Below, one piece after another: positions 1-64,000 of a DNA stretch of 64,000 nucleotides (position 1 is the stretch's first letter; every line of letters begins with the position of its first letter). The notes below the pieces were generated by a model. It had not been told where the DNA came from and made no database searches. It was given only the letters and a program-made list of their open reading frames with translations. The stretch comes from Alphaproteobacteria bacterium (GTDB lineage: Bacteria; Pseudomonadota; Alphaproteobacteria; Rhizobiales; JAJFHC01): the NCBI GenBank assembly GCA_021775805.1, contig JAJFHD010000096.1, positions 1 to 64,000 on the forward strand, given 5' to 3'. The translations under genes and the position numbers were made by a program.

Positions 1-20
1 GCGGAGATGGCTTGTTTCAT
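1..20 (-). CDS. Start of next liv gene, probably LivM-type permease (partial)
   Basis: Only the first six codons lie in the window: an ATG on the minus strand starts five bases after the LivH stop and reads MKQAIS before the left edge. In livH-type operons the gene that follows livH is usually the second permease, livM, so this is the expected identity. Nothing in these 20 bases proves it. Confidence 0.4.
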
Positions 21-24
21 GGTT

Positions 25-1053
25 TCAGTTCTCCATCACGCCCTTGCGGCCCAGCAGGCCACGCGGCCGGACCAGCAGGATAACCACCGCGATCAGATAG
101 ATGATGATCTGGTCGATGCCCGGCAGGATGTTCTTGACCTCGTTCATCGAGGCGAAACTCTGCAGGATGCCGAGCAGGAAGCCCGCGGCCACGGCGCCGC
201 CGAGCGAACCCATGCCGCCGACGACCACCACCACGAAGCTGAGCACCAGGAAGTCCATGCCCATGTGGTAGTCGGGACTGAGAATCGGCGTGTACATGAC
301 GCCAGCGAGGCCGGCGACAACGGCCGCCATGCCGAAGACGATGGTGAAGCGACGGTCGATATCGATCCCGAGCAGGCCGACGGTCTCGCGATCCGCCATG
401 CCGGCGCGCACCACCATGCCAAAGGTGGTGAGCTGCAGGAATGCGAATACAGAGCCGATAATAAGGCCGGAAAAGAGGAAGTAGATCAATCGCCAGGCCG
501 GATAGACGACCCTGCCGGCCTCGAGTCCGATCAGGGTCCCGAAATCGAGCATGCCTTTGGCGATGTCGGGCGCCGGCTGCGGGATCGGATTGGCGCCGAA
601 CAAGCCTTTGATGATTTCCTGCAGGACGATCGCCAGCCCAAAGGTGACGAGGATCTGCTCGGCGTGAGGCCGCTTATAGAAATAACGAATGAGGCCGCGC
701 TCCATCGCAACACCGAGGATGAGCATGACCGGAATTGCGATCAGAATGGAAATCGGCACCGCATAGTTCAGCAGGGTTGCGCCGGCATCGCCGAACCAGG
801 CCTCGACATAGGGCACGCGTATTTCCATGGGCGTGCCCCAGGCGGTCAGCTTCTCCGGGTCAAGGGTCACTTTGTCCAGGCTCAGAAGGGCCTTCACCGA
901 CACGGCGCAGAAGGCGCCGAGCATGAACAGCGCGCCATGCGCGAAGTTCACGACCCCGAGGGTGCCAAAAATGATTGTCAGGCCCAAGGCGATCAGGGCA
1001 TACGCGCCACCCTTGTCGAGCCCATTCAAAATTTGAAGAAGAATCGCATCCAT
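25..1053 (-). CDS. Branched-chain amino acid-type ABC transporter permease (LivH family)
   Basis: Inner-membrane permease of a HAAT-family ABC importer, 342 aa with about eight hydrophobic segments. The N-terminus MDAILLQILNGLDKGGAYAL and the following LTIIFGTLGVVNFAHG are typical of LivH/UrtB proteins, as is the late GGMGSLGGAVAAGFLLG stretch. The ORF track starts 13 codons earlier, but that start lies inside a strong hairpin (1080-1110); the ATG at 1053 is therefore preferred. It follows the binding-protein gene and precedes a further liv gene at the window edge. The substrate cannot be read from the permease: amino acids, amides, urea and aromatic acids are all used by this family. Confidence 0.9.
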   Translation of the reverse strand: MDAILLQILNGLDKGGAYALIALGLTIIFGTLGVVNFAHGALFMLGAFCAVSVKALLSLDKVTLDPEKLTAWGTPMEIRVPYVEAWFGDAGATLLNYAVPISILIAIPVMLILGVAMERGLIRYFYKRPHAEQILVTFGLAIVLQEIIKGLFGANPIPQPAPDIAKGMLDFGTLIGLEAGRVVYPAWRLIYFLFSGLIIGSVFAFLQLTTFGMVVRAGMADRETVGLLGIDIDRRFTIVFGMAAVVAGLAGVMYTPILSPDYHMGMDFLVLSFVVVVVGGMGSLGGAVAAGFLLGILQSFASMNEVKNILPGIDQIIIYLIAVVILLVRPRGLLGRKGVMEN

Positions 1054-1079
1054 CGGTCCAGCGTCCCCAAGAAAGAGGG

Positions 1080-1110
1080 CCGGCCACCCCAAAAGAGCTG
1101 GGGTGGCCGG
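1080..1110 (-). terminator. Intercistronic stem-loop between binding protein and LivH genes
   Basis: An 11-bp perfect inverted repeat (CCGGCCACCCC / GGGGTGGCCGG) with a 9-nt loop fills the gap between the two genes. On the minus strand it is followed by a C/T-rich stretch without a clean U-tract, so it is more likely a partial terminator or an mRNA-stabilising 3' structure that keeps the binding protein more abundant than the permease. Confidence 0.7.
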
Positions 1111-1128
1111 AATTTTGGCAGGGAGAAA

Positions 1129-2481
1129 TCAGGCGCCGTCGTTGTACGGACCCAAGTCGCCGCCGAGCATCGAGGCCTGGTATTCGACCTGCTTGCGCGG
1201 GGTGACTTCGACCACTTCCAGAACGTCGAACTTGGAGGAGGGGTTTTCCTTACCCTTCACGACAAGCACGTCCTTGAAGCATTGGTGATCGTCGGCGCGG
1301 TATTCGGTCGGACCGTTGCCGAGCCCGTCGAAGCTGAAGCCTTCCAGGGCCGCGCCGACAGCGGAGGGACGGAAGGAGCCGGCCCGCTGACAGGCATCGG
1401 CGTAGAGCAGTGCCTGGCAATAGGTCGTGTGGGCGGCCTGGCTCGGCGGGAAGCCGTACTGCTGGCCGAAGGACTTGACGAAGGCCTTGGAGCCCTCGTC
1501 CTGCAGCGACCAGTGCCAGTTCGTCGAGCCGAAGATGCCCTTGACGTTCTCGCCGGCACCCTGTGCCATGAGACGGCTGTAGAGCGGAACGACGATGGCG
1601 AAGTCCTTGCCGTTGACCTGCTTGTCGCGCAGACCGAACTGCACCGCCTGGGTCAGCGAGTTGACCATGTCGCGGCCGTAGTGGTTGAGGACCAGCACGT
1701 CGGCGCCGGAATTGAGCACCGGCGTGATGTACTGCGAGAAGTCGCCGGCGCCGAGCGGCGTGCGTACCGCGGCGGCGGTGTTCCAACCCAGGGCCTCGGT
1801 GTACTTGATGATCGAGCCTTCCTGACTCCAACCCCAGGTGTAGTCGGCGGTCAGATGGTAGGCCGAGCGCTCCGAACCGAAGGCGTTCTTGAGCACGGGG
1901 CCAAGCGCCGCACCGGACATCTCGGTGTTGAAGAAGTGGCGGAAACCGTTGGCGCGCTTGTCCTTGCCGGTGGTGTCGTTCGAATGCGTCAGACCGGCCA
2001 TGAAGATGACGCCGGCTTCCTGGCACAGGCCCTGGACCGCGATCGCAACACCCGACGACGAGCCGCCGGTGATCATGATGGCGCCGTCGTTTTCGATCAT
2101 GCGCTTGGCCGACGCGCGTGCCGCGTCAGACTTGGTCTGCGTGTCGCCGGTTACAAACACTACCTTCTTGCCGTTAACGCCGTCGCCTTTGAGCTCTTTC
2201 GACGAGAACGTGCTCAGCATGCCGCCATCGCCTTCACCATTGATGTGCTTGACGGCGAGCTGGTAGGCGCGCAGCTCGTCTGCACCCTCATCGGCATAAG
2301 CGCCTGTCTGCGGCACGTTGAAGCCGAATGTCACCGAATCGCCCTTCGGCGCGTTGCGGTAATCGTCAGCAGCCGACAGCGCGCCCCGCGTAAAGAACAT
2401 CGGTGTTGCGGCAACTGTGATGCCTGCGGCGGCGCCGGTTTTCAGTATCTTGCGGCGTGTAATACCCTTGCGATCGCTCAT
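1129..2481 (-). CDS. ABC transporter substrate-binding protein, LivJ/LivK-like, Tat-exported
   Basis: Periplasmic solute-binding protein of the type I periplasmic-binding-protein fold, 450 aa. The N-terminus MSDRKGITRRKILKTGAAAG is a twin-arginine (Tat) signal (RRKILK) followed by a hydrophobic stretch and an ALSA-type cleavage site near residue 36. The mature part holds the features of the branched-chain amino acid binding family, such as FGFNVPQTGAYADEGADELR and GGSSSGVAIAVQGLCQEAGV. It is the first gene of the minus-strand operon with the permease. At 450 aa it is longer than classic LivJ (about 370), as in the subfamily for amides or aromatic compounds. The ligand is not deducible. Confidence 0.9.
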   Translation of the reverse strand: MSDRKGITRRKILKTGAAAGITVAATPMFFTRGALSAADDYRNAPKGDSVTFGFNVPQTGAYADEGADELRAYQLAVKHINGEGDGGMLSTFSSKELKGDGVNGKKVVFVTGDTQTKSDAARASAKRMIENDGAIMITGGSSSGVAIAVQGLCQEAGVIFMAGLTHSNDTTGKDKRANGFRHFFNTEMSGAALGPVLKNAFGSERSAYHLTADYTWGWSQEGSIIKYTEALGWNTAAAVRTPLGAGDFSQYITPVLNSGADVLVLNHYGRDMVNSLTQAVQFGLRDKQVNGKDFAIVVPLYSRLMAQGAGENVKGIFGSTNWHWSLQDEGSKAFVKSFGQQYGFPPSQAAHTTYCQALLYADACQRAGSFRPSAVGAALEGFSFDGLGNGPTEYRADDHQCFKDVLVVKGKENPSSKFDVLEVVEVTPRKQVEYQASMLGGDLGPYNDGA

Positions 2482-2780
2482 ATTGATCCTCCCTGGAAGT
2501 TTAAGCGTTTCGACAGAATTGATGGACCGGTGTCCACGTCTCCCGAACCGTTTTCTAGTTCACATCCTCGGGCCGCCGCAATGAGTCTTTAGGCGTAGTC
2601 GAGTGCCAGCCCCGCTTTTCATCAGGTATTGCAATGCCTTGATTGCGTCTTCAATTTCATCGGGTATGCTGCAACCCACTGTTTAGGAGGGCCCGTCTTA
2701 CCTGTCCCGATGACATTGGTTGGGTTTGCCATGGCAGGATCTCACGTTGTGGCAGCTGCCGTTGATGCCGAAAGGGTAAT

Positions 2781-3308
2781 TTGCCAATGCCGTCAACGAT
2801 TGTTGCGACATCGTTTGCAGTTTTCGTGGCGGTCGCCGTTGTTTTCGGCGCCTGCCGGTCGGACGATGTTCGCGCGTCCGCGAAACAACCCGTCATTGTC
2901 GGTTGGGTGGAGAACGGCTGGATTGGTGAGCCTGCGATCAGGTTCAGAGTCAAACTGGATTCAGGCGCAAAAACGTCCTCTATCAGCGCACCAGCGTACA
3001 GACCGTTCAACCAAGGCGGAATCGATTACGTTCGGTTCACTCTGGCAAATCGGGACGGCGGGACCATTGATATCGAGCGGCCGGTCATTCGCCGGGTGAC
3101 AATCCGCCGGGCCGGCGCGCCACAACAGACCCGGCCGGTCATTCGCCTGAAGCTCTGCCTGGCGGGAAGACGTTCAGAGACAGAATTCACATTGGTCGAC
3201 CGCTCGGACATGACCTACCCGGTCCTTATCGGTCGGTCGTTTCTTTCCGGTCGCATACTGATCGATCCGGGCAAGACTTTCCTCGCGTCAGGACGATGCG
3301 GTCTTTGA
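2781..3308 (+). CDS. Exported retropepsin-like / ATP-dependent zinc protease-domain protein
   Basis: A 175-aa protein with a hydrophobic N-terminus (VATSFAVFVAVAVVFGAC) that could be a signal peptide or lipoprotein signal, although the lipobox is not canonical. The rest matches the RimK-associated zinc-protease domain (aspartyl-protease-like fold): a LDSGAKTSSISA motif near residue 58 with the aspartate expected in the active site, and YPVLIGRSFLSG near the end. Such exported copies occur singly in proteobacteria with no firm function. A TTG at 2781 and an ATG at 2787 are both possible starts; GAAAGGG lies at a good distance from the TTG. It is convergent with cydB. Confidence 0.75.
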   Translation: MPMPSTIVATSFAVFVAVAVVFGACRSDDVRASAKQPVIVGWVENGWIGEPAIRFRVKLDSGAKTSSISAPAYRPFNQGGIDYVRFTLANRDGGTIDIERPVIRRVTIRRAGAPQQTRPVIRLKLCLAGRRSETEFTLVDRSDMTYPVLIGRSFLSGRILIDPGKTFLASGRCGL

Positions 3309-3325
3309 GCACCCTCGCTGGAAGC

Positions 3326-4339
3326 TCAATGATACCCCTCACCCGGTTTGATCTTGCCGCGAAAGGTCCAGTAGACGAACACCGTGTACCCAAGTATCAC
3401 CGGCAGCATGACAGCCGCACCGACCAGCATGAACATTTGCGAACTTGGTGCCGCGGCGGCCTGCCAAAGTGTGACCGACGGCGGCACAAGGTATGGCGCG
3501 TTCGATATCGCAAGGCCGGCGTAGCCCAGCAGGAACAAGGCTATCGAGGCAACAAACGGTACCGCGGGACGGCCTGCCTTGAGGCCCCACCATCCCATCA
3601 ACGCAGCAACGGCCGCCATAACCGGCAACGGCATGAAATAGAACAGGTTCGGCACTGTGAACCAGCGTTCGAATATCCGCTCGGACGTCAGAGGCGTCCA
3701 GATACTGACGGCAAACATCGCCGCCACAACACACAGCAACAGAGGCTTTGCAATCTTTCGGGTCCGGGTTTCCAGATCGCCCGCGACCCTCATGCTAAGC
3801 CAAGTGGCACCCAGCAATGCATACCCTGCGACAACCGACATCCCGACAAACAGTGCAAACGGCGACAGCCAGTCGAATGAACCACCGGCAAACGCGCCGT
3901 CATGGACATCGACGCCGTGGAGCAATCCGCCGAGAACTATCCCTTGAGCGAAGGCCGCGATGATCGACCCGCCGGCAAAAGCCATGTCCCAGACTTTGTG
4001 GCGCGGCTTCGCGACCCAGCGAAACTCGAAGGCAACGCCCCGGAAGATGAGCGCCAGAAGCATTACCGTGATCGGCAAATAGAAAGCCGGCATGACTATC
4101 GCATAAGCCAGAGGGAACGCCGCCAGCAGGCCACCGCCGCCGAGCACGAGCCAGGTTTCGTTGCCGTCCCAGAACGGCGCCACCGAATTCATCATCAGGT
4201 CGCGCTCCTGTTCGGACCTGAACAGGGGAAACAGGATGCCGACGCCAAGATCGAAGCCGTCGAGAATGACGTACATGGCAACGGCAAAACCAATCAGAAC
4301 GGTCCAGACAACCGGCAGCCAGATCGAAGCATCCGCCAT
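3326..4339 (-). CDS. cydB: Cytochrome bd ubiquinol oxidase subunit II
   Basis: Membrane subunit of the quinol-oxidising terminal oxidase, 337 aa with about eight hydrophobic segments, near the usual length. The N-terminus (LPVVWTVLIGFAVAMYVILD, then GFDLGVGILFP) is diagnostic of CydB. It starts three bases after the cydA stop, so the two are co-translated. No cydX-sized ORF with a recognisable sequence follows, and no cydDC pair is nearby. In the cell it would support respiration at low oxygen or when haem-copper oxidases are inhibited. Confidence 0.95.
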   Translation of the reverse strand: MADASIWLPVVWTVLIGFAVAMYVILDGFDLGVGILFPLFRSEQERDLMMNSVAPFWDGNETWLVLGGGGLLAAFPLAYAIVMPAFYLPITVMLLALIFRGVAFEFRWVAKPRHKVWDMAFAGGSIIAAFAQGIVLGGLLHGVDVHDGAFAGGSFDWLSPFALFVGMSVVAGYALLGATWLSMRVAGDLETRTRKIAKPLLLCVVAAMFAVSIWTPLTSERIFERWFTVPNLFYFMPLPVMAAVAALMGWWGLKAGRPAVPFVASIALFLLGYAGLAISNAPYLVPPSVTLWQAAAAPSSQMFMLVGAAVMLPVILGYTVFVYWTFRGKIKPGEGYH

Positions 4340-4342
4340 CGT

Positions 4343-5749
4343 CTATTCTCCCCCGATAGTGGCTTGCCGTGCGGCTTGGGTTGCCGCCGACATCGGGCGT
4401 TGGCTGACCGGACCTTCTGGACTGTCCGCCACTGGGCCCTCGGGTCCCATCTCGATCAACCGGTTTATGTAGAAGATACCCATGGAAAACACGCACACAT
4501 AGACAATCACGAACAGGATCAGGCTGGTCAGAACGGCCCCGAAGGCCACCGGTGACACCGCATCTGCGGTCCTCAGAATTCCCCGGACGACCCAGGGCTG
4601 GCGTCCGGTTTCCGTGACCCACCAACCCGCCAGAATGGCGATAAAGCCTATTGGCCACACCAGGCTTACCGATTTCAGAAACCACATGGCGTCGAACAGT
4701 TTGCCACGCCAGTAGAGCCAGCCGCCGACTGCACCGATCGCAACCATCAGGAAACCAAGTCCGACCATGATTCGGAAGGCAAAGAACACCGGCAGGACCG
4801 GTGGCCGGTCTTGCGCCTTGAAATCCTTGAGCCCCGGGAACAGACCAGACGCATCGTGGGTTATGATCAGGCTGGCACCATTGGGAATCGCAATTTCGAA
4901 ATCGTTGCGCTCCTGTGCTTCGTTGGGCCAGGCAAACAGCACCAGATCGCCCGGCTTGCTGCCGTCCCAATGGGCTTCCATCGCGGCAATTTTCTCCGGC
5001 GCGTGCTCGGCCGTGTTCAACCCGTGCAGGTCTCCGATAAAAACCTGAAGCGGCGCCAACACCACCACCATGCCCAGACCCATCCGCATCATCGTCCGGG
5101 CCTCCTCGGCAAACCGGCCTGAGGCCAGATAGCGCGCGCCGACCGCCAGCACGACGATCGACGTGGTCAGGTAGGCGGCGGTAAACATATGGGCAAACCG
5201 GTACGGGAAACTGGGGTTGAAAACGATTGCGAACCAGTCGAGCGGATAGGCTATTCCGTCGCGCACCTCGTGGCCGGCCGGCGTGTGCATCCAGCTGTTT
5301 GCCGCTAGAATCCAGAATGCCGACAGTGATGTGCCGAGGGCCACCAGGATGGCGGATGCCACATGCAGGTTGGCGGAGACGCGGTTCCAGCCAAACAGCA
5401 TGATGCCCAGAAACGTGGCCTCGAGAAAGAATGCCGTAAACACTTCGTAACCCAGGAGTGGCCCGACGATGTTTCCCACCGCTTCCGAGAACTTCGACCA
5501 GTTGGTGCCCAGCTGATAGGAAAGCACGATCCCCGACACCACGCCCATGGCAAAGGAGACCGCGAATATCTTTGTCCAGAACCGTGCCAGCCGATGCAGG
5601 TGATCACGCCCGGTTATCCGCCAGCGCACCAGGAGCGTTGCAATGAATGCCGCCAAACCAATGGTGAAGCTGGGAAAGACGATGTGAAAGGCGATTGTGA
5701 AGGCAAACTGCGCACGTGCCAGCAAGACAGCATCAGCTTCCATAAACAT
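4343..5749 (-). CDS. cydA: Cytochrome bd ubiquinol oxidase subunit I, short Q-loop (CIO type)
   Basis: Haem-bearing subunit of bd oxidase, 468 aa from the ATG of MFMEADAVLLARAQFAF. The long N-terminal extension in the ORF track has no membrane character and is dropped. Visible family features are the early haem-ligand histidine in FTIAFHIVFPSFTIG, a second conserved histidine in YRFAHMFTAAYLTTS, and the GRQPW signature in GWWVTETGRQPWVVRGILRT. The length and short loop before GRQPW place it with the cyanide-insensitive oxidase group rather than the long Q-loop E. coli CydA. The neighbour upstream is a divergent sugar dehydrogenase gene, and the gap holds a perfect 9-bp inverted repeat. Confidence 0.93.
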   Translation of the reverse strand: MFMEADAVLLARAQFAFTIAFHIVFPSFTIGLAAFIATLLVRWRITGRDHLHRLARFWTKIFAVSFAMGVVSGIVLSYQLGTNWSKFSEAVGNIVGPLLGYEVFTAFFLEATFLGIMLFGWNRVSANLHVASAILVALGTSLSAFWILAANSWMHTPAGHEVRDGIAYPLDWFAIVFNPSFPYRFAHMFTAAYLTTSIVVLAVGARYLASGRFAEEARTMMRMGLGMVVVLAPLQVFIGDLHGLNTAEHAPEKIAAMEAHWDGSKPGDLVLFAWPNEAQERNDFEIAIPNGASLIITHDASGLFPGLKDFKAQDRPPVLPVFFAFRIMVGLGFLMVAIGAVGGWLYWRGKLFDAMWFLKSVSLVWPIGFIAILAGWWVTETGRQPWVVRGILRTADAVSPVAFGAVLTSLILFVIVYVCVFSMGIFYINRLIEMGPEGPVADSPEGPVSQRPMSAATQAARQATIGGE

Positions 5750-5831
5750 TCTCGTCGGTTCATTTGAGCACTCGTTGTCGGTACATCCTATTCGATAGAA
5801 CACCTTACCGCGCGTCCCCCACGCCGCATGT

Positions 5832-5859
5832 GTCATCGGGCCACAGGGTTCCCGATGAC
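5832..5859. repeat. Perfect 9-bp inverted repeat in the cydA / sugar dehydrogenase divergent gap
   Basis: GTCATCGGG and CCCGATGAC are separated by 10 nt and sit midway between two divergently transcribed genes (cydA start 5749, dehydrogenase start 5936). The placement suits an operator for either promoter. No U-tract follows on either strand, so it is not an intrinsic terminator. The binding factor is unknown. Confidence 0.6.
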
Positions 5860-5935
5860 GTCATGTTCAGGTCACTGGCTTTGTACACCCCGCCGTTCTA
5901 ACATTTCGGCGAATTCATTGCGGGAGAGACACAGA

Positions 5936-7090
5936 ATGACTGGGCAAGGTAGAAGATTCAGGCGCTCTTGGGCCCTGACTTTGTGCACTCTCATTTGGAG
6001 TTTAGCTGCTCAACCGGGCAACATTCCAATTGCAGCGGCAGACGAGCTGCCCATCGAAACCATTTCACTTCCATCAGGGTTCAAGATCGAGGTTTTTTCC
6101 GACGCCGTACCAAACGCCCGCCAGATCGCACTCAGCCCCTCTGGCACAATGTTCGTCGGCACACGTGTGCGCGAACGGCGTGTTTATGCTTTGGTCGACA
6201 AGGACCGGAATTGGAAGGCAGACAAGGTCTTCGAGGCCGCCACCGACCTCGATCTTCCCAGCGGGGTCGCCTTCCGCGACGGCGCTCTGTTTGTTGCCGC
6301 CGGTTCGCGGCTTTTGAAGTTCGATGACATTGAGAATGACCTGGCGAATCCACCCGAACCAACCGTGCTCGTAGACGACCTTCCAAGCGAACGTCACCAC
6401 GGCTGGCGCCATATAAAGTTCGGGCCGGACGGCCGGCTCTACATGCCCATAGGAATTCCTTGTAATGTCTGCGAGCGCGAAGTGCCTTTCGGACACATCC
6501 TGACAATGGATGCCGATGGCGGCAACCGGCGCAGCCACGCCAAAGGCATTAGGAGCGTCCAGAGCCTTGCCTGGCATCCGGCAACTAAAGAGCTTTGGTT
6601 CGCGGACATCGGACGCGACGGCATGGGAGACGATGTGCCGCGCGAGGAGATCAACCGCGTCACCACGCCCGGCCAGCACTTCGGGTCGCCGTTTTGCCAT
6701 GCCGGAAACCTACCCGACCCGCAACTGGGCTCGAAGGCGCCCTGCAGTCGTTTCACGCCGCCTGTCGCCACCTTGCAGGCCCATTCCACACCGCTTGGCA
6801 TAACCTTTTATGCCGGGTCTCAGTTTCCTGCAGCGTACCGCAATCGATTGTTCATTGCAGAGCACGGTTCATGGGACCGATCTGAGCCCGTCGGATACCG
6901 GATCAGCACCATCACGTTCGATACCGACGGCAGGCCGGCGGCCTATGACGTCTTTGCGCAAGGGTGGCTTGGGAGCGGCGGCAATCATTGGGGACGGCCC
7001 ACCGATCTGGTGGTCGCACCGGACGGTTCGTTGCTGGTATCGGACGATTTTGCCGGAGCAATCTACCGCATCAGCTACGCACCCGATTGA
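5936..7090 (+). CDS. PQQ-dependent-type sugar/sorbosone dehydrogenase, periplasmic
   Basis: A predicted soluble beta-propeller dehydrogenase of the glucose/sorbosone dehydrogenase family, 384 aa. The ATG at 5936 follows CGGGAGAG at a good distance and gives a signal peptide (RRSWALTLCTLIWSLAAQPG, then AAADELP). The body shows family repeats: LPSGFKIEVFSDAVPNARQI, LPSGVAFRDGALFVAAG, HHGWRHIKFGPDGRLYMPIG and the late FIAEHGSWDRS. These proteins oxidise aldoses or related sugars with PQQ in the periplasm, but many homologues lack proven activity, and no pqq genes are in the window. A CNVCE pair lacks the histidine for a haem-c motif. The SDR gene 88 bp downstream may be co-transcribed. Confidence 0.8.
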   Translation: MTGQGRRFRRSWALTLCTLIWSLAAQPGNIPIAAADELPIETISLPSGFKIEVFSDAVPNARQIALSPSGTMFVGTRVRERRVYALVDKDRNWKADKVFEAATDLDLPSGVAFRDGALFVAAGSRLLKFDDIENDLANPPEPTVLVDDLPSERHHGWRHIKFGPDGRLYMPIGIPCNVCEREVPFGHILTMDADGGNRRSHAKGIRSVQSLAWHPATKELWFADIGRDGMGDDVPREEINRVTTPGQHFGSPFCHAGNLPDPQLGSKAPCSRFTPPVATLQAHSTPLGITFYAGSQFPAAYRNRLFIAEHGSWDRSEPVGYRISTITFDTDGRPAAYDVFAQGWLGSGGNHWGRPTDLVVAPDGSLLVSDDFAGAIYRISYAPD

Positions 7091-7178
7091 CAGTTCGCCA
7101 GACTCCCGTCAACACAGCGGCATGCAACACCCCGTTCGCGTCATCCAAAAATCACCTTGCGTCGCGTGGAGAACACCA

Positions 7179-7943
7179 ATGAAAGAACTCAATGCCAAAT
7201 CGGCAATCATAACCGGTGCCAGCCGGGGGATCGGTGCGGCAACGGCCCGTGAATTTGCCGAACTCGGAGTCAACGTCTTGCTGGTCGCCCGGACGCTTTC
7301 CGAAACCGAAGCGATTGCAGCTGAAATCCGAAACCACGGCGGCAAGGCCGAAGCGATTGCCTGTGACGTCAGCAGCTACTCCGATGTCGCCGCTGCGATC
7401 GAGCGTTGCAAAAGCGCATTTGGCAGTGTCGATATCCTTGTCAACAACGCCGGCCTGATCGAACCGATCGCCCGGCTTGGCGACTCGGACCCGGAAGAAT
7501 GGGCCCACGTCGTGGATGTCAACTACAAGGGGGTGTATTACGGTTTACGCGCTGCCATCCCTGTCATGGCAGCGCAAGGCGCGGGGGTCATCGTCAATAT
7601 CAGTTCCGGCGCGGCCACCAGCGCCCTCGAAGGCTGGAGCCATTACTGCTCTACAAAAGCCGCCGTGCTGTTACTCACCCAGTGCGTCCATAAGGAATAT
7701 GCTGATCTTGGCATCCGCATCGTCGGCTTGAGTCCGGGAACGGTCGCCACCCAAATGCAGATCGCCATCAAGGCATCCGGCATCAATCCGGTCAGCCAGC
7801 TGGATCCGTCAATCCACATCCAGCCGCACAACGTCGCGCGCGCCATCGCATGGTTGTGCACACAAGAGGCGGCCGGGCACGACGGAACCGACTTTTCTCT
7901 CGGGACTGACGAGGGCCGCCGCCGGGCCGGGCTGGCAGATTGA
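7179..7943 (+). CDS. SDR-family NAD(P)-dependent oxidoreductase
   Basis: Classical short-chain dehydrogenase, 254 aa. The ORF-track start is too early; the ATG at 7179 begins MKELNAKSAIITGASRGIG, with the TGASRGIG cofactor motif at residues 12-19. DILVNNAG near residue 86, the catalytic serine in NISSGAA and the YCSTK tetrad motif (Tyr/Lys) near residue 155 are all present, so the enzyme should be active. The substrate is not evident. It lies after the sugar dehydrogenase gene on the same strand, which would fit a polyol or keto-sugar reductase but does not prove it. Confidence 0.88.
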   Translation: MKELNAKSAIITGASRGIGAATAREFAELGVNVLLVARTLSETEAIAAEIRNHGGKAEAIACDVSSYSDVAAAIERCKSAFGSVDILVNNAGLIEPIARLGDSDPEEWAHVVDVNYKGVYYGLRAAIPVMAAQGAGVIVNISSGAATSALEGWSHYCSTKAAVLLLTQCVHKEYADLGIRIVGLSPGTVATQMQIAIKASGINPVSQLDPSIHIQPHNVARAIAWLCTQEAAGHDGTDFSLGTDEGRRRAGLAD

Positions 7944-8106
7944 GGACAGGACCATCTGCTCCACCCGCCGGGTTCTGTGCGCGACGAAAACCGGTTTTTG
8001 CACACTGTCCCGAGAGTGTCAGGATTGATGCAGATGAACCGGAATTCCACCGGACAATTTCTTTTGCTCTGACCGGTTTTCTTTGGCCGCCGTTTATTCT
8101 AATGTT

Positions 8107-8135
8107 GCGCCGTTTTTCTCGGCGCTTGCCTTTTT
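8107..8135 (+). terminator. Possible terminator downstream of the SDR gene
   Basis: GCGCCG and CGGCGC form a 6-bp stem with a T-rich 7-nt loop, followed by TTGCCTTTTT. It lies 164 bases after the SDR stop. The stem is short, so this is a weak call. Confidence 0.4.
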
Positions 8136-8171
8136 GGCTGGACGGTTTAAATCGTGGCTCAATTGTTGTTT

Positions 8172-8203
8172 CCGGGCTCTTCATAGTGCCCGGTTTCGTT
8201 TTG
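8172..8203 (+). terminator. Hairpin with T-rich tail just before cobS
   Basis: CCGGGC and GCCCGG form a 6-bp GC stem with a 10-nt loop, followed by TTTCGTTTTG; the cobS ATG comes 16 bases after the end of that tail. It may end upstream read-through or act within the cobS leader. None of the conserved elements of a cobalamin riboswitch were found around it. Confidence 0.45.
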
Positions 8204-8219
8204 TTGAAAGATCGTAATC

Positions 8220-9209
8220 ATGACTGCACAAGTAAACGGCGAAGTCTCCGGAACCCCCGACATGCACGTGTCGGTCCGCCAGGTCTTCGGAATCGACAGC
8301 GACCTGGAGGTTCCCGCCTATTCGGAAACCGAAGATCATGTGCCGGATATTGACAACGACTATCTGTTCGACCCGGAAACGACACTGGCGATTCTGGCCG
8401 GCTTCGCCTACAACCGACGGGTCATGATCCAGGGTTATCACGGCACCGGCAAATCCACGCATATCGAACAGGTCGCCGCCCGCCTCAACTGGCCGTGCGT
8501 GCGCGTCAATCTCGACAGCCACATCAGCCGCATCGACCTGGTCGGCAAGGACGCCATCGTGATCAAGGACGACAAGCAGGTCACCGAGTTCCGCGAAGGC
8601 ATCCTGCCGTGGGCCCTACAGACCAATACGGCGATTGTTTTCGATGAATATGATGCCGGACGGCCGGATGTCATGTTCGTGATCCAGCGCGTGCTTGAAG
8701 TATCCGGCAAGCTGACCCTTCTCGATCAGAACCGGGTCATTCGCCCCCACCCCTATTTCCGCCTGTTTTCGACCACCAACACGATCGGTCTGGGCGACAC
8801 CAGCGGTCTCTACCACGGCACCCAGCAGATCAATCAGGGCCAGATGGACCGCTGGAACATCGTGACCACACTCAACTACCTGCCTCATGACCGCGAGGCG
8901 GAAATCGTAATCGCCAAGGTAAAGAAGTACGACGAAGGCGACGGCCGCGAGACCGTCTCTAACATGGTTCGAGTCGCCGATCTTACCCGCAGCGCCTTCA
9001 TGAACGGCGATCTGTCGACCGTCATGAGCCCGCGCACAGTGATCATCTGGGCTGAAAACGCCGAGATCTTCAACGATGTGGGATTTGCCTTCCGCCTGAC
9101 GTTCCTCAACAAGTGCGACGAGCTGGAACGCGGCATGGTGGCGGAATTCTATCAACGGTGTTTTGGCGAGGATCTCCCCGAGTCAACGGCAAATGTCAGC
9201 CTGTCCTGA
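8220..9209 (+). CDS. cobS: Cobaltochelatase subunit CobS (AAA+ ATPase)
   Basis: ATPase subunit of the CobNST complex that inserts cobalt into hydrogenobyrinic acid a,c-diamide in the aerobic cobalamin pathway; cytoplasmic. At 329 aa it has the normal length. The Walker A motif GYHGTGKST ends at residue 80, and a Walker B-like [18 protein letters not shown] follows near residue 140. The N-terminus ([20 protein letters not shown]) is characteristic of CobS. cobT follows after 27 bases; the large subunit cobN is not in the window, as is usual when cobST are encoded apart. Confidence 0.96.
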
Positions 9210-9236
9210 CAAGCATTGAGAAAGTCGGTTTGTGTC

Positions 9237-11111
9237 ATGAGCTCCGGCAAGGAAAGTCCAGCGGAACCGTTCAAGCGCGCCGTGACGTTCGCGATGCGCT
9301 CGATCGCTCAGGACAATGAACTGACAGTGACCTTCGGTTCCGACGCGCCCGGCGTTCTGGATCACAAAGCCCGCCTGCCTCAGGTCGACCGGAATCTGCC
9401 GAAGGAAACTGTCGCGGTGACCCGCGGCATAGCGGATTCCCTGTCCCTGCGCCTGGCCCGTCATGACAACAAGGTCCATGCCCGTCTGGTGCCGGAGGGC
9501 CGCAACGCCCGGGCCGTGTTCGATGCTGTCGAGCAGGCCCGCGTCGAGGCCATTGGCTCCCTGATGATGCCCGGTATGGCGCAAAATCTCGATGCCATGC
9601 TTGAGGACCGGTTTGCCAAGTCTGCGGTCGCCCGGTCGGCCGACCGTGACGACGCACCGCTTGAGGATGCCGTCGCTCTGATCGTGCGCGAGCGCCTGAC
9701 CGGCCGTGCCCCGCCTGAAACCGCCAAGATGCTTGTTGACGCCTGGCGGCCCTGGGTTGAGGAGAAAGCCGGCGAACAGTTGGACAACCTTGACGGTCAG
9801 CTTGACGACCAGACTGCCTTTGCCCGTGTTACCCGCGACATCATAGCATCGCTCGATATGGCGGACGAATTGGGCGAGGAGTCTGAAGAAGGCGATAATG
9901 ACGACGCCGACGGTGATCCCGAGGGCAGTGAATCGGATTCCAATCCCGAAGGCGGCAGCGAAGAGGCCGAAGGCTCCACCACCGCTGACACGGAAGAAGG
10001 CGAAGGCGAGACCGAGGACGGTGAGCAACAGGCCGTCGAACTTGATTCAGACAGCCTGCCCGACGATGCCGATGCGGCCGACGATCCTGACGGCACCCAG
10101 CCCTGGCGCCCGGAACTGCCGTTTTCGAACATGCCGCCCGACAACAGCTACAAGGTCTTCACGCCCGCCTTCGACGAGGTCGTAGCCGCCGAGGATCTGT
10201 GCGACCCGGAAGAACTGCAACGCCTGCGCAACTATCTGGACAAGCAACTCAGCAGCCTGCAGGGCGTGGTGGCAAGACTGGCAAACCGGCTCCAGAGGCG
10301 TTTGCTCGCCAAGCAGAACCGGTCCTGGGACTTCGACCTTGAAGAAGGCATCCTCGACGCCGCCCGGCTTTCGCGCGTCATCATCGACCCGATGCACCCC
10401 CTGTCCTTCAAGATGGAACGCGACACCACCTTCCGCGATACTGTGGTGACCTTGCTGATCGACAATTCTGGCTCCATGCGCGGCCGCCCGATTTCAGTCG
10501 CGGCCACATGTGCCGACATCCTGGCGCGGACACTCGAGCGTTGCGGCGTAAAAGTCGAGATCCTCGGGTTCACCACCCGCGCCTGGAAAGGCGGCCAGGC
10601 ACGCGAGCAATGGCTGGCATCGGGCAAGCCCGAAACACCGGGACGTCTGAACGACCTGCGCCATATCATTTACAAATCCGCCGACCTGCCGTGGCGCCGC
10701 GCCCGCCGCAATCTCGGTCTGATGATGCGGGAGGGCCTGCTCAAGGAGAACATTGACGGCGAAGCGCTGATCTGGGCGCATAACCGAATTCTCGCCCGCC
10801 ATGAGCAAAGACGCATCCTGATGGTGATTTCCGACGGCGCCCCGGTCGACGACTCGACCCTTTCGGTCAACTCGGGAAACTATCTGGAGCGCCATCTTCG
10901 TCACGTTATCCAGGAAATCGAAACCCGTTCACCGGTCGAACTGATCGCCATTGGCATCGGTCACGATGTGACACGCTACTACCGTCGCGCCGTCACGATT
11001 GTCGATGCTGAAGAACTGGGCGGCGCCATGACCGACAAGCTTGCTGAACTGTTCGACGAAGATGTGGCCCAAGCTGCCGGCCAACGCCAGGCATCGCGCG
11101 CACGGCACTGA
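9237..11111 (+). CDS. cobT: Cobaltochelatase subunit CobT (VWA domain)
   Basis: Partner of CobS in the aerobic cobaltochelatase, 624 aa. The ATG at 9237 ([20 protein letters not shown]) is preferred over the TTG at 9216. Order of parts: an N-terminal CobT region, a strongly acidic linker of Asp/Glu/Ser/Gly at about residues 210-290 ([17 protein letters not shown]), and a C-terminal von Willebrand A domain with the metal-site motif DNSGSMRG near residue 408. The protein resembles the magnesium chelatase D subunit in layout. The stop codon overlaps the next gene's ATG (TGATG), so translation is probably coupled. Confidence 0.96.
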
Positions 11112-12220
11112 TGAAACCGCGTCAAGAACGCGCCTTGCACAAATCGGTCTCAGTTTCTTTTGAGAAACCGGCAACTTGCAGAAATCCGGGATTTCGTGAG
11201 TTTCTTGCAGCAACTGTTGCATTGATTGCTGTTGCCGTTCCTTCGCTGGCTTCAGGCGCGCAAACGCTGCGGCCAGTGTCCGTCGAAACCATTCCGATTG
11301 CGTTCTCGCCATTCGAAACTTCGCGCCGGAACTTTGGAGCGCTCCGATGGCAAGGCGGATTCGAAGTCGAATCCAAGGACAAGAATTTTGGTGGCCTGTC
11401 GGGCATCGTCATCGGTGAAAAGGGCCGCCGGATTGTGGCGATCACCGATAAGGGGCGATGGCTCACAGGAGTTCTGTCATACAAGGACGGTCGACTGGCC
11501 GATCTTGAGAAAGTCCGCATGGCCCCGATCCTCGACAAGCGAGGCCGCCCCCTGGCGTCGCGCAGACACCGTGATGCGGAAGCCGTCAGCTTGTATGACA
11601 CCGGCCTCGGTGGTCGGCTGTTGGTTGCCTTCGAACGCAAGACGCGGGCGAGGATTTACGATTTTGGCCGCAAGGGCGCCAAGGCACGCGCCCGCGCCAT
11701 CAGGCTGCCGTCACGTGCCCGCAAGGGACCGGACAACAAAGAGCTTGAATCAATCGGCCGGTTTCCAAAGTCATCGAGGTTCAGAGGCAGCGTCATCGCA
11801 ATCAGTGAGCATCACCTTGACCGCAAGGGTAACATTCTGGGATGGCTGGTCGGCGGTGCCAATCCCGGTCGCTTTTCGGTCAAGCCGGTCCGCGATTATC
11901 ACATCACTGATCTCGCAATTGTCCCCGGCACCCACGACGTCCTTACCCTGGAGCGCCGATTCACCTTTCTGACCGGTCCCGGAATGCTGATACGATGGCA
12001 TTCCGCAACAGACATACGCCCCGGCGCGGTGCTGACCGGCAAGACGCTCGTCGAAGCCGATTTGCGCTTCAACATAGACAACATGGAGGGCCTTGCCATA
12101 CATCGGGGTCAAGGTGGCAGGCACCGGTTGACGATCGTGTCGGATGATAATTTCAATCCGATTCAACGCACGCTGTTTCTGCAGTTTTCCTGGGACGGAA
12201 AATCGCATGTCAAAAAATGA
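11111..12220 (+). CDS. Esterase-like activity of phytase family protein, exported
   Basis: A 369-aa protein with an N-terminal hydrophobic segment (FLAATVALIAVAVPSLASGAQT, residues about 31-52) after a basic leader, so probably periplasmic. The remainder matches the six-bladed propeller family named after the esterase-like activity of phytase: GGLSGIVIGEKGRRIVAITD, DAEAVSLYDTG, NKELESIGRF and NIDNMEGLAIH. The family occurs beside cobT in related alphaproteobacteria, but no link with cobalamin is established. The ATG overlaps the cobT stop by one base. Catalytic role unknown. Confidence 0.8.
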   Translation: MKPRQERALHKSVSVSFEKPATCRNPGFREFLAATVALIAVAVPSLASGAQTLRPVSVETIPIAFSPFETSRRNFGALRWQGGFEVESKDKNFGGLSGIVIGEKGRRIVAITDKGRWLTGVLSYKDGRLADLEKVRMAPILDKRGRPLASRRHRDAEAVSLYDTGLGGRLLVAFERKTRARIYDFGRKGAKARARAIRLPSRARKGPDNKELESIGRFPKSSRFRGSVIAISEHHLDRKGNILGWLVGGANPGRFSVKPVRDYHITDLAIVPGTHDVLTLERRFTFLTGPGMLIRWHSATDIRPGAVLTGKTLVEADLRFNIDNMEGLAIHRGQGGRHRLTIVSDDNFNPIQRTLFLQFSWDGKSHVKK

Positions 12221-12310
12221 CCCGCCGGCGTGCTCTGCCAGAGGATTTCAAAACTCATCAGCAACCGTTTTTCGAGGCGGAAATCTGCCAGGAACCAGAC
12301 CGTATCTGGC

Positions 12311-12604
12311 CTAGGCTGCGGCTTCGACTCTGGCTTTTTCGACCCGACGCTTGATGCGCTGCACTTTCAAAGAAAGGTCGACACTGCGGGCCTTGCCAAG
12401 AAACGCGTCCAGGCCACCACGATGTTCGACCGAGCGCAGCGCATGAGCGCTGATCCGCAACCGGAACGTCTCTCCCAGCGCATCGCTCATCAGGCTGACA
12501 TCACACAGGTTCGGAAGGAACCGGCGCCGGTTTCTGTTTTTGGCGTGGCTCACGTTGTTTCCGGTCTGAACCGCCTTGCCAGTCAATTCACAACGACGGG
12601 CCAT
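12311..12604 (-). CDS. rpmB: 50S ribosomal protein L28
   Basis: A 97-aa basic ribosomal protein of the large subunit. The start [20 protein letters not shown] and the following [12 protein letters not shown] are diagnostic of L28. The length, about 20 residues longer than the E. coli protein, is usual in alphaproteobacteria. It stands alone on the minus strand. Its leader carries a clear -35/-10 pair (12697-12725) and a terminator-like hairpin (12655-12677). Confidence 0.97.
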
Positions 12605-12654
12605 AAGACACTCCCAAGCTTACTGTTCATCTAAATATTGAAATTCAATCATTG

Positions 12655-12677
12655 AAAAAGGCGCGCCTGCGCGCGCC
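12655..12677 (-). terminator. Terminator-like hairpin in the rpmB leader
   Basis: On the minus strand GGCGCGC-GCAG-GCGCGCC is a perfect 7-bp GC stem with a tetraloop, directly followed by TTTTT. It lies 50 bases before the rpmB start and about 12 bases after the expected transcription start. The only gene downstream on this strand is rpmB, so it would act as an attenuator or early terminator rather than as an ordinary 3' end. Confidence 0.7.
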
Positions 12678-12696
12678 GGTTTTCAATTCGCGTGTT

Positions 12697-12725
12697 GCTA
12701 TACTGCTCCCGTGGCCGGTCGTCAA
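12697..12725 (-). promoter_or_regulatory. Predicted sigma-70-type promoter of rpmB
   Basis: Minus strand TTGACG (12725-12720) and TATAGC (12702-12697) are separated by exactly 17 bases. They lie 93 bases upstream of the rpmB start codon and just before the leader hairpin. Both hexamers differ little from the consensus. Confidence 0.65.
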
Positions 12726-12989
12726 GGCCCACACGCACTCAATGAGGTCCAATCAGAGCATTTTTGCCGTCGTGCGGATGTCCAGGCGACTTCACTTGCC
12801 CAGAAACAGCCACAATCCTAAACAATGTATCCACTCCCAGAGGGGCAGACCGTGGAGACAAGCTTAGGAATTGCATCCGAACGTCATACGAGTCAAAACT
12901 AACAAGTGCACATTCTGGGGAGAGTGCCAGACTTTCGTTCGTACGTACACCTCGCTAACCTGAATCCACTGCTGCAGGAGAATACAAGA
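12726..12989. other. Gap between rpmB promoter and the DUF3108 gene
   Basis: No convincing gene was found here. The ORF-track entries are short, start in non-coding context and resemble nothing known. The last 20 bases hold GCAGGAG, the ribosome binding site for the next gene. The full gene-free gap from 12605 to 12989 also contains the rpmB promoter and leader listed separately. Confidence 0.5.
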
Positions 12990-13844
12990 ATGCACGGTTC
13001 GATTGGCCTTCGAAGCCTCGCATTGACCGCTATCATTGCCGTGGCGGCAGTACCGGGATCTGTCGGCTCAGCGCACGCCGATGAAAAGATCAGCCTCGAT
13101 TATGATTTCTACGGCAATGGCATACGGGTCCTTACACTCGGCTTCGACGTCATGTTATCCGACGGCGGGTACCATGCGCGCTACAAGCTTAAGACCAAGG
13201 GGCTTGCAAGCATATTCTCGAAGGGAACAACGACCGCCATATCTCAAGGCAAGGTGCGCACCGATTCGCTGCTCGTGAACGAATATTTCGCCAAGATCAA
13301 GAACAGCAAGGGCAATCGCAATCTCGAAATTACCTGGGGCAACGGCGGGCAACCCAAAACCAATCGTTCCTACGATCTCGGCCGACGAAAGTCCGCATCG
13401 ATCAAGGCGGTTCTCAAACCGGATACTCCCGATCCCGTGACGTCAATGCTCGAGAGCATGATGTTCGACGCCGGCAGGCCTTGTGAGGGAACCCGGGTTG
13501 TCTACGACGGAAAAGAGGTTTTTCAGCTGATTTACAAGTATATCAAGCGCGACATTGTGCCGATTACAGCGAACGGCTGGTTTTCAGGCCCGGCCCACAT
13601 GTGCCAATTGACCTATGAGCCAGTGGCGGGTCTGTCCAAGAAAAAGAAACGCCGTCTGAAAAAAACCCCCATCCAGCCCTTCACAGTCTGGATGGCGCCG
13701 GTCAAGTCTCCCATGCTTGGCAGATCACTGCTGATGCCGGTGCGCGCAACCGGCCGCATGAAATGGGCCAACCTGGAAATCTTCATCCGAAAGGGCAGCA
13801 TTGCCGGTTCACCTCTGGTGCCCGCTGCTCTGGCCCAAAAGTAA
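12990..13844 (+). CDS. DUF3108 domain-containing exported protein
   Basis: A 284-aa protein of unknown function. The ATG at 12990 follows GCAGGAG at a good distance and opens a signal peptide (LRSLALTAIIAVAAVPGSVGSAHA, then DEKISLDYDFY). The DUF3108 pattern is visible: an early lipid-binding-like beta region (YDFYGNGIRVLTLGFDVML), TKGLASIFSKGTT, and the central DPVTSMLESMMFDAGRPCEG. It is probably periplasmic. The gene sits in the conserved rpmB-helicase neighbourhood. A basic KKKKRRLKK patch lies near residue 215. Confidence 0.8.
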   Translation: MHGSIGLRSLALTAIIAVAAVPGSVGSAHADEKISLDYDFYGNGIRVLTLGFDVMLSDGGYHARYKLKTKGLASIFSKGTTTAISQGKVRTDSLLVNEYFAKIKNSKGNRNLEITWGNGGQPKTNRSYDLGRRKSASIKAVLKPDTPDPVTSMLESMMFDAGRPCEGTRVVYDGKEVFQLIYKYIKRDIVPITANGWFSGPAHMCQLTYEPVAGLSKKKKRRLKKTPIQPFTVWMAPVKSPMLGRSLLMPVRATGRMKWANLEIFIRKGSIAGSPLVPAALAQK

Positions 13845-14037
13845 CTGCCGCTCCCGCGATTGAACTGCGCAACCAAGGTCGTGCTGCCCCGGTCCCCGGC
13901 GGCCACTGTCATTGCAAAATGCCCATGTGCCAAAACAGAACACAATCTTTAACCGCGCCGGCCGACACCCTCGCAAACAGTCTTGCAAGGGCTTCGTTGT
14001 CCGGCCCAGACCGTCACCATCGTGCCAAGGACACCAG

Positions 14038-14100
14038 ATATAGCCGTGAACAAAACCTGAATCTGGTGAGAGTCAGTGATTCGGTCAGGTTTTGTTCACG
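14038..14100. repeat. Palindromic intergenic repeat, copy 1
   Basis: Perfect 16-bp arms (CGTGAACAAAACCTGA at 14045-14060 and its complement at 14085-14100) flank a 24-nt loop. The element starts with ATATAG and shares the 16-mer GTCAGTGATTCGGTCA with copy 2, 223 bp downstream. It can fold into a long hairpin on either strand. Confidence 0.8.
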
Positions 14101-14260
14101 TCTCATTCGCATTCTTAACGCAGGCCGTTTCCCGCACGCCTCGCCGAGGAATACTTTGCTAACAAAAATGATCCATGCGTTAACCATTGAAGTCAAATCT
14201 GCACCTTTGTTGTCCAAACCTTGTGATAATTGCGCGTCGGTGACCTGTGGCGAAATCAAA

Positions 14261-14322
14261 ATATAGCTGCGAACAAAACGAGAAATTTTCAGTGTCAGTG
14301 ATTCGGTCAATGTTTGTTCCGC
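14261..14322. repeat. Palindromic intergenic repeat, copy 2 (diverged)
   Basis: Same order of parts as copy 1: ATATAG, GAACAAAAC, then GTCAGTGATTCGGTCA and a TTTGTTC right end. The arms no longer pair perfectly. The spacing between shared blocks is conserved to within one base, so the two copies derive from one element. Confidence 0.75.
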
Positions 14323-14475
14323 CCCCGTTCCCTGTCGTTAACAAACGACGGGCTGGATGTGCCGTTGCGAAACAGTGTATGGGGTATGTCGATCTGGGAA
14401 ACGCTCCCTGCATCGCATGCCGCCACAGTGCCGGTTTCACCGCCGGATTACCCTGACAAACCAGGAACACGTCAA

Positions 14476-17388
14476 ATGACGAACAACTCTTACAATCGCG
14501 GTCGCCGTGTGACCGCGGTTCTGGGTCCGACCAACACCGGCAAGACCCATCTCGCAGTCGAGCGCATGATCGCCCATGAGTCCGGCATGATCGGTCTGCC
14601 CCTGCGTCTTCTTGCCCGCGAGGTCTACGATCGCGTGGTCGAGCTGCGCGGACCGTCTGCCGTAGCCCTCATCACCGGCGAGGAAAAGATTCTTCCGGCC
14701 TCACCGCGTTATTACGTCTGTACCGTCGAAGCCATGCCGGCGGACAAGGACGTTGATTTTGTCGCCATCGACGAAGTCCAGCTCGCCGCCGATCCCGACC
14801 GCGGCCACATTTTCACCGACAGGCTGCTGCACATGCGCGGCCAGACCGAGACCATGGTCCTGGGCGCCAGCACGATCAAACCGACAATCGAACGTTTGCT
14901 TCCCGGGGCCAATTTTGTTTCAAGACCCAGGTTCTCGCAGCTGACCTATGCGGGCCAGAAGAAGATAACGCGCCTGCCCCGGCGCAGCGCGATCGTCGCC
15001 TTCAGCGCCGATTCGGTTTATGCCATCGCCGAGTTGATCCGGCGCCAGCGTGGTGGTGCGGCTGTCGTCCTGGGCGCGCTCAGTCCGCGCACGAGAAACG
15101 CCCAGGTTGCCCTGTATCAGTCGGGCGATGTTGATTTTCTGGTCGCCACCGACGCCATCGGCATGGGCCTGAACATGGATGTCGACCATGTTGCCTTCGC
15201 GGCGACCCGAAAGTTTGACGGCATGAATTTCCGGGATCTTATCCCCGGAGAACTGGCTCAGATTGCCGGCAGGGCGGGACGCCACATGAACGACGGCACT
15301 TTCGGGGTCACCGCCGACGCCGCACCGATGGAAGCGGAAGTGATCAGCCGGATTGAAAACCATGAGTTTGAACCGGTAAAGGTCATTCACTGGCGCAACC
15401 GGCAGATCGACTTTGCTTCGCTCACCGATCTCATGACGAGCCTCATTCGCCCGCCATCGGAAAACGGTCTGGTTCGCGCACGCATCGCCGACGATGTTAC
15501 GGCGCTGGAAATGTTGAGCCGCGATGAAGACATCCGTGCTTTGGTCTCGACACCGGCCGACGTCGAACGCTTGTGGGATGTCTGCCAGATTCCCGACTAC
15601 CGAAACATTACCGGCGGCGAACATGCCGCCATGATCGGCCGCATCTTCAGCCATGTCACGACCGGCAACGGCTACATTCCCGAAGACTGGTTCGCCGGCC
15701 AACTTTCCTATGCCGACCGTACCGACGGTGATATAGACACGTTGGCGACCCGTATCGCACACATAAGAACCTGGACATTTGTTGCCAACCGGTCGAACTG
15801 GTTGAGGGACCCGGTCGGTTGGCAGGAAAAGGCCCGGACTATCGAGGACAAGCTATCGGATGCCCTGCATGAACGCCTGAGCCAACGGTTTGTTGACCGT
15901 CGCTCAAGTGTCCTGATGAAGCGGCTCCGGGAGAAGGAAGATGTAATGGCCTCAGTTTCAGGCCAGGGCGAGATTCACGTGGAAGGCGAATTTATCGGAA
16001 ACCTGATAGGCTTCCGGTTCGTTCCCGAGGCCGGGGTGGCGGATGCTCAGCCCAGGGCAATGAAGACCGCATCGCTCAAGGTGATTGCCGCTGAACTGAC
16101 GAACCGGGCCGGCCTGATCCGCACCGCCGCCGACACCGAGATGGCGTTGAACGCCCAAGGCCAGATCGAATGGAAGGGTGAGGCGGTCGCGAGCCTTGGC
16201 ACCGGTGACGACGTTCTCCGGCCCAAACTGACCCTGTCGGCTGACGAGCAGCTGGCCGGAAGCGCCCGGGAGAATGTCCAGGAACGCCTGGAAACCTGGG
16301 TGCGGCAGCATATCGACACGCTCCTTGAGCCTCTGGCGGCACTCGCTGCGGGAGAGGGCATCGAAGGGCTGGCACGCGGCCTCGCTTTTCGCCTGGTCGA
16401 GAATCTTGGCGTTCTGGTACGCGACGATGTTTCCGACGACGTCCGGCAACTGGACCAGGATGCCCGCAGAACCCTGCGCAAATACGGGGTGCGGTTCGGC
16501 GCCTTCCACATCTTCATCCCAAGCCTGCTGAAACCTGCACCCGCCCGCCTGCGGTTGTTGCTTTGGGCGCTCAGCCTGACCGGCGACAGGGCGGTCGACG
16601 CCGAAGCCGTGCCACCTCTGCCGGCGGACGGCCTCACATCGGTTCCGTTCGATCGTTCAACCCCTCGCGGTTTCTATCAGGCTGCCGGATACCGGCTATG
16701 TGGTTCCCGTGCCGTGCGCATCGACATGCTCGAACGCCTCGGCGATCTCATTCGCACACGTGTCTTCTGGAAACCGGAAAAGGACACCGACGAACGCCCC
16801 GAAGGCTCGGTTGAAGGCGGTGGCTTCACGGTTATACCCGACATGATGTCATTGGTCGGATGTTCCGGCGAAGACTTCGCCAGCATCCTTCACACACTTG
16901 GATTCCGCATGGAGCGGCGCAAGGCGCCACCGGCCCTGCCCGACCCGCCCGGAGAACCCGAAACAGCCGCCGACACCGCCATGCCGGCGACCGACGTTCC
17001 GGTGTCCGGCGTGCCGGGCAGCGCTGCCGCCGACCCTGCCCCCGATAAACCGGCCATCGACGGCTCGGCGGCAGAACTGGCCGCCGAGTCCGGATCAGAG
17101 CCCGCCGGCCCTCCGGAGCCCGCCTTTATTGAAGTCTGGAAGCCGCGGCGCAAGAAACGGCCCGAACACCGCGGATCGGATGCCAGCCAAAAGCAGGATA
17201 CGGGACAAAAGACAAACGACAGGCCCCACCAAAAGCGACGTCCCGAGCGCAAGGGCAAACCGAAGAAGCCGAACACAGTTCGCCTCTCCGCCAGCCCCGC
17301 GAAAGCTGCGTCACTGGAGGACTCGCCATTTGCAGCCTTGAGTGCGCTCAAGAAAGCGATGGAAGAAGGGTCGGATCGCAACACCTGA
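14476..17388 (+). CDS. SUV3-like DEAD/DEAH-box helicase with basic C-terminal tail
   Basis: Superfamily 2 helicase resembling the mitochondrial RNA helicase Suv3, 970 aa from the ATG at 14476. The Walker A motif GPTNTGKT is at residues 17-24 and the Walker B-like DEVQ near residue 99. Later motifs include LGASTIKPTIERLLPGA, ATDAIGMGLNMDVDHV and QIAGRAGRH (motif VI). The last 150 residues are low-complexity: a Pro/Ala/Ser/Glu region and then a very basic stretch (KKRPEHRG, KRRPERKGKPKK) likely to bind RNA. The following S4-domain gene is 14 bases downstream, so a shared RNA-related operon is likely. In mitochondria Suv3 works with the degradosome; the bacterial partner is not known here. Confidence 0.88.
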   Translation: MTNNSYNRGRRVTAVLGPTNTGKTHLAVERMIAHESGMIGLPLRLLAREVYDRVVELRGPSAVALITGEEKILPASPRYYVCTVEAMPADKDVDFVAIDEVQLAADPDRGHIFTDRLLHMRGQTETMVLGASTIKPTIERLLPGANFVSRPRFSQLTYAGQKKITRLPRRSAIVAFSADSVYAIAELIRRQRGGAAVVLGALSPRTRNAQVALYQSGDVDFLVATDAIGMGLNMDVDHVAFAATRKFDGMNFRDLIPGELAQIAGRAGRHMNDGTFGVTADAAPMEAEVISRIENHEFEPVKVIHWRNRQIDFASLTDLMTSLIRPPSENGLVRARIADDVTALEMLSRDEDIRALVSTPADVERLWDVCQIPDYRNITGGEHAAMIGRIFSHVTTGNGYIPEDWFAGQLSYADRTDGDIDTLATRIAHIRTWTFVANRSNWLRDPVGWQEKARTIEDKLSDALHERLSQRFVDRRSSVLMKRLREKEDVMASVSGQGEIHVEGEFIGNLIGFRFVPEAGVADAQPRAMKTASLKVIAAELTNRAGLIRTAADTEMALNAQGQIEWKGEAVASLGTGDDVLRPKLTLSADEQLAGSARENVQERLETWVRQHIDTLLEPLAALAAGEGIEGLARGLAFRLVENLGVLVRDDVSDDVRQLDQDARRTLRKYGVRFGAFHIFIPSLLKPAPARLRLLLWALSLTGDRAVDAEAVPPLPADGLTSVPFDRSTPRGFYQAAGYRLCGSRAVRIDMLERLGDLIRTRVFWKPEKDTDERPEGSVEGGGFTVIPDMMSLVGCSGEDFASILHTLGFRMERRKAPPALPDPPGEPETAADTAMPATDVPVSGVPGSAAADPAPDKPAIDGSAAELAAESGSEPAGPPEPAFIEVWKPRRKKRPEHRGSDASQKQDTGQKTNDRPHQKRRPERKGKPKKPNTVRLSASPAKAASLEDSPFAALSALKKAMEEGSDRNT

Positions 17389-17402
17389 GTTTTGCCGCAG
17401 CA

Positions 17403-17801
17403 ATGACCGCCGACCTACAACGCATTGACAAATGGCTCTGGTTCGCCCGCATGCTCAAAACCAGAACCGCGGCTTCCAAACTGGCGGCGGCGGGAAGAAT
17501 CCGCGTCAACGGGACAAGAATTACCAAGCCCAGTCAAAGCCTAGTGGTTGACGACGTGTTGACTTTCACGATCAACCATCAGGTTCGGATTCTGAAGGTC
17601 CTGGACCTAGGCAAACGACGGGGTCCGTTTTCGGAGGCTCGCCTGCTTTATGAGGATCTGACCCCTGTTGCCGGCCAGGACGACGGCGACAAGAACGCAG
17701 ATTTTGATGAAGCACCCGACGGCGCCCGCGACAGAGGAGCCGGGCGGCCGACCAAAAAGGAGCGCCGTGAACTCGACGAGTGGCGCGGTACGGAAAACTG
17801 A
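17403..17801 (+). CDS. S4 domain RNA-binding protein, Hsp15/RqcP-like
   Basis: A 132-aa protein with an S4 RNA-binding domain at the N-terminus: LQRIDKWLWFARMLKTRTAA then AAAGRIRVNGTRITKPSQSL. This is the pattern of Hsp15 (HslR), which binds stalled 50S subunits carrying nascent chains. The C-terminal 45 residues are charged and probably unstructured. It follows the helicase gene after 14 bases. Confidence 0.88.
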   Translation: MTADLQRIDKWLWFARMLKTRTAASKLAAAGRIRVNGTRITKPSQSLVVDDVLTFTINHQVRILKVLDLGKRRGPFSEARLLYEDLTPVAGQDDGDKNADFDEAPDGARDRGAGRPTKKERRELDEWRGTEN

Positions 17802-17994
17802 CGGCCCTTGAGGGGGTGCCGAAGCCACCTGCAATCACAACAAGTTGTGTATCCGGTTTAGCGGGTGTGACAACAAGGAAAATGGTGGGCAATCCCGCCA
17901 ATATGGTATAGGAAGCGCCCGACGATATCATGTCTGCCAATGTTGTGCGGACACGCCTTGCCCACATCATTGAATTCGCACTTCGGAGAACAAG

Positions 17995-18333
17995 ATGACC
18001 TATTTGGTGACCGACAACTGCATCAAATGCAAATACATGGATTGTGTTGAAGTTTGTCCGGTGGATTGCTTCTACGAAGGCGAGAATATGCTCGTGATTC
18101 ACCCCGATGAATGCATTGACTGTGGCGTTTGCGAACCAGAATGTCCGGCGGAGGCAATCAAGCCCGACACCGAGGACGGTCTCGACAAGTGGCTGACTGT
18201 AAACACCGAGTATGCCGAGAAATGGCCCAACATCACCGTCAAGCGCGAGCCTGAAGAGGGCTCCGAAAAGTTTGATGGCGAGGCCGGCAAGTTCGAAAAA
18301 TACTTTTCGGAAAACCCCGGCGAGGGCGATTGA
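17995..18333 (+). CDS. fdxA: 7Fe ferredoxin FdxA ([3Fe-4S] plus [4Fe-4S])
   Basis: Small cytoplasmic electron carrier, 112 aa. Cysteines at 9, 17, 21 and 50 match the [3Fe-4S] ligands of the Azotobacter FdI type, and 25, 40, 43 and 46 match the [4Fe-4S] ligands; Cys12 is the extra conserved one. The text between ([20 protein letters not shown], then [13 protein letters not shown]) is nearly canonical. FdxA proteins of this kind lie beside carD in many alphaproteobacteria. The acidic C-terminal half is typical. Electron donor and acceptor are unknown. Confidence 0.95.
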
Positions 18334-18841
18334 GCCACCGGGCCGAAAGACCACAGCCGGAATGGCGCCGCGTTTCCGTTAAAATTAACCAAATCGCGTA
18401 ATCCGGTGATTAACGATAGTGGGTTAAACGCCGGATATTCGGGCGGAATTTGGGCAACCTGGCGCTTCCGGGGTTCCCAAAACGTAAAAATTGTGTTATA
18501 TCAAACCTTAACAATCAATAGTGGCTTTTTTCGCTAAAGATTGACAGGAACATCAACGGCAACCGACCCTTTTGGGCACGGGCTTTTTTTTTCGATTTTT
18601 CTGTTTTTTCAATGGCAAATGCACTGCGCAGCGGTGGCAGGAAAAGGGCTATAGCGGTCAATATTGTTTTGACTTTGTCTTGGCGCAGTGGACGGGAAGT
18701 GCCCCATCTCTGACTGTTCTGCGTCCGCCGACCGCACGATTTTAGGGCCTTCAGCAGCCAATTGCCGGCTGATGGTGGCCGATTCGACATGGTGCAGGTG
18801 CGACATGTCGTCCGCAACCCTAAACGAGGTACCGCATTAGC
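18334..18841. other. 508-bp gap between fdxA and carD
   Basis: No supported gene. The first half is AT-rich with several TTAA tetramers, and T-tracts lie around 18585-18615. This is presumably the carD promoter region, but no -35/-10 pair stands out. The minus-strand ORF 18515-19630 in the track overlaps carD and is a shadow. Confidence 0.5.
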
Positions 18842-19408
18842 ATGGCCGCCAAGAAGAAAACAGCGAAAAAACTTGCATTCAAGACCAATGAATTTGTTGT
18901 CTATCCCTCTCACGGTGTCGGCAGGATCACCAGCGTCGAGGAACAGGAAATCGCCGGTGCGACGCTTGAACTTTACGTCATCGATTTCGAAAAGGACAAG
19001 ATGACCCTGCGTGTACCCACTGCGAAGTCTGAATCGGTCGGCATGCGCAAACTGTCCGACACGCCGGTTGTCGATCAGGCCATGAAAACGCTCAAAGGCC
19101 GCGCCCGCGTCAAGCGCACCATGTGGAGCCGACGGGCCCAGGAATACGAAGCGAAAATCAACTCCGGAGATCTGGTTTCGATCGCCGAAGTCGTGCGCGA
19201 CCTGTTCCGGTCCGACCGCCAGCCCGAACAGTCCTACAGTGAACGCCAGCTCTATGAAGCAGCGCTTGATCGCATGGCCCGTGAAATCGCCGCGGTAAAG
19301 AAGCTGGACGACGCCGGTGCCGTGGCCGAAATCGAGGAAGTGCTCGAAGCAACCTCCCGCAAGGCCGAAAAGGCTGCGGAAAAGGAAATGGAAGAAAAGG
19401 CCGCCTAG
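18842..19408 (+). CDS. carD: CarD family transcriptional regulator
   Basis: RNA-polymerase-binding regulator, 188 aa. It opens with a short basic tail (MAAKKKTAKKLAFKTNEFVV). The Tudor-like RNAP-interaction domain follows: EFVVYPSHGVGRITSVEEQEI and LELYVIDFEKDKMTLRVP. The C-terminal helical DNA-binding region runs to the end (YSERQLYEAALDRMAREIAA). CarD proteins stabilise open promoter complexes, notably at rRNA and stress promoters. The gene is followed by a strong intrinsic terminator and then by rpoH. Confidence 0.94.
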   Translation: MAAKKKTAKKLAFKTNEFVVYPSHGVGRITSVEEQEIAGATLELYVIDFEKDKMTLRVPTAKSESVGMRKLSDTPVVDQAMKTLKGRARVKRTMWSRRAQEYEAKINSGDLVSIAEVVRDLFRSDRQPEQSYSERQLYEAALDRMAREIAAVKKLDDAGAVAEIEEVLEATSRKAEKAAEKEMEEKAA

Positions 19409-19439
19409 ACCGTCCTCAGCCGAACACAATTTCGTGAAG

Positions 19440-19467
19440 AGCCCGGTCTTGCTGGACCGGGCTTTTT
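19440..19467 (+). terminator. Intrinsic terminator of carD
   Basis: AGCCCGGTC and GACCGGGCT form a perfect 9-bp stem with a 6-nt loop, running straight into TTTTT. It lies 32 bases after the carD stop and separates carD from rpoH. Confidence 0.9.
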
Positions 19468-19537
19468 GCGTTGTGACGGGGATCCATTTAATCCGTTCGT
19501 TCGTATGACCATATGAAGGAAAGACATGAACATCGGA

Positions 19538-19564
19538 CCGAATTCCACATCGAGCGGAATTCGG
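19538..19564. promoter_or_regulatory. Perfect 9-bp inverted repeat upstream of rpoH
   Basis: CCGAATTCC and GGAATTCGG are separated by 9 nt and lie about 130 bases before the rpoH start. No T-tract follows, so an operator is more likely than a terminator. The binding protein is unknown. Confidence 0.5.
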
Positions 19565-19615
19565 CCGCATGGAACAGTTTGCATTATGTGAGGCGCCGGC
19601 AGTTTGTTCCGACGT

Positions 19616-19631
19616 TGTGAGATCGATCACA
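19616..19631. promoter_or_regulatory. CRP-like site upstream of rpoH
   Basis: TGTGA-GATCGA-TCACA matches the TGTGA-N6-TCACA consensus of CRP-type regulators without mismatch in the two pentamers. It ends 58 bases before the rpoH start codon, a position suited to either activation or repression depending on the unmapped promoter. Confidence 0.55.
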
Positions 19632-19689
19632 TCGATTTCATCAAGATGACGCCATCTTAAAGCAGGATGTTCTAGAAAGGAGTACCGTC

Positions 19690-20583
19690 ATGGCACGAAG
19701 TACCCCGACCGTTCCGAGTGCGGCAGACCAGGGCCTGATTCGCAAGGCCATGGCAGCGCCTTATCTGGAGCGCGACGAAGAACACGCGCTCGCCCTGCGC
19801 TGGCGCGACCACAAGGACCAGCAGGCATTGCATCGCCTGACCACGGCACACATGCGTCTGGTGATCTCGATCGCGGCCAAATTCCGCAATTACGGTTTAC
19901 CGATGAGCGATCTCATCCAGGAAGGCAATATCGGCCTGATGCAGGCCGCCGCCCGGTTCGATCCCGACCGTGAAGTCCGGTTCTCGACCTATGCCATCTG
20001 GTGGATCAGGGCCCAGGTGCAGGACTACGTCCTGCGCAACTGGTCGATTGTGCGCACCGGCACCACCACCGCCCAGAAATCCCTGTTCTTCAACCTGCGC
20101 CGCCTGCGCACCATGCTCAATGACGGCACCGGCTCCCGCATGTCGCCGGAGTCGCGCGAAACCATTGCCGCGAACCTCAATGTTCGGCCGATTGACGTGG
20201 AAACGATGGAAACGCGGTTATCGTTTGCCGACGCATCCTTGAATGCGTCGCTGGTCGACGACGGTGAAGACTCCAGTGAATGGATCGACAACCTTGCCGA
20301 CGATGCCCCCCTGCCCGACGACATTGCGATCGACACGATCGATACCGCCGAGCGCCACAAGTGGCTCAAGACCGCCTTGTCGACCCTCAACGACCGCGAA
20401 CGCGAGATCATCAGCGCCCGCAAACTGGTCGACGACAGCCAGACCCTGGAAGCGATTGGCGAAACCTTAGGCATCTCCAAGGAACGGGTGCGCCAGATCG
20501 AGGCCCGCGCCCTTGAGAAGCTCAAGGCAGCGCTTGTCCACGGCGCCGGCGGCGATCCGGCCGCCCGCGGCCTCCTGCCCTGA
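19690..20583 (+). CDS. rpoH: RNA polymerase sigma factor RpoH (sigma-32 family, second-copy type)
   Basis: Heat-shock/stress sigma factor, 297 aa. Region 2 is clear (LIQEGNIGLMQAAARFDPDR and FSTYAIWWIRAQVQDYVLRN), and the RpoH box QKSLFFNLR is at about residues 128-136. Region 4 includes LNDREREIISARKL and the helix-turn-helix ISKERVRQIEARALEKLK. The start has AAAGGAG a few bases upstream. Many Hyphomicrobiales carry two rpoH genes with overlapping heat and oxidative stress regulons; the place next to carD and fdxA suggests the rpoH2 type, which cannot be settled without the second copy. Confidence 0.93.
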   Translation: MARSTPTVPSAADQGLIRKAMAAPYLERDEEHALALRWRDHKDQQALHRLTTAHMRLVISIAAKFRNYGLPMSDLIQEGNIGLMQAAARFDPDREVRFSTYAIWWIRAQVQDYVLRNWSIVRTGTTTAQKSLFFNLRRLRTMLNDGTGSRMSPESRETIAANLNVRPIDVETMETRLSFADASLNASLVDDGEDSSEWIDNLADDAPLPDDIAIDTIDTAERHKWLKTALSTLNDREREIISARKLVDDSQTLEAIGETLGISKERVRQIEARALEKLKAALVHGAGGDPAARGLLP

Positions 20584-20610
20584 CCGCCGCAAAGGCGACA
20601 AACGTCCAGA

Positions 20611-21537
20611 TCACCGGTTCGCGGAATGCGCCGTGTTCAGCAGTTTAAGCTGTTCGGGGTGATCGGCCTCGATAAACGGCCCGTTGCGCAAACCGACCCA
20701 GCCCCGCACCTGCACACGTCGGCCTGACAGGGTCCCAAGGTCAGGCAGCCCAGACTTGAGGAACCGCCGCCGCGCACGCGGGCTTATGACGATCGTGAAG
20801 TCGCGCCTCCAGTCGTCGCCGAAATTGAGATAGGTCGTGCCGCGCACAACGCCGGCCGCCCTGACTGTGCCTTCCACGATCTGGAACCGATGGCGGGCCC
20901 CAAACAGGTCGCGCAAGGACTGTGCCCCGACCACCGGCCCGGCCTGGCCGGACTGCTGGTCCCATATGTGCCGGCCGGCGGTGCGCGCCGCTGCCTCGAG
21001 GTCGAGCAACTCCGCCATGCAGGCCCGGTTATCGGCAAACGACGCAGCCAAAGCCAGACCTGCCGCCACCAGCCGTCCCTGAACCCAGAATCGTGTGCGC
21101 CTGGTGTCAATGGCGGGTGCCCAGTCGCCATGCAGCCGCCGGCCGGCACCGCCCGAATAAACAAAGACATGCGCCAGCGCCCGCCCGTGCCGGTCGCGTC
21201 GCCGTCCGCCGTAGAACACCTGCACGGTGCGGCCCACAACTTCCTGACGCAAGAACCCCCGCGCCGTCACAGCGGCGCCAGTTGCGGGTCCCGGCTCAGG
21301 AAAGGTGCTTTCAGAGTCTCCGTCGTCCGGAATCTGCACGCCGATCAGCCGCACCTCAAGCCCGGTATCGAGTGTGAGTGTCCGGCCGTCGACGACAACC
21401 GCTACCCGCCCCCGCTCTCCGGCGGCCAGGGCGCAGGTCTCCGCCGCCTGTATGCGGGCGGGATAGGCCGGGAGCACGGTACTCCATACAAGAGCCCAGA
21501 CCCACAGACACCCAATGCGTGAAAAGACGATCGCCAT
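20611..21537 (-). CDS. Thermonuclease-fold (SNase-like) exported protein
   Basis: A 308-aa protein with an N-terminal hydrophobic segment (IGCLWVWALVWSTVLPAYPARIQAAE) likely to be a signal peptide. The SNase-like pattern spans residues about 45-190: VVVDGRTLTLDTGLEVRLIGVQIPD, ARGFLRQEVVGRTVQVFYGG, DRHGRALAHVFV and LVAAGLALAA. The catalytic arginine/glutamate arrangement of true staphylococcal nuclease is not obvious (EVRLIGVQ, not RLIGIDAPE), so activity is uncertain. The C-terminal third appears as a separate beta-rich part (TTYLNFGDDWRRDFTIVISP). It converges on rpoH. Confidence 0.75.
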   Translation of the reverse strand: MAIVFSRIGCLWVWALVWSTVLPAYPARIQAAETCALAAGERGRVAVVVDGRTLTLDTGLEVRLIGVQIPDDGDSESTFPEPGPATGAAVTARGFLRQEVVGRTVQVFYGGRRRDRHGRALAHVFVYSGGAGRRLHGDWAPAIDTRRTRFWVQGRLVAAGLALAASFADNRACMAELLDLEAAARTAGRHIWDQQSGQAGPVVGAQSLRDLFGARHRFQIVEGTVRAAGVVRGTTYLNFGDDWRRDFTIVISPRARRRFLKSGLPDLGTLSGRRVQVRGWVGLRNGPFIEADHPEQLKLLNTAHSANR

Positions 21538-21625
21538 ACCCTTTGAACGGTGCCGCCGGAAACATCCGTCGCATCCATCTTGGCGATTGTGCGCGCCCCC
21601 TCTTTGCCGCTATAACGCAAACCAT

Positions 21626-21702
21626 GGCCCCGTAGCTCAGCAGGATAGAGCATCAGATTCCTAATCTGAGGGTCGCAGGTTCGAATCCTGCCGGGGTCAC
21701 CA
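21626..21702 (+). tRNA. tRNA-Arg, anticodon CCT
   Basis: A full cloverleaf can be drawn: acceptor GGCCCCG/CGGGGTC (one G-U pair), D arm GCTC/GAGC, anticodon stem TCAGA/TCTGA with loop TTCCTAA, T arm GCAGG-TTCGAAT-CCTGC, discriminator A and an encoded CCA. The anticodon CCT reads AGG codons. It is followed 103 bases on by an M48 peptidase gene of different composition. Confidence 0.96.
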
Positions 21703-21805
21703 TGAAGATCAGGGTCCGCACCGTCTCCATGGCGCAATAGATTGATCGGAATTTGTGACAATCCTAGCCATAATATGAAATGCCCTCCCGTGCCTAACGG
21801 AAAAC

Positions 21806-23083
21806 ATGAAGGTAGTTATGGCAATTCGAGTAATCTGCCAGGAATGTGGCTCGGAGCTTAGTCAAAATGAAGGATTCCGCTCATGGTGTCCGAGTTGCGA
21901 ATGGAACCTTGGCGATGAATCCGAACGCCCCCTGGAAATCATAGCTGGGGTCTACGCCAAGTACGGCGAAAGATTTGGCCTGAGACTCTTTGAGGACCTT
22001 GTGAAAGGCCCCGCCGAAGCAATGAAACCGAGCATCGGCACGTCCAAGGTCTCTGCAGCCCTACTTGCCTCATTGGTCCATTTTCTGACTGCGGCGTTCT
22101 TCATTTTCGGCGTCTGGTGCATTTACATTGACTGGCTTAATTGGCCTCTCCTAATCCTGGGCGGGGTCTTCATTGTTGGTGCCTACGCATTGGCACCATC
22201 CCTTGGAAAAGCACCCAATAATCAACTAAGCCGTATCGACGCCCCTGAAATTTTCGCGCTTGTTGACGAAATATCGAATGCCCTGGGCACAGAGACAGTA
22301 GATGCAATTTGCCTGTCCCCGGAAATAAACGCGTCGTACAACCGGGTCGGCTTGAAGCGTACCAGCGTCCTCACCTTGGGAACACCGCTCTGGCTATCTC
22401 TGGATGCCAAGCAGAAGATTGCCCTTGTGGCTCACGAAATGGCACATCAGGTCAATGGCGATGTGGCACGTAGTTTCTGGGTAGGCGAAGCGATTAATGC
22501 GCTTCAGGGATGGTACGGCTTTCTCAGACAGCCCTATGAAAACGTCAGACAGACCCATGAGGAAGGCGGAGCATTGGTGGAACTGCTGGTTCACTACGGG
22601 TGTCTCGTGTTGTCCTGGCCTGTGCGGTTTTTCATAACCGCGCTGATACACTTGTACTGGAACGACTCTCAACGAGCCGAATATCTTGCAGACTATCTTG
22701 GCTCACGCGTTTCCGGCACGCAGGAATTTATCTCTCTCAACGAAAGGATGAGTGTTGTTGGCCAAAACCATCAAAAACTCGATCACGCGATGCGGAAACA
22801 CTCCCGGGATCCGGTCAAGATCATTCCGGCATTCGCTTTGGAGTTCCAGGACGTCCCCAATGAAGAAATTGAACGGGTCAGGCGGGTCAACAAGCGTGAG
22901 CATTTGGTAATGGACTCGACGCATCCACCGACGGTTTTCAGGAGTGATCTGCTCAAGGCCTTTCCCTGCGCTGCAACCGTAGTGCGATCGCCGAAGGAGT
23001 CGGAGCAGATGAATGGCGAAGTTTCCGCCTGGCACCTGGCGTTGGGGAAAGAACTCGTGCGGGCACATTTGGAAACACTTTAG
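21806..23083 (+). CDS. M48 family membrane metallopeptidase with N-terminal zinc ribbon
   Basis: A 425-aa zinc peptidase. The N-terminus holds a CxxC...CxxC zinc ribbon (CQECGSEL and CPSCEW, residues about 11-37). Two hydrophobic segments follow at about 90-135 (ALLASLVHFLTAAFFIFGVW, WPLLILGGVFIVGAYALA). The gluzincin motif HEMAHQ is at residues 210-215, with the downstream third-ligand region EYLADYLGSR near 292. It should act at the inner membrane. An ATG at 21818 is an alternative start. Third codon positions are visibly richer in A and T than in the neighbours, and the gene stands alone between tRNA-Arg and ppa, which suggests acquisition next to a tRNA. Confidence 0.85.
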   Translation: MKVVMAIRVICQECGSELSQNEGFRSWCPSCEWNLGDESERPLEIIAGVYAKYGERFGLRLFEDLVKGPAEAMKPSIGTSKVSAALLASLVHFLTAAFFIFGVWCIYIDWLNWPLLILGGVFIVGAYALAPSLGKAPNNQLSRIDAPEIFALVDEISNALGTETVDAICLSPEINASYNRVGLKRTSVLTLGTPLWLSLDAKQKIALVAHEMAHQVNGDVARSFWVGEAINALQGWYGFLRQPYENVRQTHEEGGALVELLVHYGCLVLSWPVRFFITALIHLYWNDSQRAEYLADYLGSRVSGTQEFISLNERMSVVGQNHQKLDHAMRKHSRDPVKIIPAFALEFQDVPNEEIERVRRVNKREHLVMDSTHPPTVFRSDLLKAFPCAATVVRSPKESEQMNGEVSAWHLALGKELVRAHLETL

Positions 23084-23169
23084 ACAGTTTTTTTGCAACT
23101 GGATGGTTCGCTACATCCAGCATCGGCACCCGAACATCGTTCAAATTGGCGGTCAGAAGATCCGGCTCC

Positions 23170-23694
23170 TCACCCACCGGCAGCAATCGCCTTCACAATC
23201 AGCTCCTTGGCCTCGTCGCCGTCGCCCCAGCGGATGATCTTCACCCATTTGTCGGGCTCCAGATCCTTGTAGTGGGAAAAGAAGTGCTCGATCTGCTCGA
23301 TCGTGATCGCCGGCAGGTCGGCAAAGGACTTGACCCGGTCGTAGCGCTGGGTCAGGCGCGGCACCGGCAGGGCGATGATCTTCTCGTCCTGGCCGGCCTC
23401 GTCCTCCATCAGCAGCACGCCGATCGGCCGGCAATTGATGACGCAGCCTGGAATCAGCGCCCGGCTGTTGGCCACCAGCACGTCGACCGGGTCGCCGTCA
23501 TCCGACAAGGTGTGCGGCACGAACCCGTAGTTCCCCGGATAGCGCATTGGCGTGTACAGGAAGCGGTCGACCACCATGGTGCCGGCGTCCTTGTCCATTT
23601 CATACTTGATCGGTTCGCCGCCCGACGGGACTTCGATGATGACGTTGATGTCTTCGGGCGGGTTGTCGCCGATCGTTATGGCATCGATGCGCAC
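23170..23694 (-). CDS. ppa: Inorganic pyrophosphatase
   Basis: Family I soluble pyrophosphatase, 174 aa, hydrolysing PPi in the cytoplasm. The GTG start at 23694 ([20 protein letters not shown]) gives the usual length of about 175 and has GGGAGA upstream; the longer ORF-track start adds unrelated sequence. Active-site landmarks include [29 protein letters not shown] and the signature [10 protein letters not shown]-terminal [13 protein letters not shown] is also canonical. Confidence 0.95.
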
Positions 23695-23846
23695 GGTGTG
23701 ATGTCTCCCGGTTGAACAGCGGCCCGACGGCACTTGCCGCAAGCCAAGGCTGCTCCTTTTACACTGTTTGGCGGACAACGCGCCAGTTAACCGATGGTCT
23801 TACGGGCGGAATCCCAACGGTCATGTTTCAGCGAACCGCAACGGCG

Positions 23847-23862
23847 GCAATTTCACAATTGC
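23847..23862. promoter_or_regulatory. Small palindrome upstream of the IclR gene
   Basis: GCAATT-TCAC-AATTGC is a perfect 6-bp inverted repeat in an AT-rich stretch 95 bases before the IclR start. IclR proteins often repress their own genes from such sites, but the sequence does not match a known consensus. Confidence 0.35.
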
Positions 23863-23956
23863 AAATTTACTTTGTTAATCGCAAAACTTGTTGACTCTCC
23901 GGCAACCGGCGCTAACATTCCGCCATCCTGGATTCCACCGCCAAGGCTCCGCGTTA

Positions 23957-24829
23957 ATGGCTAATAGCTTAGAAAATCAGTCCACCGCTACGGAGAATGG
24001 CACCATTGCGACGGAATCCATCCAGAGTATTCGCACGGCCCGCACCGTTCAGTCAGTGGAACGCGGATTTGATATTCTCGAACTTCTGGCAAGCTCCGGA
24101 CGGGACATGCAGTTGCGCGAGATCGCCGAGACCACGGGCCTTAATGTCTCCACCTGCCATCATCTGCTGTCGACACTGGTCAAGCGGGGATATGCCGGCC
24201 AGAATCCGCGTGGCCGGACCTACTTTGTCGGCAGCAAGGTTCTGGAACTGTCCGACGGGCGGCTGCGCCAGTTCAGTGTCCTCGACGTGGCCATGCCCGT
24301 GCTGCACGACTTGAACCGTGCGACCGGCGAAAGCATTCACCTGGCGGTGATGCAGGGACATGATCTGACGACACTCGCCAAACTCGACTCCACACGCCCG
24401 ATCCGGGTCGCCACCGACGGCATCGGCAAGACCAACGCCGCTCACGCGACGGCCACCGGCAAGGCCATTCTGGCCTGGTTGCCCGAAACCGAGATCGCCC
24501 GTGTAATCGCCGAAAAGGGGCTTTCACGTTTTACCGACAAGACGATCACCGGCATCGCCGGCCTGATGGAAGACCTTCGCCATGTCAGGCGCAATGGCTT
24601 CGCCGTCGACCGCGAGGAGTTTCAACCGGGTGTCACCTGTATCGGGGCTGCCATCCGCGACCATACCGGTGCCGTTATCGGATCGATCAGCAGCTCCATG
24701 CCCGACACGAGAGCGAGCGGCGATCATTTCGAACTCGTCAAGGAAGCCGTGCGCGATGCCGCAGCAATTCTGTCGGAATTGCTGGGCAGTCCAAAGGAAC
24801 AATCATCCCGGCAGACCGATGCCGCGTAA
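23957..24829 (+). CDS. IclR family transcriptional regulator
   Basis: Cytoplasmic DNA-binding regulator, 290 aa from the ATG at 23957. The winged helix-turn-helix occupies about residues 30-95 (VERGFDILELLASSGRDMQL, then EIAETTGLNVSTCHHLLSTL). The effector-binding IclR domain follows (HATATGKAILAWLPETEIAR, and GVTCIGAAIRDHTGAVIGSI). It is the first gene of a co-directional locus that runs to 40860, with the alcohol dehydrogenase only 29 bases downstream, so it is the likely local regulator. The effector is presumably a substrate or intermediate of the pathway; a palindrome upstream (23847-23862) could be its operator. Confidence 0.92.
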   Translation: MANSLENQSTATENGTIATESIQSIRTARTVQSVERGFDILELLASSGRDMQLREIAETTGLNVSTCHHLLSTLVKRGYAGQNPRGRTYFVGSKVLELSDGRLRQFSVLDVAMPVLHDLNRATGESIHLAVMQGHDLTTLAKLDSTRPIRVATDGIGKTNAAHATATGKAILAWLPETEIARVIAEKGLSRFTDKTITGIAGLMEDLRHVRRNGFAVDREEFQPGVTCIGAAIRDHTGAVIGSISSSMPDTRASGDHFELVKEAVRDAAAILSELLGSPKEQSSRQTDAA

Positions 24830-24858
24830 CCACTCACATACGACAAGGAAGTGACCCC

Positions 24859-26025
24859 ATGACCATGCCCGCGAATGTAAAGACCAGCGCCGATCATCCC
24901 ATCCCTGAATCCATGAAGGCCTGGGTTCTTGGCAACCCCGGCGAACTTGCGCTCCAGGACAAACCGGTGCCGGTCCCTGACAAGGCGGAAGTCCTGGTCA
25001 GGATCGATGCGGTCGCCATCTGTGCCACCGATCTGGAGATCATCTACCACGGTCCGCCTGCGGAGATTGAAGGCGGCGGCCCGCACAACAAGGGGTTTAC
25101 ACCCGGCCATGAATACATGGGAACCGTGGTGGCACTCGGTCCAGGGGTCGACGAATACAGCATCGGCGAGCGCGTGACGGTTGAAATCCATGCCGGCTGC
25201 GGTCAGTGCAAGCGCTGCCGGGAAGGCATGTACACCTCCTGTCACAACTACGGCAAGAACTATGGCGACGTCGACAAGGGCCACCGCGCCAACGGCTTCA
25301 CCACAGACGGCGGGTTCTGCGAATACCAGGTCAATTCCGTCAACACGCTGGTCCACGTGGCCGACGAGATGACCGATGAGGAGGCAACCCTCGTGGTCAC
25401 CGCCGGCACAGCCATGTACGGGCTGACCGAACTGGGCGGACTGGTCGCCGGCGAAAGCGTGGTTGTTACTGGTCCCGGTCCGATCGGACTGCTCGGTGTC
25501 GCCGTCGCCAAGGCCCTTGGTGCCCAGCCGGTGATCCTGACCGGCACCCGGGATAACCGGCTCGAGATCGGCAAACAGCTTGGCGCCGACCACGTCATCA
25601 ACGTGCGCAATGAAGACGCCGTCGAAGCCGTCCGCCGGATCATGAATGGCCGCGGCGTCGACTATGTGGTCGAGTGCGCCGGGGCTGAAAACGCCGTCAA
25701 CGAGGCCGCCCAGATGGTCAACCGCGGCGGTCGCATCTGCCTGGCAGCCTTCCCCCACGGCCAGGTGCCGATCGATGTCGCCCACCTGGTGCGCAACAAC
25801 ATCTATCTTTACGGCATCAGAGGCGAAGGCAAATCCGCCACTCACCGTGCCGAGGCCTTCATGCGCCAGAAGCGGTTCGATGCAACCTTGATTCACACCC
25901 ACACATTCCCGATGACGGAACTGCCCGAAGCTCTGCGCTATGCCAAGGAGCGGGTCGAGGATGCCATCAAGGTTGTGGTCAAGAACAAACATGCCGCTTC
26001 GACCCAGGCGGTCGCCGCGGAATAG
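24859..26025 (+). CDS. Zinc-dependent medium-chain alcohol dehydrogenase
   Basis: NAD(P)-dependent alcohol/polyol dehydrogenase of the MDR family, 388 aa. The catalytic zinc site is seen in AICATDLE and the following GHEYMG; the structural zinc cysteines are in CGQCKRCREGMYTSC. The Rossmann motif GPGPIGLLGVAVAKALGA is near residue 209. The closest broad group is threonine/sorbitol dehydrogenase-like enzymes. Insertions such as HGPPAEIEGGGPHNKGF make the active-site loop longer than usual. As the first enzyme gene after the regulator it probably starts or channels the pathway, with an alcohol substrate not known. Confidence 0.9.
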   Translation: MTMPANVKTSADHPIPESMKAWVLGNPGELALQDKPVPVPDKAEVLVRIDAVAICATDLEIIYHGPPAEIEGGGPHNKGFTPGHEYMGTVVALGPGVDEYSIGERVTVEIHAGCGQCKRCREGMYTSCHNYGKNYGDVDKGHRANGFTTDGGFCEYQVNSVNTLVHVADEMTDEEATLVVTAGTAMYGLTELGGLVAGESVVVTGPGPIGLLGVAVAKALGAQPVILTGTRDNRLEIGKQLGADHVINVRNEDAVEAVRRIMNGRGVDYVVECAGAENAVNEAAQMVNRGGRICLAAFPHGQVPIDVAHLVRNNIYLYGIRGEGKSATHRAEAFMRQKRFDATLIHTHTFPMTELPEALRYAKERVEDAIKVVVKNKHAASTQAVAAE

Positions 26026-26049
26026 ATGTAATCCAGGACACTGCACCTC

Positions 26050-26967
26050 ATGTTGCTTTGCGACCAATACATCACGCCCCTGACCTTGCCGGACGCCCTC
26101 GCCCAATGGGCGCAGGCGCCCGAGGGCAGCCGGCTTGTGACCGGTGGCACGGACCTGTTGCCCTGGGCCCGTGAAGGCCGGGCTGGCGACGTGCACGTAC
26201 CGATGCTGATCGACCTGAGCCGGATTGGGGAACTCACGGGCACAGAAACCCTCGATGGCCGGATCCGCATGGGTGCCAACACGGTTTTTCAACAGTTCCT
26301 GGTCGAAGACGATCTGCGCCGCGACCTGCCGTGCATGCCCTATTGCGCGGTGTGGTTTGCCGACGACCAGATCAGGCAGCAGGCAACGTTGGCCGGTAAC
26401 CTGGTCAACGCCTCGCCGGCGGCAGACGGTACCGCGCCAATGTTGGCCCTGAACGGCGAGATCGAAATCGTCCGGCTTGAAGGCGACACCGTTGCCAGGC
26501 GATCTCTTCCGGTCGCGGATTTCGTCCTGGGCCCCGGCAAGGTCGATCTCGAGCACGATGAAATAGCGACAGCCGTCACCTGCGATGCCCTGCCCGGTTA
26601 CGGCGGTGCCTTCGAGAAAGTCGGTCAGCGCCGGTCGCTTGTGATTTCAACCGTCTGCGCCGCCTGTCTGGTGAAACCGGACCATGATCGCACCACATTC
26701 CAGGACGTACGCCTCGCCATGGCCGGCATCGGTCCGGTCCCCGTCCGGCTCACCCAAATCGAGGATTTCCTGACCGGCAAATCCATCAGCCGGCAGACCA
26801 TCCGGGAGGCCGCCGCCATGAACGACGGGCTGGTCAACTCACGGACGCGCCAAGCCTACCGCAAACACGTGGTCGAGGGCTTCATCGAACGCAGCCTGCT
26901 GAATGCGCTCAGCGATTACGGCCTCGAACTCGCACAAGAGGATATCCGGGAGATGGCCAATGCCTGA
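26050..26967 (+). CDS. FAD-binding subunit of a molybdenum hydroxylase (CoxM-like)
   Basis: FAD-binding subunit of a xanthine dehydrogenase-family enzyme, 305 aa. Characteristic stretches are GSRLVTGGTDLLPWAREG (FAD site), IRMGANTVFQQF and IRQQATLAGNLVNASPAADG (the second FAD-binding motif), followed by LPVADFVLGPGKVDL. It transfers electrons from the iron-sulfur subunit to an acceptor. The stop codon overlaps the start of the next gene by eight bases, so both subunits are made together. Confidence 0.92.
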   Translation: MLLCDQYITPLTLPDALAQWAQAPEGSRLVTGGTDLLPWAREGRAGDVHVPMLIDLSRIGELTGTETLDGRIRMGANTVFQQFLVEDDLRRDLPCMPYCAVWFADDQIRQQATLAGNLVNASPAADGTAPMLALNGEIEIVRLEGDTVARRSLPVADFVLGPGKVDLEHDEIATAVTCDALPGYGGAFEKVGQRRSLVISTVCAACLVKPDHDRTTFQDVRLAMAGIGPVPVRLTQIEDFLTGKSISRQTIREAAAMNDGLVNSRTRQAYRKHVVEGFIERSLLNALSDYGLELAQEDIREMANA

Positions 26968-29851
26968 TCTTGACATGAACCTGACGGTCAACGGCCGCCG
27001 CGTGGCCAGGCCTGCCAAGCCCCACTTACGTTTGCTGGACTATCTGCGCGACGACCTCAACCTGACCGGAACGAAAGAAGGCTGTGGCGCTGGAGAATGC
27101 GGCACCTGCTCGGTTTTCGTCGACGGCAAACTGGTCAAGTCGTGCCTGATGCCGGTTGCCAAGGCCAATGGCACGGCCATCGAGACTGTAGAAGGCCTTG
27201 CCGCACAAGGCGATTTGAGCGCGTTGCAACGCGGCTTCCACAAGACAGGTGCCAGTCAGTGCGGTTATTGCATTCCGGGCATGGTCATGGCGGCCACATC
27301 CGCCCTGCGCGAAAATCCGGACGCCGATATCGAGGAGATCAAGGAAGTTCTCGGCGGCAACATCTGCCGCTGCACGGGCTACTCAAAAATATTCGAGGCG
27401 GTGGAAATCGCCCGCGATGTGATCAGCGGCAAGCTGGCGATCACCGCGCTTGACGAAAGCGATGCCGGCGACAGTTTCATCGGCAACAATATCCGGCGCA
27501 TGGACGCCCCAAGCAAGGTGTCGGGCAGGCTGAAATATGCCGGCGACATGATCATGCCCGGCATGCTGCACATGCTGGTGCTGCGCAGTCCCCATGCCCA
27601 CGCCCGGATCAGGTCGATTGACACGACCGCTGCCGAACAGGTGCCCGGCGTGGCGTGCGTGATCACGGCAGACGATGTCCCCGGTGAGGACGGTTTCGGT
27701 GTCTTCGTCCACGACCAGCCGGTCATGGCCAGCGGCGTCGTGCGTTATGTCGGCGAGGGCGTCGCGGCGGTAGCTGCCGAAGACATTCTCAGTGCAAAGG
27801 CGGCATTGGAAAAGATCGTCGTCGACTACGAAGAACTGCCCGCGGTGTTTGACCCGGAAGTTGCCATGGAGTCCGGGGCGCCGATCATTCACGACTATGC
27901 GCCGGACAATCTCGTCAAGCATATTCCGATCCGCAAGGGCGATGTGAACAAGGGATTTGCCGATGCCGACCTGATTATCGAAGAACACTTCGGGACGCAG
28001 GCCGTGGAGCACGCCTATCTGGAGCCTGAAGCCGGCATCGCCTATGTCGATCACGACGATGTGGTGACCGTACTCTCGCCAAGCCAGAACATTACCCACC
28101 ACCGCCATATGCTGGCCAAGATCATCGACAAGCCGATCAACAAGGTGCGCTTCATCATGAGTCCGGTCGGCGGCGGCTTTGGCGGCAAGGAAGACATGAT
28201 CTACCAGGGCATGCTGGCGATCGCTGCCATGAAGACCGGCCAGCCGGTGCGTCTCGTATACACCCGCGAAGAATCGATCATATCGACTGCCAAGCGCCAT
28301 CCGGCACGGGTCACCTACCGCATGGGCCTCAAGAATGACGGCCGCATCACGGCAGCGGAATTCCACATGATCTCCGACGGCGGCGCCTACGGCATGTCCA
28401 CCGAGGGCGTCATGCGCAAAGCCGCGATCCTGTCGTGCGGCCCTTACGACATCGCCAATCTGAAGATCGACACCCGCGGCATCTACACCAACAACACGCC
28501 CGCCGGCGCTTTCCGCACATTTGGCGGCATGCAGGCCCAGTTCGCCACCGAATCTATGCTCGACATGGCCGCAGAAAAACTCGGCCTTGATCCATTCGAG
28601 ATTCGCCGGCGCAACATGATGAGGGATGGTTCAACCACCCACACCCGACAGAAACTCGGGTCGGTATCGATGGGCCGGGTGCTCGAGGCGGCAGAGCAGA
28701 GCGCGCAATGGGAGATCGGCGTGCCCACGTCCCGTGGGCTAACCCGCAAGGACCTCGGTCTTTCGGGCACACGCAAACCCTGCACCCTGGGCGCCCGCAT
28801 CCGTCAGGCCTCCGACAAACCCGATCATGTCGTCCCCGGCAAGGTGCGAGGCCGCGGCATCGCGGCATCCTGGTATGGCATCGCCAGGACGGCAACGATC
28901 GACCGGGCAGGCGCCTGGGCGGAACTCGACGATGGCGGCACGGCCAAGATCGTGACCGGGGTTACGGAAATCGGCGAAGGCATTCTCACATTGCTGGCAC
29001 AGGTTGCCGCCGAGGAACTGGGTGTGCGTCCCTGCGACATCACGATTGGCGACAATGACACCGCCCGCTCACCCGAAGCCGCCCATGCCGGTGCCACGCG
29101 CCAGACATACATGATCGGCAATTCGGTAGCCTTGGCCTGCCGGGAAGTCCGCGCCAAGCTCGATGAACAGATTGCCGATCACTGGGGTGTGCCGGTTGAC
29201 ACGATTGAAGCCTTCAACGGCGAGATCTGGGCCAGGGGCACCAATTTCAAGATGTCCATGGAAGACGCGGTCGACATTACCAAGAAACGCGGCATCGTGC
29301 CGGTGGGATCCGGGGCTTTCACCGCTCACGGCACCGGCCTCGATCCGGTCGACGGCAGCGGCAGCCCGTGGCAGGCTTATGTTTACGGTTGCCAGGTGGC
29401 GGAGGTCGAGGTCGACACGGTCACTGGAGAGGTTCAGGTTCTCGGCATCTGGGCGGTTCACGACGTTGGCCGGGCGATCAACCCGCGCGGCGTCGAAGGC
29501 CAGATCGAAGGCGGTGTCGTCCAGGGCCTCGGCCAGGCGTTGATGGAGGATTACAAGCTCGATCAAGGCCACACCACGACGCACGGTTTTGCCAAATACA
29601 TCCTGCCCACATCACTCGATGTTCCGCAGATCACGTCGACGATTATCGAAGATCCAGATCCTTTGAGCCCGCTGGGGGCGAAGGGCATCGGTGAACCGGC
29701 GCTCGTGCCGACGGCACCGGCCATAATGAATGCCATCTACGACGCTATTGGCGTTCGCATGACGTCGCTGCCGGCGACACCGGAAAAAGTGTTGGGCGGA
29801 ATCCTGCAAAAACGGCGATCGGAGCAAGCCATCCCGACTGCAGCGGAATAG
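26960..29851 (+). CDS. Fused iron-sulfur and molybdopterin subunits of a xanthine dehydrogenase-family hydroxylase
   Basis: A 963-aa protein that joins a CoxS-like [2Fe-2S] module to a CoxL-like molybdopterin module. Cysteines 42, 47, 50 and 62 bind the first cluster; 101, 104, 136 and 138 (CGYC, CRC) bind the second. The molybdenum part starts near residue 180 (MDAPSKVSGRLKYAGD). It carries GGGFGGKE, AGAFRTFGGMQAQ and the late AKGIGEPALVP with the catalytic glutamate. The form I CO dehydrogenase loop AYRCSFR is absent, so it is not a CO dehydrogenase; an aldehyde or N-heterocycle hydroxylase is likelier. The ATG overlaps the FAD-subunit stop. Confidence 0.92.
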   Translation: MPDLDMNLTVNGRRVARPAKPHLRLLDYLRDDLNLTGTKEGCGAGECGTCSVFVDGKLVKSCLMPVAKANGTAIETVEGLAAQGDLSALQRGFHKTGASQCGYCIPGMVMAATSALRENPDADIEEIKEVLGGNICRCTGYSKIFEAVEIARDVISGKLAITALDESDAGDSFIGNNIRRMDAPSKVSGRLKYAGDMIMPGMLHMLVLRSPHAHARIRSIDTTAAEQVPGVACVITADDVPGEDGFGVFVHDQPVMASGVVRYVGEGVAAVAAEDILSAKAALEKIVVDYEELPAVFDPEVAMESGAPIIHDYAPDNLVKHIPIRKGDVNKGFADADLIIEEHFGTQAVEHAYLEPEAGIAYVDHDDVVTVLSPSQNITHHRHMLAKIIDKPINKVRFIMSPVGGGFGGKEDMIYQGMLAIAAMKTGQPVRLVYTREESIISTAKRHPARVTYRMGLKNDGRITAAEFHMISDGGAYGMSTEGVMRKAAILSCGPYDIANLKIDTRGIYTNNTPAGAFRTFGGMQAQFATESMLDMAAEKLGLDPFEIRRRNMMRDGSTTHTRQKLGSVSMGRVLEAAEQSAQWEIGVPTSRGLTRKDLGLSGTRKPCTLGARIRQASDKPDHVVPGKVRGRGIAASWYGIARTATIDRAGAWAELDDGGTAKIVTGVTEIGEGILTLLAQVAAEELGVRPCDITIGDNDTARSPEAAHAGATRQTYMIGNSVALACREVRAKLDEQIADHWGVPVDTIEAFNGEIWARGTNFKMSMEDAVDITKKRGIVPVGSGAFTAHGTGLDPVDGSGSPWQAYVYGCQVAEVEVDTVTGEVQVLGIWAVHDVGRAINPRGVEGQIEGGVVQGLGQALMEDYKLDQGHTTTHGFAKYILPTSLDVPQITSTIIEDPDPLSPLGAKGIGEPALVPTAPAIMNAIYDAIGVRMTSLPATPEKVLGGILQKRRSEQAIPTAAE

Positions 29852-29862
29852 GAAACGACGAG

Positions 29863-30801
29863 ATGAGTGACAGTATGTACAGGAAAATGCGCGTTGGCGT
29901 AGTGCATTTCAAGGCTTTCCCGGGGCTGGAATCCGGGGTGGGCCCGTTGGTCGAAACCTTGGAAAAACTGGCCGCCGATGAGTTCTTTACCGCCGTCGAG
30001 GTGGGGTGGATGAAGGACTTCCAGGTGCGCAACACGGCCCGGCAAGTCCTCGACCACAGCCACCTTTCTGTCGCCTACGCCACCCAGCCGAAAGTGTTGT
30101 CAAACAAGTTTAACCTCAACTCCTTCGACCCTCGGGAACGCAATGCGGCCATTTCGGCCGTGAAGAGCTGCGTTGATGAGGCTCATCAACTTGGCGCCGA
30201 AGTGGTCCGCCTGATTGCAGGCCGGGACCCAGGCGATGAAAAGCGCGAAGAAGCGAAAAAACTATTGGTCGATTCGCTAACTCAGATCATGGATTACGAC
30301 CGCCAGAATTATGGCGACATGCGCTTCACACTGAAGATATTCGATCGCGACATCGACAAGATGAATTTGATCGGACATGCGCAGGACGCGGTTGATGTGG
30401 CACAGGAGTTACGCAAGGACTTTGCAAACTTCGGTCTTTTGACCGATCTCAGTCACTTTCCGCTACTCGATGAAAAACCTGAGATCAGTCTGCCCTTGAT
30501 GAAAGACTATCTGGATAGCGTTCACTTGGGAAACTGCGTGTTCCGTGACCGGCGGCATCCCTGTTATGGCGATATCCAGCCGCGTTTTGGCATTCCAGGC
30601 GGTGAAACTGATACCAAGGAGGTGACAGAATTTTTCTCGGCATTGCACGATATCGGGTTTTTCGACAAAACCGAACGGCCGATCGTCAGCGCTGAGGTTC
30701 GACCCGTCGTTGCAGGCGAGAAACCGGAAATCGTTCTGGCCAACGCAAAACGTGTGATCCGGGATGCATGGGTCCTGTCCAGGGCCAGTCAGTCAGCATA
30801 G
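29863..30801 (+). CDS. Sugar phosphate isomerase/epimerase-like TIM-barrel protein
   Basis: A 312-aa protein of the xylose-isomerase-like TIM-barrel superfamily (which also holds IolE dehydratases and IolI/IolH). Seen are the strand-end residues expected for metal ligands: VEVGW near the start, LLTDLSHFP with Asp and His, DSVHLGNC, and SAEVRPVV with Glu near the C-terminus. The reaction could be isomerisation, epimerisation or dehydration. The gene follows the hydroxylase after 11 bases. Codon use is slightly less GC-rich than the upstream genes. Confidence 0.75.
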   Translation: MSDSMYRKMRVGVVHFKAFPGLESGVGPLVETLEKLAADEFFTAVEVGWMKDFQVRNTARQVLDHSHLSVAYATQPKVLSNKFNLNSFDPRERNAAISAVKSCVDEAHQLGAEVVRLIAGRDPGDEKREEAKKLLVDSLTQIMDYDRQNYGDMRFTLKIFDRDIDKMNLIGHAQDAVDVAQELRKDFANFGLLTDLSHFPLLDEKPEISLPLMKDYLDSVHLGNCVFRDRRHPCYGDIQPRFGIPGGETDTKEVTEFFSALHDIGFFDKTERPIVSAEVRPVVAGEKPEIVLANAKRVIRDAWVLSRASQSA

Positions 30802-30855
30802 CTGGCAGGTGATTTTACAAAGATAAGTTCCAATAAAACTCAGGGAAGGAAGACA

Positions 30856-31845
30856 ATGACTATCCAACCAAACAATACTCGCCGTTCCATCTTTGCAGCC
30901 GGAGCAGCAGCGGTTGTTCTCGCATTTACTGGCCTGAACCCGGCGAAAGCAGAGTTTCCGGAAAAGCCAATCGAGCTGATTATTCCGTTCGGTGCAGGTG
31001 GCGGTGCAGACATTGAAGGCCGCCTGTTGGCAAAGGAGATGAGCAAAGTTCTGGGGCAACCTGTCGTGGCCGTCAACAAGCCAGGTGGCGGCGGTGCGAT
31101 TACGTACACCCACCTCACGAATGCCAAGCCCGACGGCTACACTGTTGCCTGGAACTCGACGTCCATTCTGACGACCACCAACATTGGCAACGTGCCGTTT
31201 GACTACAAGGCCATGGATCACATCGGGCAGGTTGAGTATCAGCCAATCCCCTTCGTTGTGAAATCTGATTCCCGCTGGAAGAATTTCGGAGAATTTGCAA
31301 GCGAATGCAAAGCCAAACCTAAAACCCTGAAGATCGCATTTGCGGGCTTTGGTTCGGCAACGCATCTGTTCGCTGTGGCTTTGACCAAAGCTGCAGGTTG
31401 CGAGGCGATTATGCTGCCGGTTAAGGCACCAGAAAGAAACGCTATGATCCTGAGTGGCGAAGCCGATGCAGCCGTGCATATCTTCATCGCGCCTTTGAAG
31501 TTCGTAAAGGCAGGCAAAATGCGTTTTCTGGCAGTTTCCGGCGGCAAGAGAGATCCTGCGGCACCGGACGTCCCCACCGCCAAAGAGCTTGGCTATGATG
31601 TTGAGTTCGATCTTTTCCGCGGGCTTTCTGTACCCAGGGGAACACCTGACGCGATCAAGGCGAAGCTTGAAGACGCCATGATCAAGGCCGCAAACTCCGA
31701 AAGCTTCAAGAAGCGCGCTGCAAAGCTGAAGTTCACGCTGGCACCGCTCGGCCAGAAGGATTTTGACGCCAAACTGGCCAAGGACAATGAACAGATTGCC
31801 AAGCTGATGAAGGAAGCAGGGATCTATCAGTCAAAAGCCAAATAA
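30856..31845 (+). CDS. tctC: Tripartite tricarboxylate transporter substrate-binding protein
   Basis: Periplasmic binding protein of a TTT-family importer, 329 aa. It has a signal peptide (RRSIFAAGAAAVVLAFTGLNPAKA) and the TctC/Bug family landmarks: FPEKPIELIIPFGAGGGADI, GQPVVAVNKPGGGGAITY and the repeat of hydrophobic residues around DVPTAKELGYDVEF. A good ribosome binding site (GGAAGGAAG) precedes the ATG. A 9-bp GC hairpin separates it from tctB. Bug proteins bind carboxylates, amino acids or related anions; a sugar acid or similar organic acid fits this locus. Confidence 0.93.
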   Translation: MTIQPNNTRRSIFAAGAAAVVLAFTGLNPAKAEFPEKPIELIIPFGAGGGADIEGRLLAKEMSKVLGQPVVAVNKPGGGGAITYTHLTNAKPDGYTVAWNSTSILTTTNIGNVPFDYKAMDHIGQVEYQPIPFVVKSDSRWKNFGEFASECKAKPKTLKIAFAGFGSATHLFAVALTKAAGCEAIMLPVKAPERNAMILSGEADAAVHIFIAPLKFVKAGKMRFLAVSGGKRDPAAPDVPTAKELGYDVEFDLFRGLSVPRGTPDAIKAKLEDAMIKAANSESFKKRAAKLKFTLAPLGQKDFDAKLAKDNEQIAKLMKEAGIYQSKAK

Positions 31846-31871
31846 CAACGTGCTGAGGCCGGCGACGTTCG

Positions 31872-31898
31872 CGGGTGCCCCTTCTATGCGGGCACCCG
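31872..31898 (+). terminator. Intercistronic stem-loop after tctC
   Basis: CGGGTGCCC and GGGCACCCG form a perfect 9-bp stem with a 9-nt loop, 26 bases after the tctC stop, followed by TCTTCGC instead of a U-tract. It probably stabilises the tctC mRNA end or allows partial termination, giving more binding protein than membrane subunits. Confidence 0.7.
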
Positions 31899-31953
31899 TC
31901 TTCGCACTTACGGCCCTGGAAACGATTCAATCGGGAACAGGCTAGCTATCCTC

Positions 31954-32418
31954 ATGGCAATGCGTCAGCGCAACTTGATCGCTGCACTCGTGGCAATCGC
32001 ACTGGGTGTCGGTTACGCGATCCTTACCAGTCAGTTGCCGACGCGGACACTGCAGAACTCCACCCAACCGTCCTTTTTTCCCTGGATTGTTACAACCTGC
32101 CTCTTCCTGCTGTCGGGGGCACTTCTTGCCCAGAGCCTGTTTGTCCGGCCGACTGCGGATGAGATTTCCGAGAATGGTGCGGGCTCTCTGCGCATTGTCT
32201 GGATACTCGTTTTTGTCGTCTACCTGGTGGTGCTTCCCGGCTTGGGATTCGTTGTCGCCAATGTCATGTTCTTCGCCGTACTCATGGTTCTGTACGGCGA
32301 CAGGAATCCGATCAAGGTTGGTTTGTGCTCGATCGTTATCACTTTGCTGATCTTCCTGTTGTTCCGGAACGTCTTCCAGATCAGGCTGCCGACCGGCGTA
32401 GTTGAAGGGTGGATCTGA
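31954..32418 (+). CDS. tctB: Tripartite tricarboxylate transporter small membrane subunit
   Basis: A 154-aa inner-membrane protein with four hydrophobic segments (LIAALVAIALGVGYAILTSQ, FFPWIVTTCLFLLSGALLAQ, IVWILVFVVYLVVLPGLGFV, and CSIVITLLIFLLFRNVFQIR). This size and layout, between tctC and tctA, identify TctB. Its stop overlaps the tctA ATG (TGATG). Confidence 0.9.
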   Translation: MAMRQRNLIAALVAIALGVGYAILTSQLPTRTLQNSTQPSFFPWIVTTCLFLLSGALLAQSLFVRPTADEISENGAGSLRIVWILVFVVYLVVLPGLGFVVANVMFFAVLMVLYGDRNPIKVGLCSIVITLLIFLLFRNVFQIRLPTGVVEGWI

Positions 32419-33920
32419 TGAGCCCTGATATTGTTGACGGATTCAATCAGGCGTCAGCGTTGTCAACGCTCGCCGCGACCGCATGCGGGGCCCTGATCGG
32501 GCTCGTCGTCGGCATGATACCGGGACTGTCGATATCGACCGGCATCATCATCGTTTTGCCGATCACCTTTGTCCTTGAACCCGACATTTCAATTGCGCTG
32601 CTGCTGGGATTGTATGTCAGCGGCATGACGGGAGGAAGTTTTTCAGCCATATTGCTCAACATTCCCGGCACCCCGTCGGCATCGGCGACAACCCTGGACG
32701 GCCACCCCATGACGGCACGGGGCGAGCCGGGGCGGGCGCTGGGCATTGCGATCGTCGCAAGTTTTGCCGGTGGCCTGTTCAGCTTCGCCTGCCTGTACTT
32801 TATCGCACCGTTGCTGGCCGACATTGCACTCCAGTTCAAACGGCCTGATTACTTCAGCCTGGTGTTTTTCGGTCTAACCATGATTGCAAGCTTCGCCGCG
32901 CGCTCGCTGATCAAGGGCCTGTTGTCAGCCGTGATAGGACTGATGATTGTCACGATCGGGCAGGATCCGCTGGTTGGCACGCAGCGATACACGTTTGGCG
33001 AGGTCAACCTGATCGCCGGCGTCCATGTCCTGACCGCTCTGATCGGTCTGTTCGCCATCCCTCAGTTGGTTGAGAACCTGGGCGCGTCCCTGGCGGCCAA
33101 GCGCACGGTCAAGAAACTCACCGGCATATTGCCGCGGTTAGCTGATCTGCGCCGCATGGTTGTGCCCACGGGCATCGGCTCGGTTGTCGGTTCGTTTCTG
33201 GGAATTCTGCCGGGTGCCGGCGGGCCGATCGCCGCCTTTATCAGCTATGACTATTCCAGAAAGTTCAGCAAGACCCCCGACGAGTTTGGCAAGGGATCGC
33301 CGCAAGGCATCGCCGCACCGGAATCCGCCAACAATGCCGTCACGGGCGGTGCGCTTATCCCGATGATGACCCTCGGTATTCCGGGCGACCCGGTGACAGC
33401 AATCCTGATCGGCGCTTTGCTGGTTCACGGACTGGCGCCTGGCCCGCTGCTTTTTCTGGAGCGCGGCGATTTTGCATACGGCCTGATTTTTTCATTCTTC
33501 TGGGCGAACATATTCAACCTTATACTTGCGCTCCTGGGACTGCGGTTCCTGGTGAAGATTCTCGCCATCCCGCGCACTTTTCTGATGCCGACCATTGCCC
33601 TGCTGTGCGTCATTGGAGCCTACTCCCTGCGCAACAACTTCTTTGACGTCTACATCATGTTCGGATTCGGGATGCTGGGCCTTGCCATGAAGTGGCTGGA
33701 TATGCCGGTGGTGCCGTTGCTCCTGGCGCTGGTACTGGGGCGCCCCCTGGAGGAGCACCTGCGGGTCTCACTGATAAGTTCGCAAGGTGATCCGATGATT
33801 TTCTTTACGTCGCCATTCAGCGTGTTTTTCCTGTTGCTGGCCGCTCTGACCATCGCCTGGTCGATCTATGCCGAACGTCGGTCAAGACGCACCAGCACCG
33901 CCGGCGCAGGCGGCAAGTAA
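32418..33920 (+). CDS. tctA: Tripartite tricarboxylate transporter large permease
   Basis: A 500-aa inner-membrane permease with about 11-12 hydrophobic segments. The signature LIGLVVGMIPGLSISTGI near the N-terminus and the repeated mirror motif ILPGAGGPIAAFISYDYSRK near residue 262 are diagnostic of TctA, as is GIPGDPVTAILIGALLVHGL. The ATG at 32418 overlaps the tctB stop by one base; the GTG at 32409 in the track is less likely. Energy comes from an ion gradient. Confidence 0.95.
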   Translation: MSPDIVDGFNQASALSTLAATACGALIGLVVGMIPGLSISTGIIIVLPITFVLEPDISIALLLGLYVSGMTGGSFSAILLNIPGTPSASATTLDGHPMTARGEPGRALGIAIVASFAGGLFSFACLYFIAPLLADIALQFKRPDYFSLVFFGLTMIASFAARSLIKGLLSAVIGLMIVTIGQDPLVGTQRYTFGEVNLIAGVHVLTALIGLFAIPQLVENLGASLAAKRTVKKLTGILPRLADLRRMVVPTGIGSVVGSFLGILPGAGGPIAAFISYDYSRKFSKTPDEFGKGSPQGIAAPESANNAVTGGALIPMMTLGIPGDPVTAILIGALLVHGLAPGPLLFLERGDFAYGLIFSFFWANIFNLILALLGLRFLVKILAIPRTFLMPTIALLCVIGAYSLRNNFFDVYIMFGFGMLGLAMKWLDMPVVPLLLALVLGRPLEEHLRVSLISSQGDPMIFFTSPFSVFFLLLAALTIAWSIYAERRSRRTSTAGAGGK

Positions 33921-33994
33921 TGTTGGGCAAGTTTTGATGCGCCGCTCGAACGCCATGATAATTCAGGCCGCGTCATGCCGAGAAAGGACGAGAG

Positions 33995-34810
33995 ATGAAG
34001 TTTGATCTTTCCCAGATAAAATCCCTGGCCACGTTGCAGCCGGGCCAATTGCCCCTGGCAATCAACGCGGTGAAAGTTGCCGCCTCCATTCGCCCCAATC
34101 GATTTGTGATCGAAGGCGGCGACGAGACACCCACATCCATGCCACGGACGGCATTCCAGGTGGTGTATCCGGATAGAACGGTCATGCTCGATTCAGGCCT
34201 CGATCAGGCGACCCACGATTCCTTTTCCCAAGGGGAGAAAGAGCCCTACTATCCAGCCGCATTCGAAAAACTCACGAAAGCACTTAATCAGGCCGGTGCG
34301 ATCATCTTCACCCACTATCACGCCGATCACATAGCAGGCGTTGTTTGCGCGCCGAACCGTCTGGAACTCGCAAACAAGACCTTTACCACCCGTCACACAG
34401 CGCAGCTTATGGTGGAAACGCCCCACCGCCCGCATCTCGCTGTGACACCCGATGACATTCGCGACTTCATCGTCTTTGACTACGGCGATTACTATCCCAT
34501 CATGCCGGGTATCGTCATGATCAAGACGCCGGGTCACTCACCCGATTCCCAAATGGTTTTTGTCCGTTTGCAGAACGGAAAAGAGTATCTGCACTCGGTC
34601 GACACGGCCTGGAACATGCAGAACATTGTGCAGATGAAAGGCAAGGCAGCGCCTTGGGTCAAGGAGAACAAGGAGCAGATCGAGGTACAGCTAAGATGGC
34701 TGAACGGGCTTCTCAGCACGGACCCCGATCTCACCATCCTGGTTACGCACGACGACGACCAGTTGGCCAAAGTCAAAGATGAAGGCCTGGTAGGCGAACT
34801 GAGGGTTTGA
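33995..34810 (+). CDS. Metallo-beta-lactamase-fold hydrolase (possible lactonase)
   Basis: A 271-aa MBL-fold metal hydrolase without a signal peptide. The metal site is complete: HYHADH with His107, His109, Asp111 and His112, then His181 in TPGHSPDS and Asp203 in HSVDTAW. This two-metal set is seen in lactonases and in glyoxalase II-like enzymes. In a sugar or cyclitol pathway the natural proposal is opening of a lactone made by one of the dehydrogenases. The next gene starts four bases after its stop. Confidence 0.85.
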   Translation: MKFDLSQIKSLATLQPGQLPLAINAVKVAASIRPNRFVIEGGDETPTSMPRTAFQVVYPDRTVMLDSGLDQATHDSFSQGEKEPYYPAAFEKLTKALNQAGAIIFTHYHADHIAGVVCAPNRLELANKTFTTRHTAQLMVETPHRPHLAVTPDDIRDFIVFDYGDYYPIMPGIVMIKTPGHSPDSQMVFVRLQNGKEYLHSVDTAWNMQNIVQMKGKAAPWVKENKEQIEVQLRWLNGLLSTDPDLTILVTHDDDQLAKVKDEGLVGELRV

Positions 34811-34814
34811 GTGC

Positions 34815-35741
34815 GTGACAGAGCCAATCAAGATACGCCTCGGCGGGTACGGCCCCCCGACCACGAGTTTCAGCCTTGCACTCCAATGTATCGGCGACCG
34901 GTTGACCGGCGAGTTGGGGGATGCCGTTGATGTCAAATACGTCTGGAACATACTCGATCTGGGATACCGGTCGGAAGATATCCTTTGGCTGGTTGAAGAC
35001 GGGTTCCTGACCCTTGGTTACCAGTCTTCAAGCTATTTTACCGAGAAAGTGCCGGCACTCGGGGCACTCGACCTGCCGTTCGTCTTTCAGGACCGCGAGA
35101 GGGTTCGGGCAATGATGGATGGCGATCTCGGCAATGCCATCACCTGCGAACTGGAAAGCAAGATGGACTTGCGCGTTCTCGGCTTTTTCGAGAATGGATT
35201 GCGGCACGTTTCCAACGATCTTCGCCCCGTTAGAACACCGGCAGACCTTGGCGGCATGAGCATTCGGGTTTTGCCCAGTGCAATACAGGCGCGAACGTTT
35301 GAATTGCTGGGTGCGAACCCTCTGACCCTGGATCTCGTGGAGGCGCTTGACCGGATTGTTGCCGGCACAATCGATGCCCAGGAAAACCCGTTAGCCAATA
35401 CCGTGACCTACGGCGCCCACAAGTTTCACAAGTACCACACCCTTACCGGACATTCCTATCTGTCGCGGCCAATCTTCCTGCATCGACCGTCTTTCGATCA
35501 GTTTCCCAAAGCGGTTCAAAAATTGATGCGCGAAGCCGTTCAAGATGCAGTGCGGTTTCAAAGAGAACTGAAAATTGCCGAGGAGGAAGAAGCACGACGG
35601 GAGATCGTCAAGGAAGGTGGCCAGATCGTCGAACTGGCCGAAGGCGAACTTGCCTTATTTCGAACGGCAGTGGAGCCAATCTATGATGAAGCCCGCAGGG
35701 CCTATCCACCTGAATTAATAAGACTATTGCCGACATTCTAG
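34815..35741 (+). CDS. TRAP-type (DctP-like) binding protein lacking a signal peptide
   Basis: A 308-aa protein of the DctP fold: IKIRLGGYGPPTTSFS, then LDLPFVFQDRERVRAMMDGD, the conserved FENGLRHVSNDLRPVRTPAD with the carboxylate-binding arginine region, GMSIRVLPS, and DAQENPLANTV. DctP proteins are normally exported, yet this one begins MTEPIKIRLG with no signal peptide. The GTG start lies four bases after the MBL stop, and upstream codons in frame do not offer a signal. There are no DctQ/DctM genes nearby. It may be a cytoplasmic ligand-binding or sensing derivative, or the signal was lost. Confidence 0.8.
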   Translation: MTEPIKIRLGGYGPPTTSFSLALQCIGDRLTGELGDAVDVKYVWNILDLGYRSEDILWLVEDGFLTLGYQSSSYFTEKVPALGALDLPFVFQDRERVRAMMDGDLGNAITCELESKMDLRVLGFFENGLRHVSNDLRPVRTPADLGGMSIRVLPSAIQARTFELLGANPLTLDLVEALDRIVAGTIDAQENPLANTVTYGAHKFHKYHTLTGHSYLSRPIFLHRPSFDQFPKAVQKLMREAVQDAVRFQRELKIAEEEEARREIVKEGGQIVELAEGELALFRTAVEPIYDEARRAYPPELIRLLPTF

Positions 35742-35805
35742 GGGATCGACCGAAACGGCGGCGCCCATGACCCAGACAACATCATGAAAGTGGAAATCGA
35801 CACCG

Positions 35806-37695
35806 ATGACTGACGAAACACAACTGTCGCAGGACATGCGCAACCGAGCTCGCGCCATCAGCGAGTCCGGCAGTCTGGATGCCGCGGTCGAGGCGGGCGC
35901 CATCGACACGATCGTCGACGTGACGCTTTCGGAAGCCCTGGTGCTTGGCCTGTTACACCAGGGCGTCAGCAAATACCTGGCAATCTTCGGACATGGCTCC
36001 ACCGATCTAGGTGAAGTTCTGAGGGTTTACGAAGAAGAGGGCGTGACCCGGACTTTCAACTGCCGCAACGAAGTCGCCATGGCGCATGCGGCCACGGCGC
36101 TCGCCTGGCAATACGGTGAAACTCCGGCGGTTGTAACATCGATCGGTCCGGGCGCACTGCAGGCCATGGCAGGTTCGCTTGCGGCCGCCTCCAACGGTGT
36201 CGGCGTCTATCATATCTATGGCGATGAAACGACCGGCGGGGAAGGCTACAACATGCAGCAGATCCCCAAGGAGCAGCAAGGACTGTTCGGGCGGCTGACG
36301 GCGCTTATGTGGCAATCCTATACGCTGCATACACCGGCAGCCCTGCGCGAGGCCCTGCGCCGGGGTACCCTGTGCGTTCATCATCCCTACAGGTCCGGAC
36401 CGTTCTACCTCATGCTCCCGCTGAACACCCAGCCTCAGATGACATCCGTGAATCTGGCGACCCTGCCGTCCCGCATGACAATGCCGCCGATGGTCTCGGC
36501 TGACGATGCAGCGCTTACCACTGCCGTTGACCAGATTCGAATTGCCCAAAGAATTGTCATCAAGGCAGGCGGCGGCACACGCGGACACGACGGTGCGCTG
36601 CGGTTGCTGGCAGAGGCCTGCGGTGGTGCGGTTGTGTTGTCGCCCGGCTCAACCGGCGTGCTGCCGGACGACCACCCGCAGAACATGCACGTTGGTGGCT
36701 CGAAGGGATCGATCAGCGGCAATCATGCCATGGAGAATGCCGAACTGCTGATTGCCATCGGCACGCGCGCCGTCTGTCAGGCTGATTGTTCCGGCGTCGG
36801 TTACCCCAATGCCCGCGCCGTCATCAACATCAATGGCGACCTCGCCGACTTGATGCATTACGCCAACACCACCGCCCTGGCCGGTGACATAGGCGCGGTA
36901 ATCGCCCGCCTGATGGACGCAGCGGAAATCGCCGGCGGGTTCAATCTGCCGGACAAGCAGGCCTGGCTGTCCGCCTGTGCTCAGCAAAAGGAAGCGTGGT
37001 CTCAGTTCAAGGCCGAGCGCTATGACGGTCCGCCAATCGACGATGATGTCTGGCAGCGCCCCGTGCTCGGACAACCGGCCGCCATCAAACTGGTTTCGGA
37101 TTTTGCCAAGGCCAACGACGCGGCAAAATTCTTCGATGCCGGCGACGTTCAGGCAAACGGTTTCCAGATTGTCGAGGACGAGCGTACCGGTGACACTTTC
37201 ACTGAAACCGGCGCCTCCTACATGGGCTTTGCCGTCTCCGCCCTGCTGGCATCGGCCATGGCGGAAACGCCGCGATACGGCATCGCCTTCACCGGCGACG
37301 GCTCCTTCATGATGAATCCGCAGATATTGATCGACGGCGTCGAACACGGTGTCAACGGCATGATCGTGATCTTTGACAACCGGCGGATGGCAGCCATAAC
37401 CGGCCTGCAGCAGGCACAATACGCCAACGGTTTCAAAACCAACGACCGGGTTGCCGTGGACTATGTCGCACTCGCCTCCGCCGTCGGCGGAGTCAAGGCG
37501 GTGTTCGGCGGCACGACACGGGAAGAATTTCAAAATGCGTTGGCTGAAGCACGCACGCACGAGGGCCTGAGCGTCGTGCATGTTCCGGTCTATTTTGGAG
37601 ACGATCCATTGGGCGGCATGGGGGCTTATGGTTCCTGGAACGTGGGCAACTGGGTCGAGGACGTCCAGGCCCGTTACACCAAGCAAAACATATGA
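35806..37695 (+). CDS. Thiamine diphosphate-dependent enzyme, IolD / acetolactate synthase-like
   Basis: A 629-aa ThDP enzyme of the acetolactate synthase superfamily. The N-terminal pyrimidine-binding domain has the catalytic glutamate region CRNEVAMAHAATALAW and TSIGPGALQAMAGS. The C-terminal diphosphate-binding motif FTGDGSFMMN, ending in VIFDNRR, is near residues 497-525. The length is close to IolD (trihydroxycyclohexanedione hydrolase) and greater than simple decarboxylases (about 530-570). It could cleave a cyclic diketone or decarboxylate a 2-keto acid. The aldehyde dehydrogenase gene begins 12 bases downstream, consistent with an aldehyde product. Confidence 0.85.
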   Translation: MTDETQLSQDMRNRARAISESGSLDAAVEAGAIDTIVDVTLSEALVLGLLHQGVSKYLAIFGHGSTDLGEVLRVYEEEGVTRTFNCRNEVAMAHAATALAWQYGETPAVVTSIGPGALQAMAGSLAAASNGVGVYHIYGDETTGGEGYNMQQIPKEQQGLFGRLTALMWQSYTLHTPAALREALRRGTLCVHHPYRSGPFYLMLPLNTQPQMTSVNLATLPSRMTMPPMVSADDAALTTAVDQIRIAQRIVIKAGGGTRGHDGALRLLAEACGGAVVLSPGSTGVLPDDHPQNMHVGGSKGSISGNHAMENAELLIAIGTRAVCQADCSGVGYPNARAVININGDLADLMHYANTTALAGDIGAVIARLMDAAEIAGGFNLPDKQAWLSACAQQKEAWSQFKAERYDGPPIDDDVWQRPVLGQPAAIKLVSDFAKANDAAKFFDAGDVQANGFQIVEDERTGDTFTETGASYMGFAVSALLASAMAETPRYGIAFTGDGSFMMNPQILIDGVEHGVNGMIVIFDNRRMAAITGLQQAQYANGFKTNDRVAVDYVALASAVGGVKAVFGGTTREEFQNALAEARTHEGLSVVHVPVYFGDDPLGGMGAYGSWNVGNWVEDVQARYTKQNI

Positions 37696-37707
37696 CAAGG
37701 ACGAACC

Positions 37708-39150
37708 ATGTATCGCGACGTTGATCTCTATGTTGCCGGCGAATGGGCGCCGGCCGCCACCGGCAGCACCAGACCGGTCACCGATCCGGCCACCGAAGAA
37801 ACCATCGGCACGATAGCCGATGCCCAGCCGGCGGACCTCGATCGTGCACTGGCCGCCGCCGAAGCCGGATTGAAGGTCTGGCGCAACACCGGTTCCTGGG
37901 ATCGCGCGGCAAAACTGCGGCGAGCGTCAGAATTGATCCGTGAACGGATCGATACGATCGCGACCATCATGTCGCTGGAAACCGGAAAGCCACTTGCAGA
38001 GTCAAAGGGCGAAACCGGCGCGTCCGCCGATCAGTTCGAATGGTTTTCGGAGGAAACCAAGCGGATCTACGGCCAGACCATCGAATCGCGCACGCCCGAT
38101 GGCCGGATGGCCGTGATCTATCAGCCCGTAGGTGTGGTGGCCGCGTTCTCGGCCTGGAATTTTCCAGCCCTCCTGCCGGCCCGCAAGATCGCAGCCGCCC
38201 TGGCCGCCGGCTGCAGCATTATTGTCAAACCGGCAAGCGAAGCCCCGGGGTCCTGTGCAGAACTAGTCCGGGCCTGTCACGATGCGGGCATTCCCGAAGG
38301 TGTGGTCAACCTTGTGACCGGCAACTCGAGCATGATTGCGGAGCACCTGATCCGGTCGCCGGTCGTGCGCAAAGTAACCGTCACCGGTTCGGTGCCTGTC
38401 GGCAAACAGATCCTGCATCTGGCGGCGGACGGCGTGAAGAAGGTTTCGATGGAGCTCGGTGGACACGGGCCTGTCATTGTGTTCGATGACGTCGATGCGG
38501 AAGCTGTGGCGGAGACATGCGCCGCAACCAAGTTCCGCAATTGCGGCCAGGTCTGCATTTCGCCGTCGCGGTTTTTCGTGCACGAAAGCAAATATGATGC
38601 GTTTGCCACCAGGTTTGCCGAAGTCGCCAAATCCATAACGGTGGGCAACGGCCTGGAAGACGGGACCCAAATGGGTCCGATGGCAAATCTGCGCGGCCTG
38701 AAGACGGCCAAGGAAATGGTTGCCGACGCGGTTTCGAAAGGCGCCGTCGTGCTCGCCGGCGGTGGCGTGCCGGCCGACCGCAACCAGGGATACTTTTTTG
38801 AGCCGACGGTGCTGGGCGATGTTCCAGATGACGCGATGATCATGACCCACGAACCGTTCGGGCCGGTTGCCCCCCTCACCCGTTTCCGCGACTATGACGA
38901 AGTCATGGGCCGCGCAAATGCCCTGCCGTTCGGGCTTGCCGGTTATGTGTTTTCGAACAACCTTGGCACCGCGACCAGAGCCTATGAAGACCTCGAAGTC
39001 GGTATGGTCGGTGTCAACGAAATGTTGTTGGCGACGGCCGAAGCACCGTTTGGTGGTATCAAGGAAAGTGGAATGGGACGCGAAGGCGGTGCCCTGGGTA
39101 TCCATGATTATCTGGAACCCAAATACGTTAAAATGAAAATTCAGGGGTAA
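37708..39150 (+). CDS. NAD(P)-dependent aldehyde dehydrogenase
   Basis: Aldehyde dehydrogenase superfamily, 480 aa, normal length. The catalytic glutamate is in MELGGHGPV (Glu249) and the catalytic cysteine is Cys283 in RNCGQVCISPSR. AFSAWNFPALLPARK and TGSVPVGKQI mark the cofactor domain. Overall it looks most like succinate-semialdehyde or glycolaldehyde-type dehydrogenases. It lies between the ThDP enzyme and the dehydratase, with gaps of 12 and 6 bases, so the three are co-transcribed. Confidence 0.93.
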   Translation: MYRDVDLYVAGEWAPAATGSTRPVTDPATEETIGTIADAQPADLDRALAAAEAGLKVWRNTGSWDRAAKLRRASELIRERIDTIATIMSLETGKPLAESKGETGASADQFEWFSEETKRIYGQTIESRTPDGRMAVIYQPVGVVAAFSAWNFPALLPARKIAAALAAGCSIIVKPASEAPGSCAELVRACHDAGIPEGVVNLVTGNSSMIAEHLIRSPVVRKVTVTGSVPVGKQILHLAADGVKKVSMELGGHGPVIVFDDVDAEAVAETCAATKFRNCGQVCISPSRFFVHESKYDAFATRFAEVAKSITVGNGLEDGTQMGPMANLRGLKTAKEMVADAVSKGAVVLAGGGVPADRNQGYFFEPTVLGDVPDDAMIMTHEPFGPVAPLTRFRDYDEVMGRANALPFGLAGYVFSNNLGTATRAYEDLEVGMVGVNEMLLATAEAPFGGIKESGMGREGGALGIHDYLEPKYVKMKIQG

Positions 39151-39156
39151 CAGTCA

Positions 39157-40860
39157 GTGGGCGACGACAAAAACCAGGGTTTCGCACGCGGTCTTACGAA
39201 TTATGGCGACCGCGACTTTTCACTGTATCTGCGCCGATCGTTCGCAAGTTCGATGGGATATACAACCAAGAGCCTGTCCAAACCGATCGTCGGCATTGCC
39301 TATACCGGTTCCGGGTTCAACAATTGCCACCGCAATTTTCCCGAGCTCCTGGAGGCGGTAAAACGCGGGGTACTCGCTTCGGGCGCTCTGCCGGTAGAAT
39401 TTCCCACGATTTCACTGGGCGAGGTGTTTCTCAACCCGACCAGCCTGAAGTTCCGCAACCTCATGTCCATGGACACCGAGGAGATGATCAGGGCCCAGCC
39501 GATGGATTCGGTGGTTCTCATGGGCGGATGCGACAAGACCGTGCCGGCACAGCTGATGGGTGCGGCCTCGGCCAACCTGCCGGCGGTTCAGATCGTGGCC
39601 GGTCCCATGATGACCTCGAAATACCAGGGTGAGCGCCTGGGCGCCTGCACCGATTGCCGCCGTTTCTGGGGCAAATACCGGGCCGGCGACATCGATCAGG
39701 CCACCATCAATGACATCGAAGGCCGTCTGGCAACCACTGCGGGGACATGCGCTGTCATGGGTACGGCGTCGACCATGGCCTGTATCGCTGAGGCACTCGG
39801 CATGTCCCTGCCCGGAACGGCGGCAATTCCGGCCGTCCACGCCGACCGTCTGCGCGCCGCTGAAGCCACCGGTGAGGCTGCCGTAAGATTGATCGGCAAT
39901 CCCTTAACGCCCGCTGAAATCATAACCAAGGAGTCCGTTGAAAATGCGCTGCGGGTGTTGCTGGCGCTCGGCGGATCGACCAATGCCATCATCCACTTGA
40001 CGGCCATTGCCGGACGACGCGGCATCGACATCCCGCTCGACTGGTTTAACGAGCTCTCCGACCAGACCCCGGTACTGGTCAACCTCAAGCCGGTCGGCGC
40101 CAACTACATGGAAGATTTTTTCGCAGCCGGCGGGGTAGGCGCCGTGTTGCGGGAACTCAAAGGTTCACTCCATCTGGATTGTCCGACTGTTGCCGGTGAA
40201 ACGCTCGGGCAAAGACTTGCCCGAGAGGCCGGCCCGGTCGACCGCGCGGTGATAGCCCCGGGCACGGACCCCCTCGAACCTCAGGGTGGGCTGGTGAGCC
40301 TTTTCGGCAACCTGGCACCTGGAGGTGCGATTCTGAAACGCTCGGCGGCGGACCCGAGCCTGTTCGAGAAGGAAGCCCGGGCAGTCGTGTTCACGTCACT
40401 GGAGGATCTTGCCGAGCGCATTGACGATCCGGATCTGGATGTCACGACAGACGATGCACTGGTCCTCCAGAACGCCGGCCCAAAGAGCCTTTCCGGAATG
40501 CCGGAGGCGGGGTATCTGCCGATACCGAGAAAGCTCGCGGCACAAGGCGTCAAGGACATGATCCGGATATCCGACGCCCGCATGTCCGGCACAGCTTTCG
40601 GGACGATCATTCTGCATGTGACACCAGAAGCTGCCATTGGCGGTGCGCTGGCACTGGTACGAACAGGTGATCGTATCAAACTGTCGGTGTCGGCCCGAAC
40701 CATCGACCTGCTTGTGGATGAGACGGAACTCGATGCCCGGCGTGCCGCTTTGCCGCCGCCGCGCGATACCAACAGCCTGCGGGGGTATGACCGGCTTTAC
40801 GCCGAGGAGGTCCTTCAGGCGGATGAGGGTTGCGATTTTGCCTTTATGAAACCGCGCTGA
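39157..40860 (+). CDS. IlvD/Edd-family dehydratase, sugar-acid dehydratase group
   Basis: Iron-sulfur dehydratase, 567 aa. Three cysteines expected to bind the cluster are Cys57 (NNCHRNFPE), Cys125 (GGCDKTVPA) and Cys198 (AGTCAVMGTAS). SMACIAEALGMSLPG-like text (TMACIAEALGMSLPG) and the late DARMSGTAFG are family signatures. These enzymes convert dihydroxy acids or aldonic acids to 2-keto-3-deoxy acids. It starts at GTG, six bases after the aldehyde dehydrogenase, and closes the locus. The sequence fits the aldonate dehydratase side of the family better than branched-chain IlvD, though the substrate is unproven. Confidence 0.92.
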   Translation: MGDDKNQGFARGLTNYGDRDFSLYLRRSFASSMGYTTKSLSKPIVGIAYTGSGFNNCHRNFPELLEAVKRGVLASGALPVEFPTISLGEVFLNPTSLKFRNLMSMDTEEMIRAQPMDSVVLMGGCDKTVPAQLMGAASANLPAVQIVAGPMMTSKYQGERLGACTDCRRFWGKYRAGDIDQATINDIEGRLATTAGTCAVMGTASTMACIAEALGMSLPGTAAIPAVHADRLRAAEATGEAAVRLIGNPLTPAEIITKESVENALRVLLALGGSTNAIIHLTAIAGRRGIDIPLDWFNELSDQTPVLVNLKPVGANYMEDFFAAGGVGAVLRELKGSLHLDCPTVAGETLGQRLAREAGPVDRAVIAPGTDPLEPQGGLVSLFGNLAPGGAILKRSAADPSLFEKEARAVVFTSLEDLAERIDDPDLDVTTDDALVLQNAGPKSLSGMPEAGYLPIPRKLAAQGVKDMIRISDARMSGTAFGTIILHVTPEAAIGGALALVRTGDRIKLSVSARTIDLLVDETELDARRAALPPPRDTNSLRGYDRLYAEEVLQADEGCDFAFMKPR

Positions 40861-40884
40861 CGGTATCGAGATCTGCCGTTGTGG

Positions 40885-41349
40885 TCATTCTGACTGCACG
40901 TTTTGCAAATTTCCCGCGGCCCCGTTTGGAAACACGGCGCTGAAATCCCGGTTGCCAAGCGCAATGTTGGACAGCGTGTGCTTGTCGAGGACATCCAGAA
41001 ACGCCTGCAAGGCTTCCTGCATTACGCCCGGCAGCCGACAGCACCGCGTGATGACGCACTGACTGCCCGTCGAAAAACATTCGACCAGGGCGAAGTCGGG
41101 CTCTGTTGCACGCACCACATCGCCCAACCGGATTTCTTCGGCTGGTTTGCCGAGCCTGAGACCGCCTGACCGACCACGAACGGCTATCAGAAAGTCCGCG
41201 CGCGTCAAGGCATTGACCACCTTCATGAGATGAGCCCGGGAAACCTGATAGGAGTTCGCCATCTCCTCAATCGTCACAAGCCGGTCGTTGGCGGCATGCA
41301 CATACATGAGAACCCGGAAGGCATAGTCGGAAAACTTCGTCAGTTGCAT
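40885..41349 (-). CDS. nsrR: Rrf2-family regulator, NsrR-like (nitric oxide sensor)
   Basis: A 154-aa iron-sulfur transcription regulator. The winged helix-turn-helix is at residues 1-65 (LTKFSDYAFRVLMYVHAAND and VSRAHLMKVVNALTRADFLI). Cysteines 91, 98, 103 and 104 can ligate a cluster; the spacing differs from E. coli NsrR but is in the right place. It is divergent from a membrane protein and a truncated haemoglobin, and the shared gap holds a good NsrR-type operator, which supports the name. Confidence 0.88.
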   Translation of the reverse strand: MQLTKFSDYAFRVLMYVHAANDRLVTIEEMANSYQVSRAHLMKVVNALTRADFLIAVRGRSGGLRLGKPAEEIRLGDVVRATEPDFALVECFSTGSQCVITRCCRLPGVMQEALQAFLDVLDKHTLSNIALGNRDFSAVFPNGAAGNLQNVQSE

Positions 41350-41387
41350 CTGGCACCTGTGTCAACGGCATTCGAATAGATTCATTC

Positions 41388-41416
41388 TTGACATATCTTA
41401 TTTTAACGGCAATATG
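41388..41416 (+). promoter_or_regulatory. Predicted promoter of the NO-response genes
   Basis: TTGACA at 41388-41393 is a perfect -35 hexamer; 17 bases later AATATG is a weak -10. The expected start point falls within the NsrR-type operator just downstream, which suits repression by blocking. Confidence 0.55.
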
Positions 41417-41420
41417 CAAT

Positions 41421-41443
41421 AACATGAATTTAAAATACCTCTT
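41421..41443. promoter_or_regulatory. NsrR-type operator
   Basis: AACATGAATTT and AAATACCTCTT flank a central A, an 11-1-11 arrangement that closely follows the published NsrR consensus (AAGATGCATTT-like halves). Eight of eleven half-site positions are symmetric. It lies 13 bases before the ATG of the membrane protein gene and 71 bases from nsrR. Confidence 0.75.
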
Positions 41444-41456
41444 TTAGGATATTGCC

Positions 41457-41903
41457 ATGTTCCAGAAGATCGAAGATCGCACCGTCAAAGCCGGTGATCC
41501 GGACTTGCGCCGCAACCACCAAGACATCCTGCTTGAAACCGTAGAAAATCCTGATGACGGCCTTCTTGCCACTGCCGTCCCGATCATGCTCGTCGCCTAT
41601 GGCGTGGGGCTCGGAATCGTCGCTTTGTCGCTAGCCGGCAGCGGTGCTGCGCTGTTTGCCATCCTGATCAGTGCCGGCTATGGCGCAGTCTATTTTGGTG
41701 TTCCCCTCGCGATGGCCAGAATGCGGTCGGCATACACTCCTCTGCCTCTGGCCGTTGATGCGCGCAGACGGCCGGATCAGGTTTCTGTTTTCACCGGCCT
41801 GATCGGCCGCGGCGAGGCGGTGCTTCAGATGGTGATCGTTCCCCTGGCCGTAGCCGCAGCGCTCGCCGGATTTTCGATTATCTGGCTCGCCGTCCAGCCA
41901 TGA
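41457..41903 (+). CDS. Small membrane protein of the NO-response operon, function unknown
   Basis: I do not recognise a named family for this 148-aa protein. It has a hydrophilic N-terminal 38 residues, two adjacent hydrophobic segments (AVPIMLVAYGVGLGIVALSL, LFAILISAGYGAVYFGVPLA), a polar loop, and a third at the C-terminus (MVIVPLAVAAALAGFSIIWL). An NsrR-type operator sits immediately upstream, and the truncated haemoglobin gene overlaps its stop (ATGA). A role in nitrosative stress or respiration is therefore inferred from position only. Confidence 0.8.
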   Translation: MFQKIEDRTVKAGDPDLRRNHQDILLETVENPDDGLLATAVPIMLVAYGVGLGIVALSLAGSGAALFAILISAGYGAVYFGVPLAMARMRSAYTPLPLAVDARRRPDQVSVFTGLIGRGEAVLQMVIVPLAVAAALAGFSIIWLAVQP

Positions 41904-42373
41904 TTCGCAGAACACATATCAACGCGCCGGGCGTCGATGCCGGAGTCACCGAGGCCATGATCCACAACCTCGTGCATCGCTTTTATGATCGCGTCCGCCG
42001 TGACCCTCTGCTTGGGCCGGTGTTCAATACGACGGTTGAGGATTGGAGCACTCACCTCGACAAACTCTGCGCCTTCTGGTCATCGGTTACCCTTATGACC
42101 GGCCGCTACAAGGGTACCCCGATGCAGACGCATGCAGCCCTCCCCGACATCTCGGCGGCCCATTTTACCCGTTGGCTGGAACTCTTTTCCGCCACGGCAC
42201 ACGAGGTTTGCCCTCCTGCCGCCGCCGCTCTTTTTGTCGACCGGGCCGAACGCATCGCACGATCCCTGCAGATGGGGATTGCCATCGAGCGCGGCGAAGG
42301 TGTCGTGCGGGGCTCAAGATTGCGCAACCCCATGCAACCATCCAGCAGTTCGACGTCCCTGGAAAGGCAATAA
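41900..42373 (+). CDS. Group III truncated haemoglobin
   Basis: Small haem protein, 157 aa. The first 130 residues match class III 2/2 globins: MIHNLVHRFYDRVRRDPLLG (B helix), VFNTTVEDWSTHLDKLCAFW, SSVTLMTGRYKGTPMQTHAAL, with a histidine in the expected proximal region (HFTRWLELFSATAHE). It probably binds O2 or NO in the cytoplasm. The start overlaps the preceding membrane protein gene by four bases, and both are under the NsrR-type operator. The C-terminal 25 residues are polar and probably disordered. Confidence 0.88.
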   Translation: MIRRTHINAPGVDAGVTEAMIHNLVHRFYDRVRRDPLLGPVFNTTVEDWSTHLDKLCAFWSSVTLMTGRYKGTPMQTHAALPDISAAHFTRWLELFSATAHEVCPPAAAALFVDRAERIARSLQMGIAIERGEGVVRGSRLRNPMQPSSSSTSLERQ

Positions 42374-42522
42374 ACTGCGGGCTGTTCGTCAGCACCATCT
42401 GGCCAATTTGCGACAACCATGACATCATTGCAGTGTAACCTGCCCGGCATCAATCGGGAGGGCACTGCGGGCTGTTGCGGTCACCCTCGCCGCCTGCGCC
42501 ATAACAACTTGGGAGAACCAGT

Positions 42523-43830
<1,308 letters not shown>

Positions 43831-43854
43831 TGGCCGCTGATTGAGAAGATTCTT

Positions 43855-43902
43855 CGGCGGGGACTTGAGTGCCGAAAGGCAAAGCATGTCTCCGCCGTTT
43901 TT
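43855..43902 (+). terminator. Intrinsic terminator of metY
   Basis: CGGCGGGGAC pairs with GTCTCCGCCG (10 bp, one G-U) around an inner GCC-GAAA-GGC mini-hairpin, followed by TTTTT. It lies 24 bases after the metY stop. Confidence 0.88.
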
Positions 43903-44000
43903 CCCACAGTCAGACGATCCTTTAGCGATGATGCTTGATATGCAGTGCCGTGCGTCCATCTGATGGGCATAGGACGTATTACCTGATCAAAGGATCCGTC

Positions 44001-44399
44001 ATGCCGCCGTCTCTGTCGTCATCCGGAACCGTGCGCTGGATCTATTTTTCGCTGGGGTGGGTCTTCTTCGGCCTGGGCGTGCTCGGCGCATTCCTGCCGG
44101 TCTTGCCGACCACACCGCTCATGATCCTCGCCTTGTGGGCCTTCTCCAAGAGTTCACCGCGTTTTCACGACTGGCTCTATACGCACAAGATTTTCGGACC
44201 GCCGCTTCAGCGCTGGCAGGAACATCGGGTCATACCTGTGATCGCCAAGATTGCCGCAGTCGGCGCCATGACCGCGAGCCTGGCCTATCTGGTGTTTTTC
44301 ACCGCAACGCCCTGGCTCTATCTGATGCTCACGGCGGTATTGATGGCGGCGGGCGCCACATACATCCTGACTAAGCCAAGCCGGGCACCGGGAGACTGA
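44001..44399 (+). CDS. YbaN family (DUF454) inner-membrane protein
   Basis: A 132-aa protein with three to four hydrophobic segments. LGVLGAFLPVLPTTPLMILA and WAFSKSSPRFHDWLYTHKIFGP are the hallmark of the YbaN/DUF454 family. The ATG at 44001 is preferred to the longer ORF-track start. Function is unknown; E. coli YbaN is encoded near purine salvage genes, but no such genes are present here. Convergent with the NUDIX gene. Confidence 0.88.
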   Translation: MPPSLSSSGTVRWIYFSLGWVFFGLGVLGAFLPVLPTTPLMILALWAFSKSSPRFHDWLYTHKIFGPPLQRWQEHRVIPVIAKIAAVGAMTASLAYLVFFTATPWLYLMLTAVLMAAGATYILTKPSRAPGD

Positions 44400-44409
44400 A
44401 TCAACGCGG

Positions 44410-45069
44410 TTATTTCCAGGCAAATTCCGGATGGCTGAAATGAGCGACCCGGGTGGCGGAACCCCGCAAAGCGACCTCGCGGAATTGGTAGAGGATGGCA
44501 GCGGTTGGGGCGTACATGAAATGACCGACCGAGGGTAGAAGCAGTGACAGAACCGGATGTTCCCGTCCATCGGCAGGCAGCAGATGAAGAATTTCATCGC
44601 CATCAATCTCACTCAGAGGAATCCGGAACACTGCCTCGACCTCGCCGGGATCGGGCACGAGTTCAGCGTCTTTGGGTCCCCATACGACGATTGGAGAGAT
44701 GCGAAAACCCGACCGTGTCGTCATGTCGTCAAGCGTACCGATGATGTGATGCGGGCCGATCCTGAGGCCCAGTTCTTCATGCAACTCGCGAAGCGCTGCC
44801 TGTTCAACCGTCTCCCCTTCATCGAGACGTCCTCCGGGCAGTGCGTACTGATTGCTGTGCCGTCTGAGGCCCGCTGAACGCAAAGTCAAAAGCAGGGTAG
44901 CATCCCCGGTTTTCGGGTTTCCAGTCACGACCAGGGCCACGGCAGCCTCACGCAGACTTTCGTCTGCTACATGTGACACGGAAAAAGCGGCAAGGTTCTG
45001 GGTGATGCTGTGGCGCAGCGTCTCGCCATATGCATAGGCCATGTGATTAAGTCCCGAAGCTACGGTCAA
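44410..45069 (-). CDS. NUDIX hydrolase, CoA pyrophosphatase-like
   Basis: A 219-aa hydrolase. The Nudix box is complete: GGRLDEGETVEQAALRELHEELGL, i.e. GX5EX7REUXEEXGU. LRSAGLRRHSNQYALPGG just before it resembles the coenzyme A diphosphatase (NudL/Nudt7) group. It should act on a nucleoside diphosphate derivative in the cytoplasm. An ATG at 45042 is an alternative start. Confidence 0.87.
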   Translation of the reverse strand: MTVASGLNHMAYAYGETLRHSITQNLAAFSVSHVADESLREAAVALVVTGNPKTGDATLLLTLRSAGLRRHSNQYALPGGRLDEGETVEQAALRELHEELGLRIGPHHIIGTLDDMTTRSGFRISPIVVWGPKDAELVPDPGEVEAVFRIPLSEIDGDEILHLLPADGREHPVLSLLLPSVGHFMYAPTAAILYQFREVALRGSATRVAHFSHPEFAWK

Positions 45070-45190
45070 TGATTGCTTCGGTATAACAGGTTGATAGGGG
45101 AATCACAGCGCCGTTGTCCCGATCACCGGCAATTGCCTGAAACCATGCAGTCTGGCATCATCATCAAACAAGGTTCTGGACATCTCCACC

Positions 45191-45922
45191 ATGACTTCAA
45201 CCCTTTTGGCAGCCCTCCTGATCGCCTCTGCGGCCGGGCTCATGCGCGGTTTTGCCGGTGTCGGATCCGGTATGCTCATGGCACCCTTTTTTGTGGTGCT
45301 GTTCGGTCCCGTCGAGACGGTCGCGATTATCATTGCAATGGAGATTGTCGTCACGGGTCAGTTGCTGCCGTCTGTCCGCCGCGACATCAACTGGCGCGTC
45401 GTCGCTCCAATGGGGCTGGTCGCCGCCGTGTTCATGCCGGTGGGCAGCTGGCTTCTGGTATCGCTCGATGCCGGCTCGATTGCCATTGGCATCGGGATCC
45501 TGGTGATGGTGTTCGCCCTTCTCCTGATGTCGGGCTGGCGCTATCAGGGTGACAAACCGCTGTGGGCAACCCTGACCGTTGGCGGCGTTTCCGGCGTCCT
45601 CATGGCATTGACCAGCCTGGGCAACCCCCCGGTCATGCTCTACCTGCTCTCAAGCCGGGATAACGCCGCCACCAACCGGGCAAACTTCACGGGCTATTTT
45701 GCCGTTACCCTTTGTGCCCTGATCCTGCAGATGACAGTCGCCGGGTTGATTGGATGGAGCGCCTTGAAAACAGCCGGACTGCTTCTGCCGCCGTTCATGC
45801 TCTGTGCCTGGATCGGGAGCCGTCTGTTCCGAAAGTCCAACGAGACACTCTACCGGCATATTGCCCTGGGCATTCTGTTCTGTGCAGGCATGTACGGTGT
45901 AATCCGTCAGATTGCGGTGTGA
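45191..45922 (+). CDS. TauE/SafE family sulfite exporter-like membrane protein
   Basis: A 243-aa inner-membrane protein with about eight hydrophobic segments. The N-terminal LLIASAAGLMRGFAGVGSGML and the second-half GVSGVLMALTSLGNPPVMLY are the two family repeats. TauE/SafE proteins export sulfite, sulfoacetate or other organosulfur anions; the substrate here is unknown. It converges with the DeoR gene. Confidence 0.9.
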   Translation: MTSTLLAALLIASAAGLMRGFAGVGSGMLMAPFFVVLFGPVETVAIIIAMEIVVTGQLLPSVRRDINWRVVAPMGLVAAVFMPVGSWLLVSLDAGSIAIGIGILVMVFALLLMSGWRYQGDKPLWATLTVGGVSGVLMALTSLGNPPVMLYLLSSRDNAATNRANFTGYFAVTLCALILQMTVAGLIGWSALKTAGLLLPPFMLCAWIGSRLFRKSNETLYRHIALGILFCAGMYGVIRQIAV

Positions 45923-45964
45923 TGGTGTAGAAACCGAAGATTACTGAAAATTCGACTTGATTGC

Positions 45965-46735
45965 CTAGGACGAGTAGGCCAGTTCGATTTTTACGTCGTT
46001 CTCCCGGCACATTGCCGACAGATTTTCCGTCAGCGGCCGGTCGGTCACAAGGTAGTCGAAATTCGACACATGGCCGATGCGCACAGGCGCCGTTCGTTCG
46101 TGTTTCATGTGATCGATCACAAGGATCGAATGCCGGGCGCATTCGATTGTCGCCTGGGCCACCTTGACCTCGCGATAGTCATAGTCGAGCAGGGTTCCGT
46201 CCTCGTCGATGGCTGACGCACCGATGACCGCATAGTCGACCTTGAATTGACGGATAAAATCCACCGCAGCCTCGCCCACAACCGCCAGATCGGTCGGACG
46301 GACAACACCACCGGCAACAATCACCTCGACCTCCGGTGAACCGCACAGGATATTGACAACATTCATGTTATTGGTAATCACCATCAACCCCAGCCGACCT
46401 CGCAGGGCAGTGGCAACCTGTTCTGTCGTGGTGCCGACAGTAATCAGGATCGAGCAATTGTCGGGGATCAGGGAGGCGGCCCTGATACCGATCAGGCGCT
46501 TTTCCTCCGCCGCCTGGACCCGGCGCACTTCATAACCGTAGTTAGTGACCGTCGATGGCAGAACAGCACCACCGTGCACCCTTTGCAGCAGCCCTCGGTC
46601 GCACAGGTCGTTGAGATCCTTGCGGATGGTTTGCGGTGTCACATCGAATTGACCGGACAGGTCCTCCACACTGACCCGGCCGGTTTGCCGGGCATATTGC
46701 AGAATATCCGAATGCCGTGGAGGAATGGGTTCCAA
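45965..46735 (-). CDS. DeoR/GlpR family transcriptional regulator
   Basis: A 256-aa sugar-metabolism regulator. N-terminal DeoR helix-turn-helix: RHSDILQYARQTGRVSVEDL, QFDVTPQTIRKDLNDL and GLLQRVHGGAV. The C-terminal sensor domain is of the ribose-phosphate-isomerase-like fold (LITVGTTTEQVATALRG, TNNMNVVNILCGSPEVEVIV, GASAIDEDGTLLDYD). Three TTCRTTT repeats upstream are consistent with autoregulation. No sugar catabolic operon lies directly next to it, so its targets are elsewhere. Confidence 0.92.
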   Translation of the reverse strand: MEPIPPRHSDILQYARQTGRVSVEDLSGQFDVTPQTIRKDLNDLCDRGLLQRVHGGAVLPSTVTNYGYEVRRVQAAEEKRLIGIRAASLIPDNCSILITVGTTTEQVATALRGRLGLMVITNNMNVVNILCGSPEVEVIVAGGVVRPTDLAVVGEAAVDFIRQFKVDYAVIGASAIDEDGTLLDYDYREVKVAQATIECARHSILVIDHMKHERTAPVRIGHVSNFDYLVTDRPLTENLSAMCRENDVKIELAYSS

Positions 46736-46814
46736 ATCAGCGACTCCTCAGCCAGAACTGATCACAAAATACTTCAGAATCAGGCGTATCTCAAGGCGGG
46801 TCGGCGCTGAATCA

Positions 46815-46842
46815 TTCGTTTACATTTCGTTTGGGTTCATTT
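46815..46842. promoter_or_regulatory. Phased TTCRTTT repeats, probable DeoR-family operator
   Basis: TTCGTTT (46815), TTCGTTT (46826) and TTCATTT (46836) lie 11 and 10 bases apart, i.e. on one face of the helix, 80-107 bases upstream of the DeoR-type regulator's start. Operators of several DeoR-family proteins are built from TTTCRTTT-like direct repeats. Confidence 0.55.
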
Positions 46843-46898
46843 GGCGGTCATTAATCGACGACAGACGTCTCACGTCCGCAGTCGCCCAACCGACCGAT

Positions 46899-48230
46899 TC
46901 AATTCGACGCCGGCGCAACCGAGACGAAATTATACGACTTGCCGTTAATGTTCTGTCCGGTAACCGTCGTGTTTGCGCGAACCTGTGTTGGCACCACCTG
47001 AAGGGTTTTCTTTTTGGTAACGCGCGACTTCTTCACAGGTGCATTTCCGGACTGATTGAAGTTGAAAGTGGTTGTGCTCCCACGCGTCGCCGTAACCACC
47101 GCTACCGCTTTTTTGACAGGTTTCGCGGCTGGCGGCAGTGTGGATGCACCGTTGCTGAAATTGTATTCCGTGCCGTCCACCACCTGTCGAATCGAGGATT
47201 TCTGCTTGAGTTTTGTTTTTGGTTTTTGATGAGACGCAATTGCGCCCCCTTCGGCGGCACGAACGCGATCACGCCGCTGCAAGCTCGATTTGGCCGGTCT
47301 GACGGCCAGCGAGATCTTGCCGCGTTTCTGCAGCCTTGCTGCCGCTCTGGCTGGAGCCGTTCGGACAGGGAGCGATTCCGCCTTTGCCGTAGATATTGTG
47401 TCCGTGCCATTGAGCGCCGCTACAGAAGCGATCCCTGCCGAAGTGGGCCGCAGATGGACGAGCCGATACCCCCGGCGTTTCAGGTGACCCAGAAGCCGTG
47501 GAAGAACCCGCGCCGTGGTTCGCTTGATGTCGTGCAGAAGGATGATGCCGCGTTTGCGGTATTTGAGCTGCCCAAGGACACTATTGACGATCGAGACGCC
47601 ATCCGAGTGCCTCCAGTCATTGCTGTCGATGTCTGTCCCGACGGTCAGAAACCCTTTTTCGGACAGATAGTCTTTCACAGCCGTAGATTCCTTCAGGTAA
47701 GGAAACCGGAATAACGGTGCCATTGCCCTGACGTGGCCGGTCTTGGAAAGGATACCGTTAAGCGTCGACACATTCCGAGTGATTTCACTCTTGGAACTGC
47801 CAATCGAACGCTGTTTGAGATTGGCATGCGAGTAGGTGTGGAACCCGATGGTATGCCCACGCCGGGCCATATCCGCAACAACGCCTGGAAACGCCCGCGC
47901 CATGCGGCCGACCAGAAAGAACGTAGCCTTCGCGCAAAATTCGTCGAGTGTCGATAGAATCCGTCGCGACGTCGCCGGCAGCGGACCGTCGTCGAATGTG
48001 AGCACGACTTCTTTCTCTCGGAGCAAAGACTCGCTGTCGAGCACACCCTTGACGTGGCTCGAGGTCGACGGATCCAGGTGGATTATCCGCATCGGCAATG
48101 CCTCTTTGCCGCATCCGGCCACCGCCGTTCCCGCGCCAGCCGTCATCATTGCAATCGACAGCACGAGAGCAGACATCGCATTGCGTTTGATTGAAAACCG
48201 GGCGACAGCAGTGCTTATCAAGGCATACAT
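46899..48230 (-). CDS. Exported polysaccharide deacetylase with repetitive C-terminal tail
   Basis: NodB-domain protein, 443 aa from the ATG at 48230. A basic leader and hydrophobic segment (MSALVLSIAMMTAGAGTAVA) form the signal peptide. The deacetylase domain covers residues about 72-270: VVLTFDDGP (Asp80/Asp81), GFHTYSHANL (metal histidines), FRFPYLKES, and GIILLHDIKR. The last 170 residues are basic and low-complexity, with three spaced copies of an aromatic-Asn-Phe motif (EYNFSNG, TFNFNQSG, SYNFVSV). It would remove acyl groups from a cell-wall or surface polysaccharide. Confidence 0.87.
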   Translation of the reverse strand: MYALISTAVARFSIKRNAMSALVLSIAMMTAGAGTAVAGCGKEALPMRIIHLDPSTSSHVKGVLDSESLLREKEVVLTFDDGPLPATSRRILSTLDEFCAKATFFLVGRMARAFPGVVADMARRGHTIGFHTYSHANLKQRSIGSSKSEITRNVSTLNGILSKTGHVRAMAPLFRFPYLKESTAVKDYLSEKGFLTVGTDIDSNDWRHSDGVSIVNSVLGQLKYRKRGIILLHDIKRTTARVLPRLLGHLKRRGYRLVHLRPTSAGIASVAALNGTDTISTAKAESLPVRTAPARAAARLQKRGKISLAVRPAKSSLQRRDRVRAAEGGAIASHQKPKTKLKQKSSIRQVVDGTEYNFSNGASTLPPAAKPVKKAVAVVTATRGSTTTFNFNQSGNAPVKKSRVTKKKTLQVVPTQVRANTTVTGQNINGKSYNFVSVAPASN

Positions 48231-48370
48231 GTTTTTTCTCTTCTTAGCCTCAACGCAGACCACTAAGAGAAAGATAACCGTGAATGCAGTCTTTCGCTAC
48301 CGAATTGATGGAGACAATCGCAACAGGGTAAACCACTGACGTGATTTCGGCAGACACCCAGCGAAAATGC

Positions 48371-48403
48371 AAAACGGGCGCCCAGCTGTTGCAGCGCCCG
48401 TTT
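48371..48403 (-). terminator. Intrinsic terminator of the BA14K-family gene
   Basis: AAACGGGCGC and GCGCCCGTTT form a perfect 10-bp stem with a 12-nt loop. On the minus strand it ends in TTTTGC, 30 bases after the stop of the gene at 48433-48936. Confidence 0.85.
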
Positions 48404-48432
48404 CAACTGGCTTGGTTATGCCGGCTACAATC

Positions 48433-48936
48433 CTACTTGCAGAGGCGGAAGCGACCGGAATTGGTTTTGTAATAGCCTGTATCGGGATTGAACGACCGGT
48501 ACTTGCTAGAGCAGTACTGATACCACTCGTCGGACCACGCTGCCGGTCTCACTCTGGCGCGATTGATCTTTTTACGACGGTGGTTTGTCCTCTGCGCATT
48601 GACGCATCTGCGATAGGAGTACTTGTAGGCCCGATTCCATTCGGCACTGCCGTGCACTGCACCGCCAAGCACGCCAACGCCGCCGCCGATGAGCGCGCCT
48701 CTGCCGGCACCTCTGCCACCGTCGATGGCACCGCCGAGAATGGCACCGCCAATGGCGCCGATCAGACCGCCACGCAAGGCATCGTCTCCGCCGCCACCGG
48801 TACGCCGGTCGGCATAATCCCGGGCTTCCCGCTCACAATAGCGCGAGGCCTCTGCAACCGTCGTCATGGCACCGACACTTGCCAGCGCGACGAACGCGAA
48901 AGTTGCCTTTTTCACTGAATTCCTGAATGTCATCAT
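48433..48936 (-). CDS. Glycine-zipper protein with BA14K-like C-terminus
   Basis: A 167-aa exported protein. The N-terminus has a signal peptide (KKATFAFVALASVGAMTTVAEA). A glycine-zipper region follows at about 50-95 (LRGGLIGAIGGAILGGAIDG), which may insert into a membrane. The C-terminus has the BA14K lectin-like motif WYQYCSSKYRSFNPDTGYY ending in a cysteine (FRLCK). BA14K proteins are surface proteins of Brucella and relatives. It has its own terminator. Confidence 0.82.
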   Translation of the reverse strand: MMTFRNSVKKATFAFVALASVGAMTTVAEASRYCEREARDYADRRTGGGGDDALRGGLIGAIGGAILGGAIDGGRGAGRGALIGGGVGVLGGAVHGSAEWNRAYKYSYRRCVNAQRTNHRRKKINRARVRPAAWSDEWYQYCSSKYRSFNPDTGYYKTNSGRFRLCK

Positions 48937-49100
48937 CGATATTTCCTCACCTGCAACGCCCTCATACCTTCAAATAGGGCTTTCCGACCCGGATTCCAAG
49001 GGTCAGGGGTCTCTCAGGCCAATATTGCCTATAAAATCATGGTCATATTTTGGGCACGGTCACATTCAATCGGTTGATCGGGTACAACACCCTGAAAAGG

Positions 49101-49847
49101 CTATTTTGCCGCCGCCTCCAGGATCACGATCATTTCGGTGTAATTGCGCGCTTTTGCGTGATCGAGAGGCGAGCGGCCGTTGCGATCGGCAATTGAAATC
49201 GAGGCCCCCGCATCGACGAGAATACGCACAACTTCCGTATGCCTCGTGCCGCCGTCGCCCAGTATCACCGCCTCGATAAGCGCCGTCCAGCCCAGGTTGT
49301 TGACGTGATCCAGCGGCGCCTTGGCCTCGACCAGAGCCCGAACCACATCCACATGGCCCAGATGGGCCGACGCAATCAGGGCAGTGCCGTCATAGATACT
49401 GGTGACATTTGCCGGATTGCCGCCCAGGAAAACAGCCAGTCTGACCATATCAGCGTCCCCGGCCACACCGGCAATCGTGATGATATCGTAGCGGTCGTGC
49501 TCCAGCGCGTTTGGATCCGAGCCGCCCTTGATGAGCGCGGTTACCGCGTCGTCATGTGACGCAAAGGCCGCCACGTGAAGCGGCGTCCGGCCCGCCCCAT
49601 CCCTGAGACCGAGGTTAGCCTTCTGTTTTATCAGGCGCTCGATCTCCGCCACGTCACCCGTCCACGCGGCCGCGTGCAGGCCTGTATATTTCGCAATTTC
49701 GGATGCACTTGGCGGCACTTGCGCCAACGTCCCGTCCGGATTGACCAATAGACCGAAAACGACAATTCCACTCAGCAGCAAACTGCGCCGAATTGCCTCA
49801 AACACAAGACTCATCCTGAACTCCATCACGCTCGCCATTTCTCTCAT
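49101..49847 (-). CDS. Exported ankyrin-repeat protein
   Basis: A 248-aa protein with a hydrophobic segment (RRSLLLSGIVVFGLLVNPDG, then TLAQ) serving as signal peptide, followed by about six ankyrin repeats: GLHAAAWTGDVAEIERLIKQ, GRTPLHVAAFASHDDAVTAL, TALIASAHLGHVDVVRALVE, WTALIEAVILGD and GRSPLDHAKARNYTEMIVIL. The ATG at 49847 overlaps the deaminase stop, which suggests coupled translation; later ATGs at 49838 and 49826 are also possible. It probably binds a protein partner in the periplasm. Confidence 0.82.
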   Translation of the reverse strand: MREMASVMEFRMSLVFEAIRRSLLLSGIVVFGLLVNPDGTLAQVPPSASEIAKYTGLHAAAWTGDVAEIERLIKQKANLGLRDGAGRTPLHVAAFASHDDAVTALIKGGSDPNALEHDRYDIITIAGVAGDADMVRLAVFLGGNPANVTSIYDGTALIASAHLGHVDVVRALVEAKAPLDHVNNLGWTALIEAVILGDGGTRHTEVVRILVDAGASISIADRNGRSPLDHAKARNYTEMIVILEAAAK

Positions 49848-50323
49848 CATCCGCATAAACGGGGATGGCCGGCGTCGTTGCCGACACGGCCATGAATCAT
49901 CGTCGAGATATTGGCCCAATAGGCCGCCGCCTCGCACATTGGGCATGGTCGCGAGGACGAATAGAGAAAATGGCCTGCCAGATCGCGCGTCCCCAACCTG
50001 GCTGCCGCATCTCGGATCGCCTCCATTTCCGCATGGGCGGTGGGATCGCCGGCTGTCACAACCCGGCTTGGCGCCTGACCGACGATTTTGCGGGCTGGTG
50101 ACACAACGATCGCCCCATAGGCCTGATCGCCTGAGAAGGCGGCCCGATCGCGCATCTCAAACGCCCGTTTGATAAACCCGCTGGGAGTCGCGTCCGTCAT
50201 CTGCTCTATCGGCGCGGAAGCTTCCTCGGCTACAGCGGTGAATGGATTCACTGCGAGCAATCCTGCCCCTGCACCAATGAAAAGACGTCGCGTCCACGTT
50301 GGATTCCAGCGCCCGTTGTTCAT
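49847..50323 (-). CDS. Nucleoside/guanine deaminase-like protein with Tat-type signal
   Basis: A cytidine/deoxycytidylate-deaminase-fold protein, 158 aa. The zinc site is complete: HAEMEAIRDA supplies His and the catalytic Glu, and RPCPMCEAAAYWA the two cysteines. The N-terminus WTRRLFIGAGAGLLAVNPFTAVAEE is a twin-arginine signal, whereas most deaminases of this fold are cytosolic. The protein would be folded with zinc in the cytoplasm and exported. The ankyrin gene overlaps its stop codon. The substrate is unknown. Confidence 0.84.
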   Translation of the reverse strand: MNNGRWNPTWTRRLFIGAGAGLLAVNPFTAVAEEASAPIEQMTDATPSGFIKRAFEMRDRAAFSGDQAYGAIVVSPARKIVGQAPSRVVTAGDPTAHAEMEAIRDAAARLGTRDLAGHFLYSSSRPCPMCEAAAYWANISTMIHGRVGNDAGHPRLCG

Positions 50324-50411
50324 GATTCACAAGCTCCTGACGGATGTTCCAGAAGGTTTTCCGTCACGCTACCACAATCAACCAAAAACCGGAGCGTCCT
50401 GTTGTCCGCAG

Positions 50412-51332
50412 TCATTTGACAGCAGAAGTCCGGTTGCCTTCGACGAACGTCAGGATAATCGAAAACAGCACCAGGGCCAGTGCCGTCAGTTTTTGCCACG
50501 TCATGGCATCGCCGAGAAAATAGCCCGCCGACAGAACGCCGACAATCGGGATGAGCAATGTCCCAATCGCGGCAGACGAGGCCGACATGCGTCCTACCAG
50601 ACTGACCCACGCGGCGTAACACACAATCATTGGAAACACGATATGGTAGATCAGAACCGCGGCGACCGGTGCTGAGACACCGGAGAAAGATAACGGCTGC
50701 TCGATGACCAGAGCGACCAGGACCGTCGGCACTGCCGAGACCCCCACCAGCCACGCCGCCCGGGAAATCGGCGGCATCGACCAGTCGCGGGCCTTGAGCG
50801 CGACGGTTCCGGCCGCCCAGGAGATCGCAGCACCGAGCATGAATATGCCACCCAGGGGCGCCTCGACGAAGGCCGCAAATCCTTCCGACACGAGAACCAC
50901 CAGCCCGAGCATGCCGACACCGAGTGACACCATCCGAATCGCCGTCAGCCTTTCACCAAGAAAGAGCACCGAAAACAAGGCCGCCCACAAAGGCATGGTG
51001 AAGGCGATAATCGTCGCACGCGCGGTTTCGGTCAGCAACTGGCCCAGGGCCGTCTGCACGTTGAAACCGAAGATCGTCAGAAGGCCGGCGACAACCAGCG
51101 GCCAGAACTCTTCGCGTTCCGGAACGAGTTTCTCGCCTCTGGCATAGGCCAGCGCGCCCAGTGCCACGGCACCGACAAAAAAAGCAAATCCCCTGAAGGT
51201 CCAGGGCGGGATCTCGCCGAGAATAAACTTGACCGCCGGCCAGTTGAGTCCCCAGAAAACCCCGATGGCCGCGACCAATGCCAGCTCAATCCCGCGGTTT
51301 TGTGTCAAACCTGCATCTCGTAAGTGTTCCAC
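50412..51332 (-). CDS. DMT superfamily (EamA) transporter
   Basis: A 306-aa inner-membrane protein with ten hydrophobic segments and the two EamA halves: LALVAAIGVFWGLNWPAVKF at the start and GGIFMLGAAISWAAGTVALK in the middle. These exporters handle amino acids or metabolites; the substrate is unknown. The GTG start at 51332 lies inside the 3' end of the GNAT gene (28-bp overlap), so the two are probably co-transcribed. Confidence 0.88.
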   Translation of the reverse strand: MEHLRDAGLTQNRGIELALVAAIGVFWGLNWPAVKFILGEIPPWTFRGFAFFVGAVALGALAYARGEKLVPEREEFWPLVVAGLLTIFGFNVQTALGQLLTETARATIIAFTMPLWAALFSVLFLGERLTAIRMVSLGVGMLGLVVLVSEGFAAFVEAPLGGIFMLGAAISWAAGTVALKARDWSMPPISRAAWLVGVSAVPTVLVALVIEQPLSFSGVSAPVAAVLIYHIVFPMIVCYAAWVSLVGRMSASSAAIGTLLIPIVGVLSAGYFLGDAMTWQKLTALALVLFSIILTFVEGNRTSAVK

Positions 51333-51751
51333 ATTGTCTTGATGCTGAGCGTGTCGTAAAGCCCGCGCGCGCGGTAGTTGTCGTCCGCCGTCAACCAGCG
51401 CACCAGGGCCCAGTTACGCGCTTTTGCTTCTGCGCGCAACTGCTCGAAGAGGGCCTGGGCGACGCCTGAACCGCGCCGGTCCGGATCGACAAAAAGATCG
51501 TCGAGGAACCCCACGTCTTCTCCGCGCAGAGGGCTGGGCATCCGGCGGAAATGGGCAAGACCTGCGGGTTTCCCGTCCATCAAAGCGATAATGCCGTTGA
51601 CCTCGTGATCGGGATCGTTGAGCCACCGCCAGACATTTCCGGCAATCTCGTCGGTCATTTCACGTTTGTAGAATGTGGCATACCCATTGTAGAGCTGACG
51701 CCAGCCCTGCTTCAGGTCGTCATGGGGTTTTGTCAGTTCGATCGTCGCCAT
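51305..51751 (-). CDS. GNAT family N-acetyltransferase
   Basis: A 148-aa acetyltransferase from the ATG at 51751, preceded by AGGAGA. The acetyl-CoA pyrophosphate-binding loop is in DDLFVDPDRRGSGVAQALFE near residue 95. The general text is of the single-domain GNAT type acting on small amines or protein N-termini; the substrate is unknown. It overlaps the following EamA transporter gene. Confidence 0.88.
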   Translation of the reverse strand: MATIELTKPHDDLKQGWRQLYNGYATFYKREMTDEIAGNVWRWLNDPDHEVNGIIALMDGKPAGLAHFRRMPSPLRGEDVGFLDDLFVDPDRRGSGVAQALFEQLRAEAKARNWALVRWLTADDNYRARGLYDTLSIKTMWNTYEMQV

Positions 51752-51900
51752 GGCCTGTCTCCTGTGTTTGCCTGGGTGTATGCTCCATGCCACACGATCA
51801 CCGGTCGTCATAGGACCAATTGGACATCCGGGACGCAGACCACCGCTGTTCCCTGATCGACAAGCGTTTTTGAATTCAACAGGAACACAGGTGAACCCTG

Positions 51901-52530
51901 ATGAGCAGCATGAAATTGTTTGGCGCCTCTTACAGTGTTTACACCCGCATCGTCAGGCTCGTGCTGCACCGGTTAGACCTTGACCACGAATTTGTCGAAG
52001 TCGACATTTTTGCCCAAGACGGTCCACCTGCGTACTACCGGCAAATGCATCCCTTCGGCCGGATCCCGGCCTTGACGCATGACGGCCTGCAGATTTACGA
52101 AACCGATGCCATCGTCCAATACCTCACCCATTTGCAACCACAGACCACCCTGCTGCCCGGTGACGCGGCAACGCGCGCCCGCGGCATTCAGATCATGCGG
52201 ATCCTCGACAATTACGGTTTTCGGACCCTGGTCTGGGGAATTTATGTGGCAGAACGCGAGAATGCCGAGCAAGGCGGTCCGAACGCTGATGCCATCGATG
52301 AGGCCCGCAATGTTCTCCGGGTTCTGGAAAGTCTGTTTTCCGGTTCCTATTTTATCGCGCAAGAAATTTGCCTTCCGGATCTTTGGGCCCTGCCGATGTT
52401 CACTTACCTGAACATTGCGCCCACCGGCACGCGATTGCTCCAGGAGTTTCCCGTGCTTACGACCTGGCTTGCAACCATGCAGGATTGTCCGTCGGTATCC
52501 GCAACCGAATTTCCATCGGACGCAGACTAG
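51901..52530 (+). CDS. Glutathione S-transferase family protein
   Basis: A 209-aa cytoplasmic protein. The thioredoxin-fold N-terminus reads MKLFGASYSVYTRIVRLVLH and MHPFGRIPALTHDGLQIYET with the conserved cis-proline and the ETDAIVQYL glutathione-binding site. A helical C-terminal domain follows. The active-site residue is probably Ser or Tyr in SYSVYT. Substrate unknown. Confidence 0.9.
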   Translation: MSSMKLFGASYSVYTRIVRLVLHRLDLDHEFVEVDIFAQDGPPAYYRQMHPFGRIPALTHDGLQIYETDAIVQYLTHLQPQTTLLPGDAATRARGIQIMRILDNYGFRTLVWGIYVAERENAEQGGPNADAIDEARNVLRVLESLFSGSYFIAQEICLPDLWALPMFTYLNIAPTGTRLLQEFPVLTTWLATMQDCPSVSATEFPSDAD

Positions 52531-52645
52531 AAGCGTCCTGAACACGGTTATGTTAAGTAGCTTGTCCGCAAGCCCGGCGGTGCTTCCGGACATCGAGTGA
52601 AACGGAACACAGCTGAACCCGCGATTTAGGGAAAGATCTCGTCTC

Positions 52646-53185
52646 GTGAAGAACATTGCTCAATTGTTGTATCTCGCCAGTGCCACGTTGACCGGCGTGG
52701 CGTTCCAGAGCCCTGCCAAGGCCACCGATTGCGTCGTGTCAGCTTATGCTGCGTTCGTACAGACCAAACGCACCACACCGCGGCACATGGAATGCAGTCA
52801 GGAATTCGGGCAGGAACAAGGACAGGTCAGTTTCCTGGCCGATCCGGAAAAAGGCCTCTTTTGCACCGGCAAGACGTCCGAACAGGGCAATCATCCCTCT
52901 AACTTCACGGCAAGGTTTTTTGCAACGCCCGGATCGGCCATCAGCTCAGCCCACAATGGCTGGCGTGTTACCGACTACCACATTACCGGAGGCCCGGTTG
53001 CGGGACAGCTCCGTCATGACGGGACACTCCTGCCCTCACGTCATCGCGACACCCTGATTTCCTTCAGTTTTTCGATTGCCCAACGCGACGCCGACTTCTC
53101 ACGCGAACTCCGCACGATCACCTTTTCAAAGCCGGACGGACACTGTTCCAGGGTTCTGCAAGAGGCGCTCGACTGGTCACGATAA
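52646..53185 (+). CDS. Hypothetical exported protein
   Basis: A 179-aa protein I do not recognise. It begins at GTG with a likely signal peptide (MKNIAQLLYLASATLTGVAF, then SPAKA). Four or five cysteines in the mature part could make disulfides (ATDCVV, MECSQE, LFCTGK, GHCSRV). The central part looks beta-rich. The gene stands alone; a hairpin at 53220-53245 lies after it but has its U-tract on the other strand. Confidence 0.65.
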   Translation: MKNIAQLLYLASATLTGVAFQSPAKATDCVVSAYAAFVQTKRTTPRHMECSQEFGQEQGQVSFLADPEKGLFCTGKTSEQGNHPSNFTARFFATPGSAISSAHNGWRVTDYHITGGPVAGQLRHDGTLLPSRHRDTLISFSFSIAQRDADFSRELRTITFSKPDGHCSRVLQEALDWSR

Positions 53186-53219
53186 CCCTCGCGCCCATGG
53201 CGCAGGCATCTCCAGAATC

Positions 53220-53245
53220 AAAAAGGGCCGCATTTCTGCGGCCCT
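53220..53245 (-). terminator. Intrinsic terminator for the 24-codon gene
   Basis: AGGGCCGCA-TTTC-TGCGGCCCT is a perfect 9-bp stem with a 4-nt loop. The A5 run at 53220-53224 becomes a U-tract on the minus strand, so it terminates leftward transcription. It lies 60 bases after the stop of the small gene at 53306-53380. On the plus strand it may still fold at the end of the preceding gene. Confidence 0.82.
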
Positions 53246-53305
53246 CCATGAGATAGTTTGTCGAGGTGCTTCAGTCGGATGATCCGGACCGAAGATGGGA
53301 GGCGG

Positions 53306-53380
53306 CTAGAACGAAGTTTCCTCCGTTAGACCTGCACAATATCCAAAGTCCTTCGACAGAACCGAAATCTCATGAGACAT
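53306..53380 (-). CDS. 24-aa small protein with an extreme Shine-Dalgarno sequence
   Basis: This ORF is too short for the track in its own right (it is the tail of a longer 105-aa reading there). It encodes 24 residues, MSHEISVLSK to LTEETSF, ending in TAG; one cysteine and one tyrosine lie side by side (GYCAG). The start codon is preceded by GAAAGGAGGTGATCCA, which is complementary to the last 16 or so bases of alphaproteobacterial 16S rRNA, with AGGAGG seven bases from the ATG. A terminator follows 60 bases downstream. Together these suggest a real, strongly translated gene. It resembles no peptide I know; a peptide precursor, a regulatory peptide or a leader are all possible. Confidence 0.6.
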   Translation of the reverse strand: MSHEISVLSKDFGYCAGLTEETSF

Positions 53381-53396
53381 TGGATCACCTCCTTTC
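53365..53396 (-). promoter_or_regulatory. Near-complete anti-Shine-Dalgarno complement
   Basis: The minus-strand text GAAAGGAGGTGATCCA at 53396-53381 lies directly before the ATG at 53380. Natural sites rarely pair with more than six to eight bases. No other similarity to the 16S gene was seen on either side, so it is not an rRNA fragment. Confidence 0.75.
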
Positions 53397-53548
53397 AATA
53401 GTTGAACACTTCCCGAGTATTGCCCTGTTCGCGGATTCGGGCAACCCCTTTTGCACCGGCCCTCCGGATTGCAATGTCTCCTTGAATCAGACCGCGTGCT
53501 CTGCTCATACTGAGCTGGACGCACAACAAGAAAACGGCTCACCACATC

Positions 53549-54727
53549 ATGACAGATCCCACACCGGCGCCCGCCCGCGGCTTCCCAACTTCGGAATACG
53601 AGAATCGCCTGACGCGCGCTCAAGGCATAATGGTCGATGAACAGATCGACGCGCTGGTGGTCTCGTCACCACACAACGTGCGCTATTTCTCCGGTTTCGC
53701 GTCCCAGTTCTGGGAAAGCCCGACCAGACCGTGGTTCGTCATCCTGCCGCGTGACGGAGCCCCGGTTGCCGTCGTGCCTGAAATAGGAGCCCCGGGGTTC
53801 GCCGGAACCTGGATCGATGACATCCGCACCTGGCCTGCGCCGCAACCCGACGACGATGGTGTGTCCCTGGTCACGGCGGCCCTTGAAGGCTTGCCCCGCC
53901 GTTTCGGGCGGGTCGGTTGGGAGATGGGGCGCGAGTCGGTCATCCGCATGCCGATTGCCGATTTTGACCGCATCAGAAACGGCATATCGGGTCTGGAGTT
54001 TGTCGACGGTTCGCCTGCCATCTGGGCCTTGCGCATGGTCAAGTCGGCAGCCGAAATCGACAAGGTCCGCTACATCTGCGGCGTTGCCAGCGACGGTTAT
54101 CAGGCTCTGCCGGAACGCCTCGCCCTCGGACAGTCCGAACATGACATCAGCCGTGAATTCCGCCTGGAACTCACCGAGCGCGGTGTCGATGCCATTCCGT
54201 TCATGGCGGTGTGCTCCGGCCACGCCGGTTACGACCAGATCATCGTCGGCCCGACCGACCGGGTTCTGGGAGACGGCGACGTGCTGTTCATCGACCTGGG
54301 AGCGCTCTACGACGGATACTCCTGCGACTTCGATCGCAATTTTGCCTTCGGGCATGCCGGCGACGATCTGAAAAGGGTACACGAAGCGGTCTGGCAGGCA
54401 ACCGAAGCCGGCATCGCGGCGGCCCGGCCCGGCATCACGTCGGAGGACCTTTTCAAAACCATGGCCCGAGTTCTTGAGGATGCCGGATCGACCGATCTCA
54501 ATGTCGGCCGGCTGGGCCATGGCCTCGGCATGCAGCTGACCGAACCGCCGTCAAACCGGCTTGGCGACCGGACTCCACTCGTCCCCGGCATGGTCATGAC
54601 TATCGAACCCGGCATGGCCTTCGGTGACGGCAAGATGCTTGTCCACGAGGAAAACGTGGTGATCACGGAAGATGGCTGCGAATTGCTGACCCGCCGCGCC
54701 TCGCGGGAAATGCCGGTTATCGGATAA
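53549..54727 (+). CDS. M24 family metallopeptidase (Xaa-Pro peptidase / creatinase fold)
   Basis: A 392-aa pita-bread-fold enzyme. The N-terminal creatinase-like domain includes IDALVVSSPHNVRYFSGFAS. The C-terminal catalytic domain holds the expected metal ligands: Asp in FIDLGALYDGYSCDFDRNFA, His in LGHGLGMQLTEPPS, and Glu in TIEPGMAF and VHEENVVIT. The family includes prolidases, ectoine hydrolase and DMSP lyase DddP; I cannot separate these by reading. It is divergent from the 24-codon gene. Confidence 0.9.
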   Translation: MTDPTPAPARGFPTSEYENRLTRAQGIMVDEQIDALVVSSPHNVRYFSGFASQFWESPTRPWFVILPRDGAPVAVVPEIGAPGFAGTWIDDIRTWPAPQPDDDGVSLVTAALEGLPRRFGRVGWEMGRESVIRMPIADFDRIRNGISGLEFVDGSPAIWALRMVKSAAEIDKVRYICGVASDGYQALPERLALGQSEHDISREFRLELTERGVDAIPFMAVCSGHAGYDQIIVGPTDRVLGDGDVLFIDLGALYDGYSCDFDRNFAFGHAGDDLKRVHEAVWQATEAGIAAARPGITSEDLFKTMARVLEDAGSTDLNVGRLGHGLGMQLTEPPSNRLGDRTPLVPGMVMTIEPGMAFGDGKMLVHEENVVITEDGCELLTRRASREMPVIG

Positions 54728-54811
54728 GGGCAATTGGCGCTTGTGGGTTTCAGAGCCGTTTGATGCCACCCATTTCGCTAGCCGGTACAATTTGGACATG
54801 AGAAATCCGAT

Positions 54812-54831
54812 CCCCGGCCGGAGCGCCGGGG
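54812..54831. repeat. GC-rich hairpin, copy 1
   Basis: CCCCGGC-CGGAGC-GCCGGGG forms a 7-bp stem in the M24 / enoyl-CoA hydratase gap. It resembles the short palindromes common in alphaproteobacterial intergenic DNA. A related hairpin lies at 54874. Confidence 0.6.
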
Positions 54832-54873
54832 CCTAATCACGGTTGCTTCAGGTAACTGTTTTGGCGAGTAGAT

Positions 54874-54890
54874 CCCGGCGCAAGGCCGGG
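54874..54890. repeat. GC-rich hairpin, copy 2
   Basis: CCCGGC-GCAAG-GCCGGG forms a 6-bp stem, 42 bases after copy 1. Both are preceded by GATCC-like text (GATCCCC and GATCCC), which suggests a common repeat family. Confidence 0.6.
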
Positions 54891-55000
54891 AAACGGATCT
54901 TCCTAAAACCGCAATTTGTCGTGAAGAATTGACCTTGTTGAAAGACCAGTCAGAGCTGACGAAGCGCTTACGAGGTTACTCAACACGATTGCACCCCGGA

Positions 55001-55762
55001 TCAAAATTCCTTCAACAACCGTGTGGTTTCCGGATCGAGAAATCCGGCAATCGTCGCTTCGGTTTCGAGCCCAAGCGCACGGTTGATGTCGGTCACCGCA
55101 CACTGGTTCAACACACGCTTCATCGCCCGAACCGACAGCGGCGGCAACTGGGCAAGCCTGGTGGCAACCGAACGGGCTTCATTCATCAGATCTCCATCGT
55201 CTGCCACCCGCCAGGCGACGCCGATCTCCTTGAGCGCGTGCGCATCGTAACGGTCCCCCAGGATCAGCATTTCCCGTGCCTTGTTCAGCCCGACCAGAGC
55301 CGGCAGCATGGACGTAACCGCACCGGTCACGAACAGGTTGAGAGAGACTTCGGGGAAAAAACCCTTTGCACTCTCCGCCCAGATCGGAAAATCGCAGTTT
55401 ATGGCCCACTCGAAGCCGCCACCCACAGCCCAGCCGTTTATGGCGCCCACTACAGGCTTGGCGCCGTGGACAATGGCATGGGTTGCGCGCTGGATGGCGT
55501 CTACCAGGGCACGGGCCTGGCCTTCGCTTTCGGGATGCACATGCTCACGACGGTCGTCGCCGGCACAAAACGCCCGGCCCTCGCCGGTGAAGATGATAGC
55601 CCTTGTCGCCGCGTCCGCATTGGCATCGTCGAAGGCGCGGGCCACTTCGGTGATCAGCGTCAGGTTCATGGCATTGAGGCTGTCGGGGCGGTTCAGCGAA
55701 ATCGTTCTCACGCCGCTTTCGCCTACCGTACTCAAAACGGTCTCATACTGAAAAGAGCTCAT
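55001..55762 (-). CDS. Enoyl-CoA hydratase/isomerase family protein
   Basis: Crotonase-fold enzyme, 253 aa. RTISLNRPDSLNAMNLTLIT and FTGEGRAFCAGDDRREHVHP carry the oxyanion-hole residues; NGWAVGGGFEWAINCDFPIW holds the second one. The glutamate pair of classic hydratases is not obvious, so isomerase or another crotonase activity is possible. Its start overlaps the CoA ligase stop (ATGA), making it the last gene of a three-gene minus-strand operon. Confidence 0.9.
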   Translation of the reverse strand: MSSFQYETVLSTVGESGVRTISLNRPDSLNAMNLTLITEVARAFDDANADAATRAIIFTGEGRAFCAGDDRREHVHPESEGQARALVDAIQRATHAIVHGAKPVVGAINGWAVGGGFEWAINCDFPIWAESAKGFFPEVSLNLFVTGAVTSMLPALVGLNKAREMLILGDRYDAHALKEIGVAWRVADDGDLMNEARSVATRLAQLPPLSVRAMKRVLNQCAVTDINRALGLETEATIAGFLDPETTRLLKEF

Positions 55763-57066
55763 TCGTATGTCCTCACGACGCGTTTGGTTTTGCCTTCCGT
55801 CAACGCAAAGCTGCCGGCGGGCAGAATGGATACCTTGGCACGCGCCCCCAGTTTCTGCTTGATCGCCGTCTCGACGCCTTGACCGAGTCCTTCCGTGGAC
55901 GACACGCCCCTGGCCAGTTCCACTTGCACCGGCAGATGATCGTACGGCGGCTTGCGCTCCAGAACAACGCGGTAGTCGCCTGACAATTCCGGAAACCCGG
56001 CAATCACAGCTGCGACCATGGTCGGGAAAATGTTGAGGCCCCGGACAACGACCATGTCGTCACTGCGTCCCACCACCCTGAACCGCATGCCTGTGCGGCC
56101 GCAGACACAAGGTTCAGTATCGTCGACGGCGATAATGTCGCCGGTTCGAAAACGCACCAACGGCTGGCAGTCACGCACCAGATGAGTGAGCACAAGCTCA
56201 CCCTCCTGGCCGGTTTCGATGGCCAGCGGCGACCCGGACTCCGGTTCAATCAACTCGGGGAACAGGACGTCGCCGGCCAGAAAATGCAGCCGTGTGTCAT
56301 GGACACATTGAGCGGCGAAATTGGAAAACACGTCCGACACCCCGTAATTGGCATTGCGCGGCTCCAGTCCCCAGGTCTGCCTGATCCGGTCCCGAAGTGC
56401 CGGATCGTCCAAGCCGGCTTCACCGCCAAACAGCCCCAATTTCAAACCGAGATCCCGCGGTGACTTGCCCTCGAACTTCTCGGCCAGCACACGCTCCAGC
56501 ACCGCCGGATAGGACGGCGTGCACGAGATCGCGTCAATCCCGGTCTCCAGGATCGTCGCGATCAGGAGTTCGGTGCCGCCGACGCCGAACGGCACGACTG
56601 TGGCACCGGTTTTCTCCAGGGTCAGGTGGTCGGTCACCCCACCCATCCACATCTGATAATTGAGGCAGTGCACCACGGTGTGGTCCGCCGAAAGGCCGGC
56701 AGCGCGCTGGCTGCGCCCGCCAACGGTTTCCGTAACATCGCAATCGCGGGCGGACATCGCCAGATTCATGGCCTGGCCGGTAGTGCCGGATGTCCGGTGC
56801 AGGCGCGATACCGTGGTCCGCGGCGATGCCAGATAGTCGCCGAACGGCGGTTGGCCGGCCTGTGAAAGCCGCAACTGGGCTTTCGACGAAAGCGGTAGAG
56901 CCGGCAGGTCGCGAAGATCGGATGGCGGTTCGAGGCCGGTCCAAAGGGTTTGGTAGAAAGCCGAGTTCCCGGCAACATACCGGCGCTGGCGCTGCCAGGC
57001 TTCCTGCTGTCTGGACTGCAGTTCGCTCTGCTTGAGCGTTTCAGCGTTATCGCACAGCTGCGTCAT
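55759..57066 (-). CDS. Phenylacetate-CoA ligase-like (PaaK family) acyl-CoA ligase
   Basis: AMP-forming CoA ligase, 435 aa, the usual PaaK length. The P-loop-like motif HRTSGTTGQAMN is near residue 92. VLTHLVRDCQPLVRFRTGDI and GRSDDMVVVRGLNIFPTMV form the adenylate and C-terminal hinge motifs. It should activate an aromatic or other carboxylic acid with ATP and CoA. No other paa genes are present, so phenylacetate itself is not implied. It lies 19 bases after the sulfotransferase gene and overlaps the enoyl-CoA hydratase gene. Confidence 0.9.
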   Translation of the reverse strand: MTQLCDNAETLKQSELQSRQQEAWQRQRRYVAGNSAFYQTLWTGLEPPSDLRDLPALPLSSKAQLRLSQAGQPPFGDYLASPRTTVSRLHRTSGTTGQAMNLAMSARDCDVTETVGGRSQRAAGLSADHTVVHCLNYQMWMGGVTDHLTLEKTGATVVPFGVGGTELLIATILETGIDAISCTPSYPAVLERVLAEKFEGKSPRDLGLKLGLFGGEAGLDDPALRDRIRQTWGLEPRNANYGVSDVFSNFAAQCVHDTRLHFLAGDVLFPELIEPESGSPLAIETGQEGELVLTHLVRDCQPLVRFRTGDIIAVDDTEPCVCGRTGMRFRVVGRSDDMVVVRGLNIFPTMVAAVIAGFPELSGDYRVVLERKPPYDHLPVQVELARGVSSTEGLGQGVETAIKQKLGARAKVSILPAGSFALTEGKTKRVVRTYE

Positions 57067-57085
57067 TTCAGTCTCCGCGGCTGTC

Positions 57086-58765
57086 TCAGGCTGCCTGCTC
57101 CAGCACCCGTAACAGCGGTGTCAGTTCAGTTTCATACCGGCGCCAGCGGCCGACCGACGACGTGTAGATCGGCTGGCGAACCTGCCATTGGCTTGCAGTG
57201 CGCACACCGCGGTGATTCTCGCTGAACCGAAGGCAGGCATCGTCCCACTCCAGTCCAAGATGATCGATGACAGCACGGCTCATGCCTTCCTGGTCGCCAA
57301 TCATGTCCTCGTAGGGCACATGGAGGACACGTCCGGGCAGCACCTCGTCCCAGTGTGTCATCAGGCGTCTATAGTTGTTGTAGAAGTGCCCGAGATCCTC
57401 CAGATCGGTGGTGAAGTCCAGCATCCCCGCCTCGCCGAAATACTGGAAGTAACACGACAGGCAGGTGTCGAGCGGGTCACGCTGACAGTGAATGATCGAG
57501 GCATCCGGGAACAGGATCGATATCAGCCCGACGTGAAAGAAATTAAACGGGTTCTTGTCCGTCATGCGTGTGAAGTCCGGCAGGCGGCCCCGCATATGTG
57601 AGAGATACTGACGGCCGATGGACGAGAGTCCTTCCGGCGCCATGCGTTTTAAGTCCGTTGGATAACGCAGTTGGCCGTCGGTCACCTGCAACAGAGCGTT
57701 GACGAGCGTACTCATCATCTGCTCCTCCCCGCCTGCCCCGACTTGACTGTGGCTTGAAACAATCTGTTCGACAAGTGTCGTTCCCGACCGCGGCATCCCC
57801 ACAATGAAGACCGGCGCGCGTGCCCCGGTCGATGCGGCATTCAGGGTTTCAAAAACATCTGCGGTGAACGCGCCGATGGAGGCATCAACAAATGACGACA
57901 GCTCGCCGCGGTCGAACCGTGCGATTTCCTTGAGCGCACCGTTGGCGCGGCCATAGAGTTCAAAGGCTTCCGAATAGCGCTTCTGCTTTTGCACCATCCG
58001 GGCGGCGGCGAACAGGGCGCTGGCGCGTTTCTCAGGTGCGAGATCGGCGATGGTGGCAAGTTCTCTGAGTTGCGCGACGGCGGTCTCGAGTTCGTCAGGC
58101 GCCTCGATCAGCGACGACAGGTGGAAGTGTCCCTCGATCAGTCCTGGATCAAGTTCCACCGCCCGGTTGAGGCTATCGCGGGCGCCAGAAAAGTCGCCAA
58201 GCGTCTGCTGTTGCTTGCCTTTCTTGAGATGCGCGTCGGCACTCTCGGGATGGTGCTCGACGGCTGCGGTGAAGGCGGCCAGGGCTTCCTCGTGCCGTTC
58301 CAGATGCTGCAATGTCAGACCGATGAAGAGCAGCGTACCGAGATGCGCTGGCGTCAGGGCGATCGCATTCTTCAGGGCAATCAGGGCGGCTTCGTAATGC
58401 TTGAGCGTAAACAGACACCGTCCCAAGCGCAGCCAGCTCTCGAAATGGCGCGGCGCCAGGGTGACCGCCTGCTTGAAGTGCTCCAGCGCCTCGTCGCGCC
58501 GGTCCTGCTGCTCGAGGATCAGTGCCATCGCTGAATGGGCCTGCGACACCTGCGGATGGTTCCTGACAGTTTCCCGGCACAGGCTTTCAGCCTCGGTGAG
58601 CCGGCCCTGTTGCCTCAGGCTTTCCGCTGCCTGCAGGAGGGCATCGACGCGCTGCAAAGGCGCACCGGCATTGCCTCCGGCGTTCTTCTTTGCGTCGCGT
58701 TTCTGGCGTCGGCGGGCGGCCCGGTTGGTCGCAGGAGCCTGGTTTGCAAGCGGACGGAGCTGCAT
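57086..58765 (-). CDS. TPR-repeat sulfotransferase
   Basis: A 559-aa two-part protein. Residues about 35-260 form tetratricopeptide repeats (ALEHFKQAVTLAPRHFESWL, ALIALKNAIALTPAHLGTLL, ALAAFTAAVEHHPESADAHL). The C-terminal half is a PAPS-dependent sulfotransferase domain with the 5'-phosphosulfate loop IVGMPRSGTTLVEQIVSSHS near residue 315 and CQRDPLDTCLSCYFQYF (3'-phosphate site) near residue 430. A basic N-terminus (RRRQKRDAKKNAG) precedes the repeats. It is the first gene of an operon with the CoA ligase and hydratase. The sulfate acceptor is unknown. Confidence 0.9.
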   Translation of the reverse strand: MQLRPLANQAPATNRAARRRQKRDAKKNAGGNAGAPLQRVDALLQAAESLRQQGRLTEAESLCRETVRNHPQVSQAHSAMALILEQQDRRDEALEHFKQAVTLAPRHFESWLRLGRCLFTLKHYEAALIALKNAIALTPAHLGTLLFIGLTLQHLERHEEALAAFTAAVEHHPESADAHLKKGKQQQTLGDFSGARDSLNRAVELDPGLIEGHFHLSSLIEAPDELETAVAQLRELATIADLAPEKRASALFAAARMVQKQKRYSEAFELYGRANGALKEIARFDRGELSSFVDASIGAFTADVFETLNAASTGARAPVFIVGMPRSGTTLVEQIVSSHSQVGAGGEEQMMSTLVNALLQVTDGQLRYPTDLKRMAPEGLSSIGRQYLSHMRGRLPDFTRMTDKNPFNFFHVGLISILFPDASIIHCQRDPLDTCLSCYFQYFGEAGMLDFTTDLEDLGHFYNNYRRLMTHWDEVLPGRVLHVPYEDMIGDQEGMSRAVIDHLGLEWDDACLRFSENHRGVRTASQWQVRQPIYTSSVGRWRRYETELTPLLRVLEQAA

Positions 58766-58880
58766 GTGGGTCCCGTAAATGATTGTCGTCTGGAATCCGA
58801 CTGTGCAGCCGATTGTTTTAAGATGTCGTTAACCATGTTTGCCGCACCTGGCAGGCGGCGCAACTGCGGAACACCCGAAC

Positions 58881-59270
58881 TCAGGTGCAGCGCTTGGTCC
58901 GGCGGCCGGTGGCGACAACGCGGACCCGGGTCCATCCCGAACGCACGAAGTCGAGCCTGCGGGCCGCAGCCTTCGTCACGTCGATGATCCGCCCACGCAC
59001 AAAAGGACCGCGGTCGTTGACACAGACGATGACCGAGCGGCCGTTGCGCAGGTTGGTCACCCGCACATGCGTACCGAAACGCAAGGTCCGATGGGCAGCC
59101 GTCATGGTGTGGGGGCTCGCCCGTTCGCCACTGGCGGTCTTTGTCGTCATGGCATACCAGGACGCCTTGCCTTCCTGGGCAGCGCTTGCGGGAACTGCAA
59201 GCAGAATCGAACCGAAAACGGCCAGGCTGGCAGCAACAGCGAGTCTTGAGCGCATTGGTCTTGACGACAT
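58881..59270 (-). CDS. RlpA-like septal ring / double-psi beta-barrel protein
   Basis: A 129-aa exported protein from the ATG at 59270. The signal peptide is [23 protein letters not shown]. The double-psi beta-barrel shows [38 protein letters not shown], and [20 protein letters not shown]. These match RlpA, a lytic transglycosylase acting on denuded peptidoglycan. A SPOR domain is absent, so septal targeting is not expected by that route. Confidence 0.9.
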
Positions 59271-59405
59271 GGGAGTTTTTTCCTTCGAGCCCTGGATCAG
59301 GGCGCATAAGCAGCCGAATTGTGTCAGGATTGTGGCGCAAACTGCAATCACAGACCTGCCAATAATGTCCATTGTTGCCTGGACTACCGCAATCCGCTGA
59401 ACGCT

Positions 59406-60182
59406 TTACCGCCCCTTCCACTCCGGCTTTCGGTTTTCCGCGAACGCCGTAGCCCCCTCCTTGAGGTCCTCGCTGCGGTAGACTGTTTGAACTGTGTCCA
59501 TTCCTAAGATGAAATCGAAGGCATCCATTTCCGGCACCGTTTCCGTGCGCCGCAGCACGTCCTTGATCGCGGCATAGATCAGCGGCGGGCCTTCAGACAG
59601 GGTCTTGGCGATCTCGCGGGCGCGGGTCATGAGCTGGTCGGCGGGCAGGATCTCGTTGACCAGGCCCCAGTGTTTGGCTTCGTCCACATCCATCCAGCGG
59701 CCGGTCATGAGGAATTCCGCCGTGACATGGTAGGGGATCCGTCGGCGCAGCTTGATGGTCGCCGCATCGGCGATAACGCCGACATTGATTTCAGGTAACG
59801 CGAACTTGGCGTTTTCCGCCGCCAGGATGATGTCGGTCGAGATCATGATCTCGAAGCCGCCGCCACAGGCGATGCCGTTGATCGCCCCGATCACCGGCTT
59901 GTTGAGGTTCTTCAATTCCTGCAGGCCGCCAAACCCGCCGACCCCGAAATCGCCATCCGGCTCCTCGCCGTCGCTGACTGCTTTCAAATCCCATCCGGGA
60001 CAGAAAAACTTTTCACCGGCGGCCGTCAGGATCGCCACCCGCAATTCGGGATCATCGCGAAAATCCGCAAAGACATCGCCCATGATCTTGCTGGTGGCGG
60101 CATCGATAGCGTTGGCCTTGGGCCGGTCGATCAGGACTTCGAGAATGGCACCGTCGCGGGTGACCTTGATCGGATCAGACAT
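59406..60182 (-). CDS. Enoyl-CoA hydratase, carnitinyl-CoA dehydratase-like
   Basis: Crotonase-fold enzyme, 258 aa from the ATG at 60182 (AAGAGG upstream). LEVLIDRPKANAIDAATSKI and GEKFFCPGWDLKAV hold the first oxyanion residue; NGIACGGGFEIMISTDIILA the second. ALPEINVGVIADAATIKLRR is close to the CaiD pattern, but no other carnitine genes are near. The 2-keto-4-pentenoate hydratase-type gene lies 46 bases upstream on the same strand, so the two may form an operon. Confidence 0.9.
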   Translation of the reverse strand: MSDPIKVTRDGAILEVLIDRPKANAIDAATSKIMGDVFADFRDDPELRVAILTAAGEKFFCPGWDLKAVSDGEEPDGDFGVGGFGGLQELKNLNKPVIGAINGIACGGGFEIMISTDIILAAENAKFALPEINVGVIADAATIKLRRRIPYHVTAEFLMTGRWMDVDEAKHWGLVNEILPADQLMTRAREIAKTLSEGPPLIYAAIKDVLRRTETVPEMDAFDFILGMDTVQTVYRSEDLKEGATAFAENRKPEWKGR

Positions 60183-60228
60183 GCAAAAACCTCTTGTGTT
60201 GTCTCTTTTGTCTTCAGTTGGTGAAGTG

Positions 60229-60993
60229 TCACAGGCACTTGAATTCGGCAACACCGAACGGTTCGAATCTGGCGCGGGCGTGATCGCCCCGGGCCAGATC
60301 GTACTGCTTGGTGAAGGAACCGGACATGATGTAATCGCCGGCCTTCAGGTCCCGGCCGTAACGCCCCAGCACATCGGCCAGCCAGACCAGCGAATGAACC
60401 GGATCGCCCAGCACGGCAGATCCGGATGCGGTTTCGCGGGCTTCTCCGTTGACTTCGATCTGGACGGTTGCAGCGGTCAAATCATGGTGTGGTTCGAATG
60501 GCACGAAGTCTCCCGTGACGAAGTAACGTTGCTGGGCATTGCCGGCCATCGATAGGGCAAAATCGAGCCCGATGACACAGCGCTTTTCGATGATTTCCAT
60601 GGCCGGGGCGACGGCCTCAATCGCGGCACGGGCCTGGCCGTAGGACACCTGGCCGCCATCAAGGTCGGCGCCCAGGCGAAAACACAGTTCGTTCTCGAAC
60701 CCCGGTGATACCAGCGTATCAAACGCCACACCGGCCGGCGAGGCAAGCCTGCCGGAGTCGAGCAGTTGTCCGAAACAGGGCTCGTGGACCCCTTGTTGTT
60801 CCTGCATCGCCTTGGCCGTAAGGCCGACCTTCCAGCCCGCCCGGCGCTCACCCTCGGCTTCGTGCAGGCCCATGAGATCGAACTGAATCTGGTAGGCGGC
60901 AGGCAGATCGAGAACACCGTTCAGGGATTCCGGGTAAAGTCCGCCGGTGTGATAGGCTTCGTGAAGCGTTTTGGCGATTTGTGCGCTCTGCAT
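60229..60993 (-). CDS. 2-keto-4-pentenoate hydratase family protein, copy 1
   Basis: A 254-aa protein of the MhpD/fumarylacetoacetate hydrolase-related fold, from the ATG at 60993. Landmarks: AYQIQFDLMGLHEAEGERRAGWK, KVGLTAKAMQEQQGV, and VLGDPVHSLVWLADVLG. The acidic metal-binding residues are in FENELCFRLGADL and AMEIIEKR. It may hydrate or decarboxylate a 2-oxo acid. A paralogue lies at 62492, past an EamA transporter. No ring-cleavage dioxygenase is in the window. Confidence 0.87.
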   Translation of the reverse strand: MQSAQIAKTLHEAYHTGGLYPESLNGVLDLPAAYQIQFDLMGLHEAEGERRAGWKVGLTAKAMQEQQGVHEPCFGQLLDSGRLASPAGVAFDTLVSPGFENELCFRLGADLDGGQVSYGQARAAIEAVAPAMEIIEKRCVIGLDFALSMAGNAQQRYFVTGDFVPFEPHHDLTAATVQIEVNGEARETASGSAVLGDPVHSLVWLADVLGRYGRDLKAGDYIMSGSFTKQYDLARGDHARARFEPFGVAEFKCL

Positions 60994-61105
60994 GGCATGT
61001 TCCCGGTTGTGACAACATTCGGGCGCTACCATATCCAGACGAAGAGAGCTTTGTCATGCCCTTCGTGCCCGGCCAAGCCGGAAAAGTGCGGTCACCGAAC
61101 CGGCG

Positions 61106-62023
61106 TCACGCTATCGGAACCGGCTTGTGACGCAGTCCCGAGACGGCATTATAAGCGAGGGCAGAAAGCAGCACCACGCCGCCGATCAGTGTACCGGTCC
61201 CGGCGGTTTCCCCCAGGAACAGCCAAACCCAGAAAGGACCGAGGACGACTTCAGTCATCGCCAGCAGCGCCAGTTCCGCTGCCGGCACATGTCTCGAACC
61301 GATCGTGTAGAGACTGAGTCCCAGGCCCAGTTGAACAACGCCCAGGCACACGGAGAGGCCCACGTCGCGCAGCGGAATGGCAAGTCCCTCGCCCGAAGAA
61401 ACGCACAACAGCCCCATGACGATTGTAGTGAAGACACCGCCCAGAAAGACCGCGGGGAACATGTCGTCGCTACGTTTCCAGCGCAGCGCAAGTGTAAAGA
61501 AAGCAAACCCGACGGCCGATATTGTTGCCCACAGGTTGCCCAGCAGATGGCCGAGCGTAATTCCCTCCGCGACCATGATTGCGATCCCCACGGCGGCAAC
61601 GGCCATCGCGATCCATGTGGCGGTCCTCACGGCTTCGCCAAGCAGAACTCGGGCCAGCAGGGCGGCAAAAAACGGCGCCGTCGCAAACAGAAACATGGCG
61701 TTGGCGACAGTGGTTTCCTTGATCGCGACGATGCTGCCGCAAAACGCGAAAACCAGCGCCAATCCGCCGGCAACCGCCGATACGCCCATCTTGCGGAACA
61801 CATGCCTCAACCCGACAATGCTGCCGGCCCTCACCCCCATGACAATCAGCACAAATGCCGACAGGGTCAGGGACCGGTAGAACAGGATCTGCCAGGCCGA
61901 CGCCGACTCGGTCAGGCGCACCACGATCCCCATGATCGACCAGCAGGTGCCGGCCAGGATCACCAGCAGGACGCCGCGCCGATAGGCACCATCAATGTTG
62001 GCCGCTGCGGCAAGCGCAGACAT
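61106..62023 (-). CDS. DMT superfamily (EamA) transporter
   Basis: A 305-aa inner-membrane protein with ten hydrophobic segments. The two EamA repeats are AGTCWSIMGIVVRLTESASA with the following YRSLTLSAFVLIVM, and LLGNLWATISAVGFAFFTLA with LRWKRSD. The late LLAMTEVVLGPFWVWLFLGE is also typical. It lies between the two hydratase genes on the same strand, which suggests export or uptake of a related metabolite, but the substrate is unknown. Confidence 0.9.
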   Translation of the reverse strand: MSALAAAANIDGAYRRGVLLVILAGTCWSIMGIVVRLTESASAWQILFYRSLTLSAFVLIVMGVRAGSIVGLRHVFRKMGVSAVAGGLALVFAFCGSIVAIKETTVANAMFLFATAPFFAALLARVLLGEAVRTATWIAMAVAAVGIAIMVAEGITLGHLLGNLWATISAVGFAFFTLALRWKRSDDMFPAVFLGGVFTTIVMGLLCVSSGEGLAIPLRDVGLSVCLGVVQLGLGLSLYTIGSRHVPAAELALLAMTEVVLGPFWVWLFLGETAGTGTLIGGVVLLSALAYNAVSGLRHKPVPIA

Positions 62024-62491
62024 CGTGTCACTCCCAGACCGGTTGAATAGGTTGAACTCAGGGGCGTGTTGCCGGAAATGGAAACACCCCCCAATTTCCC
62101 TTATCCCTAATTGACATGTCCGTCACGAGGAATCGCGCGTGGCCTCAATCCAATTCACTTTCCAGGTAAAGACTGAATGCAGACTTGTTCGCTCTCCGCT
62201 CCAACGAAAAAGGCCCGCATTAGGCAAGGTTCTGAACCACGCTGTCGCGTGTCCGGGAAACAATATTTCCCGTTTCCCGTGCGCGATGCAGTACGTCAGT
62301 GCTGCGTCGCAGACACGGGATCGCTCCAACCTCAAGACCTGCTGTTTGTAAGACCCCGGCACGCTATAGTTTGTTCGGGGAATGGAGATCATGTCGCAAT
62401 CCGTTCAACCACGACCTGCGTTTCCCGGACAAACAAAGTGGAGACCGGGAGCCAAACAATCGACATTCACCGGGCTGCTAACACCGTTGCC
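62024..62491. other. 468-bp gap between EamA and the second hydratase
   Basis: No supported gene. The only longer minus-strand ORF (62123-62392, 89 aa) has no recognisable domain, signal or ribosome binding site. TTGACA occurs at about 62111-62116 on the plus strand without a matching -10. Confidence 0.5.
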
Positions 62492-63277
62492 TCAGATCAC
62501 ATCGAGGTGAACCGCTCCAAGGCCGGAAAACTCAACCGTGACGCGGCCTGTGCGATCAATCCAGAACATGTCCGTGGCGGTGCCCGTATTGTGAATTTGG
62601 CCCGCCTTCAGGCCGTCGCCGTCCCGGGAGCGTGCGTTGGCAAGCCAGACGAAGGCGTCCATCGGATCACCCAGCACGTTGGCGCCATAACCTTCTCGCA
62701 CGACGTTGCCGTCGACCGTCAGGGTCACGGCACAATTGACAAGGTCGATGGTCTGCCACGCCTCAACACCGTCGCCGTAAACCAGGGCACCGTCGGTTCC
62801 ATTGTCGGCAATCACGGAGAAGACATTCTGTTCGGGCCAGTTCTCAAGGTGGCCGGCCACGACTTCGATGGTCGGATGGACGCTGGCGACGGCTGCCTCG
62901 ATCTCGGCCCGTTTGTAGGGTGCCTCGCGGCCTGGAAGGTCGCGGGACAAGCGGAACCCGAATTCACACTCCAGGACGATCGGCGGAAAAGCCTCGGCCT
63001 CCAGCCGTGCCGGCGACGGCAGGATGTATTGCGAGAACAGCCTTGCATAGTAAGGTTCGTCGAGTTTGAGGATCTCCTGGATCCGGGTGTTCGTGCAGGC
63101 GCAAAACCACCCGCCGACTTCCCAGCCCAGCATTTCCACGAACCGGCCCTGAACCGCGTAGGCTTCTTCCAGTGTCCGCGGCCGGCAGTCTTCCGGCAAA
63201 CCCGCCATGACTTTGTTTTCAAGCCTTGCCGCTGTCAGGCACCGGGCGGCCTCTTCAATCTGGTTTTCTGTCAGCAC
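62492..63277 (-). CDS. 2-keto-4-pentenoate hydratase family protein, copy 2
   Basis: A 261-aa paralogue of the gene at 60229. A GTG at 63277 with GAGG upstream is preferred to the TTG in the track. Visible landmarks are LEEAYAVQGRFVEMLGWEVG, LECEFGFRLSRDLPGREAPY with metal-binding acids, and NVLGDPMDAFVWLANARSRD. Sequence between the landmarks has diverged, so the two copies probably act on different substrates. It is divergent from the aminotransferase gene. Confidence 0.85.
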   Translation of the reverse strand: MLTENQIEEAARCLTAARLENKVMAGLPEDCRPRTLEEAYAVQGRFVEMLGWEVGGWFCACTNTRIQEILKLDEPYYARLFSQYILPSPARLEAEAFPPIVLECEFGFRLSRDLPGREAPYKRAEIEAAVASVHPTIEVVAGHLENWPEQNVFSVIADNGTDGALVYGDGVEAWQTIDLVNCAVTLTVDGNVVREGYGANVLGDPMDAFVWLANARSRDGDGLKAGQIHNTGTATDMFWIDRTGRVTVEFSGLGAVHLDVI

Positions 63278-63445
63278 GACGAGCCTCAATCAATGGTTGC
63301 GAGTCCTACCCTAGGTCCGCTCTTGCATTGCTGCAATCGAACTTTGGCTCAGTCTTGCCGATCAAAGGACTCGAAATCTTTGTGCAAGACCGCTACGAAG
63401 TGACAATTATCGCACCACCCGCCACAACCCCAACCGGATACCTTC

Positions 63446-64000
63446 ATGACACCGACGCCCGCCGCAAACCCGCTTCTTCGCGACACCGCAACCCCGCCGA
63501 TACCCGAGGCCCGTGGCTGGCTTTCCGGCTACAAGGGAGATTTCGGTGATGTCGTCGATTTGTCCCAGGCGGTGCCGGGATATCCACCCCATCCCGAATT
63601 GCTCAACCAGCTTTCGGTTGCCGCCGGAACCGTCGCCGCTGCGGACTATGGCGACATCCAGGGTGATCTCGATCTTCGCGAGGCGCTGGTCGAGGACGTG
63701 AACGCGCTCTATCGATCCTGCATAAATCCGGAAAACATTGCAATCACGGCCGGATGCAATCAGGCTTTTTTCGTCGCCATGACCGCACTGGCCCAGGCCG
63801 GCGACCGGGTCATCCTCGCCCAGCCATGGTACTTCAACCACGAGATGACCCTGCAGATGCTCGGCATCGGCATCGCCCCTCTGGAATGCCGGGCCGAAAA
63901 CGGATTCATCCCCGATCCCGACCAAGCCGAAAAACTCATTGATGGTTCCGTGCGGGCAATCGTGCTGATCTCGCCCAACAATCCCACCGGAGCGATCTAT
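63446..64000 (+). CDS. Class I/II PLP-dependent aminotransferase (3' end outside the window)
   Basis: This ORF is absent from the track because it has no stop before the edge. The ATG at 63446 reads MTPTPAANPLLRDT and continues for 185 codons. Family features: LSQAVPGYPPHPELL, ADYGDIQGDLDLREAL, ITAGCNQAFFVAMTALAQAG, LAQPWYFNHEMTL, and SPNNPTGAIY, the aspartate-aminotransferase fold-type I signature just before the edge. The PLP lysine lies outside the window. It is divergent from the hydratase. Confidence 0.9.
   Translation, partial: MTPTPAANPLLRDTATPPIPEARGWLSGYKGDFGDVVDLSQAVPGYPPHPELLNQLSVAAGTVAAADYGDIQGDLDLREALVEDVNALYRSCINPENIAITAGCNQAFFVAMTALAQAGDRVILAQPWYFNHEMTLQMLGIGIAPLECRAENGFIPDPDQAEKLIDGSVRAIVLISPNNPTGAIY

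Follow-up and report, generated by a model that had tools for sequence, protein, structure and literature searches.

What does a 24-codon open reading frame (ORF) do when it lies behind a Shine-Dalgarno (SD) sequence long enough to pair with nearly the whole 3' tail of 16S rRNA? The question is raised by a locus on the minus strand of the window, which is the whole 64,000-nt stretch of alphaproteobacterial DNA that was analysed. The extended SD, GAAAGGAGGTGATCCA (53396-53381), is directly 5' of an ATG at 53380, and the AGGAGG core ends 7 nt from this start. The ORF has 24 sense codons (MSHEISVLSKDFGYCAGLTEETSF) and a TAG stop codon at 53308-53306. An intrinsic terminator (53247-53220), which starts 59 nt past the stop codon, has an 11-bp stem, a 4-nt loop and a U run. 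The initial annotation had placed and described the SD, the ATG ORF, the AGGAGG spacing and the terminator correctly, and an M24 gene is indeed divergent from the ORF, as it had claimed (53549-54727, plus strand; Pfam Peptidase_M24, 2.3e-39, plus Creatinase_N). The sole other RNA gene found in the window is a tRNA-Arg (CCT) at 21626-21702 (plus strand). The features of the locus are listed here.

53416-53444, minus strand: putative promoter, read directly, with a -35 TTGCCC at 53444-53439, a 17-nt spacer and a -10 AATACT at 53421-53416
53397-53407, minus strand: 5' leader GTTCAACTATT, a conserved CAAC/CAAT element ahead of the SD
53381-53396, minus strand: extended Shine-Dalgarno GAAAGGAGGTGATCCA, complementary without mismatch to the 16S 3' tail
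53306-53380, minus strand: 24-codon ORF from ATG to TAG, with frame, start and stop kept and amino acids apparently unconstrained
53367-53374, minus strand: 5' arm of the P1 helix (CATGAGAT) in codons 3-5, with 8 perfect pairs to 53254-53247
53310-53327, minus strand: ORF-end hairpin AACGGAG-GAAA-CTTCGTT
53247-53254, minus strand: 3' arm of the P1 helix (ATCTCATG), adjoining the terminator
53220-53247, minus strand: intrinsic terminator, GGAGGGCCGCA-GAAA-TGCGGCCCTTT and a U run, with 11 pairs and a loop of 4
53225-53404, minus strand: whole RNA gene, homologue of CC2171 (RF01867), model positions 1-159 of 159, 52.7 bits

Across the family, the conserved CAAC is preceded by a recurring TTG-type -35 and A/T-rich -10, and transcription of the window copy would probably start at about 53409-53407. 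The window promoter was not scored as sigma-70 by a simple consensus scan.

A sensitive Rfam search aligned the window copy with all 159 positions of RF01867 (CC2171, "caulobacter sRNA") at 52.7 bits. The E-value was 1.1e-9 in the genome, 4.8e-8 in a pooled search and 1.5e-8 in a further run. Scores for the same model were 88.5 bits in Bosea, 86.1 in Brevundimonas, 75.5 in Falsiroseomonas, 41.7 in Bradyrhizobium and 39.8 in Rhodobacterales. The curated gathering cut-off of RF01867 is 75 bits; therefore, a standard Rfam search missed the window copy, and the whole window searched at gathering thresholds returned a tRNA only. Because its score is below 75 bits, the window element is, by this alignment, a divergent CC2171 homologue and not a curated member of RF01867. 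The initial annotation had called the locus an unknown peptide gene; the ORF and SD that it described are real, but it missed the known RNA family. Among 142 sampled genomes of the class, 31 match the model at E<=0.01 and 5 pass the cut-off. The Rfam cut-off hides most of the CC2171 family.

A search with the peptide in 60 relatives returned weak matches. The DNA around three of them has an SD, start, ORF and terminator arranged as in the window. The SD-start pattern GAAAGGAGGTGATCCAATGTCT, with up to 3 mismatches, is present in 225 of 398 genomes of the order and is nearly always found once per genome, and a control with the pattern written backwards gave near zero. In a phylum-wide sample the pattern matched 74 of 136 Alphaproteobacteria and 0 of 263 other Pseudomonadota, a split counted from the result table. 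All of the matches listed with a class or lower rank named are Alphaproteobacteria. The groups among the matches listed include Hyphomicrobiales, Rhodobacterales, Caulobacterales, Azospirillum, Roseomonas-like genera and a Sphingomonadales MAG.

Two genomes, G409 (C1:805113 and C1:2922049; L165) and G436 (L163), each have two RF01867-type matches. In G409 the SD-start pattern matches both copies, which suggests that they are paralogues. The Bradyrhizobium loci (L058, L064, L068 and others) have a very uniform 14-codon form, VSYLKRCHLAGIAR or similar, in an RNA that is nearly invariant. One of these (L058) scores about 42 bits against RF01867, and the Bradyrhizobium version may merit an Rfam model of its own.

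CC2171 reportedly comes from the original Caulobacter screen of Landt et al. in 2008. The literature that was searched, which did not include that founding screen, mentions CC2171 only in an Rfam table and in RNA-seq of Mesorhizobium, and no function was found. The copy of RF01867 in Mesorhizobium huakuii is a 215-nt transcript by RNA-seq (PMC5596092). Neither the kept ORF nor the 16S complement of CC2171 is described in the literature found.

The statistics below compare 187 copies, most of which were collected by a pattern containing the SD and start. Candidates with no stop codon within 214 nt or with more than 40 codons were dropped, so the statistics on the SD, the start and the openness of the frame are partly circular. 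The copies are also related by descent. A smaller set of 23 copies, recovered with the covariance model, is more independent.

Setting aside the terminal U, the extended SD is exactly complementary to the 16 nt at the 3' end of mature alphaproteobacterial 16S rRNA. The reference was plasmid-borne alphaproteobacterial rRNA and not the 16S tail of the window's own genome; a query ending in GGCTGGATCACCTCCTTTCTAAGGA had a 100% match to rRNA genes on replicons of Rhizobium, Phyllobacterium, Rhodobacter, Paracoccus and Azospirillum. The 3' ends of 16S were not found in most genomes searched, even complete ones, in which the rRNA is apparently masked or missing. Antisense matches to the CC2171-type sRNA could pass for 16S ends in such genomes. 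Across the family, GAAAGG is preceded by C or T and not by A, the base that would pair with the terminal U; therefore, the pairing with 16S ends one base short of that U. The base at -7 is A in 162 of the 187 copies. AAGGAGGTG does not vary among the 23 copies that the Rfam model recovered, 16 of which have the whole of GAAAGGAGGTGATCC.

The complement could be nothing more than a stray antisense copy of the 16S 3' end that has no function. Its 16 nt are identical to antisense 16S, but in hundreds of genomes the block comes with a matching start, ORF, helix and terminator, which makes a stray copy next to impossible. A 16S fragment or antisense 16S gene was also rejected, as Rfam places no rRNA in the window and the sequence past the 16 nt is unlike 16S. 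In the 6.6-Mb genome, AAAGGAGGTGATCCA with up to 1 mismatch occurs once. Hundreds of relatives have the SD block with NTG-TC after it, again as one copy per genome, and so it is not a chance match.

The complement could also have another role. Tight binding of the 16S tail could be the main job of the RNA, with the ORF merely clearing the ribosome afterwards. The extended duplex and the P1 helix near the start would then hold a docked 30S subunit or time its release, and the RNA would report or buffer free 30S. The complement spans almost the whole length of the 16S tail, and its conservation reaches past AGGAGG into GTGATCC. The SD-16S duplex is predicted at -29.6 kcal/mol, compared to -6.6 kcal/mol for a 6-nt SD, and the predicted cost of opening the SD and start is only about 5-6 kcal/mol in most lineages, although it is about 12 kcal/mol in the Rhodobacterales and Bradyrhizobium types. 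However, titration of ribosomes by a single-copy RNA needs a very high abundance, and an open ORF with a fixed stop exceeds the needs of a docking site. A 30S trap or sensor is therefore unlikely, although it is the foremost alternative.

The ORF itself is kept. The starts (ATG, GTG and TTG) and the stops (TAA, TAG and TGA) are mixed within lineages, and the 23 covariance-model copies agree, with 12 ATG, 9 GTG and 2 TTG starts. The length is set by lineage: 18 codons in all 31 copies of the Rhodobacterales type, 14 in all 10 of the Bradyrhizobium type and mostly 20-26 elsewhere. In three lineages, frame 0 is open for 18 codons or more in 60/61, 42/42 and 30/30 copies, compared to 33/61, 21/42 and 14/30 for frame +1 and 48/61, 3/42 and 14/30 for frame +2. 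The ORF bodies are open in 187 of 187 copies, where 88 are expected from shuffles, a comparison that is affected by the collection filter. In the SHC lineage, a conserved CCTGG is in frame in 39 of 41 copies despite 3-nt indels. In the SSE lineage, the ORF-end hairpin GGAGCARCCTCT encodes EQPLS, GAASL or RSNL according to its frame, and a stop codon still follows.

The amino acids do not follow the same pattern. The observed and expected synonymous fractions are 0.31 and 0.28 in the broader class of the window copy, 0.30 and 0.27 in the Rhodobacterales type, and 0.41 and 0.27 in the SHC lineage. The SHC excess vanishes when the copies are aligned on the conserved TW and only the nearest independent pairs are counted. 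The synonymous and non-synonymous counts from nearest pairs are 7/15 for the window type (22 codons with a single change), 33/86 for SSE, 11/36 and 17/40 for SHC and 11/35 for RHO. Purifying selection on the amino acids was not found, as these counts are no different from neutral in every lineage. The peptide has no match in Pfam or NCBIfam.

These results bear on the possibility that the locus is a small-protein gene, which would act through its 24-residue peptide, possibly a fast-evolving signal or precursor peptide. A strong ribosome binding site, a kept start and stop, and the frame-preserving indels of the SHC lineage are what such a gene would have. The neutral synonymous fraction in all lineages, the end of the ORF in different frames among relatives and the lack of a database match stand against it. 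In addition, the 14-, 18- and 24-residue peptides of the different lineages have no evident similarity past the first few residues. A functional peptide is thus improbable. Conservation of the peptide in relatives, which the initial annotation had proposed as a check, is absent and the substitutions are neutral, a result that disfavours a peptide function. Since the start, the stop and the open frame are kept while the amino acids drift neutrally, selection would be on the act of translation and not on its product. Evolution appears to keep the translating of this ORF rather than the peptide.

The RNA also has a kept long-range structure. In the P1 helix, codons 3-5 (CATGAGAT, 53374-53367) form 8 base pairs with ATCTCATG (53254-53247), which lies at the base of the terminator. 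The two arms change together among the copies, as CATTGTC/GACAATG, CACCG/CGGTG, ATGAG/CTCAT, GTGAG/CTCAC, GTGG/CCAC, GTGAA/TTCAC and GAAAG/CTTTC. In the SHC lineage, and in SSE taken together with the window lineage, a copy's own arms pair better than in all 5000 within-lineage permutations. In the Rhodobacterales lineage, the covariation of P1 is not significant by the permutation test. This long-range helix is also part of the Rfam consensus of RF01867. The position of the ORF-end hairpin is occupied in relatives by GGAG-CARC-CUCU or GGGG-CAG-CCCC.

The window copy has two predicted folds, one with the SD sequestered (-70.4 kcal/mol) and one with P1 closed and the SD mostly free (-69.9 kcal/mol), a difference within the error of the model. 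In the folding model, these near-equal energies fit a switch. An internal mimic of the anti-SD, with a match of at least 6 nt, is present at a frequency of 0.67 in the window type, 0.81 in Rhodobacterales and 1.00 in Bradyrhizobium, compared to 0.28, 0.27 and 0.18 in shuffles, an enrichment that is weak because the sequences are related. The mimic is not enriched in the two largest lineages. It was rejected as a universal part of the RNA since its enrichment is limited to the three lineages of the window, Rhodobacterales and Bradyrhizobium types. In some loci of the Rhodobacterales type (L041, L049, L038 and L126), the mimic CACCUCCU(U) is found in whole or in part just 5' of the 3' arm of P1. 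Its pairing with the SD in loci of this type would make a pseudoknot with P1.

A type I toxin-like mRNA would have similar parts. In this explanation, the long-range helix between the 5' and 3' ends silences the mRNA until it is processed, as in aapA and hok. The pairing of codons 3-5 with the base of the terminator and the alternative folds that sequester the SD both resemble the aapA3 model (PMC6733600). However, the window peptide is polar by inspection, has no hydrophobic stretch and is unconserved, and the class-wide, mostly single-copy presence of the element is unlike typical toxin loci. A toxin is therefore very improbable.

The genes around the element do not suggest a partner. The flanking genes differ between lineages and lie on either strand. 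The M24 gene of the window, and the other neighbours tested, are beside the element in no relative for which flanks were available. Since the M24 gene adjoins no other copy, the peptide/peptidase pair suggested by the initial annotation is not supported. With its own terminator and no constant neighbour, the element is, as far as its sequence context indicates, a stand-alone gene. In Rhodobacterales loci (e.g. L125, L132 and L115), the element is about 50-170 nt downstream of a co-oriented gene for a queuosine-precursor transporter. This neighbour was found at 20 sampled Rhodobacterales loci, and that of L125 matches Pfam Vut_1 and TIGR00697. Because of this position, the Rhodobacterales element might be partly derived from a 3'-UTR.

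A cis-acting leader peptide or attenuator for a downstream gene would also use a short ORF, alternative structures and a terminator. In the window, however, the gene past the terminator is convergent, and among lineages the downstream genes vary in kind and strand. The ORF also has no run of one amino acid. An attenuator has only a very slight chance of being correct, and it was rejected as there is no linked, co-oriented downstream gene or operon.

The explanation that we prefer, with a probability of roughly 0.6, is a stand-alone regulatory RNA of about 190 nt of the CC2171 type, in which ribosome engagement and translation, and not the peptide, would be the function. The initial annotation had offered very strong initiation or ribosome capture, and this is still the best lead, because the extended 16S complement is class-wide and the start and stop are kept. 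It was right that the affinity for the ribosome is unusual. The parts shared among copies are a complement to 13-16 nt of the 16S tail, an NTG start, a short ORF and stop, P1, a hairpin near the stop, and the terminator. In the proposed mechanism, the extended SD would be exposed and would receive a 30S subunit. P1 and the internal helices would then be unwound as the ribosome initiates and moves through the ORF, and without translation the RNA would refold. The translation state may in this way set the conformation of the RNA and the pairing segments that it offers, as expected of a translation-gated, trans-acting sRNA. A target role in trans would follow solely from the lack of a constant neighbour.

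A more specific proposal is tentative, and we regard it as possible rather than probable. The CC2171-type RNAs may be an alphaproteobacterial class of translation-gated RNAs, in which the nearly complete complement of the 16S tail captures a 30S subunit beside the long-range helix. Passage of the ribosome through the peptide-neutral ORF would switch the RNA between forms and thereby read out initiation capacity or ribosome supply. The CC2171 family is filed as an sRNA. What is new is an ORF, preceded by a conserved SD of great length, in which the start, frame and stop are kept and the peptide is not. It is now possible to test directly whether the translation event itself is the function of the family. 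If this is true, model organisms such as Caulobacter, Rhodobacter and rhizobia would use a new mode of riboregulation.

Several known RNAs have some of these parts. CC2171/RF01867 itself has, like the window copy, the 5' block CAAC..GAAAGGAGGUGAUCCA-RUG-UCUCAU, the long-range helix of the Rfam consensus, a terminator and usually a single copy. The arms of P1 are CAUGAGAU/AUCUCAUG in the window copy and CAUUGUC/GACAAUG in CC2171, and the hairpins also differ. The aapA3 type I toxin mRNA (PMC6733600) has a long-range helix that joins the start region to the 3' end, and it has alternative folds that sequester the SD. Unlike aapA3, the element has a polar and unconserved peptide, its P1 pairs with codons 3-5 and not with the SD, and it has no known antitoxin RNA. 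The rnTrpL/peTrpL of Sinorhizobium (PMC7298713, PMC10117765) is likewise a short structured RNA with a translated short ORF and a terminator. However, trpL is a leaderless RNA that lies upstream of trpE and acts as a Trp attenuator (PMC7298713, PMC10117765), whereas the element is not linked to an operon, its SD is extreme and its peptide is not conserved. The extended-SD mRNAs of Staphylococcus aureus (PMC13009471) resemble the element in that the SD-16S pairing is longer than canonical. In those mRNAs there are two extra pairs (PMC13009471), whereas in the element as many as 16 pairs run without a break, in a single dedicated small RNA.
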